This document shows positions 1-49,152 of a DNA stretch of 49,152 nucleotides, piece after piece (the stretch's first letter is position 1; the number at the start of each line of letters is the position of its first letter). A program made the position numbers and the translations under genes. The notes beneath the pieces are model-generated. The model was not told where the DNA came from and did no database searches. It saw nothing but the letters and a program-made list of their open reading frames with translations. Source of the DNA: Natrinema pallidum DSM 3751 (GTDB lineage: Archaea; Halobacteriota; Halobacteria; Halobacteriales; Natrialbaceae); NCBI RefSeq assembly GCF_000337615.1, contig NZ_AOII01000026.1, forward strand, positions 61,779 through 110,930. The letters run 5' to 3'.

Positions 1-2
1 GA

Positions 3-119
3 TTCGAGGTAGACGACGAACAGTACGAGCGACTGAAAGCGATCAAAGACAAGCGCGGCTACACTTGGAAGGGGCTGATGCTCGAAGGTGTCGAAGCGTT
101 GAACACCGGGGAGCCATAA
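3..119 (+). CDS. C-terminal part of a small RHH/antitoxin-like protein (5' truncated by window)
   Basis: The window opens inside a reading frame of 38 codons ending at TAA 117-119. The visible part reads EVDDEQYERLKAIKDKRG then YTWKGLMLEGVEAL. The alternating charged helix followed by a TWKGLML segment resembles haloarchaeal small proteins with a ribbon-helix-helix or antitoxin-like fold that often sit beside insertion sequences. The start is outside the window, so length and family cannot be settled. A strong hairpin typical of an insertion-sequence end or terminator follows 35 bases downstream. The family call is inference from pattern; the frame itself is clear from codon use. Confidence 0.5.
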   Translation, partial: FEVDDEQYERLKAIKDKRGYTWKGLMLEGVEALNTGEP

Positions 120-154
120 CAGGGCGAATTGAGACACGAACGAACGCGATTCCT

Positions 155-174
155 CCCCGCCCCAAGGGGCGGGG
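155..174. terminator. Perfect 9-bp hairpin, terminator or IS200/IS605-type right end
   Basis: CCCCGCCCC at 155-163 pairs perfectly with GGGGCGGGG at 166-174 around a 2-base AA loop, and a short T run follows. The surrounding context (gattcctcccc ... ggggtttcctcg) is of the kind seen at the 3' end of haloarchaeal IS200/IS605 or TnpB-type elements. No tnpA or tnpB gene is visible to the left within the window, so the mobile-element reading is inference; a plain transcription terminator is the alternative. It ends only 18 bases before the next start codon. Confidence 0.45.
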
Positions 175-192
175 TTTCCTCGCTACAGCAAG

Positions 193-1626
193 ATGAGCGA
201 CCCGTTCGTCGTCGTCGGCGGTGACGCAGCCGGAATGTCCGCGGCGAGCAAGGCGAGACGCGACGATCCCGACCGCGAAATCGTCGTTTTCGAAAAGGGA
301 GAGTGGGTGTCCTACGGCGCGTGCGGGCTCCCCTACTACGTCAAAGGGGAGATCCAGTCGCTGGAGGCGCTCGTCTCGGTGACGCCCGAGGAGTTCCGCG
401 AGGAACGTGACATCGATCTCCGGACCGGCCACGAGGTCGTCGCCATCGACACCGACGAGCGGACGGTCACCGCCGAGAGCGAGTCCGGAACGGTCGTCCA
501 GCCGTACGGCCACCTGCTGATCGCGACGGGTGCGGCGGCGGTCGTCCCGCCCATCGACGGCATCGACCGCGAGGGCGTGTACACGCTCGGCTCGATGAGC
601 GACGGCAAGGAACTGCGCGAGTACGTTGCCAGAGCGCGCGACGGAGAGGGCTTCCAGCAACCCGACCGGGGACCGGCCTGTCGATACCTCGAGGACTGTA
701 CCGGTCCGGTTGCGGTCGTCGGCGGCGGCTACATCGGGATCGAGATGGCCGAGGCGCTGGCGGCCAACGACTTCGAAGTGAACCTGTTCCAGCGCGGCGA
801 CCGAGTCCTGAAGGGGTTCAGCGACGAAACGAGCGAATACGTCGCCGAGCACCTCCGAGACGAAGACGTCGTGCTCCATCTCGATGCCGAGGTCCGGGCG
901 TTGTCGGGCGATGACCGCGTCGAGGCGGTCGTCACGGCCGACGACCGGATCGAAGTCGAGATGGTGTTGCTCGGCACCGGCGTTCGTCCCCGGACCGACC
1001 TCGCCGAGGCCGCCGGGATCGAACTCGGCGAGACCGGGGCGATCGCCACCGATGCCTATCGCGAGACGAACGTCCCCGATGTCTACGCCGCGGGCGACTG
1101 CGCCGAGGCGACACACGTCGTTACCGGCGAGCCGGCGTACGTTCCCCTGGCGTTGACCGCGAACCGGCACGGCCGTGCGATCGGCCGGACCGTCACCGGG
1201 ACGCCGACCGAAGGTGGCGACATCGCCGGCACGGCGGCGGTCAAGGCTTTCGACAGCGAGGCCGCTCGAACTGGCATTCTGGATCCCGAGGAGGCCCGTG
1301 CGGCGGGGTTCGATCCGGTAACCGAGACGGTGACGGCGAAATCACGTGCCGGCTATTACCCCGCTGACGGGACCGTTATCGTCACGCTGACCGCCGATCG
1401 CGATTCCGGTCGCGTCCTCGGTGCGAGCCTCGTCAGCGAGTACGGCGAGGGCGCGGTCCATCGGAGTCACGCCATCGTCGCGGCACTCGAGGCGAAGGCG
1501 ACCGTCACCGATGTCGAGAACTACGACCTCGCGTACGCGCCGCCGTTCAATACCACGTGGGACCCGGTTCTAGTTGCCGCGAAGGTACTTGCCGGGACGC
1601 TGCGAGACACCGACTCGGAGCCGTGA
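193..1626 (+). CDS. FAD-dependent CoA-disulfide reductase / NADH oxidase family protein
   Basis: This 477-residue protein is a class of pyridine nucleotide-disulfide oxidoreductase that reduces low-molecular-weight disulfides or oxygen with NAD(P)H in the cytoplasm. The N-terminal FAD motif GGDAAGMSAA is at residues 9-18, the single redox cysteine lies in SYGACGLPYY (Cys44, the CoA-disulfide-reductase type motif), the NAD(P) motif GGGYIG is at 177-182, and the second FAD motif VYAAGDCAEA is at 297-306. The C-terminal dimerisation domain (from about 345) has the usual YAPPFNTTWDPV stretch. An extra segment of about 20 residues (150-170) precedes the NAD domain. The ATG at 193 follows closely after the hairpin at 155-174, and no TATA box is evident at the usual distance. 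Whether the substrate is CoA disulfide or oxygen cannot be told. Confidence 0.85.
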   Translation: MSDPFVVVGGDAAGMSAASKARRDDPDREIVVFEKGEWVSYGACGLPYYVKGEIQSLEALVSVTPEEFREERDIDLRTGHEVVAIDTDERTVTAESESGTVVQPYGHLLIATGAAAVVPPIDGIDREGVYTLGSMSDGKELREYVARARDGEGFQQPDRGPACRYLEDCTGPVAVVGGGYIGIEMAEALAANDFEVNLFQRGDRVLKGFSDETSEYVAEHLRDEDVVLHLDAEVRALSGDDRVEAVVTADDRIEVEMVLLGTGVRPRTDLAEAAGIELGETGAIATDAYRETNVPDVYAAGDCAEATHVVTGEPAYVPLALTANRHGRAIGRTVTGTPTEGGDIAGTAAVKAFDSEAARTGILDPEEARAAGFDPVTETVTAKSRAGYYPADGTVIVTLTADRDSGRVLGASLVSEYGEGAVHRSHAIVAALEAKATVTDVENYDLAYAPPFNTTWDPVLVAAKVLAGTLRDTDSEP

Positions 1627-1703
1627 TCGCTACGCCACCGACCGCCGCTGGCGGGGCGGATCGGGAACTACCAAGTGGCTCACCCACGACAGATCGAAAT
1701 CTC

Positions 1704-1748
1704 ATGGCCGACGACAGCGACTCGCTCGAGGGGGGCGACCGACGATGA
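1704..1748 (+). CDS. 14-codon mini-ORF overlapping the next start (ATGA)
   Basis: ATG 1704 opens a frame reading MADDSDSLEGGDRR and stopping at TGA 1746-1748, which overlaps the ATG (1745) of the following gene by the ATGA arrangement. Its 3' end holds the purine-rich GAGGGGGG that could serve as ribosome binding site for that gene. A weak TATA-like sequence (actaccaag, 1667-1675) lies about 32 bases upstream. Acidic composition is typical for this organism. It may be a leader peptide, or just the 5' untranslated region of the next gene. See the similar arrangements at 38090 and 41082. Confidence 0.35.
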   Translation: MADDSDSLEGGDRR

Positions 1749-1999
1749 CCGACGGCGCTCTCTCGCGTCTCCGCACCCGGATACGGGATCGTCTCGAGGG
1801 GCTTCGGTGGTGGATCGCCTTACGGGTCGGCGGAGCGCCACGATGTACGGAGTGCGGCGACGAGGCGGCGTGGATCGCCGAATCGGAGGGGGAACCGCGC
1901 TGTTTCAAACACATCCCGAGCGAGGGCATGGATGCCATACGGGACGTACGGCCCGCGGACTGCTTCGCTGACTGGGACGAGTCGTCCGCCGACACCTGA
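1745..1999 (+). CDS. Small zinc-finger-like protein (84 aa)
   Basis: An 84-residue protein starting MTDGALSRLRTRIRDRLEGL. It carries CTECG (Cys34, Cys37) and later CFKH (Cys53, His56), a C-x2-C...C-x2-H pattern suitable for one zinc ion; the first 30 residues form a basic, tryptophan-containing helix. I do not recognise a named family; such small zinc-binding proteins are abundant in haloarchaea and mostly uncharacterised. The ATG at 1745 was chosen because the sequence before it in this frame looks non-coding and because of the ATGA overlap with a mini-ORF and the purine-rich stretch eight bases upstream. Confidence 0.6.
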   Translation: MTDGALSRLRTRIRDRLEGLRWWIALRVGGAPRCTECGDEAAWIAESEGEPRCFKHIPSEGMDAIRDVRPADCFADWDESSADT

Positions 2000-2195
2000 T
2001 CGCCGACGGTGACCGGTCCAGCGGCGGTGGGTCCGACTCGCGGCCGAGGACTGTGCCGATGTCCTCGCAGTGCGTCGTGCTCGTCGACGAAAGCCGACGC
2101 CACCGTGATAGACGTTCCACCCATCCGAGCCGGGTGGCAGTTCGGACGGCGAGCCGCCCGAAACACGTATCAGCGCCCCATCCAATTAGGGTGAT

Positions 2196-2933
2196 ATGAA
2201 CCGCCGAACACTGCTCCTGGGAAGCGGCGTCGCAGTATCGACCGTGCTTGCGGGGTGCTCGAGTGACGAAGCTGCCGACGAGGGCAACGGCGGGAACAGG
2301 ACCGATACCGGTGACGAGCCGGCGGGATCGGACGTCGACACACTGCTTTCGATCGGCGAGACGATCGATCGCGACGAGCCGCTGTTCGATCCCGAGGCGG
2401 AGCGCTACGAGGGCAGCGGCCGGGAAAACCTGACCGACCTCTCGCTCGACGACGGACTCACGACCGTCGCCTTCGAGCACGACGGCACCGCGGATTTCGT
2501 CGTGATGCTCGGCGGCGACGAGGAGGCCGTCCTCGTCAACGAGACCGGGATGGTGGAGGGCGCGACCGCAATCGCGACATCGGCGGGCGACTACGTGCTC
2601 GACATCACTGCTGACGGCGACTGGACCCTCCACGTCGGGCAGCCGCGTGCACCCGACGCGGAGATACATACACCGCCCGTCGAGGCGAGTGGCACGGGTC
2701 CGGCCGTCGTCGGACCGGTGAGGATCGAGGACACGGCGACCGTCAGCGGCGGACACGATGGCGAGCGTAACTTCATCGTCATGGCCTATACCGAGGACGA
2801 TAGCGGTCAGTTCGCCGGCGAGGAAGTGTTCAACGAGATCGGCGCAGTCGAGAGCGACGCGACGGTCGACCATCCGGGTACCGTCTGGATCGACGTCCAG
2901 GCCGACGGCGACTGGTCCCTTGAGGTCGAGTAA
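2196..2933 (+). CDS. Tat lipoprotein with a duplicated beta domain
   Basis: A 245-residue exported lipoprotein. MNRRTLLLGSG is a short twin-arginine signal and LAGC ends in Cys21, the lipid-attached residue. A low-complexity acidic linker (22-45) follows. The rest holds an internal duplication: residues 95-147 (HDGTADFVVMLGG ... ITADGDWTLHV) and 187-245 (HDGERNFIVMAY ... VQADGDWSLEV) share the order HDG..-F-V-M and end in the near identical ADGDW(T/S)L.V, so two copies of a small beta-rich domain are present. I cannot assign a ligand. It lies alone, with a long gene-poor stretch downstream. Confidence 0.75.
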   Translation: MNRRTLLLGSGVAVSTVLAGCSSDEAADEGNGGNRTDTGDEPAGSDVDTLLSIGETIDRDEPLFDPEAERYEGSGRENLTDLSLDDGLTTVAFEHDGTADFVVMLGGDEEAVLVNETGMVEGATAIATSAGDYVLDITADGDWTLHVGQPRAPDAEIHTPPVEASGTGPAVVGPVRIEDTATVSGGHDGERNFIVMAYTEDDSGQFAGEEVFNEIGAVESDATVDHPGTVWIDVQADGDWSLEVE

Positions 2934-3498
2934 CCGTGAGTCGACTGCGGTTCCGACTCGACGATCGCGGTCCGGAACGCACTGTCCGGCGCGGTTCACT
3001 GGCCCCGTCTCCTCGGTCACCGGCGATCGCAGGGCTCACGGTCGAGGTGTCCATCGTCCGGTCGTGTCTCGACGCGGAGCCACCGGACACCCTTTCGGGA
3101 CAACTCCGGGTCTGCTCGGACCGGCGCGTTTCGGAAAAGCGGCGGGTCCGGTGACGGTTGGGATGCGCCCGCCGCCGAGTCCAGAAGTGATGCCAAGGGG
3201 CTGATTGGATCGACATCTGTCGCGCACAGCAGGTACGCGACAGTTGACACGTTCGGTGGCATCTATATCAACTTCCGGCCGATTCCAACGGATTCGGAAT
3301 CGTCCTCCCCTTTCGAACGGTCAGTACATCGACCTGCCATCGAGAGCACTCACGGCTGTTCTCGAAATCGCTCCGGAGATCGGTCGAGGACGGCAGTAGC
3401 AGCCAGGCTGGCGGGGTCCAGCCGAACGGCCGACTCGAGACCGCCACACCGAAGACCAGCACGAGGACGAAGTAGCCGGAGACGAGTCGGAACAGACC

Positions 3499-3516
3499 GG
3501 TAACACCGCTGTTACC
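3499..3516. repeat. Inverted repeat GGTAACA-N4-TGTTACC
   Basis: GGTAACA (3499-3505) and TGTTACC (3510-3516) are perfect inverted copies separated by CCGC. The site is 15 bases upstream of the TATA-like sequence at 3531. It could be an operator half-site pair or the stem of a small hairpin; there is no recognised regulator for it. Confidence 0.4.
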
Positions 3517-3968
3517 TGTCTATGTGGGGAATGAATTTAATGGGGCCTCGACGCGAGGTATCGATGGCGAGAGACGCGAGACTCCACCGTCGATCCGCTC
3601 CGAGACATCGGCATCCTCTCGCCGCATCTGCGGTCGGGTCGGCACACCCGACACCGCCCGATCCCAGGTTCACCCACCACTGGACACACCATGACGGTGC
3701 CGTCCCGCTGCCGGCCTCTGGCCGGCAGTTCCGATCAGTGCCCCGCTCGTTCATAGGTCCGCCGCCGTTCGTTCGGGTTCGGGTATGCTCGCCTGACGTA
3801 GCAGTTGGCCAACAAGTTTATGTCGCATAGCGACGAAGCCGTAACCGGCGAGGAACGATTCAGTCGTTGCCCTGACGGAATCAGCCAATCCGAGACGTAC
3901 GGTCCTCGCCTCCCGAGATCGGCCCGGACGTCAATAGCCATGATGTATTCCGATCTCGGTTTCTCCCA

Positions 3969-3993
3969 CCCCTGCCCCCCACCTCGGCAGGGG
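3969..3993. terminator. 8-bp hairpin in the gene-poor region
   Basis: CCCCTGCC (3969-3976) pairs with GGCAGGGG (3986-3993) across a 9-base C-rich loop. No T run follows on the plus strand. It may be an old insertion-sequence end or a terminator; nothing decides between these. Confidence 0.3.
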
Positions 3994-4301
3994 CTGGGAC
4001 CCTGACGACAGCCTCCGACAGACGTTTCTCGAGCATCTCTGCGAGTGAGTCGGATCGCACCGGATGGATGTCGTATGTCGGTCCCTGCGCTGCCCGTGCT
4101 CCTGACGAGTCGATACGAAGCGACGGGCAACGCCGGCGATGCCGACCGGCCGACCTCGAGCCTGAACGCGGATCGAACGCTGCCCCGATTCGGGCGGCGA
4201 ATATCGCGAGAGGAGACGGAGGTACGACGACCGGCGATGGGACACACGCGATACCACTCATCTCACAGAAGGATCAAGTGAGGTGAACGTAACGGGAGAG
4301 T

Positions 4302-5357
4302 ATGGAACGAAGATATTTACTGATGGGGATCGGCGGTGCGACGGCAGCGCTTGCGGGGTGTAACAGCAGCAGTGACGAGTCGGACGGACCGGAGGGGCCG
4401 TTCGCCGATCTGCAGGACCTCCCCGAACCCGAGGCGGTACTAACCCAGCATCGGCGCACGCTCGACGACCGATCCTTCGTCTCCGAGGAGGAACGCATCG
4501 AAAACGCCTCCACGATCGGGGCCTCTCAGTCGACCGCACAGACGATCCGCAGCGGTGAGGCCGGGACGCTCGTCAAAGCGGACGACATCGCCAGAAATCT
4601 CAGTAGCGACGGGAAGCAAGCGGTGTGGTTTACCGGCACTGCGCGTATCAGTCGGATCACTCACACGTACAATCCGGGCGGAATCACGCCGCCGTATATC
4701 GATGCAGAGACCGTGTCGCGAATCGTTTCGGTGGCCGAACTCGAGCGGGTCGACGTAACCGGTGACGACAACGAGGTGTACGTGTTCGAGGCAAGTAGCG
4801 CCGACGAGGAAACGGCACGGGAACTCGATCTCGATGTCAACGCGATCGACGTTCGGATGGAGATCGCCGCAGCAGGCTATATCCGCTCGATTGAGACGGA
4901 ACTCACCGCTGCAGAGCCCGCTGACGCTGAGCAAGCGACTACGACCATGTATCAGTACGACGTGACCGAACTGGGCGACGTATCCGTTTCCGAGCCCGAA
5001 TTCGTCAGCGACGCGGTTCGGATCGAGGGTGACCTTTCCGAGGACGGTTCGACGCTCGTCCTCGACCACGCAGGGGGCCCCGCCGTGTCCGCTGATACCG
5101 AACTCATACTCCAGGATGCGAACGTCTCGCAGCCCCAGCGAGGGGCTTCCTTCCCGGCGGCATTCGAATCGGGAGACGAAGCGCACGTCTACTGGACCGC
5201 AGCCGAGGAACCCGCGATTAGCGTGGATGGACCTCCGTCGGACGTTGCCCGGGATTTCGCCGTCCCCTCCCAGTCCGATGAGCGGGTCGTTTTCCTGTCC
5301 GAACTGCCCGAGACGGGACCCGAACGGTTCGTCGTCCGAATCGGACAGGGGGAGTAG
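4302..5357 (+). CDS. Haloarchaeal Tat lipoprotein, DUF7537-like
   Basis: A 351-residue exported lipoprotein. The signal is MERRYLLMGIGG with lipobox LAGC at Cys20, followed by a Ser/Asp-rich linker. The mature part (about 40-351) has a pattern I associate with the haloarchaeal lipoprotein family annotated DUF7537: an early helix (EAVLTQHRRTLDDRSF) followed by many beta strands, with an AGYIRSIETEL strand in the middle. A LolA-like half-barrel is a plausible fold but not demonstrated. The function is unknown. The start is supported by the signal peptide; a weak TATA-like ggatcaagtg lies about 28 bases upstream. Confidence 0.65.
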   Translation: MERRYLLMGIGGATAALAGCNSSSDESDGPEGPFADLQDLPEPEAVLTQHRRTLDDRSFVSEEERIENASTIGASQSTAQTIRSGEAGTLVKADDIARNLSSDGKQAVWFTGTARISRITHTYNPGGITPPYIDAETVSRIVSVAELERVDVTGDDNEVYVFEASSADEETARELDLDVNAIDVRMEIAAAGYIRSIETELTAAEPADAEQATTTMYQYDVTELGDVSVSEPEFVSDAVRIEGDLSEDGSTLVLDHAGGPAVSADTELILQDANVSQPQRGASFPAAFESGDEAHVYWTAAEEPAISVDGPPSDVARDFAVPSQSDERVVFLSELPETGPERFVVRIGQGE

Positions 5358-6119
5358 TCAGGCCTCGGTCCGCTTGCCGTCCGCCGCGTCCTCCGTTTCG
5401 GGGCCGGTCTCTTCACTGTCGATGTACTCCCGCCGGATGTACGCAGCCTGTTGCCCATCGAGACGGGACTCGATCCGGCGGAGTGCCGCTTGGCGCTGGG
5501 GCTCGGAGTAGCCCTGCAGATGGTACCGAGCCCACGTTCTCGCCGCGTACAGCTCCCGCTCGTAATGGACGTCACAGGGTATCGATTCGAGTCCCGCGAC
5601 GTAGCTGGCCCAGACGCGCTTGTGACCGTTGAGGAGTTCGAAGCGGTCTCCACAATCCCGAACGATCGGGGGCGGATCGGGACGACCGCGGTCGCGGATC
5701 GCGGCGATGTAATCGCGGTTTTCATCCACGGTGAAGTTCCGCGAATGGTACGGATTCGGATCGATAGCGTCGAGCGTGAGTTGCGTCGGTTCCAATTGGT
5801 CGATCCGGCGGAGTCTCGACTTCGGAAACGAGTAGTGGCGGAGCCCGTCCCGGTTTATTTGGGCGAGTGCGAGCGGGAGCCCGCCGGTGTAGCGCGGATA
5901 CGCGTCCTCGAGGTCGTCCCGAAAGACGACAACGACGACCGGATCGGTGGCTGGGTAGTCCGGATTCGAGTCCGCGACGGTGCCCCCGGGAACACGCCAG
6001 TCCGCCGCGATCGCGTTCGGGGTTTTGACCACGACCGCGGGACTGGGCGACGTATCATCGGCGTCGATAACGATGTCGCCGGGCCCGATCGACGGCCCCT
6101 CCGAGCTCGTGTCAGTCAT
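5358..6119 (-). CDS. ParB/Srx-like nuclease-fold protein
   Basis: A 253-residue protein starting MTDTSSEGPSIGPGDIVIDA. Residues 112-190 look like a ParB N-terminal domain: DAIDPNPYHSRNF at the start and then ELLNGHKRVWASYVAGLESI, where GHKRVWA matches the GHRR-type nucleotide (CTP) binding motif of ParB-like proteins. A helical C-terminus (196-235) with paired arginines follows, then an acidic tail. The N-terminal 110 residues are a separate domain not recognised. It lacks a clear ParB helix-turn-helix, so a role in plasmid partition is unlikely; a free-standing ParB-fold protein is the safer call. TTATAT at about 6155 (minus strand) stands 34 bases before this ATG and excludes an upstream start. 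Confidence 0.6.
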   Translation of the reverse strand: MTDTSSEGPSIGPGDIVIDADDTSPSPAVVVKTPNAIAADWRVPGGTVADSNPDYPATDPVVVVVFRDDLEDAYPRYTGGLPLALAQINRDGLRHYSFPKSRLRRIDQLEPTQLTLDAIDPNPYHSRNFTVDENRDYIAAIRDRGRPDPPPIVRDCGDRFELLNGHKRVWASYVAGLESIPCDVHYERELYAARTWARYHLQGYSEPQRQAALRRIESRLDGQQAAYIRREYIDSEETGPETEDAADGKRTEA

Positions 6120-6162
6120 CGCTACACTCAGTTGAACGAATGTGTTAGGGCGATATAATTGA

Positions 6163-6303
6163 TGCGTTCTGTCCGATGGTCTCACACCCATCCGTCTCGC
6201 CGTGCTCGAGGACGTGTTCCCGGTTCAGGGACTGCTCGAAGACGCCCAGCGCAGCAACCCAGCGGCAGCAACGGCCGGCTATCAGGTCCCGTGGACCGGC
6301 TGA
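6163..6303 (+). pseudogene. Possible 3' remnant of a gene (46 codons, no start)
   Basis: After the TGA at 6160-6162 this frame is open to TGA 6301-6303 and reads CVLSDGLTPIRLAVLEDVFP then VQGLLEDAQRSNPAAATAGY and QVPWTG. The composition is like a genuine haloarchaeal protein C-terminus, but there is no ATG and the upstream part overlaps the promoter of the divergent ParB-like gene. It is probably a leftover gene end. I do not recognise the family. Confidence 0.3.
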
Positions 6304-6324
6304 GAGCGACTGGCAGACGACGAA

Positions 6325-6404
6325 CTATCGTCGCCATTGAACGTCACCGCGCACCTGCTCGCACGACGGCCGTGCGATCGGGGTGTAACTCGTCTCAGTC
6401 GTGA
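6325..6404. repeat. Dispersed direct repeat, copy A (about 80 bp)
   Basis: This stretch aligns with 7001-7079 in the same orientation with roughly 70 percent identity by eye. Shared blocks include GTCGCCA, GAACGTCAC, ACCTGCT, CGCA and GACGGC. Both copies start with CTA, a stop codon on the minus strand. The two copies bracket the secreted-protein gene at 6529-6903. Confidence 0.5.
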
Positions 6405-6528
6405 CCGGCGGGACCTCTACGAGAACGCCGGTGGTGCGAAAAATGATGAGTGCGGGGACGGTATCTCGCGCCGATGCGTCGTGACGTGCCGCGCGGCGCA
6501 AAGCGGCCGGCGTCGAGGGGTCGCGTTT
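6325..6528 (-). pseudogene. Start-less coding remnant downstream of the secreted-protein gene
   Basis: Directly after the stop codon of the next gene (TAG 6529-6531), the same minus-strand frame stays open for 67 codons to TAG 6325-6327. It reads convincingly as protein: DTVPALIIFRTTGVLVEVPP, then ETSYTPIARPSCEQVRGDVQ and WRR. No start codon exists. The last 25 codons have a second, frameshifted copy at 7001-7079, so this is probably the 3' end of a decayed gene of which two copies once existed. Confidence 0.4.
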
Positions 6529-6903
6529 CTATGCCGACCGAATCGTGACTTCGAGACTGCCGGGCACGTCCCGTTCGACGACATCTGCAGGGTCGCCGTC
6601 GAAGAGGATGCGGTCCTGGCCGCTGCTCACGTACCCCTTCGCGACCGCAGTATCGTTGTAGTTGTCCCGCTCGAGATGATCCCGCTGGAGGAGTTCCTTG
6701 TCCCTGTACTCGGCGCTTGCGTCAGGGACTTCGATATCGAACTGCCCGCTTGCGGACCCGGGTGCCTCCACGACGACTTCGTTCTCGTAGGCTGCCGCCG
6801 CCGTTCCGGTGGCAGCCACACTTCCGACAGCCAGTACCGCTGCCGTCCTCTTTACGAACGATCTCCGACTTGGTGCACTTTCATCCGATATGCGAACTAA
6901 CAT
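6529..6903 (-). CDS. Small Tat-exported protein of unknown function
   Basis: A 124-residue protein, MLVRISDESAPSRRSFVKR..., with a twin-arginine signal (RRSFVKRTAAVLAVGS) and a likely signal-peptidase site after the alanine run ATGTAAAA. No lipobox cysteine is present, so it should be secreted rather than lipid anchored. The mature part of about 85 residues begins YENEVVVEAPGSASGQFDIE and ends in GSLEVTIRSA, consistent with an all-beta domain. A start three codons upstream (6912) is possible. AT-rich TTTTTATTTA (6916-6925, minus strand) lies just upstream. The gene is bracketed by two decayed direct repeats. Confidence 0.6.
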   Translation of the reverse strand: MLVRISDESAPSRRSFVKRTAAVLAVGSVAATGTAAAAYENEVVVEAPGSASGQFDIEVPDASAEYRDKELLQRDHLERDNYNDTAVAKGYVSSGQDRILFDGDPADVVERDVPGSLEVTIRSA

Positions 6904-7000
6904 ACTACACATCAGTAAATAAAAATCTAGCCTAATCGAATTTGGTCCGGACTACGGAATCAGGCTTCTCTGAACGCGGTTGGCGGCCGGCCGGAAGCCG

Positions 7001-7079
7001 CTACAGTCGCCACCGAACGTCACTACGAACCTGCTTCGCAGGACGGCTGTCTGATCGATCTGTGGGTCGTTTCAGTGAC
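7001..7079. repeat. Dispersed direct repeat, copy B (about 80 bp)
   Basis: The second copy of the repeat described at 6325-6404. Read on the minus strand it encodes PSCE, then after an extra base QVRSDVRWRL and a stop, matching PSCEQVRGDVQWRR of copy A. The extra T (cttcgca against ctcgca) shifts the frame, which marks this copy as decayed coding sequence. Confidence 0.5.
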
Positions 7080-7597
7080 TCCGATACTCGAGTGCGATCG
7101 GTCGACCCTGCCCGGCGGTCGTCCGGCGTCGGTGAGGTACCGACCCGGCCGCGCCGTTCCTCGGGCAAGTGTCCGAGAACCACTGGTTTTCCAACACCGT
7201 CTTTCTCGTCGATGACTATGGCGATCCGACTGTCCTCTTTGGGGGTGACGCGGTTAGCTCGGTTTCGGTACCCGAATCTCTGGGGACATCTCCTCGAGCG
7301 TGAACGATATCGGCCGTTCCCTGGCCTGGATCCGTCACGACGACGCCGATCTCGCTGCCGATGACCCGCCCTGCAAGAGGATATCGCTTCGAGCGCCTGC
7401 GTGTCGGTCCTCGAGAGGCCACCGCTCGACAGCGCCGAGATCGTCGTCCGGAACACCTCCCGTCGGCCCGATGTTATTCGAGAACTAGGTTGTTGCCGTA
7501 TGCCCTCGGATAGGTGTGAGACATCTACCGAGACGGTCTCTGGAGTCGAGTACCCACCACTGGTGTACTTGCGTGGTAATACGACGAAGTTGAGTAG
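7080..7597. other. Gene-poor stretch with decayed coding sequence on the minus strand
   Basis: No intact gene is visible. On the minus strand, short open pieces such as IAIVIDEKDGVGKPVVLGHL (about 7150-7215) and GSEIGVVVTDPGQGTADIVH (about 7290-7360) look protein-like but lie in different frames and have no start. They probably belong to the gene whose 3' end is copy B of the direct repeat. Confidence 0.35.
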
Positions 7598-7748
7598 TGC
7601 CCGGGGAGGGCTCCGAACCCTCGATCTCCGCATGTCCCAGGTTCGAGGCTCGGCAGTCCTCGAGGGACACGGAGGCTTCCAAGGCGAAACCGCACCGAAT
7701 CTCTGAACCCTATGAGTGCGGCGCTATGTCCAGCTAAGCCACCCGGGC
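7598..7748 (-). tRNA. Elongator tRNA-Met (CAT) with a 77-nt intron
   Basis: The minus strand gives acceptor stem GCCCGGG/CCCGGGC with discriminator A at 7598, D arm GCTTAGCTGGACATAGC, anticodon stem CCGCA/TGCGG, and T arm GAGGG-TTCGGAG-CCCTC. The anticodon CAT is at 7712-7714. The loop is interrupted one base after the anticodon (after position 37) by an intron of about 77 bases (7634-7710), the canonical archaeal position cut by the tRNA splicing endonuclease. CCA is not encoded. An intron in the elongator tRNA-Met is known in haloarchaea. A CTTAAAG box (7775-7781) about 30 bases upstream is the likely promoter. Confidence 0.93.
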
Positions 7749-7774
7749 TCGATTACGAGTAGTGGGGTGTGTTT

Positions 7775-7781
7775 CTTTAAG
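7775..7781 (-). promoter_or_regulatory. TATA box of the tRNA-Met gene
   Basis: On the minus strand CTTAAAG within AGCTTAAAGAA lies about 30 bases before the 5' end of the tRNA (7748), the distance expected for an archaeal TATA element. It is the only AT-rich stretch there. Confidence 0.55.
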
Positions 7782-7850
7782 CTTTGTATTCGGAGTCGCC
7801 GTGCAACGTGGACCCACGGATTTATCACATGGTATTACGAACTCCGCTGC

Positions 7851-9032
7851 ATGAGCGTTCCCGGTATCGTCCAGTCTACTCTCGATGGCGAGGAGATCGC
7901 GGCGCGTGTCTCTCTTGGAAGCGATGACGAACTCTTCATTACCCCCACGAGGACGATCGTGTACCGCGCCGACGGACTTCTGAGCGACGAATCGGCAGAC
8001 GAATTCCCCCACGACGCCGACCGACTGACCATCTCAGAGGGCCGGCGCAAGACGAAATTCGTGCTCGAGTATCCCCTCGACGGCGAGCGAACGTTTACCG
8101 TGCCCGGCGGGAAGACCGACGACGTGCTCCACCCCGTCCTCGCCGGCGTCTTGAACGGGAACGGGATCACTGATCCGGGCGAGACGGTCGTCAAGACCTA
8201 CCGCTTTAGCGAGTTGACACTCATCATCACGAGCGATCGACTCGTCAAACATATCGGCAGTGCCGTCTGGGATGGCGATTACGAGGAGTATCACTTCGGC
8301 GACGTGACCAACCTCGACTTCGAGGACGGGAGCGTTGCCACCCAGATCGTTCTCACCGCGAACGGTCGGCCACAGCGGATCAAGGCTCCGAACGAACAGG
8401 CGAACGACCTCCGGGAGCGACTCAAGCGGGCGCTGTTCGACTACCACGACGTCGGCTCACTGGCGGAACTGAACGAGGCAGTTGGCGACGACGACGAGCC
8501 GCCGGCCAGTAGCGAGGGGGCGGTCGATTTCGGCGGTGGCGTGGACCCGCTCGATGCCGACCCGCCAGAACCGGACGACCGCGACGTGCCCGGCGAGCCG
8601 GCGGCCGGGACGAGAGGAGCAGGCTCGACCGAGTCGCTGGCCGGCGGTAGCAGAGATGAGACCGCGACCGCCGGTAGCGAGTCGGCGACGACCGGGTCCG
8701 ATGGGACCGAGAGCCAACCGGCACCGTCGGCATCGCGGGCGGCGACGCCGGCTGCCGATCACGACCACGCGTCCAGCCGCGACGGCACGGCGGATATCGC
8801 GGAGGCGGAGACGGGATCGGTTTTCGAGGCCGCCGAAGCGAATCCATCGTCCGCTGACGACGCCGGTGCGGCGACTGCGGAACCCGACCGGGCGGTCGTG
8901 ACCGAAACCGATCCCGAACTCCTCGAGCGACTCGAGGCGCTCGAGGAGGCAGTCGACCGGCAGGGCGAGATCATCGAGCGACAACAACAGACGATCGAGC
9001 AGTTGATCGCGGAACTCCGACAGGGACGTTAG
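7851..9032 (+). CDS. Haloarchaeal DUF7115-like protein with C-terminal coiled coil
   Basis: A 393-residue cytoplasmic protein starting MSVPGIVQSTLDGEEIAARV. Residues 1-205 form two similar beta-rich halves, each beginning with strands that resemble PH-like folds (LFITPTRTIVYRADGLLSD and LIITSDRLVKHIGSAVWDGD), a pattern seen in the haloarchaeal proteins annotated DUF7115. A long low-complexity acidic/alanine linker (about 220-345) leads to a C-terminal coiled coil (LLERLEALEEAVDRQGEII onwards), suggesting oligomerisation. The ATG at 7851 is supported by tttatcac (7820-7827) some 28 bases upstream; the open frame before it runs through the tRNA gene and is not coding. Its end overlaps the next, convergent gene by four bases. 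The molecular role is unknown. Confidence 0.7.
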   Translation: MSVPGIVQSTLDGEEIAARVSLGSDDELFITPTRTIVYRADGLLSDESADEFPHDADRLTISEGRRKTKFVLEYPLDGERTFTVPGGKTDDVLHPVLAGVLNGNGITDPGETVVKTYRFSELTLIITSDRLVKHIGSAVWDGDYEEYHFGDVTNLDFEDGSVATQIVLTANGRPQRIKAPNEQANDLRERLKRALFDYHDVGSLAELNEAVGDDDEPPASSEGAVDFGGGVDPLDADPPEPDDRDVPGEPAAGTRGAGSTESLAGGSRDETATAGSESATTGSDGTESQPAPSASRAATPAADHDHASSRDGTADIAEAETGSVFEAAEANPSSADDAGAATAEPDRAVVTETDPELLERLEALEEAVDRQGEIIERQQQTIEQLIAELRQGR

Positions 9033-9448
9033 CCGTCCCGGCCGGTCACTTTTCGAATACACGACGAGCCGAAGGGGCCGAGCTCACCGGCCTCGAGATC
9101 GATGAAGTAGCCGGTCGAGAGGCCGGAGCCACAGCGTCGACAGGAGAACTCCCCTTCTTTCGTGACGATGTCCTGTCCGAAGCGGACGTACTGGCGACTC
9201 TTCGGCCGGACGATCCCGTCGTCGCGGTCGATGATGCCTCGGAGTTCGGCCTCGTCGAGGATCGTCCGCGTTATCGTCGGGTCGCTCGTCACCGTCTCGA
9301 TTCGGTCGACGGCATCGGCCAGCGAGAGCGAGTCGTGCTCGAGGCGGGCGAGCAACGCCAAGCCGAGGGCAACGCGGTCGTCGTCGGCCTCGAACGGGTC
9401 GCCGTCGGCGTCGCCATCGGTGCCGCTCCGGTCGCCGTCGTGATCCAT
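9029..9448 (-). CDS. DUF5830-like zinc-binding protein
   Basis: A 139-residue protein with an acidic N-terminus, a helical middle (LALLARLEHDSLSLADAVDR, then TSDPTITRTILDEAELRGII) that looks like a winged-helix, and a C-terminal part with CRRC (CRRCGSGLSTGYF) and a further cysteine in GPFGSSCIRKV. This combination matches the haloarchaeal family annotated DUF5830. A regulatory or RNA-binding role is possible but unproven. TTTATTC on the minus strand about 27 bases upstream of the ATG at 9448 is the probable TATA box. It converges with the DUF7115-like gene. Confidence 0.7.
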   Translation of the reverse strand: MDHDGDRSGTDGDADGDPFEADDDRVALGLALLARLEHDSLSLADAVDRIETVTSDPTITRTILDEAELRGIIDRDDGIVRPKSRQYVRFGQDIVTKEGEFSCRRCGSGLSTGYFIDLEAGELGPFGSSCIRKVTGRDG

Positions 9449-9641
9449 CGATCTGTGCTGTTGGCTCGGTCGGAATAAACGTTGTCGCTCTCGAGTTCAA
9501 TCGCTACGAGTCTGGGAGCGAAGAGCGCCGGCAGCCGTTCCCACACTGTGGGAATCCACCGGTCGTTGATACCTCCGCTTCACGCCAGTCCAAGCGACGG
9601 CATCACACGGCCGGAGCACGGAGTCCGGCGGAGAGAAACCA

Positions 9642-10616
9642 ATGAGTCAGACGACTGTCGATACGGCTGCCGAGGGATCGACCCGGAACGGAGAGCGCGA
9701 GCATCCCCCCGAGCGACAGGGGGCGGAGTGTCCGGAATGTACCGGCTCGATCCGTCACGATGCGGAACACGGCGAGCGGACGTGTGCGGAGTGCGGGCTC
9801 GTCCTCGACGCGGACGCGATCGATTACGGCCCGGAGTGGCTGTGTCTCGACGACGAGGAAGACCGACGCCGGGTCGGGCCGCCGGTCTCGTCGGTCAAAC
9901 ACGATAGGGGGCTGAGCACGACGATCGGCTGGCGAAACGAGGACGCGTACGGCAACCGGGTTTCGGAGCGCAAGCGCGATCGACTCCGGCGGTTGCGGAC
10001 CTGGAACGAGCGGTTCTCCTCGAAGAACGCCCAGGAGCGGAACCTGAAACAGGCCTTCGGCGAGATCGAACGCATGGCGTCGGCGCTCGGCCTGCCGGAG
10101 CCGTGTCGCGAAACCGCCGGCGTCCTGTACCGGCGTGCCGTCGACGAGGAACTGCTCCCCGGGCGATCGATCGAGGCGATGGCGACCGCCTGCCTGTACG
10201 CGGCCGCGCGCCAACACGGGACCCCCCGGACGCTCGTCGCGTTCGAATCGGTCAGCCGCGTCGAGAAGCTCCCGGTTCAGCGCGCGTATCGGTACCTCTC
10301 GAGCGAACTCGGACTACGGATCGAACCCGCCGACCCGATCCACTATCTCCCACAGTACGCCTCGGCGCTCGAGGTCAGCGACGACGCCGAACGGCTGGCC
10401 CGCGAGATACTCGAGGCGGCCAAGGCTCGCGACCTCCACAGCGGGCGGAGTCCGGCCGGATTGGCCGCCGCGGCGATCTACGGCGCGGCCCGGCTGACGA
10501 ACGAACGGGTCACGCAGGCGACCGTCGGCGAAGAAACCGGCGTCAGTTCGGTGACGGTCCGGAACCGATATCGCGAACTCCTCGACGCCTACGAGGAGAG
10601 GTGCGACCGCGGATGA
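9642..10616 (+). CDS. tfb: Transcription initiation factor TFB (TFIIB homologue)
   Basis: A 324-residue general transcription factor that binds the TBP-TATA complex and recruits RNA polymerase. The zinc ribbon is CPEC...CAEC (Cys30, 33, 48, 51), followed by the B-reader/linker (KHDRGLSTTIGWRNEDAYGN) and two cyclin-like repeats at about 115-205 and 215-315 (RSIEAMATACLYAAARQHGT and RSPAGLAAAAIYGAARLTNE). The length is normal for TFB. Haloarchaea carry several TFB paralogues with different promoter sets; which one this is cannot be read from the sequence. The stop overlaps the ATG of a small downstream gene (ATGA at 10613-10616), so the two are translationally coupled. Confidence 0.93.
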   Translation: MSQTTVDTAAEGSTRNGEREHPPERQGAECPECTGSIRHDAEHGERTCAECGLVLDADAIDYGPEWLCLDDEEDRRRVGPPVSSVKHDRGLSTTIGWRNEDAYGNRVSERKRDRLRRLRTWNERFSSKNAQERNLKQAFGEIERMASALGLPEPCRETAGVLYRRAVDEELLPGRSIEAMATACLYAAARQHGTPRTLVAFESVSRVEKLPVQRAYRYLSSELGLRIEPADPIHYLPQYASALEVSDDAERLAREILEAAKARDLHSGRSPAGLAAAAIYGAARLTNERVTQATVGEETGVSSVTVRNRYRELLDAYEERCDRG

Positions 10617-10843
10617 CCCGACGCGAGCTCGAGCGGGCGGTTCTGCCAGCGCTGGCAACACAGTCTCCCCTGCTACGTCGTCGACCTCGCTGCTGCGATC
10701 GACGAGCATCCGGTCGCGGTCGAGACGGTCTGTGCCAGCCTCCGCGACCGGGGGTCCGCCGGTCGATCGGCTACCGGCGGTACGACATCACCGCGGCGGG
10801 CCGGCGACAGCTCACCGATGGAACCGACGACGACCCCGTCTAA
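10613..10843 (+). pseudogene. Winged-helix-type gene coupled to TFB, middle part out of frame
   Basis: The ATG at 10613 overlaps the TFB stop. The frame is open for 76 codons and begins MTRRELERAVLPALATQ and ends GYRRYDITAAGRRQLTDGTD, both typical of a small winged-helix protein. The middle (LLRRRPRCCDRR...) is arginine/cysteine rich and unlike its flanks. The +1 frame gives a far better middle: CYVVDLAAAIDEHPVAVETV then CASLRDRG. So two opposite frameshifts, one between about 10653 and 10671 and one between about 10746 and 10765, scramble about 30 residues while keeping the frame open. This is either a decayed gene or a pair of sequence errors. The undamaged product would be a DNA-binding protein co-made with TFB. 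Confidence 0.55.
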
Positions 10844-10869
10844 GCGGCGGCGACGCGGCTCGTAACCGC

Positions 10870-12048
10870 TCACCAAACGAATTCGGCGTCGCCGGACTCG
10901 GACTCGTCGGCCGCCTCCGCTGCCGTGCGACCGCGCTCCTGGAGGGCGTCGATTCTGGGGACATCCGTGACGGTCGAGAGCAACACCGTCGCCGTGAGCG
11001 TCGAGGCATCGGGACGGGGTTCGTCACCGGCGAGGACCTCGACGGTCCCCGTTTCTTGCTCGAGCCAGTAGCGGGCGCTCTCGAACCCCTTTCGGGAGAC
11101 CGCTGTCGGCGGCCCGGAGAGGACGACCAGCACGCGGTACGTGCTGTCGACCGCACAGGGGAGTGTGAGCTGTGAATCGATCGCCCGGCGAACGAGTCGT
11201 TTGACCTCGGCGGCGTCGGCCGGGCCGTCGACGGCGTCCCCCTCGAGCCACGACGGGAGCGGGAGCCACGACGGGAGCCAGGAGCGGCCGTCGTCGGACC
11301 GGTCGAGTTCGAGGGTCGCCCGGCCGATCGAGGAGACGCCGCCGGTCTCGAGCGTTCGGGTGATGTCGCTGGCGTCGATCCGGTTCTCGGCGGCCGTCGT
11401 CATCGCCGCCGACTCGCTGGCTCCGAACGCCGTCAGGACGTGCGAGACCACGGTGCGGTCGAGTTCGTCGTAGGGCCGGTCCGCCTCGGACTCCGCCGTG
11501 TCGGTGTACGAAACCGTCGAGCGCCACGCGTCGTTGTCGAAGCAGATCACGTTGTCGGCGATCTCGACGAACGACTGAAGCGCTCGGGACGCGGTGAGCG
11601 CGCAGCGATCGGGCTCGTCGGCTTCCGGCAACACGCCGAGCGCGTAGATGGGCTTGTCACAGATCGCCTGCAACTCCTCGAGCAGTACCGCCCCGGCACC
11701 GCCGCCGGTGCCGCCGCCGAGTCCCGCGACGAGCAACAGGCCGTCGACGTCGTTGAAGTCGACGGCATCGAACGCGCGGCGAAGTTCCTGTACGTCCTCG
11801 CGGGCAACCGTGACACCGAGGTCCGGATCGCCCCCGACGCCGTCGGCGTCGACATCCGGGTGGATGTCCCCGAAGCGTACCTGACAGTCCGACGGGACGT
11901 GGGTGATGTCGTCGAAGGCGTCCGCCGCAGTATCGAAGACGAGGACGTTCCCGTTACAGAGGTCCCGGCCGGTCTCTAACTCCCGCTCGAGCGCCCGGTC
12001 GACGATCCGTGAGCCGGCGTGACCAACGCCGATGAGAGCGAGCTTCAT
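10870..12048 (-). CDS. cetZ: CetZ-family tubulin-like GTPase (second copy, divergent)
   Basis: A 392-residue tubulin/FtsZ-superfamily GTPase of the archaeal CetZ group, which controls cell shape in haloarchaea. The N-terminal nucleotide-binding start is MKLALIGVGHAGSRIVD and the tubulin signature is GGGTGGGAG (about 111-119). The catalytic-loop region lies near DASDITRTLETGGVSS. It is downstream of, and in the same direction as, the other CetZ gene, 35 bases away, so the two are probably one operon. Compared with its neighbour it carries an extra proline/tryptophan stretch (WLPSWLPLPSWL, 257-268) caused by an 18-base tandem duplication, and ends without the coiled-coil tail of the neighbour. 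Confidence 0.9.
   Translation of the reverse strand: MKLALIGVGHAGSRIVDRALERELETGRDLCNGNVLVFDTAADAFDDITHVPSDCQVRFGDIHPDVDADGVGGDPDLGVTVAREDVQELRRAFDAVDFNDVDGLLLVAGLGGGTGGGAGAVLLEELQAICDKPIYALGVLPEADEPDRCALTASRALQSFVEIADNVICFDNDAWRSTVSYTDTAESEADRPYDELDRTVVSHVLTAFGASESAAMTTAAENRIDASDITRTLETGGVSSIGRATLELDRSDDGRSWLPSWLPLPSWLEGDAVDGPADAAEVKRLVRRAIDSQLTLPCAVDSTYRVLVVLSGPPTAVSRKGFESARYWLEQETGTVEVLAGDEPRPDASTLTATVLLSTVTDVPRIDALQERGRTAAEAADESESGDAEFVW
11245..11278. repeat. 18-bp-period tandem duplication inside the second CetZ gene
   Basis: GAGCCACGACGGGAGC occurs at 11245-11260 and again at 11263-11278. On the coding strand it yields the repeated PSWL motif of residues 258-268. It is an in-frame slippage-type expansion in a surface loop. 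Confidence 0.7.
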
Positions 12049-12083
12049 TGGTAAATGTTCCTTGACATGGTAGCCTCGCCGTG

Positions 12084-13259
12084 TTACACGACCGGATCGA
12101 GTTCGTCGTCCTCGTCGGTGATCAGTTCGTTAATCTCCTCTTCGCGGGCGGCCTCGAGTTCCGCGATCTTGTCCTGTGCGTCGACCGCCTGGCTCTGGAT
12201 TTCGTCGACACGTGGGGTCTCGGTCACGTTCGAGAGCAAGACCACGGCCGAGAGCTCGGACGCGTTGGGCCGCGGATCGTCGCCGGCGAGGATATCGACG
12301 GTGTCGGCCTCGTTCTCGAGCCACTGCCGAGCGCTCTCGATCCCCTTTCGGGAGATCAGCTCCGAGGGCCCCGAGAGGATGATCAGCGCCCGGTCCGCGC
12401 TGGTGACTTCACAGGGGATCGTCAGCCGGGAGTTGACGGCGCGCCGAACGAGCCCTTTGATTTTCGCGGCGTCGGTGGCGTCCCCGACTGGCTTCTCGTC
12501 CTCGCGGAACCTGTTCAACAGCCCGTCGTCGGCGTCGTTACTGATGGTCGTCGAGGCGTAGCCGATCGAGGAGACGCCGTCGGTGTCGAGCGTCCGCATG
12601 ATGTCGCTCGAGTCCATCGCGTTCTCCGCGACATCCGTCTCGTCGATCTCCCCGGCGGCGAGCAGCGTCACGATACGGACGGCGAGTTCCCGGTTCATCT
12701 GCTCGTAGCCTTCTTCGATGGTCTGCCCGCGGGAGCGCCAGGCGTCGTTGTCGAAGGCGATGAAGTTATCGACTTTCTGGACGAACGATTGCAGCGATCG
12801 CGCGGCGTTCAGCGCGGGGCGTCCACCCTCGTACTCGCCGGGGAGAATCCCGAGCCCGTAGACCGGCTCGTCGTACATCTTCTGAAGTTCCTCGATCACG
12901 ACCGGGCCCGCACCGCTTCCGGTCCCGCCGCCCAGCCCCGCCGCGACGATGATGGCGTCCACTTCGTGGATTTCCACGTCGTCGAACGCCCGTCGAATCT
13001 CGTCGATGTCGTGTTTGGCGACCTCCGCGCCGACCTCCACGTCGCCGCCGACGCCGTGTCCTTTCGCCTTCTTGTGGGTGTCGCCGATCAGTATCCGCCT
13101 GTCTTCGGGTACGTAGTCCGGTTTGGCGAGGTCGGTCCTGGCGGAGTTGATCACCAGAACGTGCCGACAGAGGGAGCGACCGGTTTTATCTTCGAACTCG
13201 AGCATCCGGTCGATAATCTTGCTGCCGGCGTTTCCAACGCCAATTGTCGCGAGCTTCAT
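12084..13259 (-). CDS. cetZ: CetZ-family tubulin-like GTPase (first of tandem pair)
   Basis: A 391-residue CetZ protein. The start is MKLATIGVGNAGSKIIDRML, the tubulin signature GGGTGSGAG is at about 110-118, and the T7-loop region reads NAMDSSDIMRTLDTDGVSSI. The C-terminus ends in a short charged helix (AELEAAREEEINELI) and an acidic tail, the flexible tail seen in CetZ1-type proteins. Length is as expected for CetZ. It is the promoter-proximal gene of the tandem pair; an AT-rich stretch (13260-13320) lies upstream. The GTPase assembles under the membrane and affects cell shape and motility in Haloferax; the same role is inferred here. Confidence 0.93.
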   Translation of the reverse strand: MKLATIGVGNAGSKIIDRMLEFEDKTGRSLCRHVLVINSARTDLAKPDYVPEDRRILIGDTHKKAKGHGVGGDVEVGAEVAKHDIDEIRRAFDDVEIHEVDAIIVAAGLGGGTGSGAGPVVIEELQKMYDEPVYGLGILPGEYEGGRPALNAARSLQSFVQKVDNFIAFDNDAWRSRGQTIEEGYEQMNRELAVRIVTLLAAGEIDETDVAENAMDSSDIMRTLDTDGVSSIGYASTTISNDADDGLLNRFREDEKPVGDATDAAKIKGLVRRAVNSRLTIPCEVTSADRALIILSGPSELISRKGIESARQWLENEADTVDILAGDDPRPNASELSAVVLLSNVTETPRVDEIQSQAVDAQDKIAELEAAREEEINELITDEDDELDPVV

Positions 13260-13383
13260 AAGCCACCTATCTCAACCCATGAATAACTCGTTTTTGATTA
13301 TGTACTTGCTATCTATTCACGATGTGTCACGGTAGCGGTGCGAACGACCCCGCCCTCGAGCGTGGTCGCCGATACGGTGTCGC

Positions 13384-14541
13384 CTATCCCTCGTAGCCGG
13401 CGTACGACATGAGGTCGGCGAAGACGTCGGTGTCCATCGCGTCGCGGTAGACGATGCCGTTGACCATGCCGCCGGGATAGGACTCGCCGTTCATCGCGTG
13501 GTTGACCTTGTGGCAGTGCATGAGGTAGATGCCGGGGTCGGCGTCGGCCTCGAACTCGACGGTGTGACGTTCTGCAGGCGCGATGTTGGTGACGTCCTGT
13601 TCGTACTGGGCAGCCGCGGGAATCTGACCGCCGTCTTTCTCGATCAGACGGAAGCGGTGGTTGTGGGTGTGCATCGGGTGGGACATGTAGCCCGCGTTGA
13701 CCATGTGGAGGCGGACGGTATCGCCGTGGTCGACGATGATCGGCGAGCCATCTTCCGGGTGGAGCGTCCGCGGGAGGCTCTTGCCGTTGATCGTGAACAC
13801 GTCCGGATTGCGGCTGCGGGGACTGTAGTCGATGTCCTCGCCGGCCATCCGGCGGTTGACCCGGGAGTCCCAGTCTTTCAGCGTGAAGAAGTACTCCTTG
13901 TCGGCGGGCTCGTACCCCTTCGGATCGACGCGGAAGATGCCGTACATCCCCATGTCGATGTGGCGATGGGTCTGGTAGTGGCAGTGATAGAGGTGTGTCC
14001 CCGGGACGTTCGCCGGGATCGTGTAGGTGTGTTTCTCACCGGGGTTGACCGTGATCCCCGTCGTCGTCGGCACGCCGTCGTTCTCCCAGGTCTTCCGTGC
14101 CCCGTGGAAGTGCAGCGTGTGAGGGTGATCGTTGCCGGTGTTGTCGAGCGTGACCTCGATATCGTTGCCCTCGGTCGTCCGGAGGATCGGGCCGGGAACG
14201 CTGGGCTGGCCGTCATCGGCTTTGAACGCCCAGACCCGCGGGAGTTCCACCGGCCCGCCCATCGAGTCCATCGGATGGACGGCGTGCTGGGCAGTCACCG
14301 ACTGGAGCGTTACGCTCCCGCCCTGCTCGTCGACCTGTACGACCTCCGGTGAACTCGTCCACGGGAGCGTCGGTTCCGACGCGCCTGCCGCCCCCTCTGA
14401 CGACTGCTCGGGCTGTGTGTCCTGTTGTGCCCCTTGACCCGTACAGCCCGCCAGCCCGGTCAATGCCGCCGCCCCGCCAGTCGCAGCAACGAATTCGCGT
14501 CGCGATAGCCCCAGTCCGGGTGCGCCGATTCGATCGCTCAT
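13384..14541 (-). CDS. Two-domain multicopper oxidase, Tat lipoprotein
   Basis: A 385-residue exported copper oxidase (start MSDRIGAPGLGL). The twin-arginine motif SRREFVAATGG and lipobox LAGC (Cys33) place it on the outside of the membrane. Two cupredoxin domains are present: the first with LHFHG and YHCHYQTHRHIDMGM, the second with HPMHTHNHRF and MHCHKVNHAMNG. In domain 1 the spacing Cys, His at +1, His at +5, Met at +10 is a complete type-1 copper site; domain 2 has Cys and both His but Glu at +10. This points to a two-domain laccase-like oxidase or nitrite-reductase-like enzyme. The alternative start at 14550 adds three residues; TTATAC at about 14568-14573 (minus strand) favours 14541. 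Confidence 0.82.
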   Translation of the reverse strand: MSDRIGAPGLGLSRREFVAATGGAAALTGLAGCTGQGAQQDTQPEQSSEGAAGASEPTLPWTSSPEVVQVDEQGGSVTLQSVTAQHAVHPMDSMGGPVELPRVWAFKADDGQPSVPGPILRTTEGNDIEVTLDNTGNDHPHTLHFHGARKTWENDGVPTTTGITVNPGEKHTYTIPANVPGTHLYHCHYQTHRHIDMGMYGIFRVDPKGYEPADKEYFFTLKDWDSRVNRRMAGEDIDYSPRSRNPDVFTINGKSLPRTLHPEDGSPIIVDHGDTVRLHMVNAGYMSHPMHTHNHRFRLIEKDGGQIPAAAQYEQDVTNIAPAERHTVEFEADADPGIYLMHCHKVNHAMNGESYPGGMVNGIVYRDAMDTDVFADLMSYAGYEG

Positions 14542-14608
14542 AACAATCATACGTAAGAATAGCCGACGTATAACGGGGTGAACCGGTTCTTACGGACCGA
14601 GAAATACC

Positions 14609-14622
14609 GAGAACATGTTCTC
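14609..14622. promoter_or_regulatory. Perfect 14-bp palindrome upstream of the copper oxidase
   Basis: GAGAACATGTTCTC is a perfect palindrome 68 bases upstream of the copper oxidase start. It lies just downstream of a TTTAAG box (14632-14637, minus strand) and would overlap the transcription start driven by it. This is a position where a dimeric repressor would act. Confidence 0.5.
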
Positions 14623-14646
14623 CGATACTACTTAAACGACCTCGTG

Positions 14647-14672
14647 TATGACCATTGCTAGCGATGGTCATA
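14647..14672. promoter_or_regulatory. 26-bp near-perfect palindrome upstream of the copper oxidase
   Basis: TATGACCAT (14647-14655) is matched exactly by its reverse complement ATGGTCATA (14664-14672), and the 8-base centre TGCTAGCG contains the palindrome GCTAGC. It lies just upstream of the TTTAAG box at 14632-14637. It might bind an activator or repressor, or form the terminator hairpin of the protease gene that ends at 14705 on the same strand. Confidence 0.5.
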
Positions 14673-14704
14673 GCAGTCCGATTTCGAACACCCGTCGACG
14701 CCGT

Positions 14705-15778
14705 CTATCGGTACGGCCCACGACGCAGCGGCCGCGTTCCGAGTTCGAGCGGGACGGTGAGTTCGGAGCCGGATCGGAGGATTGTCAGTTCGACCGTATC
14801 GCCGGGTCGCGTCTCGAGCGCGAGATAGCTCCCCAACTCCTCCTTGGTCGTCAGTTCCGTCCCGTCAACCGCGAGGAGGACATCACCGCCGACCGGGACC
14901 CGCTCGCCGTCGCGGTATCGCGCGCGGGTACTCGGCTCGATGACCCCCTCTGCGGGGGCTCCGTCGGCGATCTCGACCACGAGCAGGCCGCGCGATTCCC
15001 CGAGGCCGTTGGCTGCCGCGATGTCCGGCGTCGCGGCAGTGACGGAGACACCCGCGTAGGGATGATCGTAGTCGCCGGTCTCGATGAGGTGGGGCACCAC
15101 GCGCTCGGTCAGCGCCGCGGAGATGCCGAAGGCGATGTTGTCCCCGCCGCCGGAGTTGATGACCGCCGCGACGCGTCCCCCTAGTGTCACCAACGGACCG
15201 CCGCTGTTGCCCGGATTGACGGCGGCGTCGGTCTGGATCGCGTCGGGGATGCTGTAGCCGGTCGGTGCCGGAATCGATCGATCGGTACCGCTGACGATCC
15301 CCGTCGTCACCGTTCCCTCGAGATCGAACGGGTTCCCGATCGCGACCACTTCCCGTCCGACGCTGGGCTGCTCGTCGACGAACGGGAGCGGCGTCGCGGC
15401 CGCCGGGAGGGCGTCGACCGCGACCGCGGCCAGGTCGCTGTGTGGGTCGGTTCCGACGACCGACCCCGCCCGCCACTGTCCGTCGGTGACCCGCACGTCG
15501 ACCGCGGTCGATCGCCCGACGACGTGGGCGTTCGTGACGACGTATGTGTCGTCGAACACGAATCCGGTCCCCCGTCCCTTCCCCGTCCGAATCATGACGA
15601 TCGAGTCGATCGCGTCCTCGTAGACCGCTGCGTACGTTTCGCCGGCCACGGTCGACGGCGCGTCGGGCGATGTGTCGTCCGAGGAGTCCGGGCCCGATGG
15701 AATCGCAGCACACCCGGCCAGTCCGGCGAGCAGTGCACTGGCGCTGCCCCTGAGCACTCGTCTCCGGGTTGCAGTCAT
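14705..15778 (-). CDS. HtrA/DegP-type serine protease, Tat lipoprotein
   Basis: A 357-residue exported protease of the S1C (HtrA) family, probably acting on misfolded proteins outside the membrane. The signal MTATRRRVLRGSA with lipobox LAGC (Cys23) anchors it. The catalytic triad is visible: His85 in VTNAHVVG, Asp115 in PHSDLAAV, Ser192 in NPGNSGGPL. A C-terminal PDZ domain covers about 245-345 (YAGVSVTAATPDIAAANGLG and GDVLLAVDGTEL). The start at 15778 is chosen for the Tat signal; the longer open frame upstream overlaps the divergent cupin gene antisense and is not protein-like. It lies directly upstream of the copper oxidase on the same strand but 163 bases apart. Confidence 0.88.
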   Translation of the reverse strand: MTATRRRVLRGSASALLAGLAGCAAIPSGPDSSDDTSPDAPSTVAGETYAAVYEDAIDSIVMIRTGKGRGTGFVFDDTYVVTNAHVVGRSTAVDVRVTDGQWRAGSVVGTDPHSDLAAVAVDALPAAATPLPFVDEQPSVGREVVAIGNPFDLEGTVTTGIVSGTDRSIPAPTGYSIPDAIQTDAAVNPGNSGGPLVTLGGRVAAVINSGGGDNIAFGISAALTERVVPHLIETGDYDHPYAGVSVTAATPDIAAANGLGESRGLLVVEIADGAPAEGVIEPSTRARYRDGERVPVGGDVLLAVDGTELTTKEELGSYLALETRPGDTVELTILRSGSELTVPLELGTRPLRRGPYR

Positions 15779-15926
15779 CGCTCCGGTCGAATGTTTCGAC
15801 TCGATTGACGTATACGTTAGCGACGGCGAGCGTCCCGATCGGGTCCCGCGGTCCGATCCGGACGTCGTCGGAGAGTCGAACGTGTTCGTCCGCAGGTACA
15901 AGCCCACGACCCGTCTCCGTTTTCGT

Positions 15927-16229
15927 ATGCCCGAGGTCACGTCCATCGACCGGCTCGAGGATGCACCGCACGCCGAGGTATTCGAGGACCACAGCCCGCG
16001 AACGGTCCGCTTGCGGCTCTCCGCGGACGAGCGCATCCCGGCACACCGCCATCCGGAGTCGAACGTCGTCCTGTACGTCCGCAGCGGCGCGATCGAACTC
16101 ACGCTCGACGACGAGGTCTATGACCTCGAGTCTGGCGACGCCGTCCAGTTCGACGGCGATCAGGATATTTCGCCCTCCGCGGTCGACGACAGTACGGCGC
16201 TGGTCGTCTTCGCACCGAAAGAACAGTAG
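15927..16229 (+). CDS. Small cupin-domain protein
   Basis: A 100-residue single-domain cupin. Motif 1 is seen in IPAHRHPESNVVLYVRSGAI with two His and one Glu as potential metal ligands, and motif 2 corresponds to LESGDAVQFDGDQDISPSAV, which lacks the usual final histidine. The short N-terminus (MPEVTSIDRLEDAPHAEVFE) is typical of haloarchaeal stand-alone cupins. The substrate is unknown. The ATG at 15927 is the first in frame with protein-like sequence. It is convergent with the next gene, with 11 bases between the stops. Confidence 0.75.
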   Translation: MPEVTSIDRLEDAPHAEVFEDHSPRTVRLRLSADERIPAHRHPESNVVLYVRSGAIELTLDDEVYDLESGDAVQFDGDQDISPSAVDDSTALVVFAPKEQ

Positions 16230-16240
16230 CGCAGCCGGGG

Positions 16241-16873
16241 TCAGCCGACCGTCGTCGCGACGCCTTTCGTCTGGCGGTAATCGCTTGCGAGCAACTCCTC
16301 GAGCGTCGAGACGATGGTCTCGCGGTCGCCGTCGGCCCACTCACCGGGTTCCCTGATCGGGACGACCATGAAGCCCCGACCGCGAATGTCCCGGGCGTGA
16401 AGCGACGCCATGTCGAGGTCGACCCGGCGACGTTGGGTCGTGTACGTCCGGAGGACGTGATCGGTCGCGCGAGCGCCGACCGGCAGCAGAACGTGAGCGT
16501 TGATCGCCCGGAGTTCGGCGTCGAAGAACCGCTCGAGGTCGGCGTACTCCGCGTCGGTCGGTGTCCGTCCCGCGGGGAGCGTACACATGTACATGTAACT
16601 CAAGACGCAGTTCTCGAGGTCGGGTGCGTCCCGCGGTCCGCTCGCAAAGTCGAGTTCGCGGACGACGCTCTGGACGGCGCGCCCGGCTTCGATTTCGGTG
16701 AAGGGAACGCCGGTGGTTTCGCCGCCGTGGATGCCGGGATAGTCGCCGATAACGTGGAAGTCGGCGTTGGCGTCACCGTAGCCGAAGACGGCCGCCCGGT
16801 CGCCGGGATCGGAGCGGTCGAACGGCGGTCGAAGTCCGAACGGATTGCTCGTTCTGTCGGTGACGTTTTGCAC
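16241..16873 (-). CDS. Uracil-DNA glycosylase family protein
   Basis: A 210-residue protein of the uracil-DNA glycosylase superfamily as annotated in haloarchaea, proposed to remove uracil from DNA. The region DFHVIGDYPGIHGGETTGVP corresponds to the first active-site motif (GD/E-x-PG...G-x-PF), and AHVLLPVGARATDHVL to the strand before the second motif. The middle contains LENCVLSYMYMCTLPAGRTP, the segment equivalent to the xxxN/C-x-x-K-C-R-P region but without an iron-sulfur cysteine cluster. The GTG at 16873 (VQNVTDRTSNPFGLRPPFDR) is preferred since similar proteins begin close to NVTDRTSNPFG; the ATG at 16909 would add 12 residues. Confidence 0.65.
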   Translation of the reverse strand: MQNVTDRTSNPFGLRPPFDRSDPGDRAAVFGYGDANADFHVIGDYPGIHGGETTGVPFTEIEAGRAVQSVVRELDFASGPRDAPDLENCVLSYMYMCTLPAGRTPTDAEYADLERFFDAELRAINAHVLLPVGARATDHVLRTYTTQRRRVDLDMASLHARDIRGRGFMVVPIREPGEWADGDRETIVSTLEELLASDYRQTKGVATTVG

Positions 16874-16988
16874 GCGCGACCGGAGGGGACCCGCGGTCAA
16901 AACCGCCACGGTAGCGGCCGACCGACGACAGGGTCCGCGCGCCCTTCGTTCGGCTGACCGGTCCGCCGGTCCGGCTGGTGACGGTGGA

Positions 16989-16995
16989 TTTATAT
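16989..16995 (+). promoter_or_regulatory. TATA box of the DUF457 gene
   Basis: TTTATAT lies 25-31 bases before the ATG at 17020, which fixes that ATG rather than the in-frame one at 16978 (which would lie upstream of the TATA box) as the start of a nearly leaderless transcript. Confidence 0.65.
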
Positions 16996-17019
16996 TTCAT
17001 CCCTAAAAACGTGTTATGT

Positions 17020-17511
17020 ATGTATCAGGAGGGGCACTACGGTGGTGCACTCCTGGCGTACGCCCCGGTCGGCACCGTCGTTGCACTCGCGAGCCACGCC
17101 GAGGTCGCGATCGTCTGCGGCCTCGTCTGTGTCGGCCTGTCGACGCTGCCCGACTGCGATCACCGACTGCCGCTGATCGACCATCGCGGTCCGACCCACA
17201 CGGTTCCATTCGCGCTGCTCGTCGGTGCCGGCCTCGCCGCATTGGCCGCCGTTCTCATCGACGCCTCGTCCGCGTTTGCCGATCTCGGGTTCGTTTCCCT
17301 CGCGTTCCTCGTCGGCTTCGTCTCCATCGGGTCCCACCTCCTCGTCGACGCACTGACGCCGATGGGCGTTCGTCCGTTCTGGCCGCTCTCGCGCCGCCGC
17401 TACTCCTTCGAGATCACCACGGCGGCGAACCCGTTTGCTAACTACGGTCTGTTCGGTCTCGGACTCGGTGCCGTCCTCGCCGGGGCCGCTCTCGTCGTCG
17501 CTCTCGGTTGA
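17020..17511 (+). CDS. DUF457/YdjM-type membrane-bound metal-dependent hydrolase
   Basis: A 163-residue membrane protein starting MYQEGHYGGALLAYAPVGTV. The family signature is present: GLSTLPDCDHRLPLIDHRGP followed by THTVPF, giving the Asp and His ligands of the YdjM/DUF457 family. About four membrane helices can be seen (22-40, 62-82, 90-112, 140-163), and a conserved SHLLVDALTPMG segment after the third. Bacterial YdjM is LexA-regulated and of uncertain substrate. The start follows from the TATA box at 16989-16995. Confidence 0.75.
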   Translation: MYQEGHYGGALLAYAPVGTVVALASHAEVAIVCGLVCVGLSTLPDCDHRLPLIDHRGPTHTVPFALLVGAGLAALAAVLIDASSAFADLGFVSLAFLVGFVSIGSHLLVDALTPMGVRPFWPLSRRRYSFEITTAANPFANYGLFGLGLGAVLAGAALVVALG

Positions 17512-17546
17512 GTTCGGCTGCGCGCCGAGCGGCTCCAACGCCCGCG

Positions 17547-18425
17547 CTACCGCGAGCGCGCGTCCGTCATCCCGCTCGAGGTGTCGGCACCGCGAGTGAG
17601 CACGATGCCGGCGACGAACGTGACGAGAAGCGCAGCCGCGGTCGCGAGGTAGGGCCCCTCGAGCGCCGGGTTGACCGCCTGGCGGCCGAAAAAGAGCACG
17701 CCGACTACGAGCGGCGGTGCCGCGAGCAGCGGTGCGAGGGCGCGGCCGGTAAACCGTCGGCGACCGACCATGGCCGCGACGATGGCCGCACCCAACAACG
17801 TTAGCGTCACACCGTACTGTGTCATCTGCATCGTCGGGGAGTACGTCGATATCTCGGACCCGACGACAGGGCTGAGAACGACGTGTGTGGGTAGGGCCAC
17901 GGTTCCGAGCGCGAGCGCGCCGACGACATGCGTTCCCGTCAGCCGCGGTGCCCAGACTAGGACGGTGGCGACGAGGAACAGCGTAAAGATCGTTACCGCC
18001 GTCCAGAAGTGCAGCGAGAGGATATCTATCGTGTACTGCTGGACGGTTTCCCGGCCGAGTGCGACCTGCACCGGCGTCAGCACCATCCCGAGGGCGACCA
18101 GTCCAGCGATACGCCGGTCGACGTCGGGCAGTCGCCAGGCCGCGACCGCAGAGCCGATGATGGCGAACCCGGCGAACATCGCCACGAAGCGGTGGAACCA
18201 CTCGTAGAAACTCGGCAGGCTCCCCGGCAACAGGTTGTACGGTCCGGCGTCGCACTGGGGCCAGTTGGCCTCGCAAGCCAACCCTGAACCCGTCGCCTTC
18301 GCCGCGATACCGAGCAGGATCGTCGCCGCGACGAGGACGAGCGTCGCGCTCAGCAGGTGTGGAAAACCGAACCGATCGATCAACGACCGAAACCTCGAGT
18401 TTGGCGCGTGATTATCGTACGACAC
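17547..18425 (-). CDS. ctaA: Heme A synthase, CtaA/Cox15 family
   Basis: A 292-residue integral membrane protein with about eight helices in two four-helix halves. It oxidises heme O to heme A for aa3-type terminal oxidases. The conserved first-loop motif GSGLACEANWPQC, with its cysteine pair, precedes LPSFYEWFHRFVAMFAGF, which holds the heme-binding His; further conserved histidines are in LSLHFWTAV and ALPTHVVLSP. The start MSYDNHAPNSRFRSLI is at 18425. It stands alone here; a cytochrome oxidase subunit III gene is found 28 kb away at 45963. Confidence 0.9.
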   Translation of the reverse strand: MSYDNHAPNSRFRSLIDRFGFPHLLSATLVLVAATILLGIAAKATGSGLACEANWPQCDAGPYNLLPGSLPSFYEWFHRFVAMFAGFAIIGSAVAAWRLPDVDRRIAGLVALGMVLTPVQVALGRETVQQYTIDILSLHFWTAVTIFTLFLVATVLVWAPRLTGTHVVGALALGTVALPTHVVLSPVVGSEISTYSPTMQMTQYGVTLTLLGAAIVAAMVGRRRFTGRALAPLLAAPPLVVGVLFFGRQAVNPALEGPYLATAAALLVTFVAGIVLTRGADTSSGMTDARSR

Positions 18426-18571
18426 GGGCGTTCTGTCGGAGGTTAGAACGGGCCGTACTTAGGTTGACCGAGTTATGCAGTGCCGTGGGAGTTGCGTCTC
18501 CGTCGCCGACGAGGGGCCGTGATCGGCGCTCGAGTGACGATGCAAAAAAGACCGCATACCGGGTCCGTCGG

Positions 18572-19276
18572 CTACTCGACGATGAAATCGCCCGCTAGCT
18601 CGAGTACCTCCGAGCGGGAACGGGGCTGGTCGAAAGCCATCGGAAACCCGACCTCGCCGTTCAACTCCCGCAGGTACGAGGCGTGTCGTGCCTCGACGCT
18701 GTGGATGCTGAGCGCCGGGGGAACGAGTTCGGCCATTTCGAGAAACGGCGCTGCACCCGCGTACGCCGAGACGCCGACATCCTCGAGCGTGGCCGCGGTG
18801 GCGATGAACTCCGCCGGCTCCTGGACGGCCGTGCCGAAGTCGAACGTCGGCCGCTCGATGGGGTCGCCACCCAGCGTCTCGATCGACTGCTCGAGGACGC
18901 CCACGTGGGTGATTTCGTGATCCCGAACGACGCGGAGTCGGTCCGCGACCCGCTCCTGAATCGGGCCCCAGCCCTCGAACTGCTGCTCGAGGGCCGCGTC
19001 GTCGATGTTCTGAATGCCACGCGTGTAGAACTCCGCTTCCAGGTACTCCAGGGTGAGCGCGTAATTGATGATCTCGAGGTCGCTCTCGAACTCGTTGGAA
19101 ACTGCATCGGGCGGTCCGCCCCCCGAGTCGTCCTGTCCCGTGTCGTCGGTCGATCCGTCCTGCTGTTGGCTACTGCCCGCCGCGGTTCCGATCGCACCAG
19201 TCGCTACTGCTCCGGCGAGGCCACCGAGGACCGGTCGCCGACCGAGGTCGAAGCGGTTCGAATTGTGATCAGTCAT
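18572..19276 (-). CDS. Tat-exported ferritin-like domain protein
   Basis: A 234-residue protein with a signal containing RRPVLGGLAGAVATGA and a Gln/Asp/Ser-rich linker, followed by a four-helix ferritin-like domain (about 85-230). Potential di-iron ligands can be seen in LTLEYLEAEFY (Glu), RDHEITHVGVLE (Glu, His), EFIATAATLEDV (Glu) and HSVEARHASYL (Glu, His). This is the family of secreted ferritin-like (desiccation-related type) proteins found in haloarchaea; whether it stores iron or detoxifies peroxide is unknown. The ATG at 19276 puts the Tat motif at the right distance; the longer frame upstream is not signal-like. Confidence 0.78.
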   Translation of the reverse strand: MTDHNSNRFDLGRRPVLGGLAGAVATGAIGTAAGSSQQQDGSTDDTGQDDSGGGPPDAVSNEFESDLEIINYALTLEYLEAEFYTRGIQNIDDAALEQQFEGWGPIQERVADRLRVVRDHEITHVGVLEQSIETLGGDPIERPTFDFGTAVQEPAEFIATAATLEDVGVSAYAGAAPFLEMAELVPPALSIHSVEARHASYLRELNGEVGFPMAFDQPRSRSEVLELAGDFIVE

Positions 19277-19392
19277 CGGATGAGTACTACCCGCCCCGAC
19301 CTTCCACGAATCGACGCTAAGTATCGGGGTATCGTTTCCGCGTCCAACGTTCACTTTCGCCTACAGCTGTCGTTCCACGGCAACGGGCGAAT

Positions 19393-19707
19393 TTACCTGT
19401 TATATCGGCATCGAAACGGGTCGTCCAGGAGCCGCCGACCGTCCCCGTCTCGTGGAAGCCGCGGCCACCCGACCTCGAGAGCCACCCAGCCCACGGCGAC
19501 AGTGCCGTGCGATCCCGCTAACGAACCGCTAGACGGCCGGTAGACGACCGAGGGCAGCCCCTCACGCTCGGAAACGACGGAAACGATGACGTGCGTGAGA
19601 GATGCTGATTCGGCCACCCGGCGGCGGACAGGGTCGAACCGAGCGCGAGTAGGGACAGCGTACGGTCGCGACTCGACCCCGAGCGACTGTCGATATTCGA
19701 TAGTCAC
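19393..19707 (-). CDS. Possible small protein with GTG start (104 aa)
   Basis: A GTG at 19707 opens a frame of 104 codons on the minus strand. The product reads VTIEYRQSLGVESRPYAVPT then VVSEREGLPSVVYRPSSGSL and AGSHGTVAVGWVALEVGWPR, ending at TAA 19393. Its codons are moderately GC-rich at third positions and the sequence is more protein-like than other frames here, but it is less acidic than its neighbours and I recognise no family. It is divergent from the M24 gene, with 57 bases between the starts. The rest of the 19277-19764 gap shows nothing. Confidence 0.3.
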   Translation of the reverse strand: MTIEYRQSLGVESRPYAVPTRARFDPVRRRVAESASLTHVIVSVVSEREGLPSVVYRPSSGSLAGSHGTVAVGWVALEVGWPRLPRDGDGRRLLDDPFRCRYNR

Positions 19708-19764
19708 GCCGATCGCCTGCTCGGCGTTCGCCGCTTTCAAGGTCCACCCTCGCCAGCATCTGAC

Positions 19765-20889
19765 ATGGACAAACGCGCGCGACTCGAGGCCTACCTCGAG
19801 TCCCACGACCTCGATTCGGTCTGGTTCGCCCGGCCGAACTCGTTTGCGTGGCTCACCGGTGGAAACAGCGTCATCGACCGCGAGAGCGAGAGTGGAGTCG
19901 CGGCGGTCGGGTACGACGGCGACGGCCTGACCCTGGTGACGGACACCATCGAAGCCGACCGCATCGTCGCGGAGGAACTTCCCGACCTCGAAGCGGACGC
20001 GGTTTCCGTGGAGCGGTTCCCGTGGCACGCGTCATCGCTGGCCGACGCCGTCGCCGAGTTCGTCGGGACCGACGAACGAGCCGCGGCCGATATCGACATC
20101 CCCGGCTTCGAGTCCGTCGATCCGACGCCGTTGCGCCAGCCGTTGACCGAACGCGACCGCGAGCGGTATCGCGAACTCGGCGCGCAGACGGCGGCCGCCG
20201 TCGAGTCCGTCTGTCGGGAACTGCAATCCGGCGATACCGAACACGAGGCCGCCTCGGCGCTGCGGATCGCGCTCTCCGCTCGAGGGATCGAGGCTCCGGT
20301 CGTGCTCGTCGGCGGATCGGAACGGGTCCAGCAGTATCGCCACTATACGCCCACCGAGGCCGAACTCGGCGATTACGCGCTCGTCTCCGTGACCGCCGAG
20401 CGGGCCGGCCTTCACGCCAGTTGTACCCGGACCGTCGCCTTCGATCCGCCCGCATGGCTGGCATCGCGCCACGAGGCCGCGGCTCGCGTCGAGACAACGG
20501 CACTGGCCGCGACGCAAGCGGCGGCCGCAAACGGGGGTAGCGGGGCCGAACGCGCCGGCACCGCCGGCGACGTTTTCGCCGCGATTCAGGACGCATACGA
20601 CGCGGTCGGCTACGAGGGCGAGTGGGAGCGCCACCATCAGGGCGGTGCCGCCGGGTTCGCGGGCCGGGAGTGGATCGCCACGCCAGGCCACGATGCGCCG
20701 GTCGACGCACCGATGGCCTACGCATGGAATCCGACGGTACAGGGCGCGAAAAGCGAGGATACGGCGCTCGTCACCGAGGAGGGCATCGAGGTGCTGACGT
20801 CGATGGACCGCTGGCCGACGACGACCGTCGACGCGGTCGGGCACGAACTGGAACTCGAGCGACACGACGTCCTCGAGCTCGAGGAGTGA
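19765..20889 (+). CDS. M24 (creatinase/Xaa-Pro peptidase fold) protein lacking most metal ligands
   Basis: A 374-residue protein with the two-domain layout of aminopeptidase P: an N-terminal creatinase-like domain (MDKRARLEAYLESHDLDSVW; FARPNSFAWLTGGN) and a pita-bread C-terminal domain from about 130. The usual metal-binding stretch D-x-G-x4-GY-x2-D-x-TRT is replaced by VSVTAERAGLHASCTRT (207-223), so both Asp ligands are missing. The His is present (HHQGGAAGF, 290-298) and the last Glu may be SED (330-332), but the penultimate Glu is replaced within AYAWNPTVQ. It is likely catalytically altered or inactive. A ctttcaag box lies 28 bases upstream of the ATG. Confidence 0.75.
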   Translation: MDKRARLEAYLESHDLDSVWFARPNSFAWLTGGNSVIDRESESGVAAVGYDGDGLTLVTDTIEADRIVAEELPDLEADAVSVERFPWHASSLADAVAEFVGTDERAAADIDIPGFESVDPTPLRQPLTERDRERYRELGAQTAAAVESVCRELQSGDTEHEAASALRIALSARGIEAPVVLVGGSERVQQYRHYTPTEAELGDYALVSVTAERAGLHASCTRTVAFDPPAWLASRHEAAARVETTALAATQAAAANGGSGAERAGTAGDVFAAIQDAYDAVGYEGEWERHHQGGAAGFAGREWIATPGHDAPVDAPMAYAWNPTVQGAKSEDTALVTEEGIEVLTSMDRWPTTTVDAVGHELELERHDVLELEE

Positions 20890-20920
20890 CGAGAGGGGGC
20901 TGACGGCCGCGGCGTTACTG

Positions 20921-21598
20921 TTACTCGTCGTCCGTCTGCGCGTCCGAGCCGTCGCTTTCGGCCCTGTCGCCGTCCGCCTCGTCGGCGGACTCGAGCCGCG
21001 TGTCGTCATCGAACTCGATGACATCGGCGTCGTCGGCGTTCGAGTCGGCGTCGGTGTCCGCCGTCGGAGCCGTGTCGTCGACGGTGATCGTGACGGGTTC
21101 GATGTCGTTCTCGAGTCCGGTTCGTGGCTCGCGCTCAGCCTCGCGGTCGAGGACCCGGTCGAGCGTGAAAATGGTGTTCAGTTCCTGCTGGACCTGATCG
21201 ACGACGCCACCGACGAGGTCGCTTGGCTGGATCGCCGTGTACTCGTAGGGGTTGTTCCCGGCCCCCTCGTTGGCCCGCTTCTCTCGGGTGACCCGCTCTT
21301 CCTCGTGGAGTTCCGCGAGCGCCTCACGGACGGTGCTCGGATAGAGGCCGGTTCCCTTCGCGACCTCCTCGGAGGTGCTTCCGGGGGTGGCCAACAGGTA
21401 CACGTAGATCTTCGCGCGGGTCTCCGTGTCCAGGATCCACGAAAGCAGGTCGACGATCCGCTGGTCGAGTTCCTCGACGGGCGGGCTGCGACCGCCAGCG
21501 TCCCCGTCGTGGTCGACGAACTCGTCCGGTGCCTCGAGCGATTCGTCTCGATCGTCCGCGCCGTCGATCGGGCCCTCGTCGGTGTCGTCGGAACTCAT
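20921..21598 (-). CDS. TrmB-like winged-helix regulator
   Basis: A 225-residue protein with an acidic N-terminal tail, a winged-helix domain at about 45-110 (LSWILDTETRAKIYVYLLAT then GSTSEEVAKGTGLYPSTVRE and ALAELHEEERVTREKR), a short dimerisation part (GGVVDQVQQELNTIFTLDRV), and a long low-complexity Asp/Glu tail (150-225). It belongs to the haloarchaeal TrmB/MarR-like regulators; the target is unknown. The TATA box (GTTTAAC, minus strand, about 21634-21640) lies about 38 bases before the ATG. An insertion sequence begins 17 bases beyond that box, so any upstream control elements have been displaced. Confidence 0.75.
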   Translation of the reverse strand: MSSDDTDEGPIDGADDRDESLEAPDEFVDHDGDAGGRSPPVEELDQRIVDLLSWILDTETRAKIYVYLLATPGSTSEEVAKGTGLYPSTVREALAELHEEERVTREKRANEGAGNNPYEYTAIQPSDLVGGVVDQVQQELNTIFTLDRVLDREAEREPRTGLENDIEPVTITVDDTAPTADTDADSNADDADVIEFDDDTRLESADEADGDRAESDGSDAQTDDE

Positions 21599-21633
21599 GT
21601 GTCTACTCGTACAGGACGAGGCCTCGAGCGGAG

Positions 21634-21640
21634 TTAAACC
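21634..21640 (-). promoter_or_regulatory. TATA box of the TrmB-like gene
   Basis: GTTTAAC on the minus strand lies about 38 bases before the ATG at 21598 and is the only AT-rich block between the gene and the insertion-sequence boundary at 21657. Only the immediate BRE region remains between box and element. Confidence 0.45.
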
Positions 21641-21656
21641 TTTGCGGGGCCAACGC

Positions 21657-22353
21657 GGTCGTGTTTAGTTTGTAGCATTGTGCCAGACGGCAAAGGCTTG
21701 GAGCCACGATTCTGCTGTTGATGGTTTTGCGTGACTGAAGCAGTTTGAGAACGAAGAGGTGCGACGTTTTATATCACGAAAGACACGTTCAGCAGCGTTC
21801 CGATTTCCATGTTTTTCGTATCGAAATCGGAGCCCAGATCGACGGAGTGCAGTCTGAAGGTGTTGTGCTCCATCGACGAGAAACATGGCATCGTCGAGGT
21901 CATGTTTCTCAGTGAGTTCCTGCAGGAACCGTTCTGTCAACGCGGTTGTAGTCGTCGAATACAGCCGTATATGGAGGATTTTGTTCGTCTCCGGATCAAC
22001 AGCAGTGTACAGCCAATAGCGGTGTTGATCAAGTTGAATCACGGTTTCGTCAAGCGCGACGTGATTCGGCTTTGCGTCATCTGCTGGCTGTAGATCGCAC
22101 TTGTGAACCCAATCGTGGACGGCCTTGCGACTGCGTTTGACACCAAACTTCTCCAATTCCCGAACGGTATTCGAAAGCGAGAGACCAGCAAGATGGAGTC
22201 GAATACCGAGCTCCATCAGCCGACGCGGTGTCCGTTCTCGCTCCACAAAACTCAAATCGATCCAGTCGCTATACCCGCTGTGGCGGTCGATTTTTGGCAT
22301 AGAGCACCACAAAATCGTACCGCCTCACTTTTCACGCTTAACGAAACAGCACC
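21657..22353 (-). mobile_element. Intact IS6-family insertion sequence (697 bp)
   Basis: The element carries one transposase gene and imperfect terminal inverted repeats: GGTCGTGTTTAGTT at the left (21657-21670) and, as reverse complement, GGTGCTGTTTCGTT at the right (22340-22353), 11 of 14 bases matching. Its base composition is clearly more AT-rich than the flanks. The left end overlaps the stop codon of the transposase. The 8-base flanks (GCCAACGC and GCTATCCA) do not match, so no target duplication is visible, which suggests recombination after insertion. It separates the TrmB-like gene from an IS6 remnant. Confidence 0.75.
21665..22300 (-). CDS. IS6-family transposase
   Basis: A 211-residue DDE transposase (start MPKIDRHSGYSDWIDLSFVE). 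It has an N-terminal helix-turn-helix (GLSLSNTVRELEKFGVKRSR) and a catalytic core with Asp in HVALDETVIQL, Asp in MFLVDGAQHL, and Glu in RNAAERVFRDIK, the D-D-E triad with the trailing Lys. Length and sequence match the short haloarchaeal IS6 members. The frame is intact, so it may be active. An in-frame ATG four codons earlier (22312) is possible but less likely. Confidence 0.9.
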   Translation of the reverse strand: MPKIDRHSGYSDWIDLSFVERERTPRRLMELGIRLHLAGLSLSNTVRELEKFGVKRSRKAVHDWVHKCDLQPADDAKPNHVALDETVIQLDQHRYWLYTAVDPETNKILHIRLYSTTTTALTERFLQELTEKHDLDDAMFLVDGAQHLQTALRRSGLRFRYEKHGNRNAAERVFRDIKRRTSSFSNCFSHAKPSTAESWLQAFAVWHNATN

Positions 22354-22590
22354 GCTATCCAACTACTCTCGTCGGTTCTGCACCGTGGCTGCAAGCGGCA
22401 CTCCATCAATACAGTCTCGATTACAGAGACGAAAAACACGGGAATCGGAACAGTGTTGAACGTGTCTTTCAGAACTAAAGCGTCGAACTGACCAATTCTC
22501 AAACTATTTCAGTCATGCCGAAGCAGATACCGTCAAAAATTGGCTCCAAGCGTTCGCCTTCGCATGGAATCAGTGTATCTGAACACTACC
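22354..22590 (+). pseudogene. Remnant of a second IS6-family transposase, opposite orientation
   Basis: On the plus strand the C-terminal third of an IS6 transposase can be read: APWLQAALHQYSLDYRDEKH then GNRNSVERVFQ, a one-base deletion near 22474, and then ELKRRTDQFSNYFSHAEADT, VKNWLQAFAFAWNQCI and stop TGA 22580-22582. The catalytic Glu region NSVERVF is present; the first two Asp motifs are lost or fragmentary. The right terminal repeat is kept: CTGAACACTACC ending at 22590, which matches the GGT(A/C)GTGTT(T/C)AG ends of the intact element. The missing 5' part ends where the intact IS begins. Confidence 0.75.
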
Positions 22591-22610
22591 GGGTACATCG
22601 GCTGACGACC

Positions 22611-23039
22611 TCACAAGTTCTGTCGATTTCTAACGGTGCTTAGCACGCGCTGGGAGAACTCGAGTTGAGAGAGTTCGTCGCCGAGTCGGTCGAACCACTC
22701 GCGTTCGACGTACCACCAGCCGCGGACATCCCCGTCGGTCGTCAGCGACGTGACCTCGAGACGGCCCGGCGTCCACTCCCGCTCATCGCCGATCGTCAGG
22801 AGCGTCCGCAGGACGGCCCCGACTTCGTCGCTCGTAACGGCGGGCGCGTCGGAGACGGCCTCGTACTCGAGTTCGATCCCGGCTCCGTCTGCTCCGGGTG
22901 GTTCGTGCTCGTCCAGCCACCGAAAGGCGGTCAGATAGAGCCCGTGGCTCATCAGCCGATTCTCGAGCGTGACGGCCACGGGTCGTGCCCCCGCCGCGGA
23001 CTCGTCGCCGACGCCGGGATCGCTTCCCTGATCAGTCAT
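22611..23039 (-). CDS. Conserved haloarchaeal protein of unknown function (142 aa)
   Basis: A 142-residue acidic protein starting MTDQGSDPGVGDESAAGARP. The folded part includes VAVTLENRLMSHGLYLTAFR, a helical segment, followed by VTSDEVGAVLRTLLTIGDER and then beta strands (LEVTSLTTDGDVRGWWYVER). It lies in the same direction as tpiA, 78 bases downstream of it, and such a gene next to tpiA is usual in haloarchaea. I do not know its function. Its stop codon at 22611 is only 20 bases from the boundary of the IS6 remnant (22590), so the extreme C-terminus could have been altered by that insertion. Confidence 0.6.
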   Translation of the reverse strand: MTDQGSDPGVGDESAAGARPVAVTLENRLMSHGLYLTAFRWLDEHEPPGADGAGIELEYEAVSDAPAVTSDEVGAVLRTLLTIGDEREWTPGRLEVTSLTTDGDVRGWWYVEREWFDRLGDELSQLEFSQRVLSTVRNRQNL

Positions 23040-23117
23040 ACGCACCCTTCGGCGGGGATCGAGAAAAGTCGGTCGACGGGCCGCGTCTTCGAGACGCGGT
23101 CGGCGTCGGTGCCTGCT

Positions 23118-23762
23118 TCAGAGCGGTTCGACGAGGTCCTCGAGCGCGGAGTGCGGATCGTCGGCCTTCGCGACCCCGCTGGCGAGCAGGACGCCTTCGG
23201 CACCCAGGTCGCCCGCCGCGACGACGTCGTCGCCCGTACTGATGCCCGCACCACAGAGGACCGATACCGTGGAGTCGACGTTCGCCGCCGCCTCGACAGC
23301 GTCCTCGACGACGTCGGGATCTGCCTGACTGACCGGCGTCCCGGTACCGATGAGCGCGGGCGGTTCGACGGCGACGGCGTCCGGTCCCAGCGCGGCGGCC
23401 GCGCCGATCTGGGCCGGGTTGTTCGCACAGACGACCGTCTCGAGGTCCGCCCGCTCGGCGGCGCGGACGGCACCGTCGATGTCGGCCAGCTTCAGCCGCC
23501 GCTCGGAGTGATTGATCAGCGTGCCGACCGCGCCGGCGTCGGCGACGCTCTCGGCGAGCGTGTGACCGGTGTTGCTTCCGTGTTCGATCGCGTCGACGTG
23601 CTGCGCCCACGTCTCCACGCCCGTTTCGGCGACGCGCTCGATGTGGGCCGCCTGCGGTGCGACGGCTAGACGAGCGTCAGTTGCATCGTTGACGTCGCGA
23701 ACGGCCTCCGCGACGTCGACCGGGTCACACGGATACGTCTTCAGATTAACGAGGACGAACAT
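23118..23762 (-). CDS. tpiA: Triosephosphate isomerase, archaeal type
   Basis: A 214-residue TIM-barrel enzyme that interconverts dihydroxyacetone phosphate and glyceraldehyde 3-phosphate. The short archaeal form is evident. Active-site residues are visible: Asn6 and Lys8 in VNLKTY, His85 in LINHSERR, Glu133 in [15 protein letters not shown], and the phosphate-binding GAGIS and [10 protein letters not shown] loops near the C-terminus. A TATA-like AACTATTT on the minus strand stands about 28 bases before the ATG at 23762, so it has its own promoter despite lying behind aMBF1. Confidence 0.95.
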
Positions 23763-23838
23763 ATCGGCAACCGCACCCGCCCGAAAGAAATAGTTTGCGA
23801 GTCGGCGGCGGTATCGAGGACGGAGACGGCCGTCGCAG

Positions 23839-24384
23839 TCAGTCCTTGCGTTTGACGACGTCGCCCAGGGTGTAACTCCCCGTCGAGGAGCCGCCGGACC
23901 ACTCCGAGTCCTCGCCGGAACTCCCCTGTGCGCTCAGGCTGATCTCGAGGAAGTCCTCGAGTTCGGTCTGTACCTCGTCGCTCGGCAGCGTATCACCGCG
24001 CTCGATCTTGCGGATCAGGCTGGCCTTCTCGTTGAGTTCGTTCGCGAGATCGGACTGGCTGAGCCCCGCGTCCTCGCGTGCGTTGCGGACGCGGTCGTCG
24101 TAATCGGTCGCGAGTTCGTCCATGTCGTCGAACATGTCCGAGCGGCGCTGGCTCGAGCCGCCCGAACTGGAGGAACTCCGACTCGAGCCACTCGACTGGC
24201 CGCCCCCGCTCGACGAGGACGAACTCGACCCGGTCGAGTACTTCGTCGAGCCGCTCGAACTCGACGTGTCTTTGACTTCAGTGCCGAAGTCCGTGCAGTT
24301 CGAACACACGTCTAGCTTCGCGCCCTCGACTTTGATGGTGTTCGGGGACGACGTCTCGGCCCCACACATCTCGCACTGAACCAT
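23839..24384 (-). CDS. Archaeal multiprotein bridging factor 1 (aMBF1)
   Basis: A 181-residue protein with an N-terminal zinc ribbon (Cys4, Cys7, Cys27, Cys30), a serine/glycine-rich linker of about 40 residues (40-80) and a Cro/cI-type helix-turn-helix at about 95-150 ([20 protein letters not shown] then [14 protein letters not shown]). aMBF1 is associated with transcription and with the small ribosomal subunit in archaea. The serine-rich linker is longer than in many homologues. A TTTATCC box about 28 bases upstream marks its own promoter. Confidence 0.92.
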
Positions 24385-24469
24385 GTCGGACTCTATATCG
24401 CGGTGAGGGATAAAGCATGCGGCGCGGCTCCACGCTGTCGAATCACCCGGAGGCCGGGTCGAAACGGGC

Positions 24470-25084
24470 CTACTCGAGGGCGATCCAGGAGTAATAAAAG
24501 CGCTGGAGCGCCGTCAGGTGGCCGACGACCGCGAGGAAGACAAGCAGCCAGCCGACCAGCGAGAACCCGGCGAGCGTCGCGTCCGCCAGCGGGTACGCGA
24601 GGAAGCCGGCGAGACCGATGATCGCCAACCTGTCCGCTCGACCGACGAGGCCGCCGTAGACCCGATCGAGACCGACCGCCTGGGCTTGCGTGCCCAGATA
24701 CGAGGTCATCACGACGCCGGTCACGGCCGCGAAGCCAAGCAGGTAGTCCTCGATGCCCGCGGCCAGCCCGGCGATGACGACGATATCCGCGTATCGGTCG
24801 AGGACGTGATCCAGCAGGTCGCCGCCGGCCGAGGCGACCTCCTGCTCGCGCGCGAGCGCGCCGTCGACGATATCCAGCCAGCCGTTCAGGAAGACCAGTA
24901 CCGCCGCCACGGCGTACCAGATCGGCTCCTCGAGTCCGCCGAGGGCGAACGCGCCGGCCGCCAGGATCGCCATCCCGAACGCGACGACGCTCACCCCGTT
25001 GGGCGTCATGCCGACGCGATCGAACCCCCTGACGAACGGGTCGAGGAACCGCGAGACGTACGGGCGGAACCTATCGAGGGTCAT
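24470..25084 (-). CDS. CDP-alcohol phosphatidyltransferase family membrane enzyme
   Basis: A 204-residue integral membrane enzyme of phospholipid synthesis. The catalytic motif D-x2-DG-x2-AR-x8-G-x3-D-x3-D is complete: Asp71, Asp74, Gly75, Arg79, Gly88, Asp92, Asp96 (in DIVDGALARE and GDLLDHVLDR). Six membrane helices are apparent. In archaea members make archaetidylinositol phosphate, archaetidylserine or archaetidylglycerol phosphate; the sequence alone does not decide. Its ATG (25084) overlaps the stop of the AK6 gene by four bases, so it is translationally coupled to it. Confidence 0.88.
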   Translation of the reverse strand: MTLDRFRPYVSRFLDPFVRGFDRVGMTPNGVSVVAFGMAILAAGAFALGGLEEPIWYAVAAVLVFLNGWLDIVDGALAREQEVASAGGDLLDHVLDRYADIVVIAGLAAGIEDYLLGFAAVTGVVMTSYLGTQAQAVGLDRVYGGLVGRADRLAIIGLAGFLAYPLADATLAGFSLVGWLLVFLAVVGHLTALQRFYYSWIALE

Positions 25085-25635
25085 GTCAGATACTCCATAT
25101 AGTCGACCTCGCCGGCGCTCGGGTCGCGCTCGCCCGTCGCGACCGCCGTCAGTTCGTCCGCGACCGCTGCGGGAGCGCGGTCGGTCGTGTCGATCTCGTA
25201 GACGGACTCGAGGCCGTGTTCCTCGACGGCTGCCGAGAGGATCACGTCGAGCGCCTCGCTCTCGGCGTTTTCGGCCGCCTTCGCCTCGGTTTCACCGCGC
25301 TCGAGCAAGCGTTGCTCGAGCGTCTCGGGGTGACACCGGAGGACGACGATCCGGTCGGCATCGAAGTGGTGGGCGAGGTGGGATTCGATCACGATCCCGT
25401 CACGCCCTTCGAGCCACTCGGTCAGTGCGTCGAGATCCGCGATCTTGCTCTCGCGGTCGGCATCGACCTCGGTGTAGAGTCCCTCGTCCTCGAGCACCCG
25501 GTTGAGGTGGATCACCTCGAGTTCGGGTGGCGACTCGTCGCCGGCATCCGTCCCCGCAGCGGCCAGCCGGGACTCGAGCAGTTCCGTCGCGGTCGTCTTC
25601 CCGGTACCCGGCGTCCCGGTGACGGCGATCCTCAT
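25081..25635 (-). CDS. Adenylate kinase-like NTPase (AK6/Fap7 family)
   Basis: A 184-residue P-loop protein. Walker A is GTPGTGKTT (7-15); IVIESHLAHHF and VVLRCHPETLEQRL are the NMP and LID-side features of the AK6/Fap7/hCINAP family. Eukaryotic Fap7 is needed for final maturation of small-subunit rRNA and the archaeal protein binds ribosomal protein S11, so a role in ribosome assembly is inferred in addition to adenylate kinase activity. It lies between hisC and the CDP-alcohol transferase with four-base overlaps on both sides. Confidence 0.88.
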   Translation of the reverse strand: MRIAVTGTPGTGKTTATELLESRLAAAGTDAGDESPPELEVIHLNRVLEDEGLYTEVDADRESKIADLDALTEWLEGRDGIVIESHLAHHFDADRIVVLRCHPETLEQRLLERGETEAKAAENAESEALDVILSAAVEEHGLESVYEIDTTDRAPAAVADELTAVATGERDPSAGEVDYMEYLT

Positions 25636-26786
25636 GGATCGGCCACCTCCGCATCCGGGTTCTCGGGCTCGCCCGCCGACTCCGGCTCGACGTCGAGGTC
25701 GTCGAGCACGTCGTTGAGCGTCTCGACGGCCCGCTCCGTTTCGTCCTCGGTTCCGCAGGTGATACGGACACAGCCCGGCAGCCCGAAACTCGAGCAGTCA
25801 CGAACGATGACGCCGCGTTCCTGCATTTCGGCGGCGACGGCCGAGGCATCGCCGACGTCGACGAGGACGAAGTTGCCCTGGCTCTCCCAGACGTGTGCGT
25901 CGATGTGGTCGCGCATGTATGCGCGGGATTCGCGGGTGGTTTCGACGGACCGGACGACGTGTTCCTCGTCGTCGATGGCCGCAAGCCCGGCCCGGCAGGC
26001 GAGTTCGCTCGCCGCGAAGGGCGTGTTCACGCGGGCGTAGGCGTCGGCCCACTCGTCGGGCACGACGGCGTAGCCCAGCCGAACGCCGGCCAATCCGTAG
26101 GCTTTCGAGAACGTCCGGAGGACCGCGACATCGTCGCGGGCCTCGAACTCGTCCCAGCCGTCCAGCAGCGCGATGGCACTTTCGCCGTCGGCGAACTCGC
26201 CGTAGGCCTCGTCGACTGCGATCAGGGTTTCCTCGTCGGTCTCGTCGGCGAGACGTTCGATTTCCGCGAGGGGCATCGTCGAGCCCGTCGGGTTGTGCGG
26301 GCTCGTGACCCAGATCACGCGCTCGCCGTCGTAGGCCTCGAGGACCGCGTCGGCCTCCTGCGTGAAGTCGTCGGCCTTCGAGAGTTCGTACTCCCGAACG
26401 TCGCCGTGGTGAAAGCGGGAACTCATTCCGTAGTAGGCGAAGCCGGGCGTGGGAACGAGGACGGCGTCGTCCGGGTCCAGCGTCGTCCGGTGGAGGTAGT
26501 CTATGGCCCCGTCGCCGCCGTTTGCCAGCCAGACCTGGTCGTCGGTGACGTTCCAGCGGCCGGCGACGGCGGTCGTGAGATCGGCGTGGGCGGCTTTGGG
26601 GTACGAACTCACGCTCGAGGCCGTCTCCCGGATGGCGACGGCCGCGGCCGGCGAGGGTCCGTGCGGGTTCTCGTTCGAGGCGAGTTTGATGAACTCGGAG
26701 GGGTCCCGGTCGAGTTCGCGGGCGACCTCCTCGATGCCTCGACCCGCCTCGTAAGCGACGTGATCGGACAGGTCGCGCGGTTGCAT
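25632..26786 (-). CDS. hisC: Histidinol-phosphate aminotransferase
   Basis: A 384-residue class-I/II PLP aminotransferase. KLASNENPHGPSPAA (about 34-48) is the HisC-type start, the PLP Asp region is VDEAYGEF (191-198), and the Schiff-base lysine is Lys228 in RTFSKAYGLAGVRLGYA, with the C-terminal Arg in GCVRITCGT. It converts imidazole acetol phosphate to histidinol phosphate. The ATG at 26786 (MQPRDLSDHVAYEAGRG) is preferred; the extra 25 residues of the longer frame are not conserved in character and run through the promoter (TTAAG about 32 bases upstream). It is the first gene of a tightly overlapping three-gene unit. Confidence 0.93.
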   Translation of the reverse strand: MQPRDLSDHVAYEAGRGIEEVARELDRDPSEFIKLASNENPHGPSPAAAVAIRETASSVSSYPKAAHADLTTAVAGRWNVTDDQVWLANGGDGAIDYLHRTTLDPDDAVLVPTPGFAYYGMSSRFHHGDVREYELSKADDFTQEADAVLEAYDGERVIWVTSPHNPTGSTMPLAEIERLADETDEETLIAVDEAYGEFADGESAIALLDGWDEFEARDDVAVLRTFSKAYGLAGVRLGYAVVPDEWADAYARVNTPFAASELACRAGLAAIDDEEHVVRSVETTRESRAYMRDHIDAHVWESQGNFVLVDVGDASAVAAEMQERGVIVRDCSSFGLPGCVRITCGTEDETERAVETLNDVLDDLDVEPESAGEPENPDAEVADP

Positions 26787-27014
26787 ACGGGAATCCTGTC
26801 GGTCGTGGGTCTTAAGGGTGCTTACCTGTCTTCGACGCGGGGGATCGTCGGTGATCGTCACGGTCCGGAACGCTCGGGTCCGAATCCCGCGGCCCCGCCG
26901 ACGACACGCCCGCTCGGCGATGGCTCAGTTCGGGAGTGCGCGGAGAGCGTGGAACTCACAGACAGGTGCGCCGCGAATACGTCAGCGAACGCTACATTCC
27001 GGCTGAGTCGTCGG

Positions 27015-27518
27015 TCACTCCGATTCGAACGCCCACGTCCCTTCCCGCGAGTGAATGGAGAGATCGTGATCCTCGAACGACGCGCTCGCCTGATCGTGGA
27101 CCTGAACCATGTTGAACTCCTCTCGAGACACCGAATCGTTATGACATCCCTCCCCGTCGTCGTCGTCCCGTCCGTCGATCCATTCCTCGCTACAAACGCC
27201 GACCGTGTAGACGATGGTGTCGTAGGTTCGATCGAAGTCGTCGTGTAAGTCGTCGGAAACGACCGGTTCTCGGGGCGTGTCGAAGCGGTCCTCCCACTCG
27301 GGGTCGAGATATCCCAGCTCCGGTTCGCCACCCGGCGGGGAACTCAGCTGGACGGACATGATGGGATCGTTTCCCCCGCCGTCAGCCGCAGCGTACCACC
27401 CCTCGATCGACTTCAGTTGCACGTATCCACTGACAGCACGGAGAGACGATAGACAGCCGGCTCCGAGACCGCCTGACACAGCACCGATAGTACTCAGAAA
27501 CGTTCGTCTGGAGGGCAT
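27015..27518 (-). CDS. Small Tat lipoprotein of unknown function
   Basis: A 167-residue exported protein. MPSRRTFLSTIGAVSGG is a twin-arginine signal and GAGC (Cys22) a lipobox. The mature part has strands with conserved-looking VQLKSIEGWYAA and PIMSVQLSSP, a middle region with two cysteines (VGVCSEEW and GEGCHND) that could form a disulfide, and a C-terminal HDLSIHSREGTWAFE. It resembles haloarchaeal surface lipoproteins without assigned function. The flanking intergenic regions are short and show nothing else. Confidence 0.6.
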   Translation of the reverse strand: MPSRRTFLSTIGAVSGGLGAGCLSSLRAVSGYVQLKSIEGWYAAADGGGNDPIMSVQLSSPPGGEPELGYLDPEWEDRFDTPREPVVSDDLHDDFDRTYDTIVYTVGVCSEEWIDGRDDDDGEGCHNDSVSREEFNMVQVHDQASASFEDHDLSIHSREGTWAFESE

Positions 27519-27646
27519 AGGTCACCGGTCCGCGTATGACAGCATAAAAATAACTAGTTCTTCTATATATCCGTCCCAGTTGGGTCGCCGTGACTCGTCG
27601 ACTCGGTCCGAGAACGAGGGCGATACGTCGATTCCACCCCGACTCG

Positions 27647-29380
27647 TCACGCCTGCAGGCGCTGTAAGCGCTCGAGCGAGTCCGCGCCCTCGGGGTCCTT
27701 GTCGTATCGCACGCCCTGAAACCGCGGGAACCGCAGCGCGTAGCCCGAGGAGTAGGTCGGCGAGGACTGGATCTCCTCGTAGCCGACCTCGAAGACGACT
27801 TCCGGCTCGAGGTCGACTTCCTGTCCGTTCTCGGCGGCAATGTGTGGCTCGAGCAGGTCGGTCAGTTCCGCGAGTTTCTCGTCGGTGATCCCGGTCGCGA
27901 CCTTGCCGACGGTCTCGAAATCGTCGCCCGTGCGCACGGCGAGTTCGAAGGTCCCGAGGAAGGTCGCCCGTCGGCCCTCGCCCCACTCGGCACCGGTGAC
28001 GACGCAGTCGATCGTTTCCACGTCCGGCTTGCGCTTGCGCCAGTGTTTCCCCCGTCGCCCCGGCGAATATGTCGACCCGGGGTCCTTGAGCATGATCCCC
28101 TCGTGGCCGGCCTCGAGCGCGTCGGCGTCGATCGACTCGATCTCGTCGGGGTCGTCGGTGGTCCAGAGCAGGGAGAGACCCTCGATGTCCTCGTCCGCGA
28201 CCGCGTCGCCCGCATCGCCATCGGTACCGGAATCGGCCAGCACCGACCGGAGCCCGTCGTGGCGGGTCGTCAGCGGGTCCTCGAGCAGGTCCTCGCCGCC
28301 GGCGTGCAGGCAGTCGAAGAAGACCGGGCGCACCGAGACGTCCTCGCGGGCCTTCGCGACGTCGTGTTTCCGGCGGAACCGCTTGAGGACTTCCTGGAAC
28401 GGCAGCGGCGAGCCGTCGTCGTCGACGGCGACGACCTCGCCGTCGAGGATTGCGGGGGCATCGAGGGTTTCCGCGGCGAACTCGACGACTTCGGGGAGGG
28501 CATCGGTGACGTCCTCCATGTTCCGCGAGAAGACGCGGGTCTCGACCGTCGAGCCATCGCCGTCGTCCATGCCCGCGGGGTCGTGGTGCAACTGGATCCG
28601 CGCCCCGTCGTACTTCCACTCGACCGCGGCCGTCCCCCACTCCTCGAGCGCGTCGGTCACGGTCCCGGCTTGGGCGAGCATCGCCTGAACGGGGCGGCCG
28701 ACCGCGAGGTCCATGGCGTCGAGCCCCACAACGCCCTCGTCTCGTGCGATTCGGGCGACCCGTCCGTAGTCGTTCGACACCTGTAGGGCGCGTTCGACGC
28801 GGTCCTCGGGGACCTCGAAGGCCGCGGCGATGGCGTCTCGGACCGTCCCCTCGCCGACGCCGATGCGCATCTCCGAGAGGACGAGCCGAGCGAGATAGCG
28901 CGCCTCCTCGCTCGAGGCGCGATTGAACAGGCCAAAGAGGAGGTCGACCTTCCGGTCGTGGCTGCCCGACCCCTCGGCGGCGGCCAGTTCCGCGAGGGTG
29001 TTGGCGACCTCACGGACGGTGAGATCGTCACCGGTGCCGCCGTCGCCGTCCGTGAACGCACCGAGGCCCTGCTGGCCGCCGAACTCGTAGCTGGCCGCCA
29101 CGTCGCCGATCTCGCCCATCTCGGCGAGTCGTTCTTCGATGTCGTCGCTGCTGACGTTTCGCCCCGCCGCGCGGGCGATCGCCTCGTAACACGCGCTCGG
29201 ACCGATATCGAGCGTCGTCGAATCCCAGGCGGGGAACACCCGCCCCTGAACGAACCGCGTGACGACCTCGATCTCTCCCTCGGCCGCCGCGAGCAGGTCC
29301 CTGACGTGGGCGACGATCTCGAGGTCTGCGGGTTCGGCATCGATCGTCGCGGCGCGGTCGGCGAACGTGGCGAACTCCAT
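27647..29380 (-). CDS. lig: ATP-dependent DNA ligase
   Basis: A 577-residue archaeal-type replicative DNA ligase. An N-terminal DNA-binding domain (to about 235) precedes the adenylation domain with the nucleotidyl-lysine Lys256 in EWKYDGARIQLHH, then motifs III (VFSRNMEDVTDALPEV), IIIa (RPVFFDCLHAGG), IV (EGIMLKDP) and V (KHWRKRKPD). The C-terminal OB domain ends with GYALRFPRFQGVRYDKDP. Length and order are normal. It seals nicks during lagging-strand replication and repair. The next gene is divergent, 103 bases away. Confidence 0.95.
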   Translation of the reverse strand: MEFATFADRAATIDAEPADLEIVAHVRDLLAAAEGEIEVVTRFVQGRVFPAWDSTTLDIGPSACYEAIARAAGRNVSSDDIEERLAEMGEIGDVAASYEFGGQQGLGAFTDGDGGTGDDLTVREVANTLAELAAAEGSGSHDRKVDLLFGLFNRASSEEARYLARLVLSEMRIGVGEGTVRDAIAAAFEVPEDRVERALQVSNDYGRVARIARDEGVVGLDAMDLAVGRPVQAMLAQAGTVTDALEEWGTAAVEWKYDGARIQLHHDPAGMDDGDGSTVETRVFSRNMEDVTDALPEVVEFAAETLDAPAILDGEVVAVDDDGSPLPFQEVLKRFRRKHDVAKAREDVSVRPVFFDCLHAGGEDLLEDPLTTRHDGLRSVLADSGTDGDAGDAVADEDIEGLSLLWTTDDPDEIESIDADALEAGHEGIMLKDPGSTYSPGRRGKHWRKRKPDVETIDCVVTGAEWGEGRRATFLGTFELAVRTGDDFETVGKVATGITDEKLAELTDLLEPHIAAENGQEVDLEPEVVFEVGYEEIQSSPTYSSGYALRFPRFQGVRYDKDPEGADSLERLQRLQA

Positions 29381-29483
29381 CGGGGACGTGTATCGCCGCC
29401 GGGAGTAAAACGGTTCTGAGACGGACCGCTACCGTCCCCTCGAGAGACGTGCTTTAAAGACAATCGGCCACACACTCGGTGGT

Positions 29484-31037
29484 ATGCCAGAGGAGGAACT
29501 CGCCGCACGGGTCGCGGACGTGCTGGCGGTCGACGCCGCCGACTTCCGGGAGCGGGCCCAGGCGGACGCGGCGGTCATCAAAGACGCCGTCGAGGAGGGG
29601 GTCTTCGACAATCCGCAGGCGATCGTCGGCCTCGAGTACGAGTTCTACGCGGTCAAGGCCGACGACTGTGCGCTGCGGCGGGTCCCGCGTCGACTGCTCG
29701 AGTTGATCGGTTTCGAGAAGGAACTGGGCCTGCACAACGCGGAGATGACGACCAGCCCGCAGCCGCTGAACGCCCCCGGACTGGCCGCCCAGGAGTCGGA
29801 GGTCAAAGCCCGGTTACAGACGGCACTGGACGTGACGAAGTCCGAGCGAATGCGGTTAGTCAGCGACGCGCTCTGGACGCTCCCCCCTGAAGGCGAGGCG
29901 GCGGGGACCTACCTCACCGACAGCGTCGAGCGGACGGCGACCGCTCCGGACGGGACCGAACGGGCGATCCGCATCGCGACGAACATGAGCGACTCCGCGC
30001 GGTATCACGCGATGGCCAACACCGAGCAGGCCGACGCCGCGGGAATGCGCATCGAGGCCCCGAACGTCTCCGTGCAGGGCGATACCGTCATGCCCGAGAG
30101 CCTCATTACGTCGATTCAGCCCCACTATCAGGTCGCTCACGCCCCCGATCTCCCCGAGTACTTCAATTACGCGCTCCGGGTCGCCGGCCCGCTGCTCGCG
30201 CTCGGGGTCAACTCCCCGTTTTTCCCCGTCGACCTCTACGACGACGACGCCACCGCTGACGACATCCTCCGGGACGCCTGGATGGAACACCGGATCAGCA
30301 TCTTCGAGACCGTCCTCAACGATCCCACAACGGGAGACGGCAAGGTCCGCTTCCCACACGACCTGGAGACGGTCGACGAAGCGATCGACCGGGTCGCCGA
30401 TGACGACACTATCGTCCCGATGCCGATCGAGCCCGGCGAGCGCTTCGACGATCAGTTCCCCCACTTCAGCCGCAAACACGGCACGTATTGGCGGTGGGTC
30501 CGACCGGTCTTCGGCGGCCCGACCAGATCGGCTGCGAACGCCCGCATCGAGTTCCGGCCGATTCCTGCCCAGCCCACGGTTCGCGATTCGATCGCCTTCC
30601 TCGCCGCCTTCGCCGGCCTGATGGAGAGTCTGACCCGACTCGAGCACCCCGTCATCGAACTCGACTGGCAGCTCGCTCGCGGAAACTTCTACGCCGCGAT
30701 GGTCGACGGTCTCGAGGCCGACCTGACCTGGATCACCAACGACGGCAAGCAGACGGCCGATCGCCTCGCGCTCTACGAGGACCTGCTGGCTCACGCCGAG
30801 GACGGGCTGACCAACCGCGGTCTGAGCGAGGAAGACGCCGCGAAGTATCTCTACCCGCTCCGGCGGCGCGTCCGGCAGGCAGTCACGCCAGCCGGCTGGA
30901 AGCGCGAGCAGGTTCGGTCCGCTCTCGATGACGGAGCAGACTTCGACGAGGCGATCGCAACGATGCAACGCGCATACGTCAGCCGGCAGTCGGAGACGCT
31001 GCTCGAGGGGAGCTTCGCGGACTGGATCGGCGAGTAG
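29484..31037 (+). CDS. Glutamate-cysteine ligase-like carboxylate-amine ligase
   Basis: A 517-residue protein of a haloarchaeal group resembling glutamate-cysteine ligases. The early GLEYEFYAVKADDCALRR with its conserved Glu and the following LGLHNAEMTTSPQPLNAPG fit the metal/substrate site of the glutamine-synthetase-like fold; MRIEAPNVSVQGDTVMPESL, a central SIQPHYQVAHAPDLPEYFNY and NARIEFRPIPAQPT are further conserved-looking core strands. Haloarchaea use gamma-glutamylcysteine as their main thiol, but a separate GshA is known, so this longer protein may have another amine substrate. A CTTTAAAG box (29451-29458) stands 26-33 bases before the ATG. Confidence 0.6.
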   Translation: MPEEELAARVADVLAVDAADFRERAQADAAVIKDAVEEGVFDNPQAIVGLEYEFYAVKADDCALRRVPRRLLELIGFEKELGLHNAEMTTSPQPLNAPGLAAQESEVKARLQTALDVTKSERMRLVSDALWTLPPEGEAAGTYLTDSVERTATAPDGTERAIRIATNMSDSARYHAMANTEQADAAGMRIEAPNVSVQGDTVMPESLITSIQPHYQVAHAPDLPEYFNYALRVAGPLLALGVNSPFFPVDLYDDDATADDILRDAWMEHRISIFETVLNDPTTGDGKVRFPHDLETVDEAIDRVADDDTIVPMPIEPGERFDDQFPHFSRKHGTYWRWVRPVFGGPTRSAANARIEFRPIPAQPTVRDSIAFLAAFAGLMESLTRLEHPVIELDWQLARGNFYAAMVDGLEADLTWITNDGKQTADRLALYEDLLAHAEDGLTNRGLSEEDAAKYLYPLRRRVRQAVTPAGWKREQVRSALDDGADFDEAIATMQRAYVSRQSETLLEGSFADWIGE

Positions 31038-31053
31038 CGGCTCGAAAAAAGAG

Positions 31054-32154
31054 TTATCGGGCGGGTTCGACGTTCTGGCTCAGCCGAAACAGGTTCTCCG
31101 GATCGTACGTGGCCTTGACCTCGGCCAGCCGGTCCCCGTTCCGCCCGTAAGCGAGGGTTTCCTCGCCCTCGTTCTCGCTGATGAAGTTCACGTAGACGCC
31201 GCCGGTCGCGTACGGAGCCATCGCGTCGAAGAACGTTCGGGACCAGGCGATGCACTCGTCGTCCATCGCGGGGTCCTCCCAGCGCGTGTAGACGTTCATC
31301 GCGTACGCGGCGTCCCGGTGGGGGTAGGCCATCGCGTCCGACGGGACGCGTGCCATCTCGCCGCCGAGTTGCCCGAAGACGATCTCGGACAGTGGCGACG
31401 GGAGATCGGCTGCGTACTCGACCGGTGCGTCCTCGTTGAAGTCCCGAACGTGTCGGATGACCTCCCGCGCATCGTCGCCCGCGTAGACGATCGGTCCGGA
31501 GAGGATTTCGGGGCCGACCTCGTGGAGATCGAACTCGAACGAGGTGACCACGCCGAAGTTACCGCCCCCGCCTCGAATCCCCCAGAAGAGGTCCGAGTTT
31601 TCCGCCTCGCTTGCGTGACGCAGTTCGCCGTCCGCGGTGACGATATCGACGGAGCGCAGGTTATCCACCGTCATTCCGTACCTGCGAGTCAGCCAGCCAA
31701 ACCCGCCGCCGAGCGTGAGCCCCGCGACGCCGGTCGTCGAATTGATTCCGGTCGGCGTCGCCAGTCCGAACGCTTGCGCCTCGTGGTCGAAATCACCGAG
31801 GGTTGCGCCCGGCTCGACGCGAGCCGTCCGTTCCGCCGGATCGACCCGAACCGACCGCATCGCCGAGAGATCGAGCATCACGCCGCCATCGCAGACGGCA
31901 TTGCCGGCGATGTTGTGTCCGCCGCCGCGAACTGCGAGCAGTACGTTCTGCTCGCGGGCGAAGTCCACCGTTGCGATCACGTCCGATACACCCGTCGCTC
32001 GAACGATGAGCGCCGGCCGCCTGTCGATCATGCCGTTCCAGATTGTTCGCCTCTCGTCGTAGTTCGGATCACCGGGCCGGAACAACTCGCCGCGAAGTTC
32101 CTCGTCGAGTCCGTCCATTGCACCGTCGTCTACGGGTGTGGTCGTTACTGCCAT
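31054..32154 (-). CDS. Berberine-bridge-type FAD oxidase with internal deletion
   Basis: A 366-residue flavoprotein. The FAD-binding domain has VRGGGHNIAGNAVCDGG (the His is the covalent flavin site), GINSTTGVAGLTLGGGFGWL and WGIRGGGGNFGVVTSFEF; the C-terminal BBE motif YDPENLFRLSQNVEP is present. Homologues are typically about 460 residues. Here FNEDAPVEYAADLPSPLSEI joins directly the segment before and after a substrate-domain region of roughly 80 residues, so an in-frame deletion near 31395-31425 is likely. The ATG at 32154 is preferred since a TTATATAA box at about 32208-32215 would put the transcript start downstream of the first ATG (32205). Confidence 0.72.
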   Translation of the reverse strand: MAVTTTPVDDGAMDGLDEELRGELFRPGDPNYDERRTIWNGMIDRRPALIVRATGVSDVIATVDFAREQNVLLAVRGGGHNIAGNAVCDGGVMLDLSAMRSVRVDPAERTARVEPGATLGDFDHEAQAFGLATPTGINSTTGVAGLTLGGGFGWLTRRYGMTVDNLRSVDIVTADGELRHASEAENSDLFWGIRGGGGNFGVVTSFEFDLHEVGPEILSGPIVYAGDDAREVIRHVRDFNEDAPVEYAADLPSPLSEIVFGQLGGEMARVPSDAMAYPHRDAAYAMNVYTRWEDPAMDDECIAWSRTFFDAMAPYATGGVYVNFISENEGEETLAYGRNGDRLAEVKATYDPENLFRLSQNVEPAR

Positions 32155-32424
32155 CGGTCCTCGGTAGTCGTAGGCCTCGCTCGCGGATATGGATACCATC
32201 ATCAATGATTATATAATGTTGCATCGAGGGGTGCCCGGAACCGGGGAGATCACGGGACGGCTCGAGGGAATCCGGATCGCGCCGCACGCCTGCAAACTGG
32301 CCCACGCTCCGATCGGAGGCCGGTCGTTCGAACCGGATTCAGGACCGACGGGGCTGCGATCACAGCACAGCAGCGCGAGCGACGCCGTGAGGCACCGTTT
32401 TAGGCCATCCAAAATCGGAACGCA
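32155..32424. other. Divergent promoter region
   Basis: No gene is visible between the flavin oxidase and the iron-box-controlled lipoprotein. The left part holds the minus-strand TATA box cattatataatc (about 32206-32217); the right part leads into the TATA box and iron box at 32425-32448. The rest shows no repeat of note. Confidence 0.5.
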
Positions 32425-32432
32425 TTTATATA
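32425..32432 (+). promoter_or_regulatory. TATA box of the iron-box-controlled lipoprotein
   Basis: TTTATATA lies 20-27 bases before the ATG at 32452 and directly abuts the palindromic operator at 32433. Confidence 0.7.
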
Positions 32433-32448
32433 TTTAGGCGAGCCTAAA
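32433..32448. promoter_or_regulatory. DtxR/IdeR-type iron box
   Basis: TTTAGGCGAGCCTAAA is a perfect inverted repeat (TTTAGGC, GA, GCCTAAA). It matches the TTAGG..CCTAA core of operators bound by DtxR-family metal-dependent repressors, which haloarchaea possess (Idr/SirR proteins). It sits between the TATA box and the start codon, where a bound Fe(II)-loaded repressor would block polymerase. The identity of the regulator is inference from the motif. Confidence 0.75.
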
Positions 32449-32451
32449 ACC

Positions 32452-34947
32452 ATGCGACAGACACGACGCGCGTGGCTGAAGGGGAGCGGCGCTGCAATCG
32501 CGAGTCTCGGACTCGCCGGGTGTTCCGAGACGACCGAGGAAAAAGACCCCAAATCGGACTCGGGGGAAGACGGGACATCTCCGGAGTCCGACGAGGGATC
32601 GACGGTCGCGGAGCCGGCCAAGACGGCCGTCGCCGCCGAGTGGAACGCGATGCGAGCGCGGCTGTGGGACGCGCTCGCCGCGGGGGAGGCCGGTGAGACC
32701 GGTGCCGGCGCTGCTATCGCCAGCCGGACGTTCGATCGCTTTGAGCACGCCAGCGGCGAGTACAACGCCCACGAAATGCTCGAGGAAACCGACGAGTCAC
32801 GCTACGAGGCGTTCGAGGAGGCGCTCGTCGAACTCCGGACGGAGGGGCTGGAGCGGAACGACATCGCACGCGGCCGGGAGGAAACCGGTATCGCGGACGA
32901 GCAACTCCGCGGGGCCCAGCAGACCCTCGTTGGCGAGCCGACGGCCCAGGCGTTCGATCTGCAGGCGTTCGGGACGACGGTCGCCGATAGTGTCATGCTC
33001 GCCTCGGCCGGTGCCTTCGACGCCGCCGAAACCGTCGCGAACGACGCGTTCGAACGGTTCGAGGGGGCGGCCGTCCACGACGCGATCGGGGAAGCCGACG
33101 GCGACGTTTACGAGCGATTCGAACACGCCATGGAGAGCGTCGCCACGGCCGCGGGCGACGAGGACGTAGAGGGCGTCCGCTCGAGCGCGAGCGATGCGCT
33201 CGCGGCGGCTATCGACGGCGGCTACGCCCTGGCACCGTCCGAGTCGGCAGCGGGTGCCGGACAGATCGCCGCCTATCAGGCACGAGGCTGGGACGCTGCG
33301 GCGCTCGCGGGGCTGGGCGGGCCGTCGACGGCGTTCGCTCACGCCGCTGCCCTGACCGTGTATCGGGCGCGGGCCCACGACGCGGCCTGGCTCTTCGAGC
33401 ACGGGAAGCACGATGCAGCCGCGCGGGTCGTCGAGAACGCGTTCGAACACTTCGAGGGCGCTCGCGCACACGAGGCACTCGAGGAGGCGAGCGAGGACGC
33501 CTACCACCGATTCGAGGAGGACGGTCTGGACGCACTCGCGACGGCGATCGAGAACGACGATTCGGCGGGCGTCGACACCGCCGTCGATGCGGTCGACGAC
33601 GGGCTGGTGACCGGGATCGAGGCCCTGGGGACCGGCAGCGAGGCCGCACTGATCGAGGCTGGCTTCTTCAAAGCTCGAACCGAAGACGCGGTGGAACGGT
33701 ATCGGCTCGGCGAGAACGCGGCCGCCGCCGAACTCGTCCGCGGGCTGTTCGAGACGTTCGAGGCCAACGAAGCCGACTTCCACGAAACGCTCGAGGAGAC
33801 TGACGAATCGCTCTACGAGACCTTCGAAGAGGAGCACCTGCAAGGCCTCATCGAGGCCTGCGAGAACGGCGACGACGCGGCCGTCGACGAACACGCGACG
33901 GGGATCCGCGAGACCCTCCTCGAGTTCGAGACGACCGTCGGCTCGACCGCACAGGTCAGCGCCGTCGAAAGCGGGTACATGACCGCGCGGGTGTTCGACG
34001 CCGGCGTTCTGGACGCCCTCGGCGCGTCCGACCGAGCCGAAACCGTCGTCGGGGAGACGTTCGAGTACTTCGAAAACGGTGCGGGCGGGTTCCACGAGGC
34101 ACTCGAAGACGCCGATCACGACCGGTACGAATCGTTCGAGGGCGCGCTCGGCGACGCGCAGACCGCCGCCGGGAACGATGCGGCTGTCGGAGCCACGGCC
34201 CGGGCGTTCAACGAGCACGCGGTCGCGGCGACCTATTCCGTCGTCGCGGCCGCCGGCGGCTCGTTCGGTGCCGCCGCCGCGTCACTCATGGATGACGTGT
34301 ACGAGACGTTCGAGAGTGCGCAGGCTCACGAACTCCTCGAGGAAGCCGACCGGGAGGCCTACGAGGGATTCGAGGCGGCGCTCGAGGAGTACACCGCCGC
34401 GCTCGAGGCGAGCGACGCCGAGAGCGACGCCGCCCACGAGACGGAGATGGACGTCGACGAGGCCGCCGAAGCGTTCGCGACGGCGGCGTTGCGGGCGCAG
34501 TTCGCGGTCGCCGGCGCGGCCGACGCAGCGCCGGTCGACGGGTCGGCTGACACTGCCGACGAGACCGAATCAGCGCCGGACCTCCAGGGCGGACCGAACG
34601 TCGTCGAGGGCGTCCCCGACGACGCCGACCACGTCGTCGAGATGCAGGCGACCGCGTACGCTCCGGAGACGCTCACCGTCAAGCAGGGCGAGACCGTCGC
34701 CTGGAAACACGCGGCCGGCGAACCGCACACGGTGACGGCCTTCGAAGATCGGATCCCGAGCGACGCGGCCTACTGGACGTCGGGCGGGTTCGACAGCGAA
34801 GACGGTGCTCGCGAGGGATGGGAGAACGGCAAAGGCGCGGTCCAGTCGGGCCAATCGTACGTCCACACGTTCGAGACGACGGGCGAACACGAGTACGTCT
34901 GCATCCCCCACGAGCGCTTCATGACCGGAACGATCGTCGTCGAGTAA
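32452..34947 (+). CDS. DUF5059-like lipoprotein: six helical repeats plus C-terminal cupredoxin
   Basis: An 831-residue exported lipoprotein (MRQTRRAWLKGSGA signal, lipobox LAGC, Cys24). Six copies of a helical unit follow, each with the core FExFExxxxHExLEEAxxxxYExFE, at about 93-122, 199-224, 331-355, 433-459, 537-563 and 618-641. The C-terminal 725-831 is a blue-copper (halocyanin-like) domain with ligands His759 (GEPHTV), Cys817, His820 and Met824 (YVCIPHERFM). The pattern matches the haloarchaeal family annotated DUF5059. A cupredoxin joined to Glu/His-rich helices recalls EfeO-type ferrous iron uptake proteins, and the iron box in the promoter fits a role in iron acquisition; the substrate is not shown by the sequence. 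Confidence 0.8.
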   Translation: MRQTRRAWLKGSGAAIASLGLAGCSETTEEKDPKSDSGEDGTSPESDEGSTVAEPAKTAVAAEWNAMRARLWDALAAGEAGETGAGAAIASRTFDRFEHASGEYNAHEMLEETDESRYEAFEEALVELRTEGLERNDIARGREETGIADEQLRGAQQTLVGEPTAQAFDLQAFGTTVADSVMLASAGAFDAAETVANDAFERFEGAAVHDAIGEADGDVYERFEHAMESVATAAGDEDVEGVRSSASDALAAAIDGGYALAPSESAAGAGQIAAYQARGWDAAALAGLGGPSTAFAHAAALTVYRARAHDAAWLFEHGKHDAAARVVENAFEHFEGARAHEALEEASEDAYHRFEEDGLDALATAIENDDSAGVDTAVDAVDDGLVTGIEALGTGSEAALIEAGFFKARTEDAVERYRLGENAAAAELVRGLFETFEANEADFHETLEETDESLYETFEEEHLQGLIEACENGDDAAVDEHATGIRETLLEFETTVGSTAQVSAVESGYMTARVFDAGVLDALGASDRAETVVGETFEYFENGAGGFHEALEDADHDRYESFEGALGDAQTAAGNDAAVGATARAFNEHAVAATYSVVAAAGGSFGAAAASLMDDVYETFESAQAHELLEEADREAYEGFEAALEEYTAALEASDAESDAAHETEMDVDEAAEAFATAALRAQFAVAGAADAAPVDGSADTADETESAPDLQGGPNVVEGVPDDADHVVEMQATAYAPETLTVKQGETVAWKHAAGEPHTVTAFEDRIPSDAAYWTSGGFDSEDGAREGWENGKGAVQSGQSYVHTFETTGEHEYVCIPHERFMTGTIVVE

Positions 34948-35088
34948 CCGCGCGATCCCCCCGGTCTACTGCATTGAACCGCCACCCTGGCCGCCGGTCG
35001 TCGTTCGACGAAGCGGTTCGGGACGATATTTCCGGGTCCCGAACGCCGGCCATAAGCGATTAAGTAGCCTCGCTCGAGAGGTGTAGGT

Positions 35089-36081
35089 ATGGTAACTTTC
35101 CTCTCCGGTGGCACTGGAACGCCGAAGCTATTGGACGGCGCTGCCGCCGCGTTCTCGCCGGAGGAGACCACGGTCGTCGTCAACACGGGCGACGACATCG
35201 AGATCGGCGGGCTCTTGGTCTCGCCGGACGTCGATACGCTGCTGTTTCAGGGTGGTGGAATCCTCGACCGAGAGACGTGGTGGGGTATCGAGGGCGATAC
35301 GCAGCGGACCAACTCGGCGCTTTCCGATATCGCATCGGCCGCGGGGCTGCCCGAGGGGCCGCAGTATCTCCCCGACGACAGGCAGACCGAGGGCCGGACG
35401 CTCGCGAACTGGCGTCGCTTTTCGGGCGTTGCCGAATTCATGACCATCGGTGATCGCGACCGGGCCGTCCACATCACGCGGACGAGCCTCATCGACGAGG
35501 GGAAGACGTTGAGCGAGGCGACCGAGCGACTCGCCGACGCCTTCGGACTGACGATCGATCTCCTCCCGATGAGCGACGATCCCGTGGCAAGCCTCGTCCA
35601 CACCGACGAGGGAGTCATGCACTTCCAGGAGTACTGGGTCGCCCATCGGGGCGACCCGGCCGTCGACACCGTCGAGTTCCGCGGCTCCTCGCAGGCCGAC
35701 CCCGCTCCGGGCGTCCTCGAGGCGCTCGAGGATACCGTCGTCATCGGCCCGTCGAACCCGGTCACCAGTATCGGACCGATGCTCGCGCTCCCGGGCGTCG
35801 CGGACGCGCTCGCCCAGACGACCGTCGTCGCCGTCTCACCGTTCCTCGGCGACGACGCGTTCTCCGGGCCCGCTGGCGACCTCATGGAGGCCGTCAACGC
35901 GGAGCCGAGCACCGAAGGGCTGGCGACCGCCTACCCGTTCGCGGACGCGTTCGTGATCGACGACGGCGACGACGCCGATTTCGACCGGCCGACGGTTCGG
36001 ACGGACATCGCGATCGACTCCAGCGCGGACGCCGCGCGCGTGATCCGCGCGATCGACGATGCGATCGGACACGTGAGTTGA
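35089..36081 (+). CDS. cofD: 2-phospho-L-lactate transferase (coenzyme F420 synthesis)
   Basis: A 330-residue CofD enzyme that transfers the lactyl phosphate group to the deazaflavin Fo to give F420-0. The N-terminal [19 protein letters not shown], the [20 protein letters not shown] segment (Fo and metal binding Asp residues) and the later [15 protein letters not shown] loop are characteristic. Length is slightly above the usual 310. A GATTAAG box about 28 bases before the ATG gives the promoter. The next gene starts one base after its stop, so both are co-transcribed. Confidence 0.93.
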
Positions 36082-36082
36082 A

Positions 36083-36844
36083 ATGGCATCGACAGTGTCG
36101 TTTACGCCGCCGCTCGCGCTCGCGAGCCTCAGCGGCGAGGCAGACGCCGACTGGGCACGGGCCGGTGCCGAATACGCCGGGGCGGCGTTCCTCGGCGGCA
36201 TCGCCATCGACGCGGATTCCCGCGCGGCCGCCCGCGAACTCGTCGCTCGCGATCGCACCGAGTTCCTGCCCGATGATCCGCTGGCCTTCGTCGCCCGCGA
36301 ACTCGAGTCGCTCGCCGGGACGCCGATCCAACCGGGGGTCAACGTCCGAAGTGCGACCGTCGACCCCGTCGTCGACGCCGCTCGCGTCTGTCGCGATCGG
36401 GACGCGTACCTCGAGATCAACGCCCACTGCCGACAGGCCGAACTCCGCGACGTCGGCTGTGGCGAGACGCTCCTGCGGGACGGCGAGCGACTCGCTGGCT
36501 ACGTGGCGCGGGCGGCCGAAACCGGTGCGACCGTCGGCGTGAAGGTCCGCGCGGAGGTCCCGGGCGTCGACCTGCCGGCACTGGCCCGTCGCCTCGAGAC
36601 GGCGGGAGCGGCCTTCGTCCACGTCGACGCGATGGATACCGAATCGGTCGTCGCCGCCATCGCCGACGCCACCGACCTGTTCGTGATCGCCAACAACGGC
36701 GTCCGCGACGACGAGACCGTCCGCGAGTACGTCGGCTACGGCGCGGACGCGGTCAGCGTCGGTCGCCCGAGCGACACTCCCGTCGTGCTCGAGCGGGTTC
36801 GCGACGCGGTGGAGCGACGACTGGGCTGCGAGACGAGCCGATAA
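36083..36844 (+). CDS. tRNA-dihydrouridine synthase-like TIM-barrel flavoprotein
   Basis: A 253-residue TIM-barrel protein starting MASTVSFTPPLALASLSGEA. Features of the Dus-like family include VNVRSATVDPVVDAARVCRD, YLEINAHCRQAELRDVGCGE (the cysteine position before GE), VGVKVRAEVPG (the catalytic-barrel Lys) and the FMN phosphate site IANNGVRDDETVREYVGYGA then DAVSVGR. It is shorter than bacterial Dus and lacks their helical C-terminal tRNA domain, so the true substrate may differ; archaeal members are often annotated simply as dihydrouridine synthase. It directly follows cofD. Confidence 0.65.
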   Translation: MASTVSFTPPLALASLSGEADADWARAGAEYAGAAFLGGIAIDADSRAAARELVARDRTEFLPDDPLAFVARELESLAGTPIQPGVNVRSATVDPVVDAARVCRDRDAYLEINAHCRQAELRDVGCGETLLRDGERLAGYVARAAETGATVGVKVRAEVPGVDLPALARRLETAGAAFVHVDAMDTESVVAAIADATDLFVIANNGVRDDETVREYVGYGADAVSVGRPSDTPVVLERVRDAVERRLGCETSR

Positions 36845-37026
36845 CGGCCGGCGAGACCGGGACGGCGCGGGCGTCAACGGCGAACCGCTTCGGCGGGTGG
36901 TCGTGGCGGGACGCGGTGCCAGCGTGAACGGAGCGTGCGTCGCAGTCCGGATCGGTTCGACGGCGTTGGGACCCAAGCGGTGCCGCGAGACGAACGCTTT
37001 TGCCGGCATCGGTCGAGGACTGTGAC

Positions 37027-37998
37027 ATGAGCGACGATGCGCCGGACGTGCTCGTCCTGCGAACGGGCACCCACGGAACGCCGATCGAACAGTACGCCGA
37101 CGCGATCCGCGATCGGCTGCCGGACCACACCGTCGACCTGGCGAGAACGCCGGCCGAGGAGCGCGAGGCGATCGAAAACGTACGCTTCGTCACCGGCATG
37201 ACGCTCGAGGAGGAACTGCTCGCGGCCGCCGATTCCCTCGACGTCTTCGCGTGTGCCTACGCGGGGACCGGCCACCTGCCGCTCGCGGACCTCGAGGATC
37301 GGGGCGTCACGGTGACGAACGCCTCGGGTGTTCACGGACCGAACATCGGCGAGCACGTCGTGGGTGCGATCCTCCACTTCACCAGGCGGTTTCACGTCGG
37401 CGAGCGCCGCCAACGTCGCCGCGAGTGGCGCCACTACAAGGCCACGGAACTGCAGGGGTCGACGGTAACCATCGTCGGCCTCGGCGCGATCGGGCAGTCG
37501 GTCTGTACGCGCCTCGAGCCGTTCGGCGTCGACACGATCGGCGTGCGCTATACCCCGGCGAAGGGTGGGCCGACGGACGAGGTGATCGGCTTCGAGGACG
37601 CGGCGTTCGACGACGCACTCGCACGGACGGACTACCTCGTCCTCGCCTGTCCGCTCACGGAAACGACGCGCGGTCTGATCGATCGCGAGGCGTTCATCAC
37701 GATGGACCCCGAGTCGGTGCTCGTCAACATCGCCCGCGGGCCGGTCGTCGACACCGACGCGCTCGTCGCGGCGCTGCGCTCGAACCGGATTCGGGGCGCA
37801 TCACTGGACGTAACCGATCCCGAACCGCTGCCCGAGGACCATCCGCTGTGGACCTTCGAAAACGTGCAGATCACGCCACACAACGCGGGCCACACGCCGG
37901 CGTACTACGATCGACTGGCCGACATCGTCGCGGAAAACCGCCGTCGATTCGACGAATCCGGACCCGATGCGGCCCTCGAAAACGTAGTCCTCCCCTGA
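37027..37998 (+). CDS. ddh: D-2-hydroxyacid dehydrogenase
   Basis: A 323-residue NAD(P)-dependent dehydrogenase that reduces 2-oxoacids to D-2-hydroxyacids. The Rossmann motif is VTIVGLGAIGQSV; catalytic residues are the Arg in VNIARGPVVDT, the Glu in DPEPLPEDHPLW and the His in ITPHNAGHTP. The protein is close in layout to the characterised D2-hydroxyacid dehydrogenase of Haloferax mediterranei. The ATG at 37027 gives MSDDAPDVLVLRTGTHGTPI; the 9-residue longer alternative has no support. A T-run/C-run (38060-38072) 60 bases after the stop may serve as terminator. Confidence 0.9.
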   Translation: MSDDAPDVLVLRTGTHGTPIEQYADAIRDRLPDHTVDLARTPAEEREAIENVRFVTGMTLEEELLAAADSLDVFACAYAGTGHLPLADLEDRGVTVTNASGVHGPNIGEHVVGAILHFTRRFHVGERRQRRREWRHYKATELQGSTVTIVGLGAIGQSVCTRLEPFGVDTIGVRYTPAKGGPTDEVIGFEDAAFDDALARTDYLVLACPLTETTRGLIDREAFITMDPESVLVNIARGPVVDTDALVAALRSNRIRGASLDVTDPEPLPEDHPLWTFENVQITPHNAGHTPAYYDRLADIVAENRRRFDESGPDAALENVVLP

Positions 37999-38089
37999 CG
38001 GAACTGCGGCCGCGGACGATCCCGGACGACCGCCGCGCGAGCCGTCGATCGACTCTACTTTTTTGCCCCCCTGTGACGAACCAGGTGTA

Positions 38090-38170
38090 TGAAGCTCACA
38101 GCAGTCGTCGACAGTCGCACGAAAGACGCCGCGCAAGCGGAGAACGCGGGAGGTGTCCCGTGTCGCTGAC
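38090..38170 (+). CDS. 26-codon mini-ORF overlapping the UspA start
   Basis: ATG 38090 opens MKLTAVVDSRTKDAAQAENA then GGVPCR and ends with TGA 38168-38170, overlapping the GTG (38160) of the next gene in another frame by 11 bases. A ctactttttt stretch (38057-38066) lies about 28 bases before the ATG, the right distance for a leaderless transcript. The codons for AGGV contain GGAGGTG, which is the ribosome binding site for the downstream gene. It is probably a coupled leader peptide; the peptide itself matches nothing I know. Confidence 0.4.
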
Positions 38171-38591
38171 CTTCGACGGGACAGTGCTCGTTCCCGTGGC
38201 CGATCCCGAAGACGGGGAACGGACCGCGGCGGCGCTCGCACCGCATCTCTCCCCGTCGAGTCGGGTGATCGTCGTCAACGTGATCGAGAAAGCAGGGGGT
38301 GCGCCCGACAAAGCCTCGGTCGAACAGCGCGAGGAGTATGCACGGACGGTCTTCGAGCGCGCTCGCGGGCCGCTCGAGGAGCGAGCCGGCGCGGTCGAGA
38401 CGGCAATCCTCTTCGGAACCGACGTGGTCGAAACGATCTTCGAGGCGGCAACCGAACGTGACGTCGACGCCGTCGTCTTCGAGCCCCGCGGCGGGAGCCG
38501 GTTCGTGGAACTACTCACCGGCGACGTGGCGCGACGGTTAGTGACGGAAGCATCGGTCCCGGTGGTCGCGTTGCCACGAACCGACGACTAA
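38160..38591 (+). CDS. Universal stress protein (UspA family)
   Basis: A 143-residue UspA-domain protein with a GTG start (VSLTFDGTVLVPVADPEDGE). A Shine-Dalgarno sequence GGAGGTG (38149-38155) stands five bases upstream, which is rare in this mostly leaderless genome and fixes the start. The domain has the usual alpha/beta order: VLVPVADPEDGERTAAAL, VIVVNVIEK, a long helix, TAILFGTDVVETIFEAA, DAVVFEPRGGSR and VVALPR. The ATP-binding G-x2-G-x9-G-S/T motif is degenerate (PRGGSRFVELLTGDVAR), so nucleotide binding is uncertain. It overlaps a mini-ORF at its 5' end. Confidence 0.8.
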   Translation: MSLTFDGTVLVPVADPEDGERTAAALAPHLSPSSRVIVVNVIEKAGGAPDKASVEQREEYARTVFERARGPLEERAGAVETAILFGTDVVETIFEAATERDVDAVVFEPRGGSRFVELLTGDVARRLVTEASVPVVALPRTDD

Positions 38592-38678
38592 GCGGCGACG
38601 TACCGCCACCCTTCGCTCGTCGATCAGTCGCTTCCGACGGTCCTGAGGAATAGGTCCGATCGCTCGTTCAAAGAACGA

Positions 38679-38987
38679 TTAGTCCCGGTCCTCGAGCAAC
38701 ACCTGTCCCGTCTGGTCGACCGTGATTCGATAGGTGGCGTACGCGAACGTAACGGACCCGACGGACCGGTCCGTCCGCGGCGTCGACCGAAACAGCGAAT
38801 CCAACGCGGTCGGATCGACCGCGTCGTAGAGCGGCCCGAACTCGTCGGCGATTTCGAGTTCGTCTAACCCCGATTCCGCCGCGACCGCGGCGATGACCGT
38901 TTCGCTGAGTGGGGTCTCCGGTTCGAACTGATACGTCCTGTCCCCGTCGTGCGGGCGAGATTCGACGGTCGACGGTTCGGTTTCCAT
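38679..38987 (-). CDS. HalOD1 output-domain protein
   Basis: A 102-residue stand-alone haloarchaeal output domain 1. It matches the HalOD1 pattern: TYQFEPETPLSETVIAAVAA, then LEIADEFGPLYDAVDPTALD (the typical PPLYDAVDPDALDRL motif) and a terminal VTFAYATYRITVDQTGQVLL. These domains are predicted to act as outputs in haloarchaeal signal transduction, but their partner is unknown. It is 53 bases downstream of the Bat-type regulator on the same strand, so a shared transcript is likely. Confidence 0.85.
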   Translation of the reverse strand: METEPSTVESRPHDGDRTYQFEPETPLSETVIAAVAAESGLDELEIADEFGPLYDAVDPTALDSLFRSTPRTDRSVGSVTFAYATYRITVDQTGQVLLEDRD

Positions 38988-39040
38988 ACTCCGGATACCA
39001 GTCGGAGACGGGAAGCGAACACGATTGAATGGCCAACCCG

Positions 39041-39685
39041 TTAAATGGGGGACCGTTCACCCATCGTATTGCGGAGGAGATTGGCCTGTCCCCGTCGAAG
39101 GCGCGCGGACAGGGCTTGGTCCGAAATCTCGAGTTTCTCGGCGATCGCCGATAACGTCGTCTCCCGCGGCACGTCGAAATAGCCCTCCTCGAGGGCGACC
39201 TGCAACGCCTCTCGCTGCCTGTCGGTGATTCCGTACCGATCGCCGGAGGGGTCCGATTCCCGAAAGATTCGCTGAATCCGAAACGGGATGCCCTTCTCCC
39301 GACAGGCGTCGCGATACGCGAACAGCGATGCTCGCGTGGGAACGCGGGCCCGGATCTTCGTATCCTTCGTGACCGTGATCTCGTGGTAGCCGATATCGTA
39401 CTCCGCTGCCGTGGGATACGTCAGGTGGGCCTCGCCACGCTCGGAGAGCGTGACGCTGTAGAGACGACAGTCGTCTTGCTCCTCGAGCAGCGAGGCGGTC
39501 CGTACGGTATCGTCCGCGGCCAGCGCCGCCTCGAGATGCCCGAGGTCGTCGCCGTAGACCCAGCAGATGAGTTTCGTCGCCCCCGTTTCGGACTGGTAGA
39601 TCTCATCGACGTCGATCTTCGCGACGTCGTCGACCGTTCGCCGGAGGATCGGCGTCGCGATTTCGAACTCGACGATCAGGACCAT
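39041..39685 (-). CDS. Bat-type HTH_10 transcription regulator
   Basis: A 214-residue protein with an N-terminal sensor-like region (MVLIVEFEIATPILRRTVDD) and the C-terminal bacterio-opsin-activator helix-turn-helix (YGITDRQREALQVALEEGYF, then PRETTLSAIAEKLEISDQAL and SARLRRGQANLL). The family regulates many processes in haloarchaea; the ligand is unknown. ATAATATAAG on the minus strand (about 39721-39730) stands 36-45 bases before the ATG and is the probable promoter. Confidence 0.88.
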   Translation of the reverse strand: MVLIVEFEIATPILRRTVDDVAKIDVDEIYQSETGATKLICWVYGDDLGHLEAALAADDTVRTASLLEEQDDCRLYSVTLSERGEAHLTYPTAAEYDIGYHEITVTKDTKIRARVPTRASLFAYRDACREKGIPFRIQRIFRESDPSGDRYGITDRQREALQVALEEGYFDVPRETTLSAIAEKLEISDQALSARLRRGQANLLRNTMGERSPI

Positions 39686-39875
39686 GCGGGGCGTACGCTC
39701 TCATTACGTGGCGCTGGGGCTTATATTATCGCACTCTCCCGACCCCGTCACAGCACGGCCGAGCGACAGTTTTGAGGGAGCACTGCGACCGGAGAGCGGT
39801 TCGAGAGCCGTGGCAAATGACGGCGATCGAACGGTGACGCCGACCGTCCGTCGACCACGGGACGGCTTCGCGCGA

Positions 39876-40910
39876 TTAGATGTATCCGTTCTCGAGCAGC
39901 AGTTCGCCGTTGAGCACGCTCGCACCGGCGGCACCGCGGATCGTATTGTGAGCCAGACAGTTGTACTGCAAGCCGAAGGGCGATTCCTGAAGGCCGCCGG
40001 CGGCGATGGCCATCCCGTCGCCGAGGGTACGGTCCATCCGGGGCTGCGGACGGTCGGGTTCCTCGAAGACGTGGATGAGCGGGTCCGGCGAGGAACGCAG
40101 GTCCAGCGACGGGTACTCCCGCATGGCCTCGGCGGCCGCGTCCGCGGTCAGGTCCTCCTCGGTCTCGACCCAGACGTTCTCGAGGTGGCCGTCGATGGTC
40201 GGGATGCGGTTACAGGAGGCCGCCACGTCCATACCGTTGTGCATGAGTTCGGCCCCGTCGAACTCGCCGAGCAGTTTCCGCGACTCGGTCTCGAGTTTGT
40301 CCTCCTCGCCGCCGATGTAGGGGACGGCGTTGTCGATGATCTCCATCGAACTCACCCCGTCGTAGCCCGCGCCGGAAACAGCCTGGAGCGTCGAGACGTG
40401 GACCTTCTCGAGGCCGTATTCCGTGAGCGCCGCGAGCGTGGGAACGAAGGTGATCGTCGAGCAGTTGGGGTTCTTGACCATCGCGCCGTCCCAGCCGCGC
40501 TCGTCGCGCTGGACCTCGAGCAGGTCGAGGTGGTCGGGGTTGACTTCCGGAATCACGAGCGGGATGTCGTCGTCCATACGCCCGTTCGAGGAATTCGACG
40601 AGACGACGTACCCCGCCTCACAGAAGCCGGGTTCGACATCCGCGCCGATGCTCGAGGGGAGCGACGAGAACAGCATGTCGACGTCGTTCGGGACCGCGTC
40701 GGGATCGGTCGCCGTCACGGTCATATCGGCGACGGCATCGGGAATCGGGCTGTCGACGCGCCACTTCGCGGCCTGTCGATACGTCTTGCCGGCACTTGCC
40801 TCGCTGGCTGTGAGCGTCGCGATCTCGAAGTCCGAGTGAGGATCGAGTAGTTGAATGAGTCGCTGTCCAACGGCACCGGTTGCACCGAGTACGCCTACTC
40901 GTACTGCCAT
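39876..40910 (-). CDS. asd: Aspartate-semialdehyde dehydrogenase
   Basis: A 344-residue enzyme of lysine, threonine and methionine synthesis, reducing aspartyl phosphate to the semialdehyde. The NADP motif is VGVLGATGAVGQRLI (5-19), the catalytic cysteine is Cys150 in KNPNCSTITF, and the substrate region is TLQAVSGAGYDGVSS. The C-terminal GMAIAAGGLQESPFGLQYNC then LAHNTIRGAAGASVLNGELL is typical. The ATG at 40910 begins MAVRVGVLGATG; the longer frame upstream (to 40982) is not conserved in character. It belongs to the archaeal/fungal branch. Confidence 0.94.
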   Translation of the reverse strand: MAVRVGVLGATGAVGQRLIQLLDPHSDFEIATLTASEASAGKTYRQAAKWRVDSPIPDAVADMTVTATDPDAVPNDVDMLFSSLPSSIGADVEPGFCEAGYVVSSNSSNGRMDDDIPLVIPEVNPDHLDLLEVQRDERGWDGAMVKNPNCSTITFVPTLAALTEYGLEKVHVSTLQAVSGAGYDGVSSMEIIDNAVPYIGGEEDKLETESRKLLGEFDGAELMHNGMDVAASCNRIPTIDGHLENVWVETEEDLTADAAAEAMREYPSLDLRSSPDPLIHVFEEPDRPQPRMDRTLGDGMAIAAGGLQESPFGLQYNCLAHNTIRGAAGASVLNGELLLENGYI

Positions 40911-41081
40911 TTTTCGCCACTCCGAGTCGTGTCCGCAAAACCGTTTGGGTTTACGGTAGCGCGTGTCAATGGTCGGAATCACTTGGCCGGCGTCGGGCCC
41001 GCGTGCGACCGGTAGCCGGTCGTCGCGAGCGCTGTGAACGGATAGAAGATATTAAGAAACGGGAGCGCCAGTTGTCGACCG

Positions 41082-41135
41082 ATGCATTATCGACAGGATC
41101 GACTCGAGGCCGCCGACGGGAGGTGGTCCCGATGA
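41082..41135 (+). CDS. 17-codon mini-ORF overlapping the next start (ATGA)
   Basis: ATG 41082 opens MHYRQDRLEAADGRWSR and ends at TGA 41133-41135, overlapping the following ATG (41132). ATTAAG (41051-41056) lies about 29 bases upstream, a good TATA box for a leaderless transcript that would begin at this ATG. Its last codons carry GGGAGGTGG, an almost ideal Shine-Dalgarno sequence for the membrane protein gene. It is a likely coupled leader ORF. Confidence 0.45.
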   Translation: MHYRQDRLEAADGRWSR

Positions 41136-41389
41136 CGAGTTCGACCGCGAACACCAGCGACCGAGGACTGTTCGACACCCGCTTTAGTATCGGTGCGGCG
41201 GCCATCGCGGCCGTCGCGGCGCTGCTGGGCGTCGCCTTCGCGTGGACGGGCTACAACGGCGGGATGCTCCCGGTACTCGGCCTGGAACTGAGCATTCTGA
41301 CCGGCATGATCGGGCTCCTGTTCGGATTCGGGATCGCGACCGTCGCGTTCGTCGCCGCGGTCTACATGGAACCCGGTTTCGACCAGTAA
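41132..41389 (+). CDS. Small membrane protein with two helices (85 aa)
   Basis: An 85-residue protein, MTSSTANTSDRGLFDTRFSI, with two hydrophobic helices (20-42, IGAAAIAAVAALLGVAFAWT; and 52-78, LGLELSILTGMIGLLFGFGI) and a short acidic C-terminus. It resembles small conserved haloarchaeal membrane proteins without known function. The start is fixed by the Shine-Dalgarno GGGAGGTGG and the ATGA overlap with a 17-codon ORF. Confidence 0.65.
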   Translation: MTSSTANTSDRGLFDTRFSIGAAAIAAVAALLGVAFAWTGYNGGMLPVLGLELSILTGMIGLLFGFGIATVAFVAAVYMEPGFDQ

Positions 41390-41531
41390 GGCAGGTATCG
41401 AGTCGGACTGTTCTCCGCGCGCGCTCGACCGCGAAGCGCTCCGCTCTATCGGCGAAGCCCCGGCTCTCGAGTCGGACGATCGACTGCGGTCGCTTGCCGT
41501 CGGGTCACTCGCTCGAGGTGAAAAGATCGAC

Positions 41532-41723
41532 TTATGCGGGAACTTCTGCGCCTTTCTTTCGCGTTACGTAGCCCGCGATGCGGTTGCGGACGCCCTTGGA
41601 CTCGACGTTCGTGAGCTTCGTGACGCTCTCTTTGTTCTGCTCGAAATCGGTCGTGAACGCCTCCGGGTACCGCTCCAGAAGGAGGTTCCCGGTCTTCTTG
41701 ACGTAGGCCGGTTTGATTGCCAT
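41532..41723 (-). CDS. rps17e: 30S ribosomal protein S17e
   Basis: A 63-residue archaeal/eukaryotic-type small-subunit protein. MAIKPAYVKKTGNLLLERYP then TDFEQNKESVTKLTNVESKG and VRNRIAGYVTRKK cover the whole family. The archaeal form is half as long as the eukaryotic one, as here. GATTAAG on the minus strand about 28 bases before the ATG is the promoter. Confidence 0.96.
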   Translation of the reverse strand: MAIKPAYVKKTGNLLLERYPEAFTTDFEQNKESVTKLTNVESKGVRNRIAGYVTRKKGAEVPA

Positions 41724-41811
41724 GTAGGGTGGTTCCGTCTAGAGGCTCTTAATCCCTTTCTCTTTGGCGCTCCGAGATATCGATCCGTCGGCCCGCCGTT
41801 TCGGTTCCGGG

Positions 41812-42441
41812 TTACCACGACGACCGCTCGCGGACGCGCTCGATGGCCTCGCGTTCGCGTGGCCCGCCGGCGCGGTCGACGACCGACGCACAGTACGCGA
41901 GGCGGTCCCGAAGTTCGGTCTCGTCGTAGCCCGAGACGGACAGTCGCGACGCGGCGACGGTCGCCTCGACGACGGCTCCGAACCCGCGATCGATCGTGGG
42001 CACGGTTTCTCGCTCGATCGTCGCCTCGAGCGGGCGAAGCGTCCAGTCCTCCCAGTCGGTGTCGCCCTCGCGACCGCTCTCGACCCGGTCGACGGCGACG
42101 TGCACCCAGGCGGTCGCGGACGCCAGAACCGGTTCCTCGCGCTCGACGATCGAGAGAGCGGCCTCGGCGAAGTCGACGGGGTCGTCGACGAACTGCACGT
42201 AGCCCGTCCCCTGTCGGTGGAAGTTCCGGCGGGTGCGGGTGTTGCCCCACGTTCGGGCGGTGACGGGATCGCCGGCGTGGAGGCCGAGCGCAGCGGCGTT
42301 CCACAGCCCGTTGGGCCCCAGCGTGGTCACGATCGACTCGGTGACCCCCGAGAGGTCGACCGGCCACTCCGTGAGGTCCGCCCGGTCGTCCTCGCGACCG
42401 GTCACTGCGTCGTCGGTCATGGCCTCTCGCTCGTCGATCAT
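41812..42441 (-). CDS. DUF447 family protein
   Basis: A 209-residue protein with the DUF447 layout: TLGPNGLWNAAALGLHAGDP then TARTWGNTRTRRNFHRQGTG YV split over the first barrel, and a second half with VEATVAASRLSVSGYDETEL. DUF447 proteins have a flavin-reductase-like split barrel and occur in methanogens, methylotrophs and haloarchaea; the reaction is not known. The ATG at 42441 overlaps the stop of the CitG-like gene (ATGA, 42438-42441), so the two are translationally coupled; an in-frame Met seven codons later is the alternative start. Confidence 0.8.
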   Translation of the reverse strand: MIDEREAMTDDAVTGREDDRADLTEWPVDLSGVTESIVTTLGPNGLWNAAALGLHAGDPVTARTWGNTRTRRNFHRQGTGYVQFVDDPVDFAEAALSIVEREEPVLASATAWVHVAVDRVESGREGDTDWEDWTLRPLEATIERETVPTIDRGFGAVVEATVAASRLSVSGYDETELRDRLAYCASVVDRAGGPREREAIERVRERSSW

Positions 42442-43289
42442 ACGTCGACCGCCTCGCGCTCGAGCGCAATGAACAGCCCGGCTGCGGTAACGTCGGCCGT
42501 CGTTCCCGGGTTGATCCCCCGCTCGACGAGATCGTCGGCGAAGGAGTCGACGGCTTCGGGGGCCGTCTCGAGGGCGTCCGCGTCGTGTAAGGCCGCAGCG
42601 CGGTCGGTCACCGCCCGTGCAGTCGCCTCGTCGTGACGCGTCGCGACGAGCGTATCGGGTCGCTCGGCGAGCAGCGAGAGGAAGACGGCCGCGGTCCGAT
42701 CCGATATCGGGCCGTCGGCCGCGGCGAGTCGCTCGGCCGCCGCGAACGAGCGGTCGAACCCGTGGACCCACTCGCGAGCGACATCGTCGCCGGGAACGCT
42801 CCGGTCCATCACGTCGAAAAGCGTCAACCCGCGGGCGTCGACGGCTGGGACCGCGTCCGCGCCGCGGCGCACGTCGAGGGCCGCCATGTCGTCTGGCGGG
42901 TCGCCGACGGCGACGTCGACGTGCTCGAACGCGCGGTAGAACGATGCCGCGTCGTCGACGGTCGTCCCCCGGGTGACGGACTCGGCGACGGGCCGTGAGA
43001 GATCCTGCTGGGCGGCCCGCACTAACGGGACGAGCAACAGAAGCGCGCCGAACTGCGTGTTTCCCCCCTGTTGAGCGGCCATCTTCTCGACGGCCCGCTC
43101 GAATGCCGGCCCGACCGCCGCGCCGTCGGCCGCCATCTCGAGTCCCTCACGGGCCCCCACCGCGCCGGCCATGAAGTGGGCGAACCGCAGGTCCGGGAGG
43201 TCCCGATGGCGGTCGACGTTCCCCGGTTTGGGCGTCGCCGCGACCTCGAGGAGCAACGCCAGTTGTGCGTTCCCTGCCGTCGATCGCAT
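42438..43289 (-). CDS. Triphosphoribosyl-dephospho-CoA synthase-like (CitG family) protein
   Basis: A 283-residue helical protein of the CitG/MdcB family. Conserved signatures are EVAATPKPGNVDRHRDLPDL, KMAAQQGGNTQFGALLLLVP and the C-terminal ERGINPGTTADVTAAGLFIA. In bacteria the family makes the prosthetic group precursor of citrate lyase from dephospho-CoA and ATP. No citrate lyase is near, and archaeal members stand beside DUF447 as here, so a different nucleotide-transfer reaction is likely. Confidence 0.8.
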   Translation of the reverse strand: MRSTAGNAQLALLLEVAATPKPGNVDRHRDLPDLRFAHFMAGAVGAREGLEMAADGAAVGPAFERAVEKMAAQQGGNTQFGALLLLVPLVRAAQQDLSRPVAESVTRGTTVDDAASFYRAFEHVDVAVGDPPDDMAALDVRRGADAVPAVDARGLTLFDVMDRSVPGDDVAREWVHGFDRSFAAAERLAAADGPISDRTAAVFLSLLAERPDTLVATRHDEATARAVTDRAAALHDADALETAPEAVDSFADDLVERGINPGTTADVTAAGLFIALEREAVDV

Positions 43290-43373
43290 ACACGTCTCAC
43301 TGTGTGCCGCCGCGGTTTAGCAGTTGTTGTGGCGGACCCGGTGGCGTCTCGAGACGGGCCAGCGGGAACCGAG

Positions 43374-43781
43374 TCACTCGACCAGGCGCTCCCGCTCGTC
43401 CGCCGATCGCGATTGCCGTTCGGTCTCGAGCAGTCGGTCGAGTCGGCGTTCGAACTCGTCGTCGCTGATTTCACCCGCTGCGTACCGTCGCCGCAGGGTT
43501 TCGACCGGGCGTTCGTCGGACTCGTCCGGCATCCCGGTCTCGTGTGGGCTCGCCTCGGGGCCCGCGGAGGCGGCCTGTCGAACGACACCGCGCGTCAACT
43601 GGCCGGCGACGGTCAGGGTTACGACGCTCATCAGAAGGAACAGGAGTCCCGCAGCGGTGTTGCCGGCCACTCCGAGGAGTCCGAGCACCAGCGCCGGGAC
43701 CCCGATCACCGAGGCGCTGATCGCGACGAGGGTCCGGCCCGCGGGACTCGCGGGGGCATAGCGGTGGACCAGATCGTACAT
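43374..43781 (-). CDS. Membrane protein with SHOCT domain
   Basis: A 135-residue protein starting MYDLVHRYAPASPAGRTLVA. Two membrane helices (19-40 and 42-62) are followed by a linker and a C-terminal SHOCT motif, RPVETLRRRYAAGEISDDEF then ERRLDRLLE. SHOCT segments are short helical oligomerisation modules, common at the C-terminus of haloarchaeal membrane proteins. The function is unknown. The longer frame to 43817 is not preferred, since the sequence before MYDLVH is basic and not signal-like. Confidence 0.78.
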   Translation of the reverse strand: MYDLVHRYAPASPAGRTLVAISASVIGVPALVLGLLGVAGNTAAGLLFLLMSVVTLTVAGQLTRGVVRQAASAGPEASPHETGMPDESDERPVETLRRRYAAGEISDDEFERRLDRLLETERQSRSADERERLVE

Positions 43782-43828
43782 CGTTCGTTTGCTATGCGTG
43801 TCGGAACAAAAACGCACGGGGATGTGCT

Positions 43829-43850
43829 TCCGCCGTCGAGCGACGGCGGA
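43829..43850. promoter_or_regulatory. Perfect 10-bp-arm inverted repeat in a divergent promoter
   Basis: TCCGCCGTCG (43829-43838) and CGACGGCGGA (43841-43850) are perfect inverted copies with a 2-base AG centre. The site lies between the divergent SHOCT gene and cupin gene, 17 bases upstream of the TATA box at 43867. It may be an operator shared by both genes. Confidence 0.5.
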
Positions 43851-43866
43851 GTCGTCGTCCCGTCGA

Positions 43867-43872
43867 TTTAAG
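43867..43872 (+). promoter_or_regulatory. TATA box of the cupin gene
   Basis: TTTAAG within gatttaagttt lies 24-29 bases upstream of the ATG at 43896, consistent with a leaderless transcript. Confidence 0.6.
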
Positions 43873-43895
43873 TTTCGAAACGCGAAGTATCGATC

Positions 43896-44240
43896 ATGGG
43901 CTACGATACCGTCGCCAAGACCGATCCGGAATCAGTCATCGACGAGGAGTGGGGCGGCATGTGGTTTCTCAAGGACGATCTCGACACCGAGGAACTGGGC
44001 ATTTCGGTCCTCGAACTCGAGCCGGACGGGAAGGGCATGGAACACGACGAGACCGACTCCGGCCAAGAGGAGGTCTACTACGTCGTCGCGGGGACGATCG
44101 ACATCGAACTGGGCGACGCCGACGAAACCGTAACGCTCGAGGCGGACGAGGCGATCCGACTCGACGCGGCGGAAACCAGGCAGATCCACAACCGGAGCGA
44201 CGAACGCGCGAAACTCGTGCTGGTCGGCGCACCGCTGTAA
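43896..44240 (+). CDS. Cupin-domain protein (114 aa)
   Basis: A 114-residue single cupin. The barrel includes LGISVLELEPDGKGMEHDET then EEVYYVVAGTIDIELGDADE and LEADEAIRLDAAETRQIHNR. Ligand-type residues are His50 in MEHDET, the Glu of EEVYYV and the His of QIHNRS. Haloarchaea have several such small cupins; the substrate is unknown. The region 44241-44388 after it shows no gene. Confidence 0.8.
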   Translation: MGYDTVAKTDPESVIDEEWGGMWFLKDDLDTEELGISVLELEPDGKGMEHDETDSGQEEVYYVVAGTIDIELGDADETVTLEADEAIRLDAAETRQIHNRSDERAKLVLVGAPL

Positions 44241-44388
44241 TCGGCCGTCGCCCGGGCCGTCTCGGGAGGCCGCAGTCCGTTTCGGTCAGACCTCGCGCAC
44301 CGCGACACAGCGCGGACCGCTCCACCGCAGTTACCGATCCGGACGGAGACGGTGGGCGACGCCGAGCGTCGAAAATACACCTCGCAGT

Positions 44389-44396
44389 TTTTATAA
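44389..44396 (+). promoter_or_regulatory. TATA box of the geranylgeranyl-reductase-type gene
   Basis: TTTATAA in gcagtttttataatg lies 25-32 bases before the ATG at 44421 and is a strong TATA match. Confidence 0.65.
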
Positions 44397-44420
44397 TGAC
44401 CCAATGAGTCCAAACGGCGT

Positions 44421-45812
44421 ATGGAACGCGTAGACGTCGCGATCGTCGGCGGAGGCCCCGCTGGTGCGTCAGCGGCCGAACGGGCCGCCGCTCACGGCGC
44501 AAAGACGGTCCTCTTCGAGCAGGGGGTCCCGCGGGAGGACCGCGAGGGACCGGGGCCGGATTCGACCGACGCCGCCGGCATGCTCGATTACTGGATCGAC
44601 ATCATGGGCTTTGACTACCGGGACATCCCCGACGAGGTCATCCACCGGGAACTCGAGGCGACCGAGTTCGTCGGCCCGAACAGCGACGTCGAACTGACGT
44701 CGACCGGGATGGCGGCCAGCTATCCGAACTTCGGATATACCTTCCACCGCGCGCGCATGGACGATTGGCTCTACGACCGCGCCGCCGACGCCGGCGCGGA
44801 CCTGCGCGTCGGGACCGGCGTCTCGGACCTCGAGACGGACCTGCGGGCCGCGAGTCCCAAGGGGCCGATCCACACGCTGACGCTCTCGAACGGGGAGCAA
44901 CTCGAAGCCCAGTACGTCGTCCTCGCGGACGGCCCCCAGCGACGGATCACGCTCGACGCGCTCGACCAGTTCACGGCCCCCGGCCGGAGCGTCTCCGATC
45001 ACCTCTCGCCGCCGGAGGCCAACCACATCGCCTACCAGGAGTACCGGGAGTTCCCGCCCGAACTGTTCGAGGAGTTCGAGGATCGACTGCTGTTCTGGTG
45101 GGGACACATGCCCGGCGAGACCGCCTACCCGTGGATTTTCCCGAACGACGGCACCGTCGCCCGCGTCGGGCTGACGATGCCCATCGGCATGGACCTCGAC
45201 GACGTCGACGATCCCGGTTCCTACAAGCTCCTGCGGCCCGACGACGAGGGGATTCCCTCGGGCGCGGAGTACATCAGCCGCCTCCTGGAGCAGGAGTTCG
45301 GCGACGAGTACGACATCGAGGAGGACATCCCCCGCGTCGAGGACCGCGGCAAGTCGAAGGGGACCGAAACCTATCCGATCTCCTCGACGCGACCGATCGA
45401 GTCGCCCGTCGGCGCGAACATCGCCGTCGCCGGCGGCGCGATGGGTACCACTTCCGCCTTCCACGAGGGGGGCTATCACGTCGCCGTCCGCACCGGCAAG
45501 ATCGCCGGACGGCTCGCCGCGACGGACTCCATCGCGAACTACAACGATGTCTGGAAACGCGCGATCGGCGACGAAATCCTGCGCAACGTCGCCTTCGCCG
45601 ATATCGTCGCCGACTACGGACCCGACGACTGGGACCGGGTGTTCGACACGATCAACGACATGCAGGGCACCGGCTCGAGCGACGGTCTCGTGAACAAAAC
45701 GTACTCCGCCGGCCTCGGCGCGGCGAAGATCATGGCGGCGTACAAGCGCCGGAAGTACACCTATCGCGACGGCGACTACGTACAGCTCTCGGCGGACGAC
45801 TACTTCTACTGA
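44421..45812 (+). CDS. FAD-dependent geranylgeranyl reductase-type oxidoreductase
   Basis: A 463-residue flavoprotein. The FAD motif is VAIVGGGPAGASAAERAAAH (7-26); YTFHRARMDDWLYDRAADAG is the conserved second region, and NIAVAGGAMGTTSAFHEGGY (near 337-356) corresponds to the GD-A-x2-G-x-x-x-P-x2-GGG FAD motif in a modified form. The overall layout fits the digeranylgeranylglycerophospholipid reductase/FixC group that saturates isoprenoid chains of archaeal lipids or related quinones. The insertion with EIPSGAEYISRLLEQEF-like sequence and the length above 400 suggest one of the less-characterised haloarchaeal subgroups. Confidence 0.72.
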   Translation: MERVDVAIVGGGPAGASAAERAAAHGAKTVLFEQGVPREDREGPGPDSTDAAGMLDYWIDIMGFDYRDIPDEVIHRELEATEFVGPNSDVELTSTGMAASYPNFGYTFHRARMDDWLYDRAADAGADLRVGTGVSDLETDLRAASPKGPIHTLTLSNGEQLEAQYVVLADGPQRRITLDALDQFTAPGRSVSDHLSPPEANHIAYQEYREFPPELFEEFEDRLLFWWGHMPGETAYPWIFPNDGTVARVGLTMPIGMDLDDVDDPGSYKLLRPDDEGIPSGAEYISRLLEQEFGDEYDIEEDIPRVEDRGKSKGTETYPISSTRPIESPVGANIAVAGGAMGTTSAFHEGGYHVAVRTGKIAGRLAATDSIANYNDVWKRAIGDEILRNVAFADIVADYGPDDWDRVFDTINDMQGTGSSDGLVNKTYSAGLGAAKIMAAYKRRKYTYRDGDYVQLSADDYFY

Positions 45813-45962
45813 GCCGACCGGCTCGTCGGCCCGCCGGCCATTCGCGCTCTCGCATGCTCGCGGGACAGGCGAGCGCGTTTCGATCGCGACTCGTTGTCGC
45901 GTGATGACGGCACCTCCCGTACGTAGCGGTCCTTTTTCCGGCCCGGCGTGGAAGGCGGCCCT

Positions 45963-46871
45963 ATGGACTCCGGTGGACGTTCCGAGCCGCTCGACGAGCA
46001 TCCTCCTCGAGCCGACGGGTCCGGCCACCGCGTTCCCGAGGGGCAGGCCCCCGAGGAGTACGGCGACCACCGCGATCGCGGCGATCACGACGAACACGAT
46101 CACCGCAGTCGCTGGCCGCTCGTCGCCGCCGCGGGAGCGGCCGGCCTCTACGGCGGGGTCGCGGTCTCCATTTTCGGGGACGAAACCGGTCTCGTCCAGC
46201 CGCTGTTCGGCGTCGGCCTCGCCGTCACCGGAACGATCGTTCTGCTAGCCGGCATCGCGGGCTGGGTCGACCAGGCGTTTCTGGCACCCGCCCGCGACGA
46301 ACGCAGACCGCGAAAGTCACGGGCGTCGTACGTCTCGACGACGCTGCTCTTCCTCACGACTGACGTCTCGACGTTCGGCGCGCTGTTTATTTACTACTTC
46401 GTCGTCAGAATCGGGGCCTGGCCGCCTGCGGAACTCCCGCCGCTGCTCGGTTCGCTCGTGATCGTCAACACCGGCCTCCTGGTCGCCAGCAGCGTCACCT
46501 TCCACTACGCCCACAGGGCGCTCGAGCACGAGAACCGACGGCGATTTCTCGGGCTGCTCGGAGCGACGCTCGCGCTCGGCCTGCTATTCCTCACCGGGCA
46601 GGCCTACGAGTACTACGAGTTCGTCGCTCACGAGGGGTTCACCCTCACGAGCGGGTTCTTCGGGACCGCCTTCTTCGGACTGACCGGACTGCACGGGCTC
46701 CACGTCGCGCTGGGCATTGGTGGCATCGCCGTGCTCTGGTGGCGAGCGGTCCGCGGTCACTACGGTCGGGATCGCGATACGTCGATCACGACCGTGTCCC
46801 TGTACTGGCACTTCGTCGACGCCGTCTGGCTCTTCCTCGTCGTCGTTCTTTACGTCGGCGCGTCGGTGTAG
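45963..46871 (+). CDS. coxC: Cytochrome c oxidase subunit III
   Basis: A 302-residue membrane protein. An unusual hydrophilic, His/Asp-rich N-terminus (about 50 residues, EEYGDHRDRGDHDEHDHR) precedes a first pair of helices and the five-helix subunit III core: YVSTTLLFLTTDVSTFGALF, GSLVIVNTGLLVASSVTFHY, LGLLFLTGQAYEYYEFVAHE, FFGLTGLHGLHVALGIGGIA and SLYWHFVDAVWLFLVVVLYV. The Glu/His pattern of subunit III (Tyr-Glu in QAYEYYEF, His in GLHGLHV, His in YWHFVD) is present. It is not next to other oxidase genes here. The ATG at 45963 follows a short intergenic gap. Confidence 0.88.
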   Translation: MDSGGRSEPLDEHPPRADGSGHRVPEGQAPEEYGDHRDRGDHDEHDHRSRWPLVAAAGAAGLYGGVAVSIFGDETGLVQPLFGVGLAVTGTIVLLAGIAGWVDQAFLAPARDERRPRKSRASYVSTTLLFLTTDVSTFGALFIYYFVVRIGAWPPAELPPLLGSLVIVNTGLLVASSVTFHYAHRALEHENRRRFLGLLGATLALGLLFLTGQAYEYYEFVAHEGFTLTSGFFGTAFFGLTGLHGLHVALGIGGIAVLWWRAVRGHYGRDRDTSITTVSLYWHFVDAVWLFLVVVLYVGASV

Positions 46872-46911
46872 GCGGACCGCCGCCGATTGGACCGCCGCCG
46901 GAAAACCGAAC

Positions 46912-47103
46912 TCACGGTATCTCGTCGTGGTCGAGCTCCGTCTCGAGGACTCTCAGCGTCGATGCGTCGCAGTCACAGAAATCCGACTGCCCGAGGGGCT
47001 GGAGACGTCCGTCGGGCCAGATCTGAACGATACCGATCGTCCCGCACCCGTCGCACTCGGCCGCCGCTCGCTGTTTCCCGTCGTTCGTTCCCACTAGGCT
47101 CAC
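46912..47103 (-). CDS. Small zinc-binding protein (63 aa, GTG start)
   Basis: The last 63 codons of a long open minus frame look like a complete small protein: VSLVGTNDGKQRAAAECDGC then GTIGIVQIWPDGRLQPLGQS and DFCDCDASTLRVLETELDHD. CDGC and CDC form a four-cysteine-type zinc site of the CPxCG-related small zinc-finger class common in haloarchaea. The GTG at 47103 is preceded by AGAGGTGAG. The frame continues upstream into 47104-47420, so a longer fused product cannot be excluded. Confidence 0.5.
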   Translation of the reverse strand: MSLVGTNDGKQRAAAECDGCGTIGIVQIWPDGRLQPLGQSDFCDCDASTLRVLETELDHDEIP

Positions 47104-47420
47104 CTCTCGGGCTGGGCCATACCACAGCCACCGACGAAAAACCCCGGTCCGATCGGTAGCCGCCAGTCCGCACTCCGCACGGTGAGAGCGGTTCGACTCT
47201 CCGCGCGTCCGTGGCCACTCGAGGGCGACGGTAACAAACTGTTGCCCGGCGGATTCGGACGTCCACCGAACGGCCCCGAACTCGAGCGATCGGTCCGACT
47301 CGAAGGTGACATCGCATCGGACTCGGTGAAGAGGAACGCACGGTACGACGGCACGTGATCGTCGGCGATCACGGTCGTTCGATGGGTGTCCTCGAACCGC
47401 TCCGGTAGCCAGTCGGGCAT
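47104..47420 (-). pseudogene. Frameshifted small gene upstream of the zinc protein
   Basis: An ATG at 47420 starts MPDWLPERFEDTHRTTVIAD then DHVPSYRAFLFTESDA, a convincing N-terminus. After about 37 codons this frame becomes basic and serine-rich, while the neighbouring frame takes over with CDVTFESDRSLEFGAVRWTS then ESAGQQFVTVALEW, an equally convincing continuation. A single one-base shift near 47311-47317 joins the two. The shifted frame then runs without stop into the zinc protein. It is either a recent pseudogene or a sequence error. I do not recognise the family. Confidence 0.45.
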
Positions 47421-47572
47421 CGACTCGAGGACGGTGACGGGGCTGTCCGGAACGAACGACGCCGTAGTCGGCTGGCCCAGTATCTGACATCACGTCATCA
47501 GACAGGACGGGGAACGGTCACTGGCGATCGTCCCAGTGGTTTATCCGACTGGCTGTGGGCAGGGCCCAGTGG

Positions 47573-48421
47573 ATGTTCTTCCAAAAACCGGAACTCCAAT
47601 ACGAGGTCACCGTCGACCAACCCGACCCGCACTTCGCGAAACTCCTCCAGCAAGCGATCGGCGGCCAGGAAGGCGAGATGCGCGTCGCCATGCAGTACAT
47701 GTTCCAGGCCTGGGCGCTGCCCGAGGAGTACGAGGAGTATCGGACCCTGCTGATGGAGACCGCAGCCGAGGAACTCGGCCACATCGAGATGCTCGCGACC
47801 GCGGTCACGAAGAACCTGCGCGGGTCGTCCACGGAAATGGACGCCGACGCTCGGGAACCGGCGGCCGCGGCGTCGATGACCGGACAGAACCCGCGGCAGT
47901 TCCTTTCGGCCGGCCAGTCGGCGATGCCGGTCGACAGTAACGGCGTCCCGTTCACCGGCGGCTACATCGCCGCGTCGGGCAACCTCGCCGGCGACCTCTA
48001 CGCGAACGTGATGGCCGAGGCGACCGGCCGCACCCTCGCGACGCGGCTCTGGGAGTACACCGACGACCCCGGCATGAAGGACATGCTCTCCTATCTCATC
48101 GCTCGAGACACGATGCACCAAAACCAGTGGCTCCAGGTCCTGGAGACGCTCGACGACCCGGTCCCAGTGCCCGCGAGCTTCCCGCAAGACCAGGAGAACC
48201 AGGACGTCAACTACACGTTCATCTCGACGAGGCGCGAAGCACAACCGAACCCCGAGTACCCGTGGACCCAGGGAGAGACACCGGACGGCAACGGCCAGTT
48301 CTCCTACGCCGCCGAGCAGCCGGGTGACGGCAACGTCGTCGCCCCCGATCCTGCTCCCATGACGAACAACGATCCGAACAGGGACACCCAGTCGGCCGAC
48401 GCCGCGGACTCGAACGAGTAA
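47573..48421 (+). CDS. Manganese catalase
   Basis: A 282-residue non-heme catalase that disproportionates hydrogen peroxide at a di-manganese centre. MFFQKPELQYEVTVDQPDPH is the usual start. The five ligands fit the known set: Glu35 in GGQEGEMRVAM, Glu67 and His70 in EELGHIEM, Glu149 in NVMAEATGR, His182 in RDTMHQNQ. The C-terminal tail (about 205-282) is acidic and low in complexity. A GTTTATCC box (about 47539-47546) stands 27-34 bases before this ATG, which is therefore preferred over the one six codons upstream. Confidence 0.93.
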   Translation: MFFQKPELQYEVTVDQPDPHFAKLLQQAIGGQEGEMRVAMQYMFQAWALPEEYEEYRTLLMETAAEELGHIEMLATAVTKNLRGSSTEMDADAREPAAAASMTGQNPRQFLSAGQSAMPVDSNGVPFTGGYIAASGNLAGDLYANVMAEATGRTLATRLWEYTDDPGMKDMLSYLIARDTMHQNQWLQVLETLDDPVPVPASFPQDQENQDVNYTFISTRREAQPNPEYPWTQGETPDGNGQFSYAAEQPGDGNVVAPDPAPMTNNDPNRDTQSADAADSNE

Positions 48422-48481
48422 GCGCGACACCGTCGCATCGTGTCGTCGCCAGCCGCGGTCGCGCCGCCTGCGAGCGGCCGT

Positions 48482-49066
48482 TCAGTCCGTTCGATCGCGT
48501 TGCATCCGCTCCTCGAAGCCCGCCATTTTCCGGTATATCGGGGGTGTCAAGACGCCGATCCCCCCGATAAGGATCGCGATCGCACCGATCGGGAACAGCA
48601 ACGGTGCAACATCGAGACAGGAGTTCTGGGACGCGATCCGGACGTAGTAGCGGTCCCCGTCGTACTCGACGACTGCTCCCTCGAGTAGCGTCCCCCTGTT
48701 TCTCATCTCGCCGTCGACTGTCGCCTCCCGGAGCGGGCTGTCGATCGCCTCCTCGAGGGCCGCTCGCTCGGCCGCCGAAAGTGACGTGGCTGGCAGCGTC
48801 TCGACGGTCTCCGGTGGGGTCTCACCCTCGGCGATCGGGTCGACCGTGATACTCGGGTCCCCACAGAGCCCGATCCCGTCCTGAATCACGACGTAGCCCC
48901 CCGCGATCGACAGCGGAATGCCGGCGGCGATCAGGAGGACACCCAGAAAAGGCGCGGCGTAAGTCAACACCAGCGACTCGGACGACGCCGTCGGCTCGAT
49001 CGGTCCCGCCTCGTCGGTCGCGGGCGGCTCGGTCGGGTCGGATGACCTGTCGTCGCCGGCGCTCAT
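48482..49066 (-). CDS. Haloarchaeal membrane protein with an external domain between two helices
   Basis: A 194-residue protein with an acidic N-terminal tail, a first membrane helix (about 32-60, LVLTYAAPFLGVLLIAAGIP), an external domain of about 85 residues, and a second helix (about 155-178, LLFPIGAIAILIGGIGVLTP) followed by a short basic end. The external domain holds the pattern LSAAERAALEEAIDSPLREA, then EGAVVEYDGDRYYVRIASQN, a form found in a haloarchaeal family (DUF7979-like) of unknown function, and two cysteines (GLCGDP, NSCLDV). It starts two bases after the stop of the preceding partial gene, so it is in an operon with it. Confidence 0.65.
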   Translation of the reverse strand: MSAGDDRSSDPTEPPATDEAGPIEPTASSESLVLTYAAPFLGVLLIAAGIPLSIAGGYVVIQDGIGLCGDPSITVDPIAEGETPPETVETLPATSLSAAERAALEEAIDSPLREATVDGEMRNRGTLLEGAVVEYDGDRYYVRIASQNSCLDVAPLLFPIGAIAILIGGIGVLTPPIYRKMAGFEERMQRDRTD

Positions 49067-49068
49067 CG

Positions 49069-49152
49069 CTACTCGCCCTCCCCGGCCGACGGGCGACGTT
49101 GCCGACCGCCGAGAGTTGCGATCGTGCCGGCGAGCCCGAGTCCGTAGCTCCA
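49069..49152 (-). CDS. C-terminal end of a gene running off the window
   Basis: The last 27 codons before TAG (49069-49071) on the minus strand read WSYGLGLAGTIATLGGRQRR then PSAGEGE. A hydrophobic start followed by a basic and acidic tail suggests the end of a membrane protein whose last helix leads to the cytoplasm. It lies two bases upstream of the next start on the same strand. Nothing more can be said from so short a piece. Confidence 0.5.
   Translation of the reverse strand, partial: WSYGLGLAGTIATLGGRQRRPSAGEGE

Follow-up and report, generated by a model that had tools for sequence, protein, structure and literature searches.

A gene of Natrinema pallidum DSM 3751 encodes a predicted extracytoplasmic lipoprotein in which helical units with invariant Glu, His and Tyr residues precede a plastocyanin-like blue-copper domain. 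Its promoter carries the box of an archaeal DtxR-type iron regulon. Because the gene is under an iron-starvation switch, its product probably aids cellular iron uptake. Tentatively, and at slightly less than an even chance, we interpret the protein as a cupredoxin that is induced by iron starvation, binds iron outside the cytoplasm, operates in a manner somewhat similar to EfeO and feeds ferric or siderophore ABC uptake. The family to which it belongs, DUF5059, may have been assigned to the iron regulon in earlier literature; the evidence presented here for its role in iron acquisition is new and good, though circumstantial.

The window, i.e. the whole stretch of DNA that was analysed, comprises 49,152 nt of contig NZ_AOII01000026.1 (positions 61,779-110,930, forward strand; assembly GCF_000337615.1). 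Open reading frame 32452-34947 on the forward strand is a genuine coding sequence of 831 aa. Judged from its sequence, the product is a Tat-type lipoprotein consisting of a signal, six helical units, an acidic linker and a plastocyanin-like domain. In the AlphaFold model (mean pLDDT 88.5), residues 55-687 are all-helical and beta structure follows after residue 714. The FExFE...H...E...YExFE units number six, starting at aa 94, 200, 331, 433, 537 and 617, and every homologue, whether long (49/49) or short (6/6), has a twin-arginine motif plus lipobox. The initial annotation had described a lipoprotein with a six-repeat helical part followed by a C-terminal blue-copper domain, and the ORF, the unit starts, the AlphaFold model and the copper ligands all agree with that architecture. 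The following features were assigned within the protein:

32452-32523, forward strand: Tat-type lipoprotein signal, aa 1-24 (RR5-6, lipobox LAGC24)
32614-32931, forward strand: helical unit 1, aa 55-160 (invariant E98, H107, E111, Y118, E122)
32935-33231, forward strand: helical unit 2, aa 162-260, degenerate (of the core set, E204 alone is invariant)
33241-33312, forward strand: extra helix, aa 264-287, bearing the A-helix Asp D281 (AlphaFold model and alignment)
33328-33627, forward strand: helical unit 3, aa 293-392 (invariant E335, H340, E344, Y351, E355)
33640-33939, forward strand: helical unit 4, aa 397-496 (invariant E437, H444, E448, Y455, E459, plus H462)
33946-34254, forward strand: helical unit 5, aa 499-601 (invariant E541, H548, E552, Y559, E563)
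34267-34512, forward strand: helical unit 6, aa 606-687 (invariant E621, H626, E630, Y637, E641)
34591-34944, forward strand: plastocyanin-like type 1 copper domain, aa 714-831 (ligands H759, C817, H820, M824)

The Pfam profile DUF5059 (PF16502) matched over its full length (positions 1-619; 711 bits against a cut-off of 25, E 1.7e-213), which makes the Natrinema protein, at the level of sequence, an ordinary member of a catalogued, functionally uncharacterised family. Of the 292 genomes of the class, the haloarchaea, 77 contain DUF5059, and among 393 sampled genomes of the phylum it is confined to the taxonomic order of the source. For the alignment we used 49 long proteins and treated separately six short ones, which have about 500 residues and three units. 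These short forms align with the profile at its two termini alone (1-236 and 541-619), and the equivalent of the helix aa 264-287 is fused straight to their last unit. From this direct junction we infer that the long form is equivalent to a three-unit protein whose last unit has taken in three further units between its A and B helices; the helix aa 264-287 is probably the A helix of that last unit, separated from the rest by units 3-5. By unit distances, unit 1 of the short forms is nearest to long unit 1, and their unit 3 to long units 3 and 6. Some family copies appear broken or cut: L050 (G266) has a frame change within the gene, L037 (G095) is a short N-terminal piece and L071 (G145) is a C-terminal remnant with a stop.

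The gene neighbourhood is not conserved, each neighbour being common to at most 7 of 36 examined loci. Next to the Natrinema gene lie a divergent gene for a berberine-bridge-type FAD oxidase (31054-32205) and cofD (35089-36081), both retained in close relatives only.

Three elements were identified upstream of the start codon:

32433-32448, forward strand: perfect iron (DtxR-type) box TTTAGGCGAGCCTAAA, separated from the start codon by a few nt
32399-32414, forward strand: imperfect iron (DtxR-type) box TTTAGGCCATCCAAAA with one mismatch, 34 bases upstream of the perfect box
32425-32432, forward strand: probable TATA element TTTATATA, between the boxes and about 25 nt before the ATG, a presumed promoter element

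The transcript is probably leaderless. A box search allowing up to two mismatches has an expectation of 0.10 chance matches in the window, and genome-wide the core box pattern gave 42 strand matches (22 of them forward) compared with 0 for the reversed control. In the long as in the short homologues an iron box adjoins the ATG, in 55 of the 59 overall (60 rows minus the second frame of the broken copy L050), and many homologues have a second upstream box as well. Elsewhere in the Natrinema genome, boxes precede the genes of an FecCD permease, five Peripla_BP_2 proteins and an SBP_bac_6 ferric-type binding protein, as well as a class III aminotransferase gene whose contig carries both IucA/IucC genes. 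The gene of a DtxR-family iron-dependent repressor is itself preceded by a box. With a promoter box common to iron-uptake genes, the DUF5059 gene is assigned to this regulon on sequence grounds. Other box-linked genes have no evident iron role, namely those for glycosyltransferases, a CARDB protein and DUF7551. A double iron box at L103:4816-4865 lies 14 bases before a gene whose 404-aa product has a CARDB domain and a signal-like start and was not expected in the regulon, and another at L105:4847-4897 immediately precedes the gene of a DUF7551/DUF7552 protein of uncharacterised function.

Published expression data for the Haloferax volcanii homologue HVO_1228 point in the same direction. In one strain its gene ranked among the ten most strongly induced, rising by 4.2 log2 units alongside the siderophore cluster (PMC7714728), and in another mutant it was down by 2.9 along with the iuc genes (PMC9051519). 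As far as the available portions of these two papers go, neither experiment was designed to alter iron and HVO_1228 was passed over without comment. In the main text of the proteome study on iron-starved H. volcanii, the name HVO_1228 does not occur. The iron regulation asserted in the initial annotation is thus borne out by the box in 55/59 homologues, its presence at siderophore and ferric-transport genes and the co-expression of HVO_1228 with siderophore genes. Across genomes, siderophore synthetases co-occur with DUF5059 above expectation (odds ratio 2.7, p 0.0008, kinship ignored), IucA/IucC being missing from 45 of the 77 DUF5059-bearing genomes, and no association between FeoB and DUF5059 was detected (odds ratio 1.2, p 0.66).

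In the AlphaFold model each helical unit consists of five helices, A-B-c-D-E. The core set E/H/E/Y/E comprises the second Glu of FExFE, the His, the Glu at His+4, the Tyr and the Glu at Tyr+4, and it is invariant at 25/25 positions of units 1, 3, 4, 5 and 6 across the 49 aligned long homologues, in which the first Glu of FExFE varies. The invariant residues are spread over three helices: a Glu terminates helix B (98, 335, 437, 541, 621), a His/Glu pair lies in the short helix c (107/111, 340/344, 444/448, 548/552, 626/630) and a Tyr/Glu pair in helix D (118/122, 351/355, 455/459, 559/563, 637/641). Unit 2 is degenerate, with H209 kept in 53% of the 49 homologues and the neighbouring E214 in 39%, and it is weak also in the three-unit homologues; the conserved sites therefore number five, not six. 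Of the six copies of a Glu/His unit initially annotated, all six exist as units but only five retain the core set; the idea of repeated putative Glu/His metal sites is strengthened by the 25 invariant positions. An Asp of helix A (73, 281, 310, 412, 516) also occurs in five copies, is kept in 96-100% and usually has an Arg three residues before it, while the corresponding Asp of unit 2 is kept in 55% only. Among the 139 acidic residues of the helical domain, 21 are invariant, including all 15 motif Glu, and 118 vary, a contrast to be read as descriptive because the motif itself is partly defined by conservation. Helix wheels, used as a proxy for clustering, place the motif residues on the rim of the buried face, on average 77 degrees off the hydrophobic direction; the remaining acidic residues face away from it, with a mean of 132 degrees. 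Further invariant His residues outside the core set are H297 in the A helix of unit 3 (codon 33340-33342) and H462 and H481 in unit 4 (33835-33894).

The blue-copper domain announced in the initial annotation proved complete. None of its ligands H759, C817, H820 and M824 varies among the homologues (49/49 each), and the domain superposes on plastocyanin 2plt with Z 14.2 and 1.1 A over 90 residues. The Copper-bind profile PF00127 matched the C-terminus with 48.5 bits against a cut-off of 21.2, solved plastocyanins were matched at the sequence level too, and the features of a type 1 copper site are present. The halocyanin model TIGR03102 scored 27.5 bits, below its NCBIfam cut-off of 93.8, and the score was likewise below the NCBIfam cut-off for plastocyanin. 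Four of the six short relatives have another residue in place of the axial Met, Gln in L040 and L047 and His in L041 and L046, and retain the His, Cys and His ligands; these four, as well as L042, a further short form, carry a linker rich in His ahead of the cupredoxin.

If the protein does act as an iron-binding cupredoxin, it would be induced under iron shortage and held outside the cell membrane as a lipoprotein. Five four-helix units would each provide one site, made of Glu from helix B, His and Glu from helix c and Tyr and Glu from helix D, accompanied by the conserved helix A Asp, and these five sites may bind iron outside the membrane. The blue-copper domain, presumably loaded with copper, could then perform a one-electron step on the bound iron, most likely the oxidation of Fe(II), and Fe(III) might be handed to siderophore or ferric-iron ABC systems of the same regulon. 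Several observations weigh against this reading: the gene has no linked permease or transporter, as its neighbours differ among relatives and FTR1 is absent, 45 of the 77 genomes with the gene are without IucA/IucC, the H. volcanii proteome study leaves HVO_1228 unnamed in its main text, and the axial Met is exchanged in some short relatives. To our knowledge, a lone type 1 copper site is unable to reduce oxygen, so that an electron acceptor would be needed; we know of none.

A complete set of copper ligands in a plastocyanin-like domain would also suit an electron carrier for iron-poor conditions, that is, a halocyanin on a large acidic helical stalk that replaces iron-containing redox carriers and whose repeats serve as scaffold or for docking. 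In haloarchaea, one-electron transfer usually falls to halocyanins (PMC8305020), the respiratory chain's iron proteins decrease under iron starvation (PMC11349517), and some relatives are annotated as halocyanin. We consider such a role somewhat unlikely: a scaffold has no need of an E/H/E/Y/E set that is exceptionless in five units of 49 proteins, and the axial-ligand swaps in some short forms suggest that an exact redox potential is not a conserved feature. The protein could also bind a different source of iron or a different metal, either heme, through the one His and one Tyr that every unit retains in aromatic surroundings, or copper or zinc, for extracellular scavenging or storage under iron stress; the His-rich linker added in short forms fits with this. 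Yet three invariant Glu per unit suit iron or another hard metal better than heme, and the box-linked genes examined included none for heme uptake; we regard this explanation as unlikely.

Finally, the protein could be a true relative of EfeO, its units being multiplied M75 half-domains and its cupredoxin shifted to the C-terminus (aa 714-831). In EfeO itself the cupredoxin is N-terminal, and the M75 domain carries the motifs GxHxxE and ExxE-D-E (PMC3143127, PMC9174327). In favour of kinship, unit 4 superposes weakly on bundle 1 of Algp7, EfeO and EfeM (Z 6.2-6.8, 2.5-2.8 A, 99-100 residues), and by our own mapping all three align to it in one register across the metal-site bundle. However, for helical bundles Z below 13 is uninformative, and unrelated bundles score alike. 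With units 4-6 (mean pLDDT 92) as query, the fold search gave no significant PDB or viral match; EfeO and Algp7 were among 52 Foldseek chains at E up to 10, with E above 1. Peptidase_M75 (PF09375) had no match to the Natrinema protein in Pfam at E up to 1. The hhalign probability against M75 was 0.2-11%, and single-unit and pooled-unit profiles compared with 22 EfeO/EfeM sequences reached at most 11%, over a short helix hairpin only and in a different register. GxHxxE is absent, the invariant spacing being H-x3-E, and so is ExxE, as the residue three positions before the helix-B Glu is variable. Neither M75 proteins nor an EfeU (FTR1) permease were found in the own genome or any of the 292 haloarchaeal genomes, in searches that detected the controls. 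Membership in EfeO/M75 lacks support, given the missing profile match, the different motif and the absence of EfeU and EfeO from the 292 haloarchaea, and we would not apply the EfeO label to the protein. We regard descent from EfeO as quite improbable, and the corresponding view of DUF5059 as a chain of M75-like half-domains that captures and oxidises ferrous iron, with five Glu3-His-Tyr sites that feed one blue copper and no EfeU, is a long shot as well.

Returning to the iron-binding cupredoxin, a working mode similar to that of EfeO is plausible on grounds separate from kinship. Of the EfeO-like iron carrier suggested at the outset, the architecture, the iron regulation and the repeated putative sites stand, whereas an EfeU-type permease under the same box and sequence kinship to EfeO/M75 do not, the former lacking from the own genome and all 292 haloarchaea and the latter in view of negative Pfam, hhalign and motif tests. 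The independent origin likewise proposed there may or may not hold, given that one unit superposes, if weakly, on the EfeO/Algp7 metal bundle in a consistent register.

Iron uptake by haloarchaea beyond siderophores is poorly known. FeoB occurs in 30 of the 292 haloarchaeal genomes, and M75/EfeO and FTR1/EfeU in none. DUF5059 is a ready candidate, as it occurs in a quarter of haloarchaea, combines a blue copper with invariant metal-like sites and is nearly always iron-boxed. The presence of HVO_1228 in Haloferax volcanii makes direct testing possible.

Among known systems, the likeness to EfeO (EfeUOB), Algp7 and EfeM lies in an extracytoplasmic, iron-regulated combination of a cupredoxin with helical bundles that bear acidic and His sites. 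The Natrinema protein differs in its reversed order, in having five to six small units instead of a single two-bundle domain, in its plastocyanin-type cupredoxin, in HxxxE in place of GxHxxE with ExxE missing, and in that no EfeU or EfeO-type partner was found. Among the periplasmic copper-iron proteins of the P19/FtrA-FtrB type (FtrABCD), which serve bacterial iron uptake, a cupredoxin is described alongside acidic iron sites (PMC11966278, PMC9174327); FtrABCD lacks the repeats, and haloarchaea lack an FTR1-type permease (FtrC). Halocyanin and plastocyanin share the type 1 copper domain with identical ligands and fold, to which the Natrinema protein adds a helical domain of about 640 residues under an iron box. 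Closest are HVO_1228 (hcpE / DUF5059) and the rest of the family, which have in common with it the full profile, a cupredoxin at the C-terminus, a lipoprotein signal and an iron box by the start codon, and from which this genus departs by a copper loop one residue shorter (CIPHERFM versus CIPHEAAGM).
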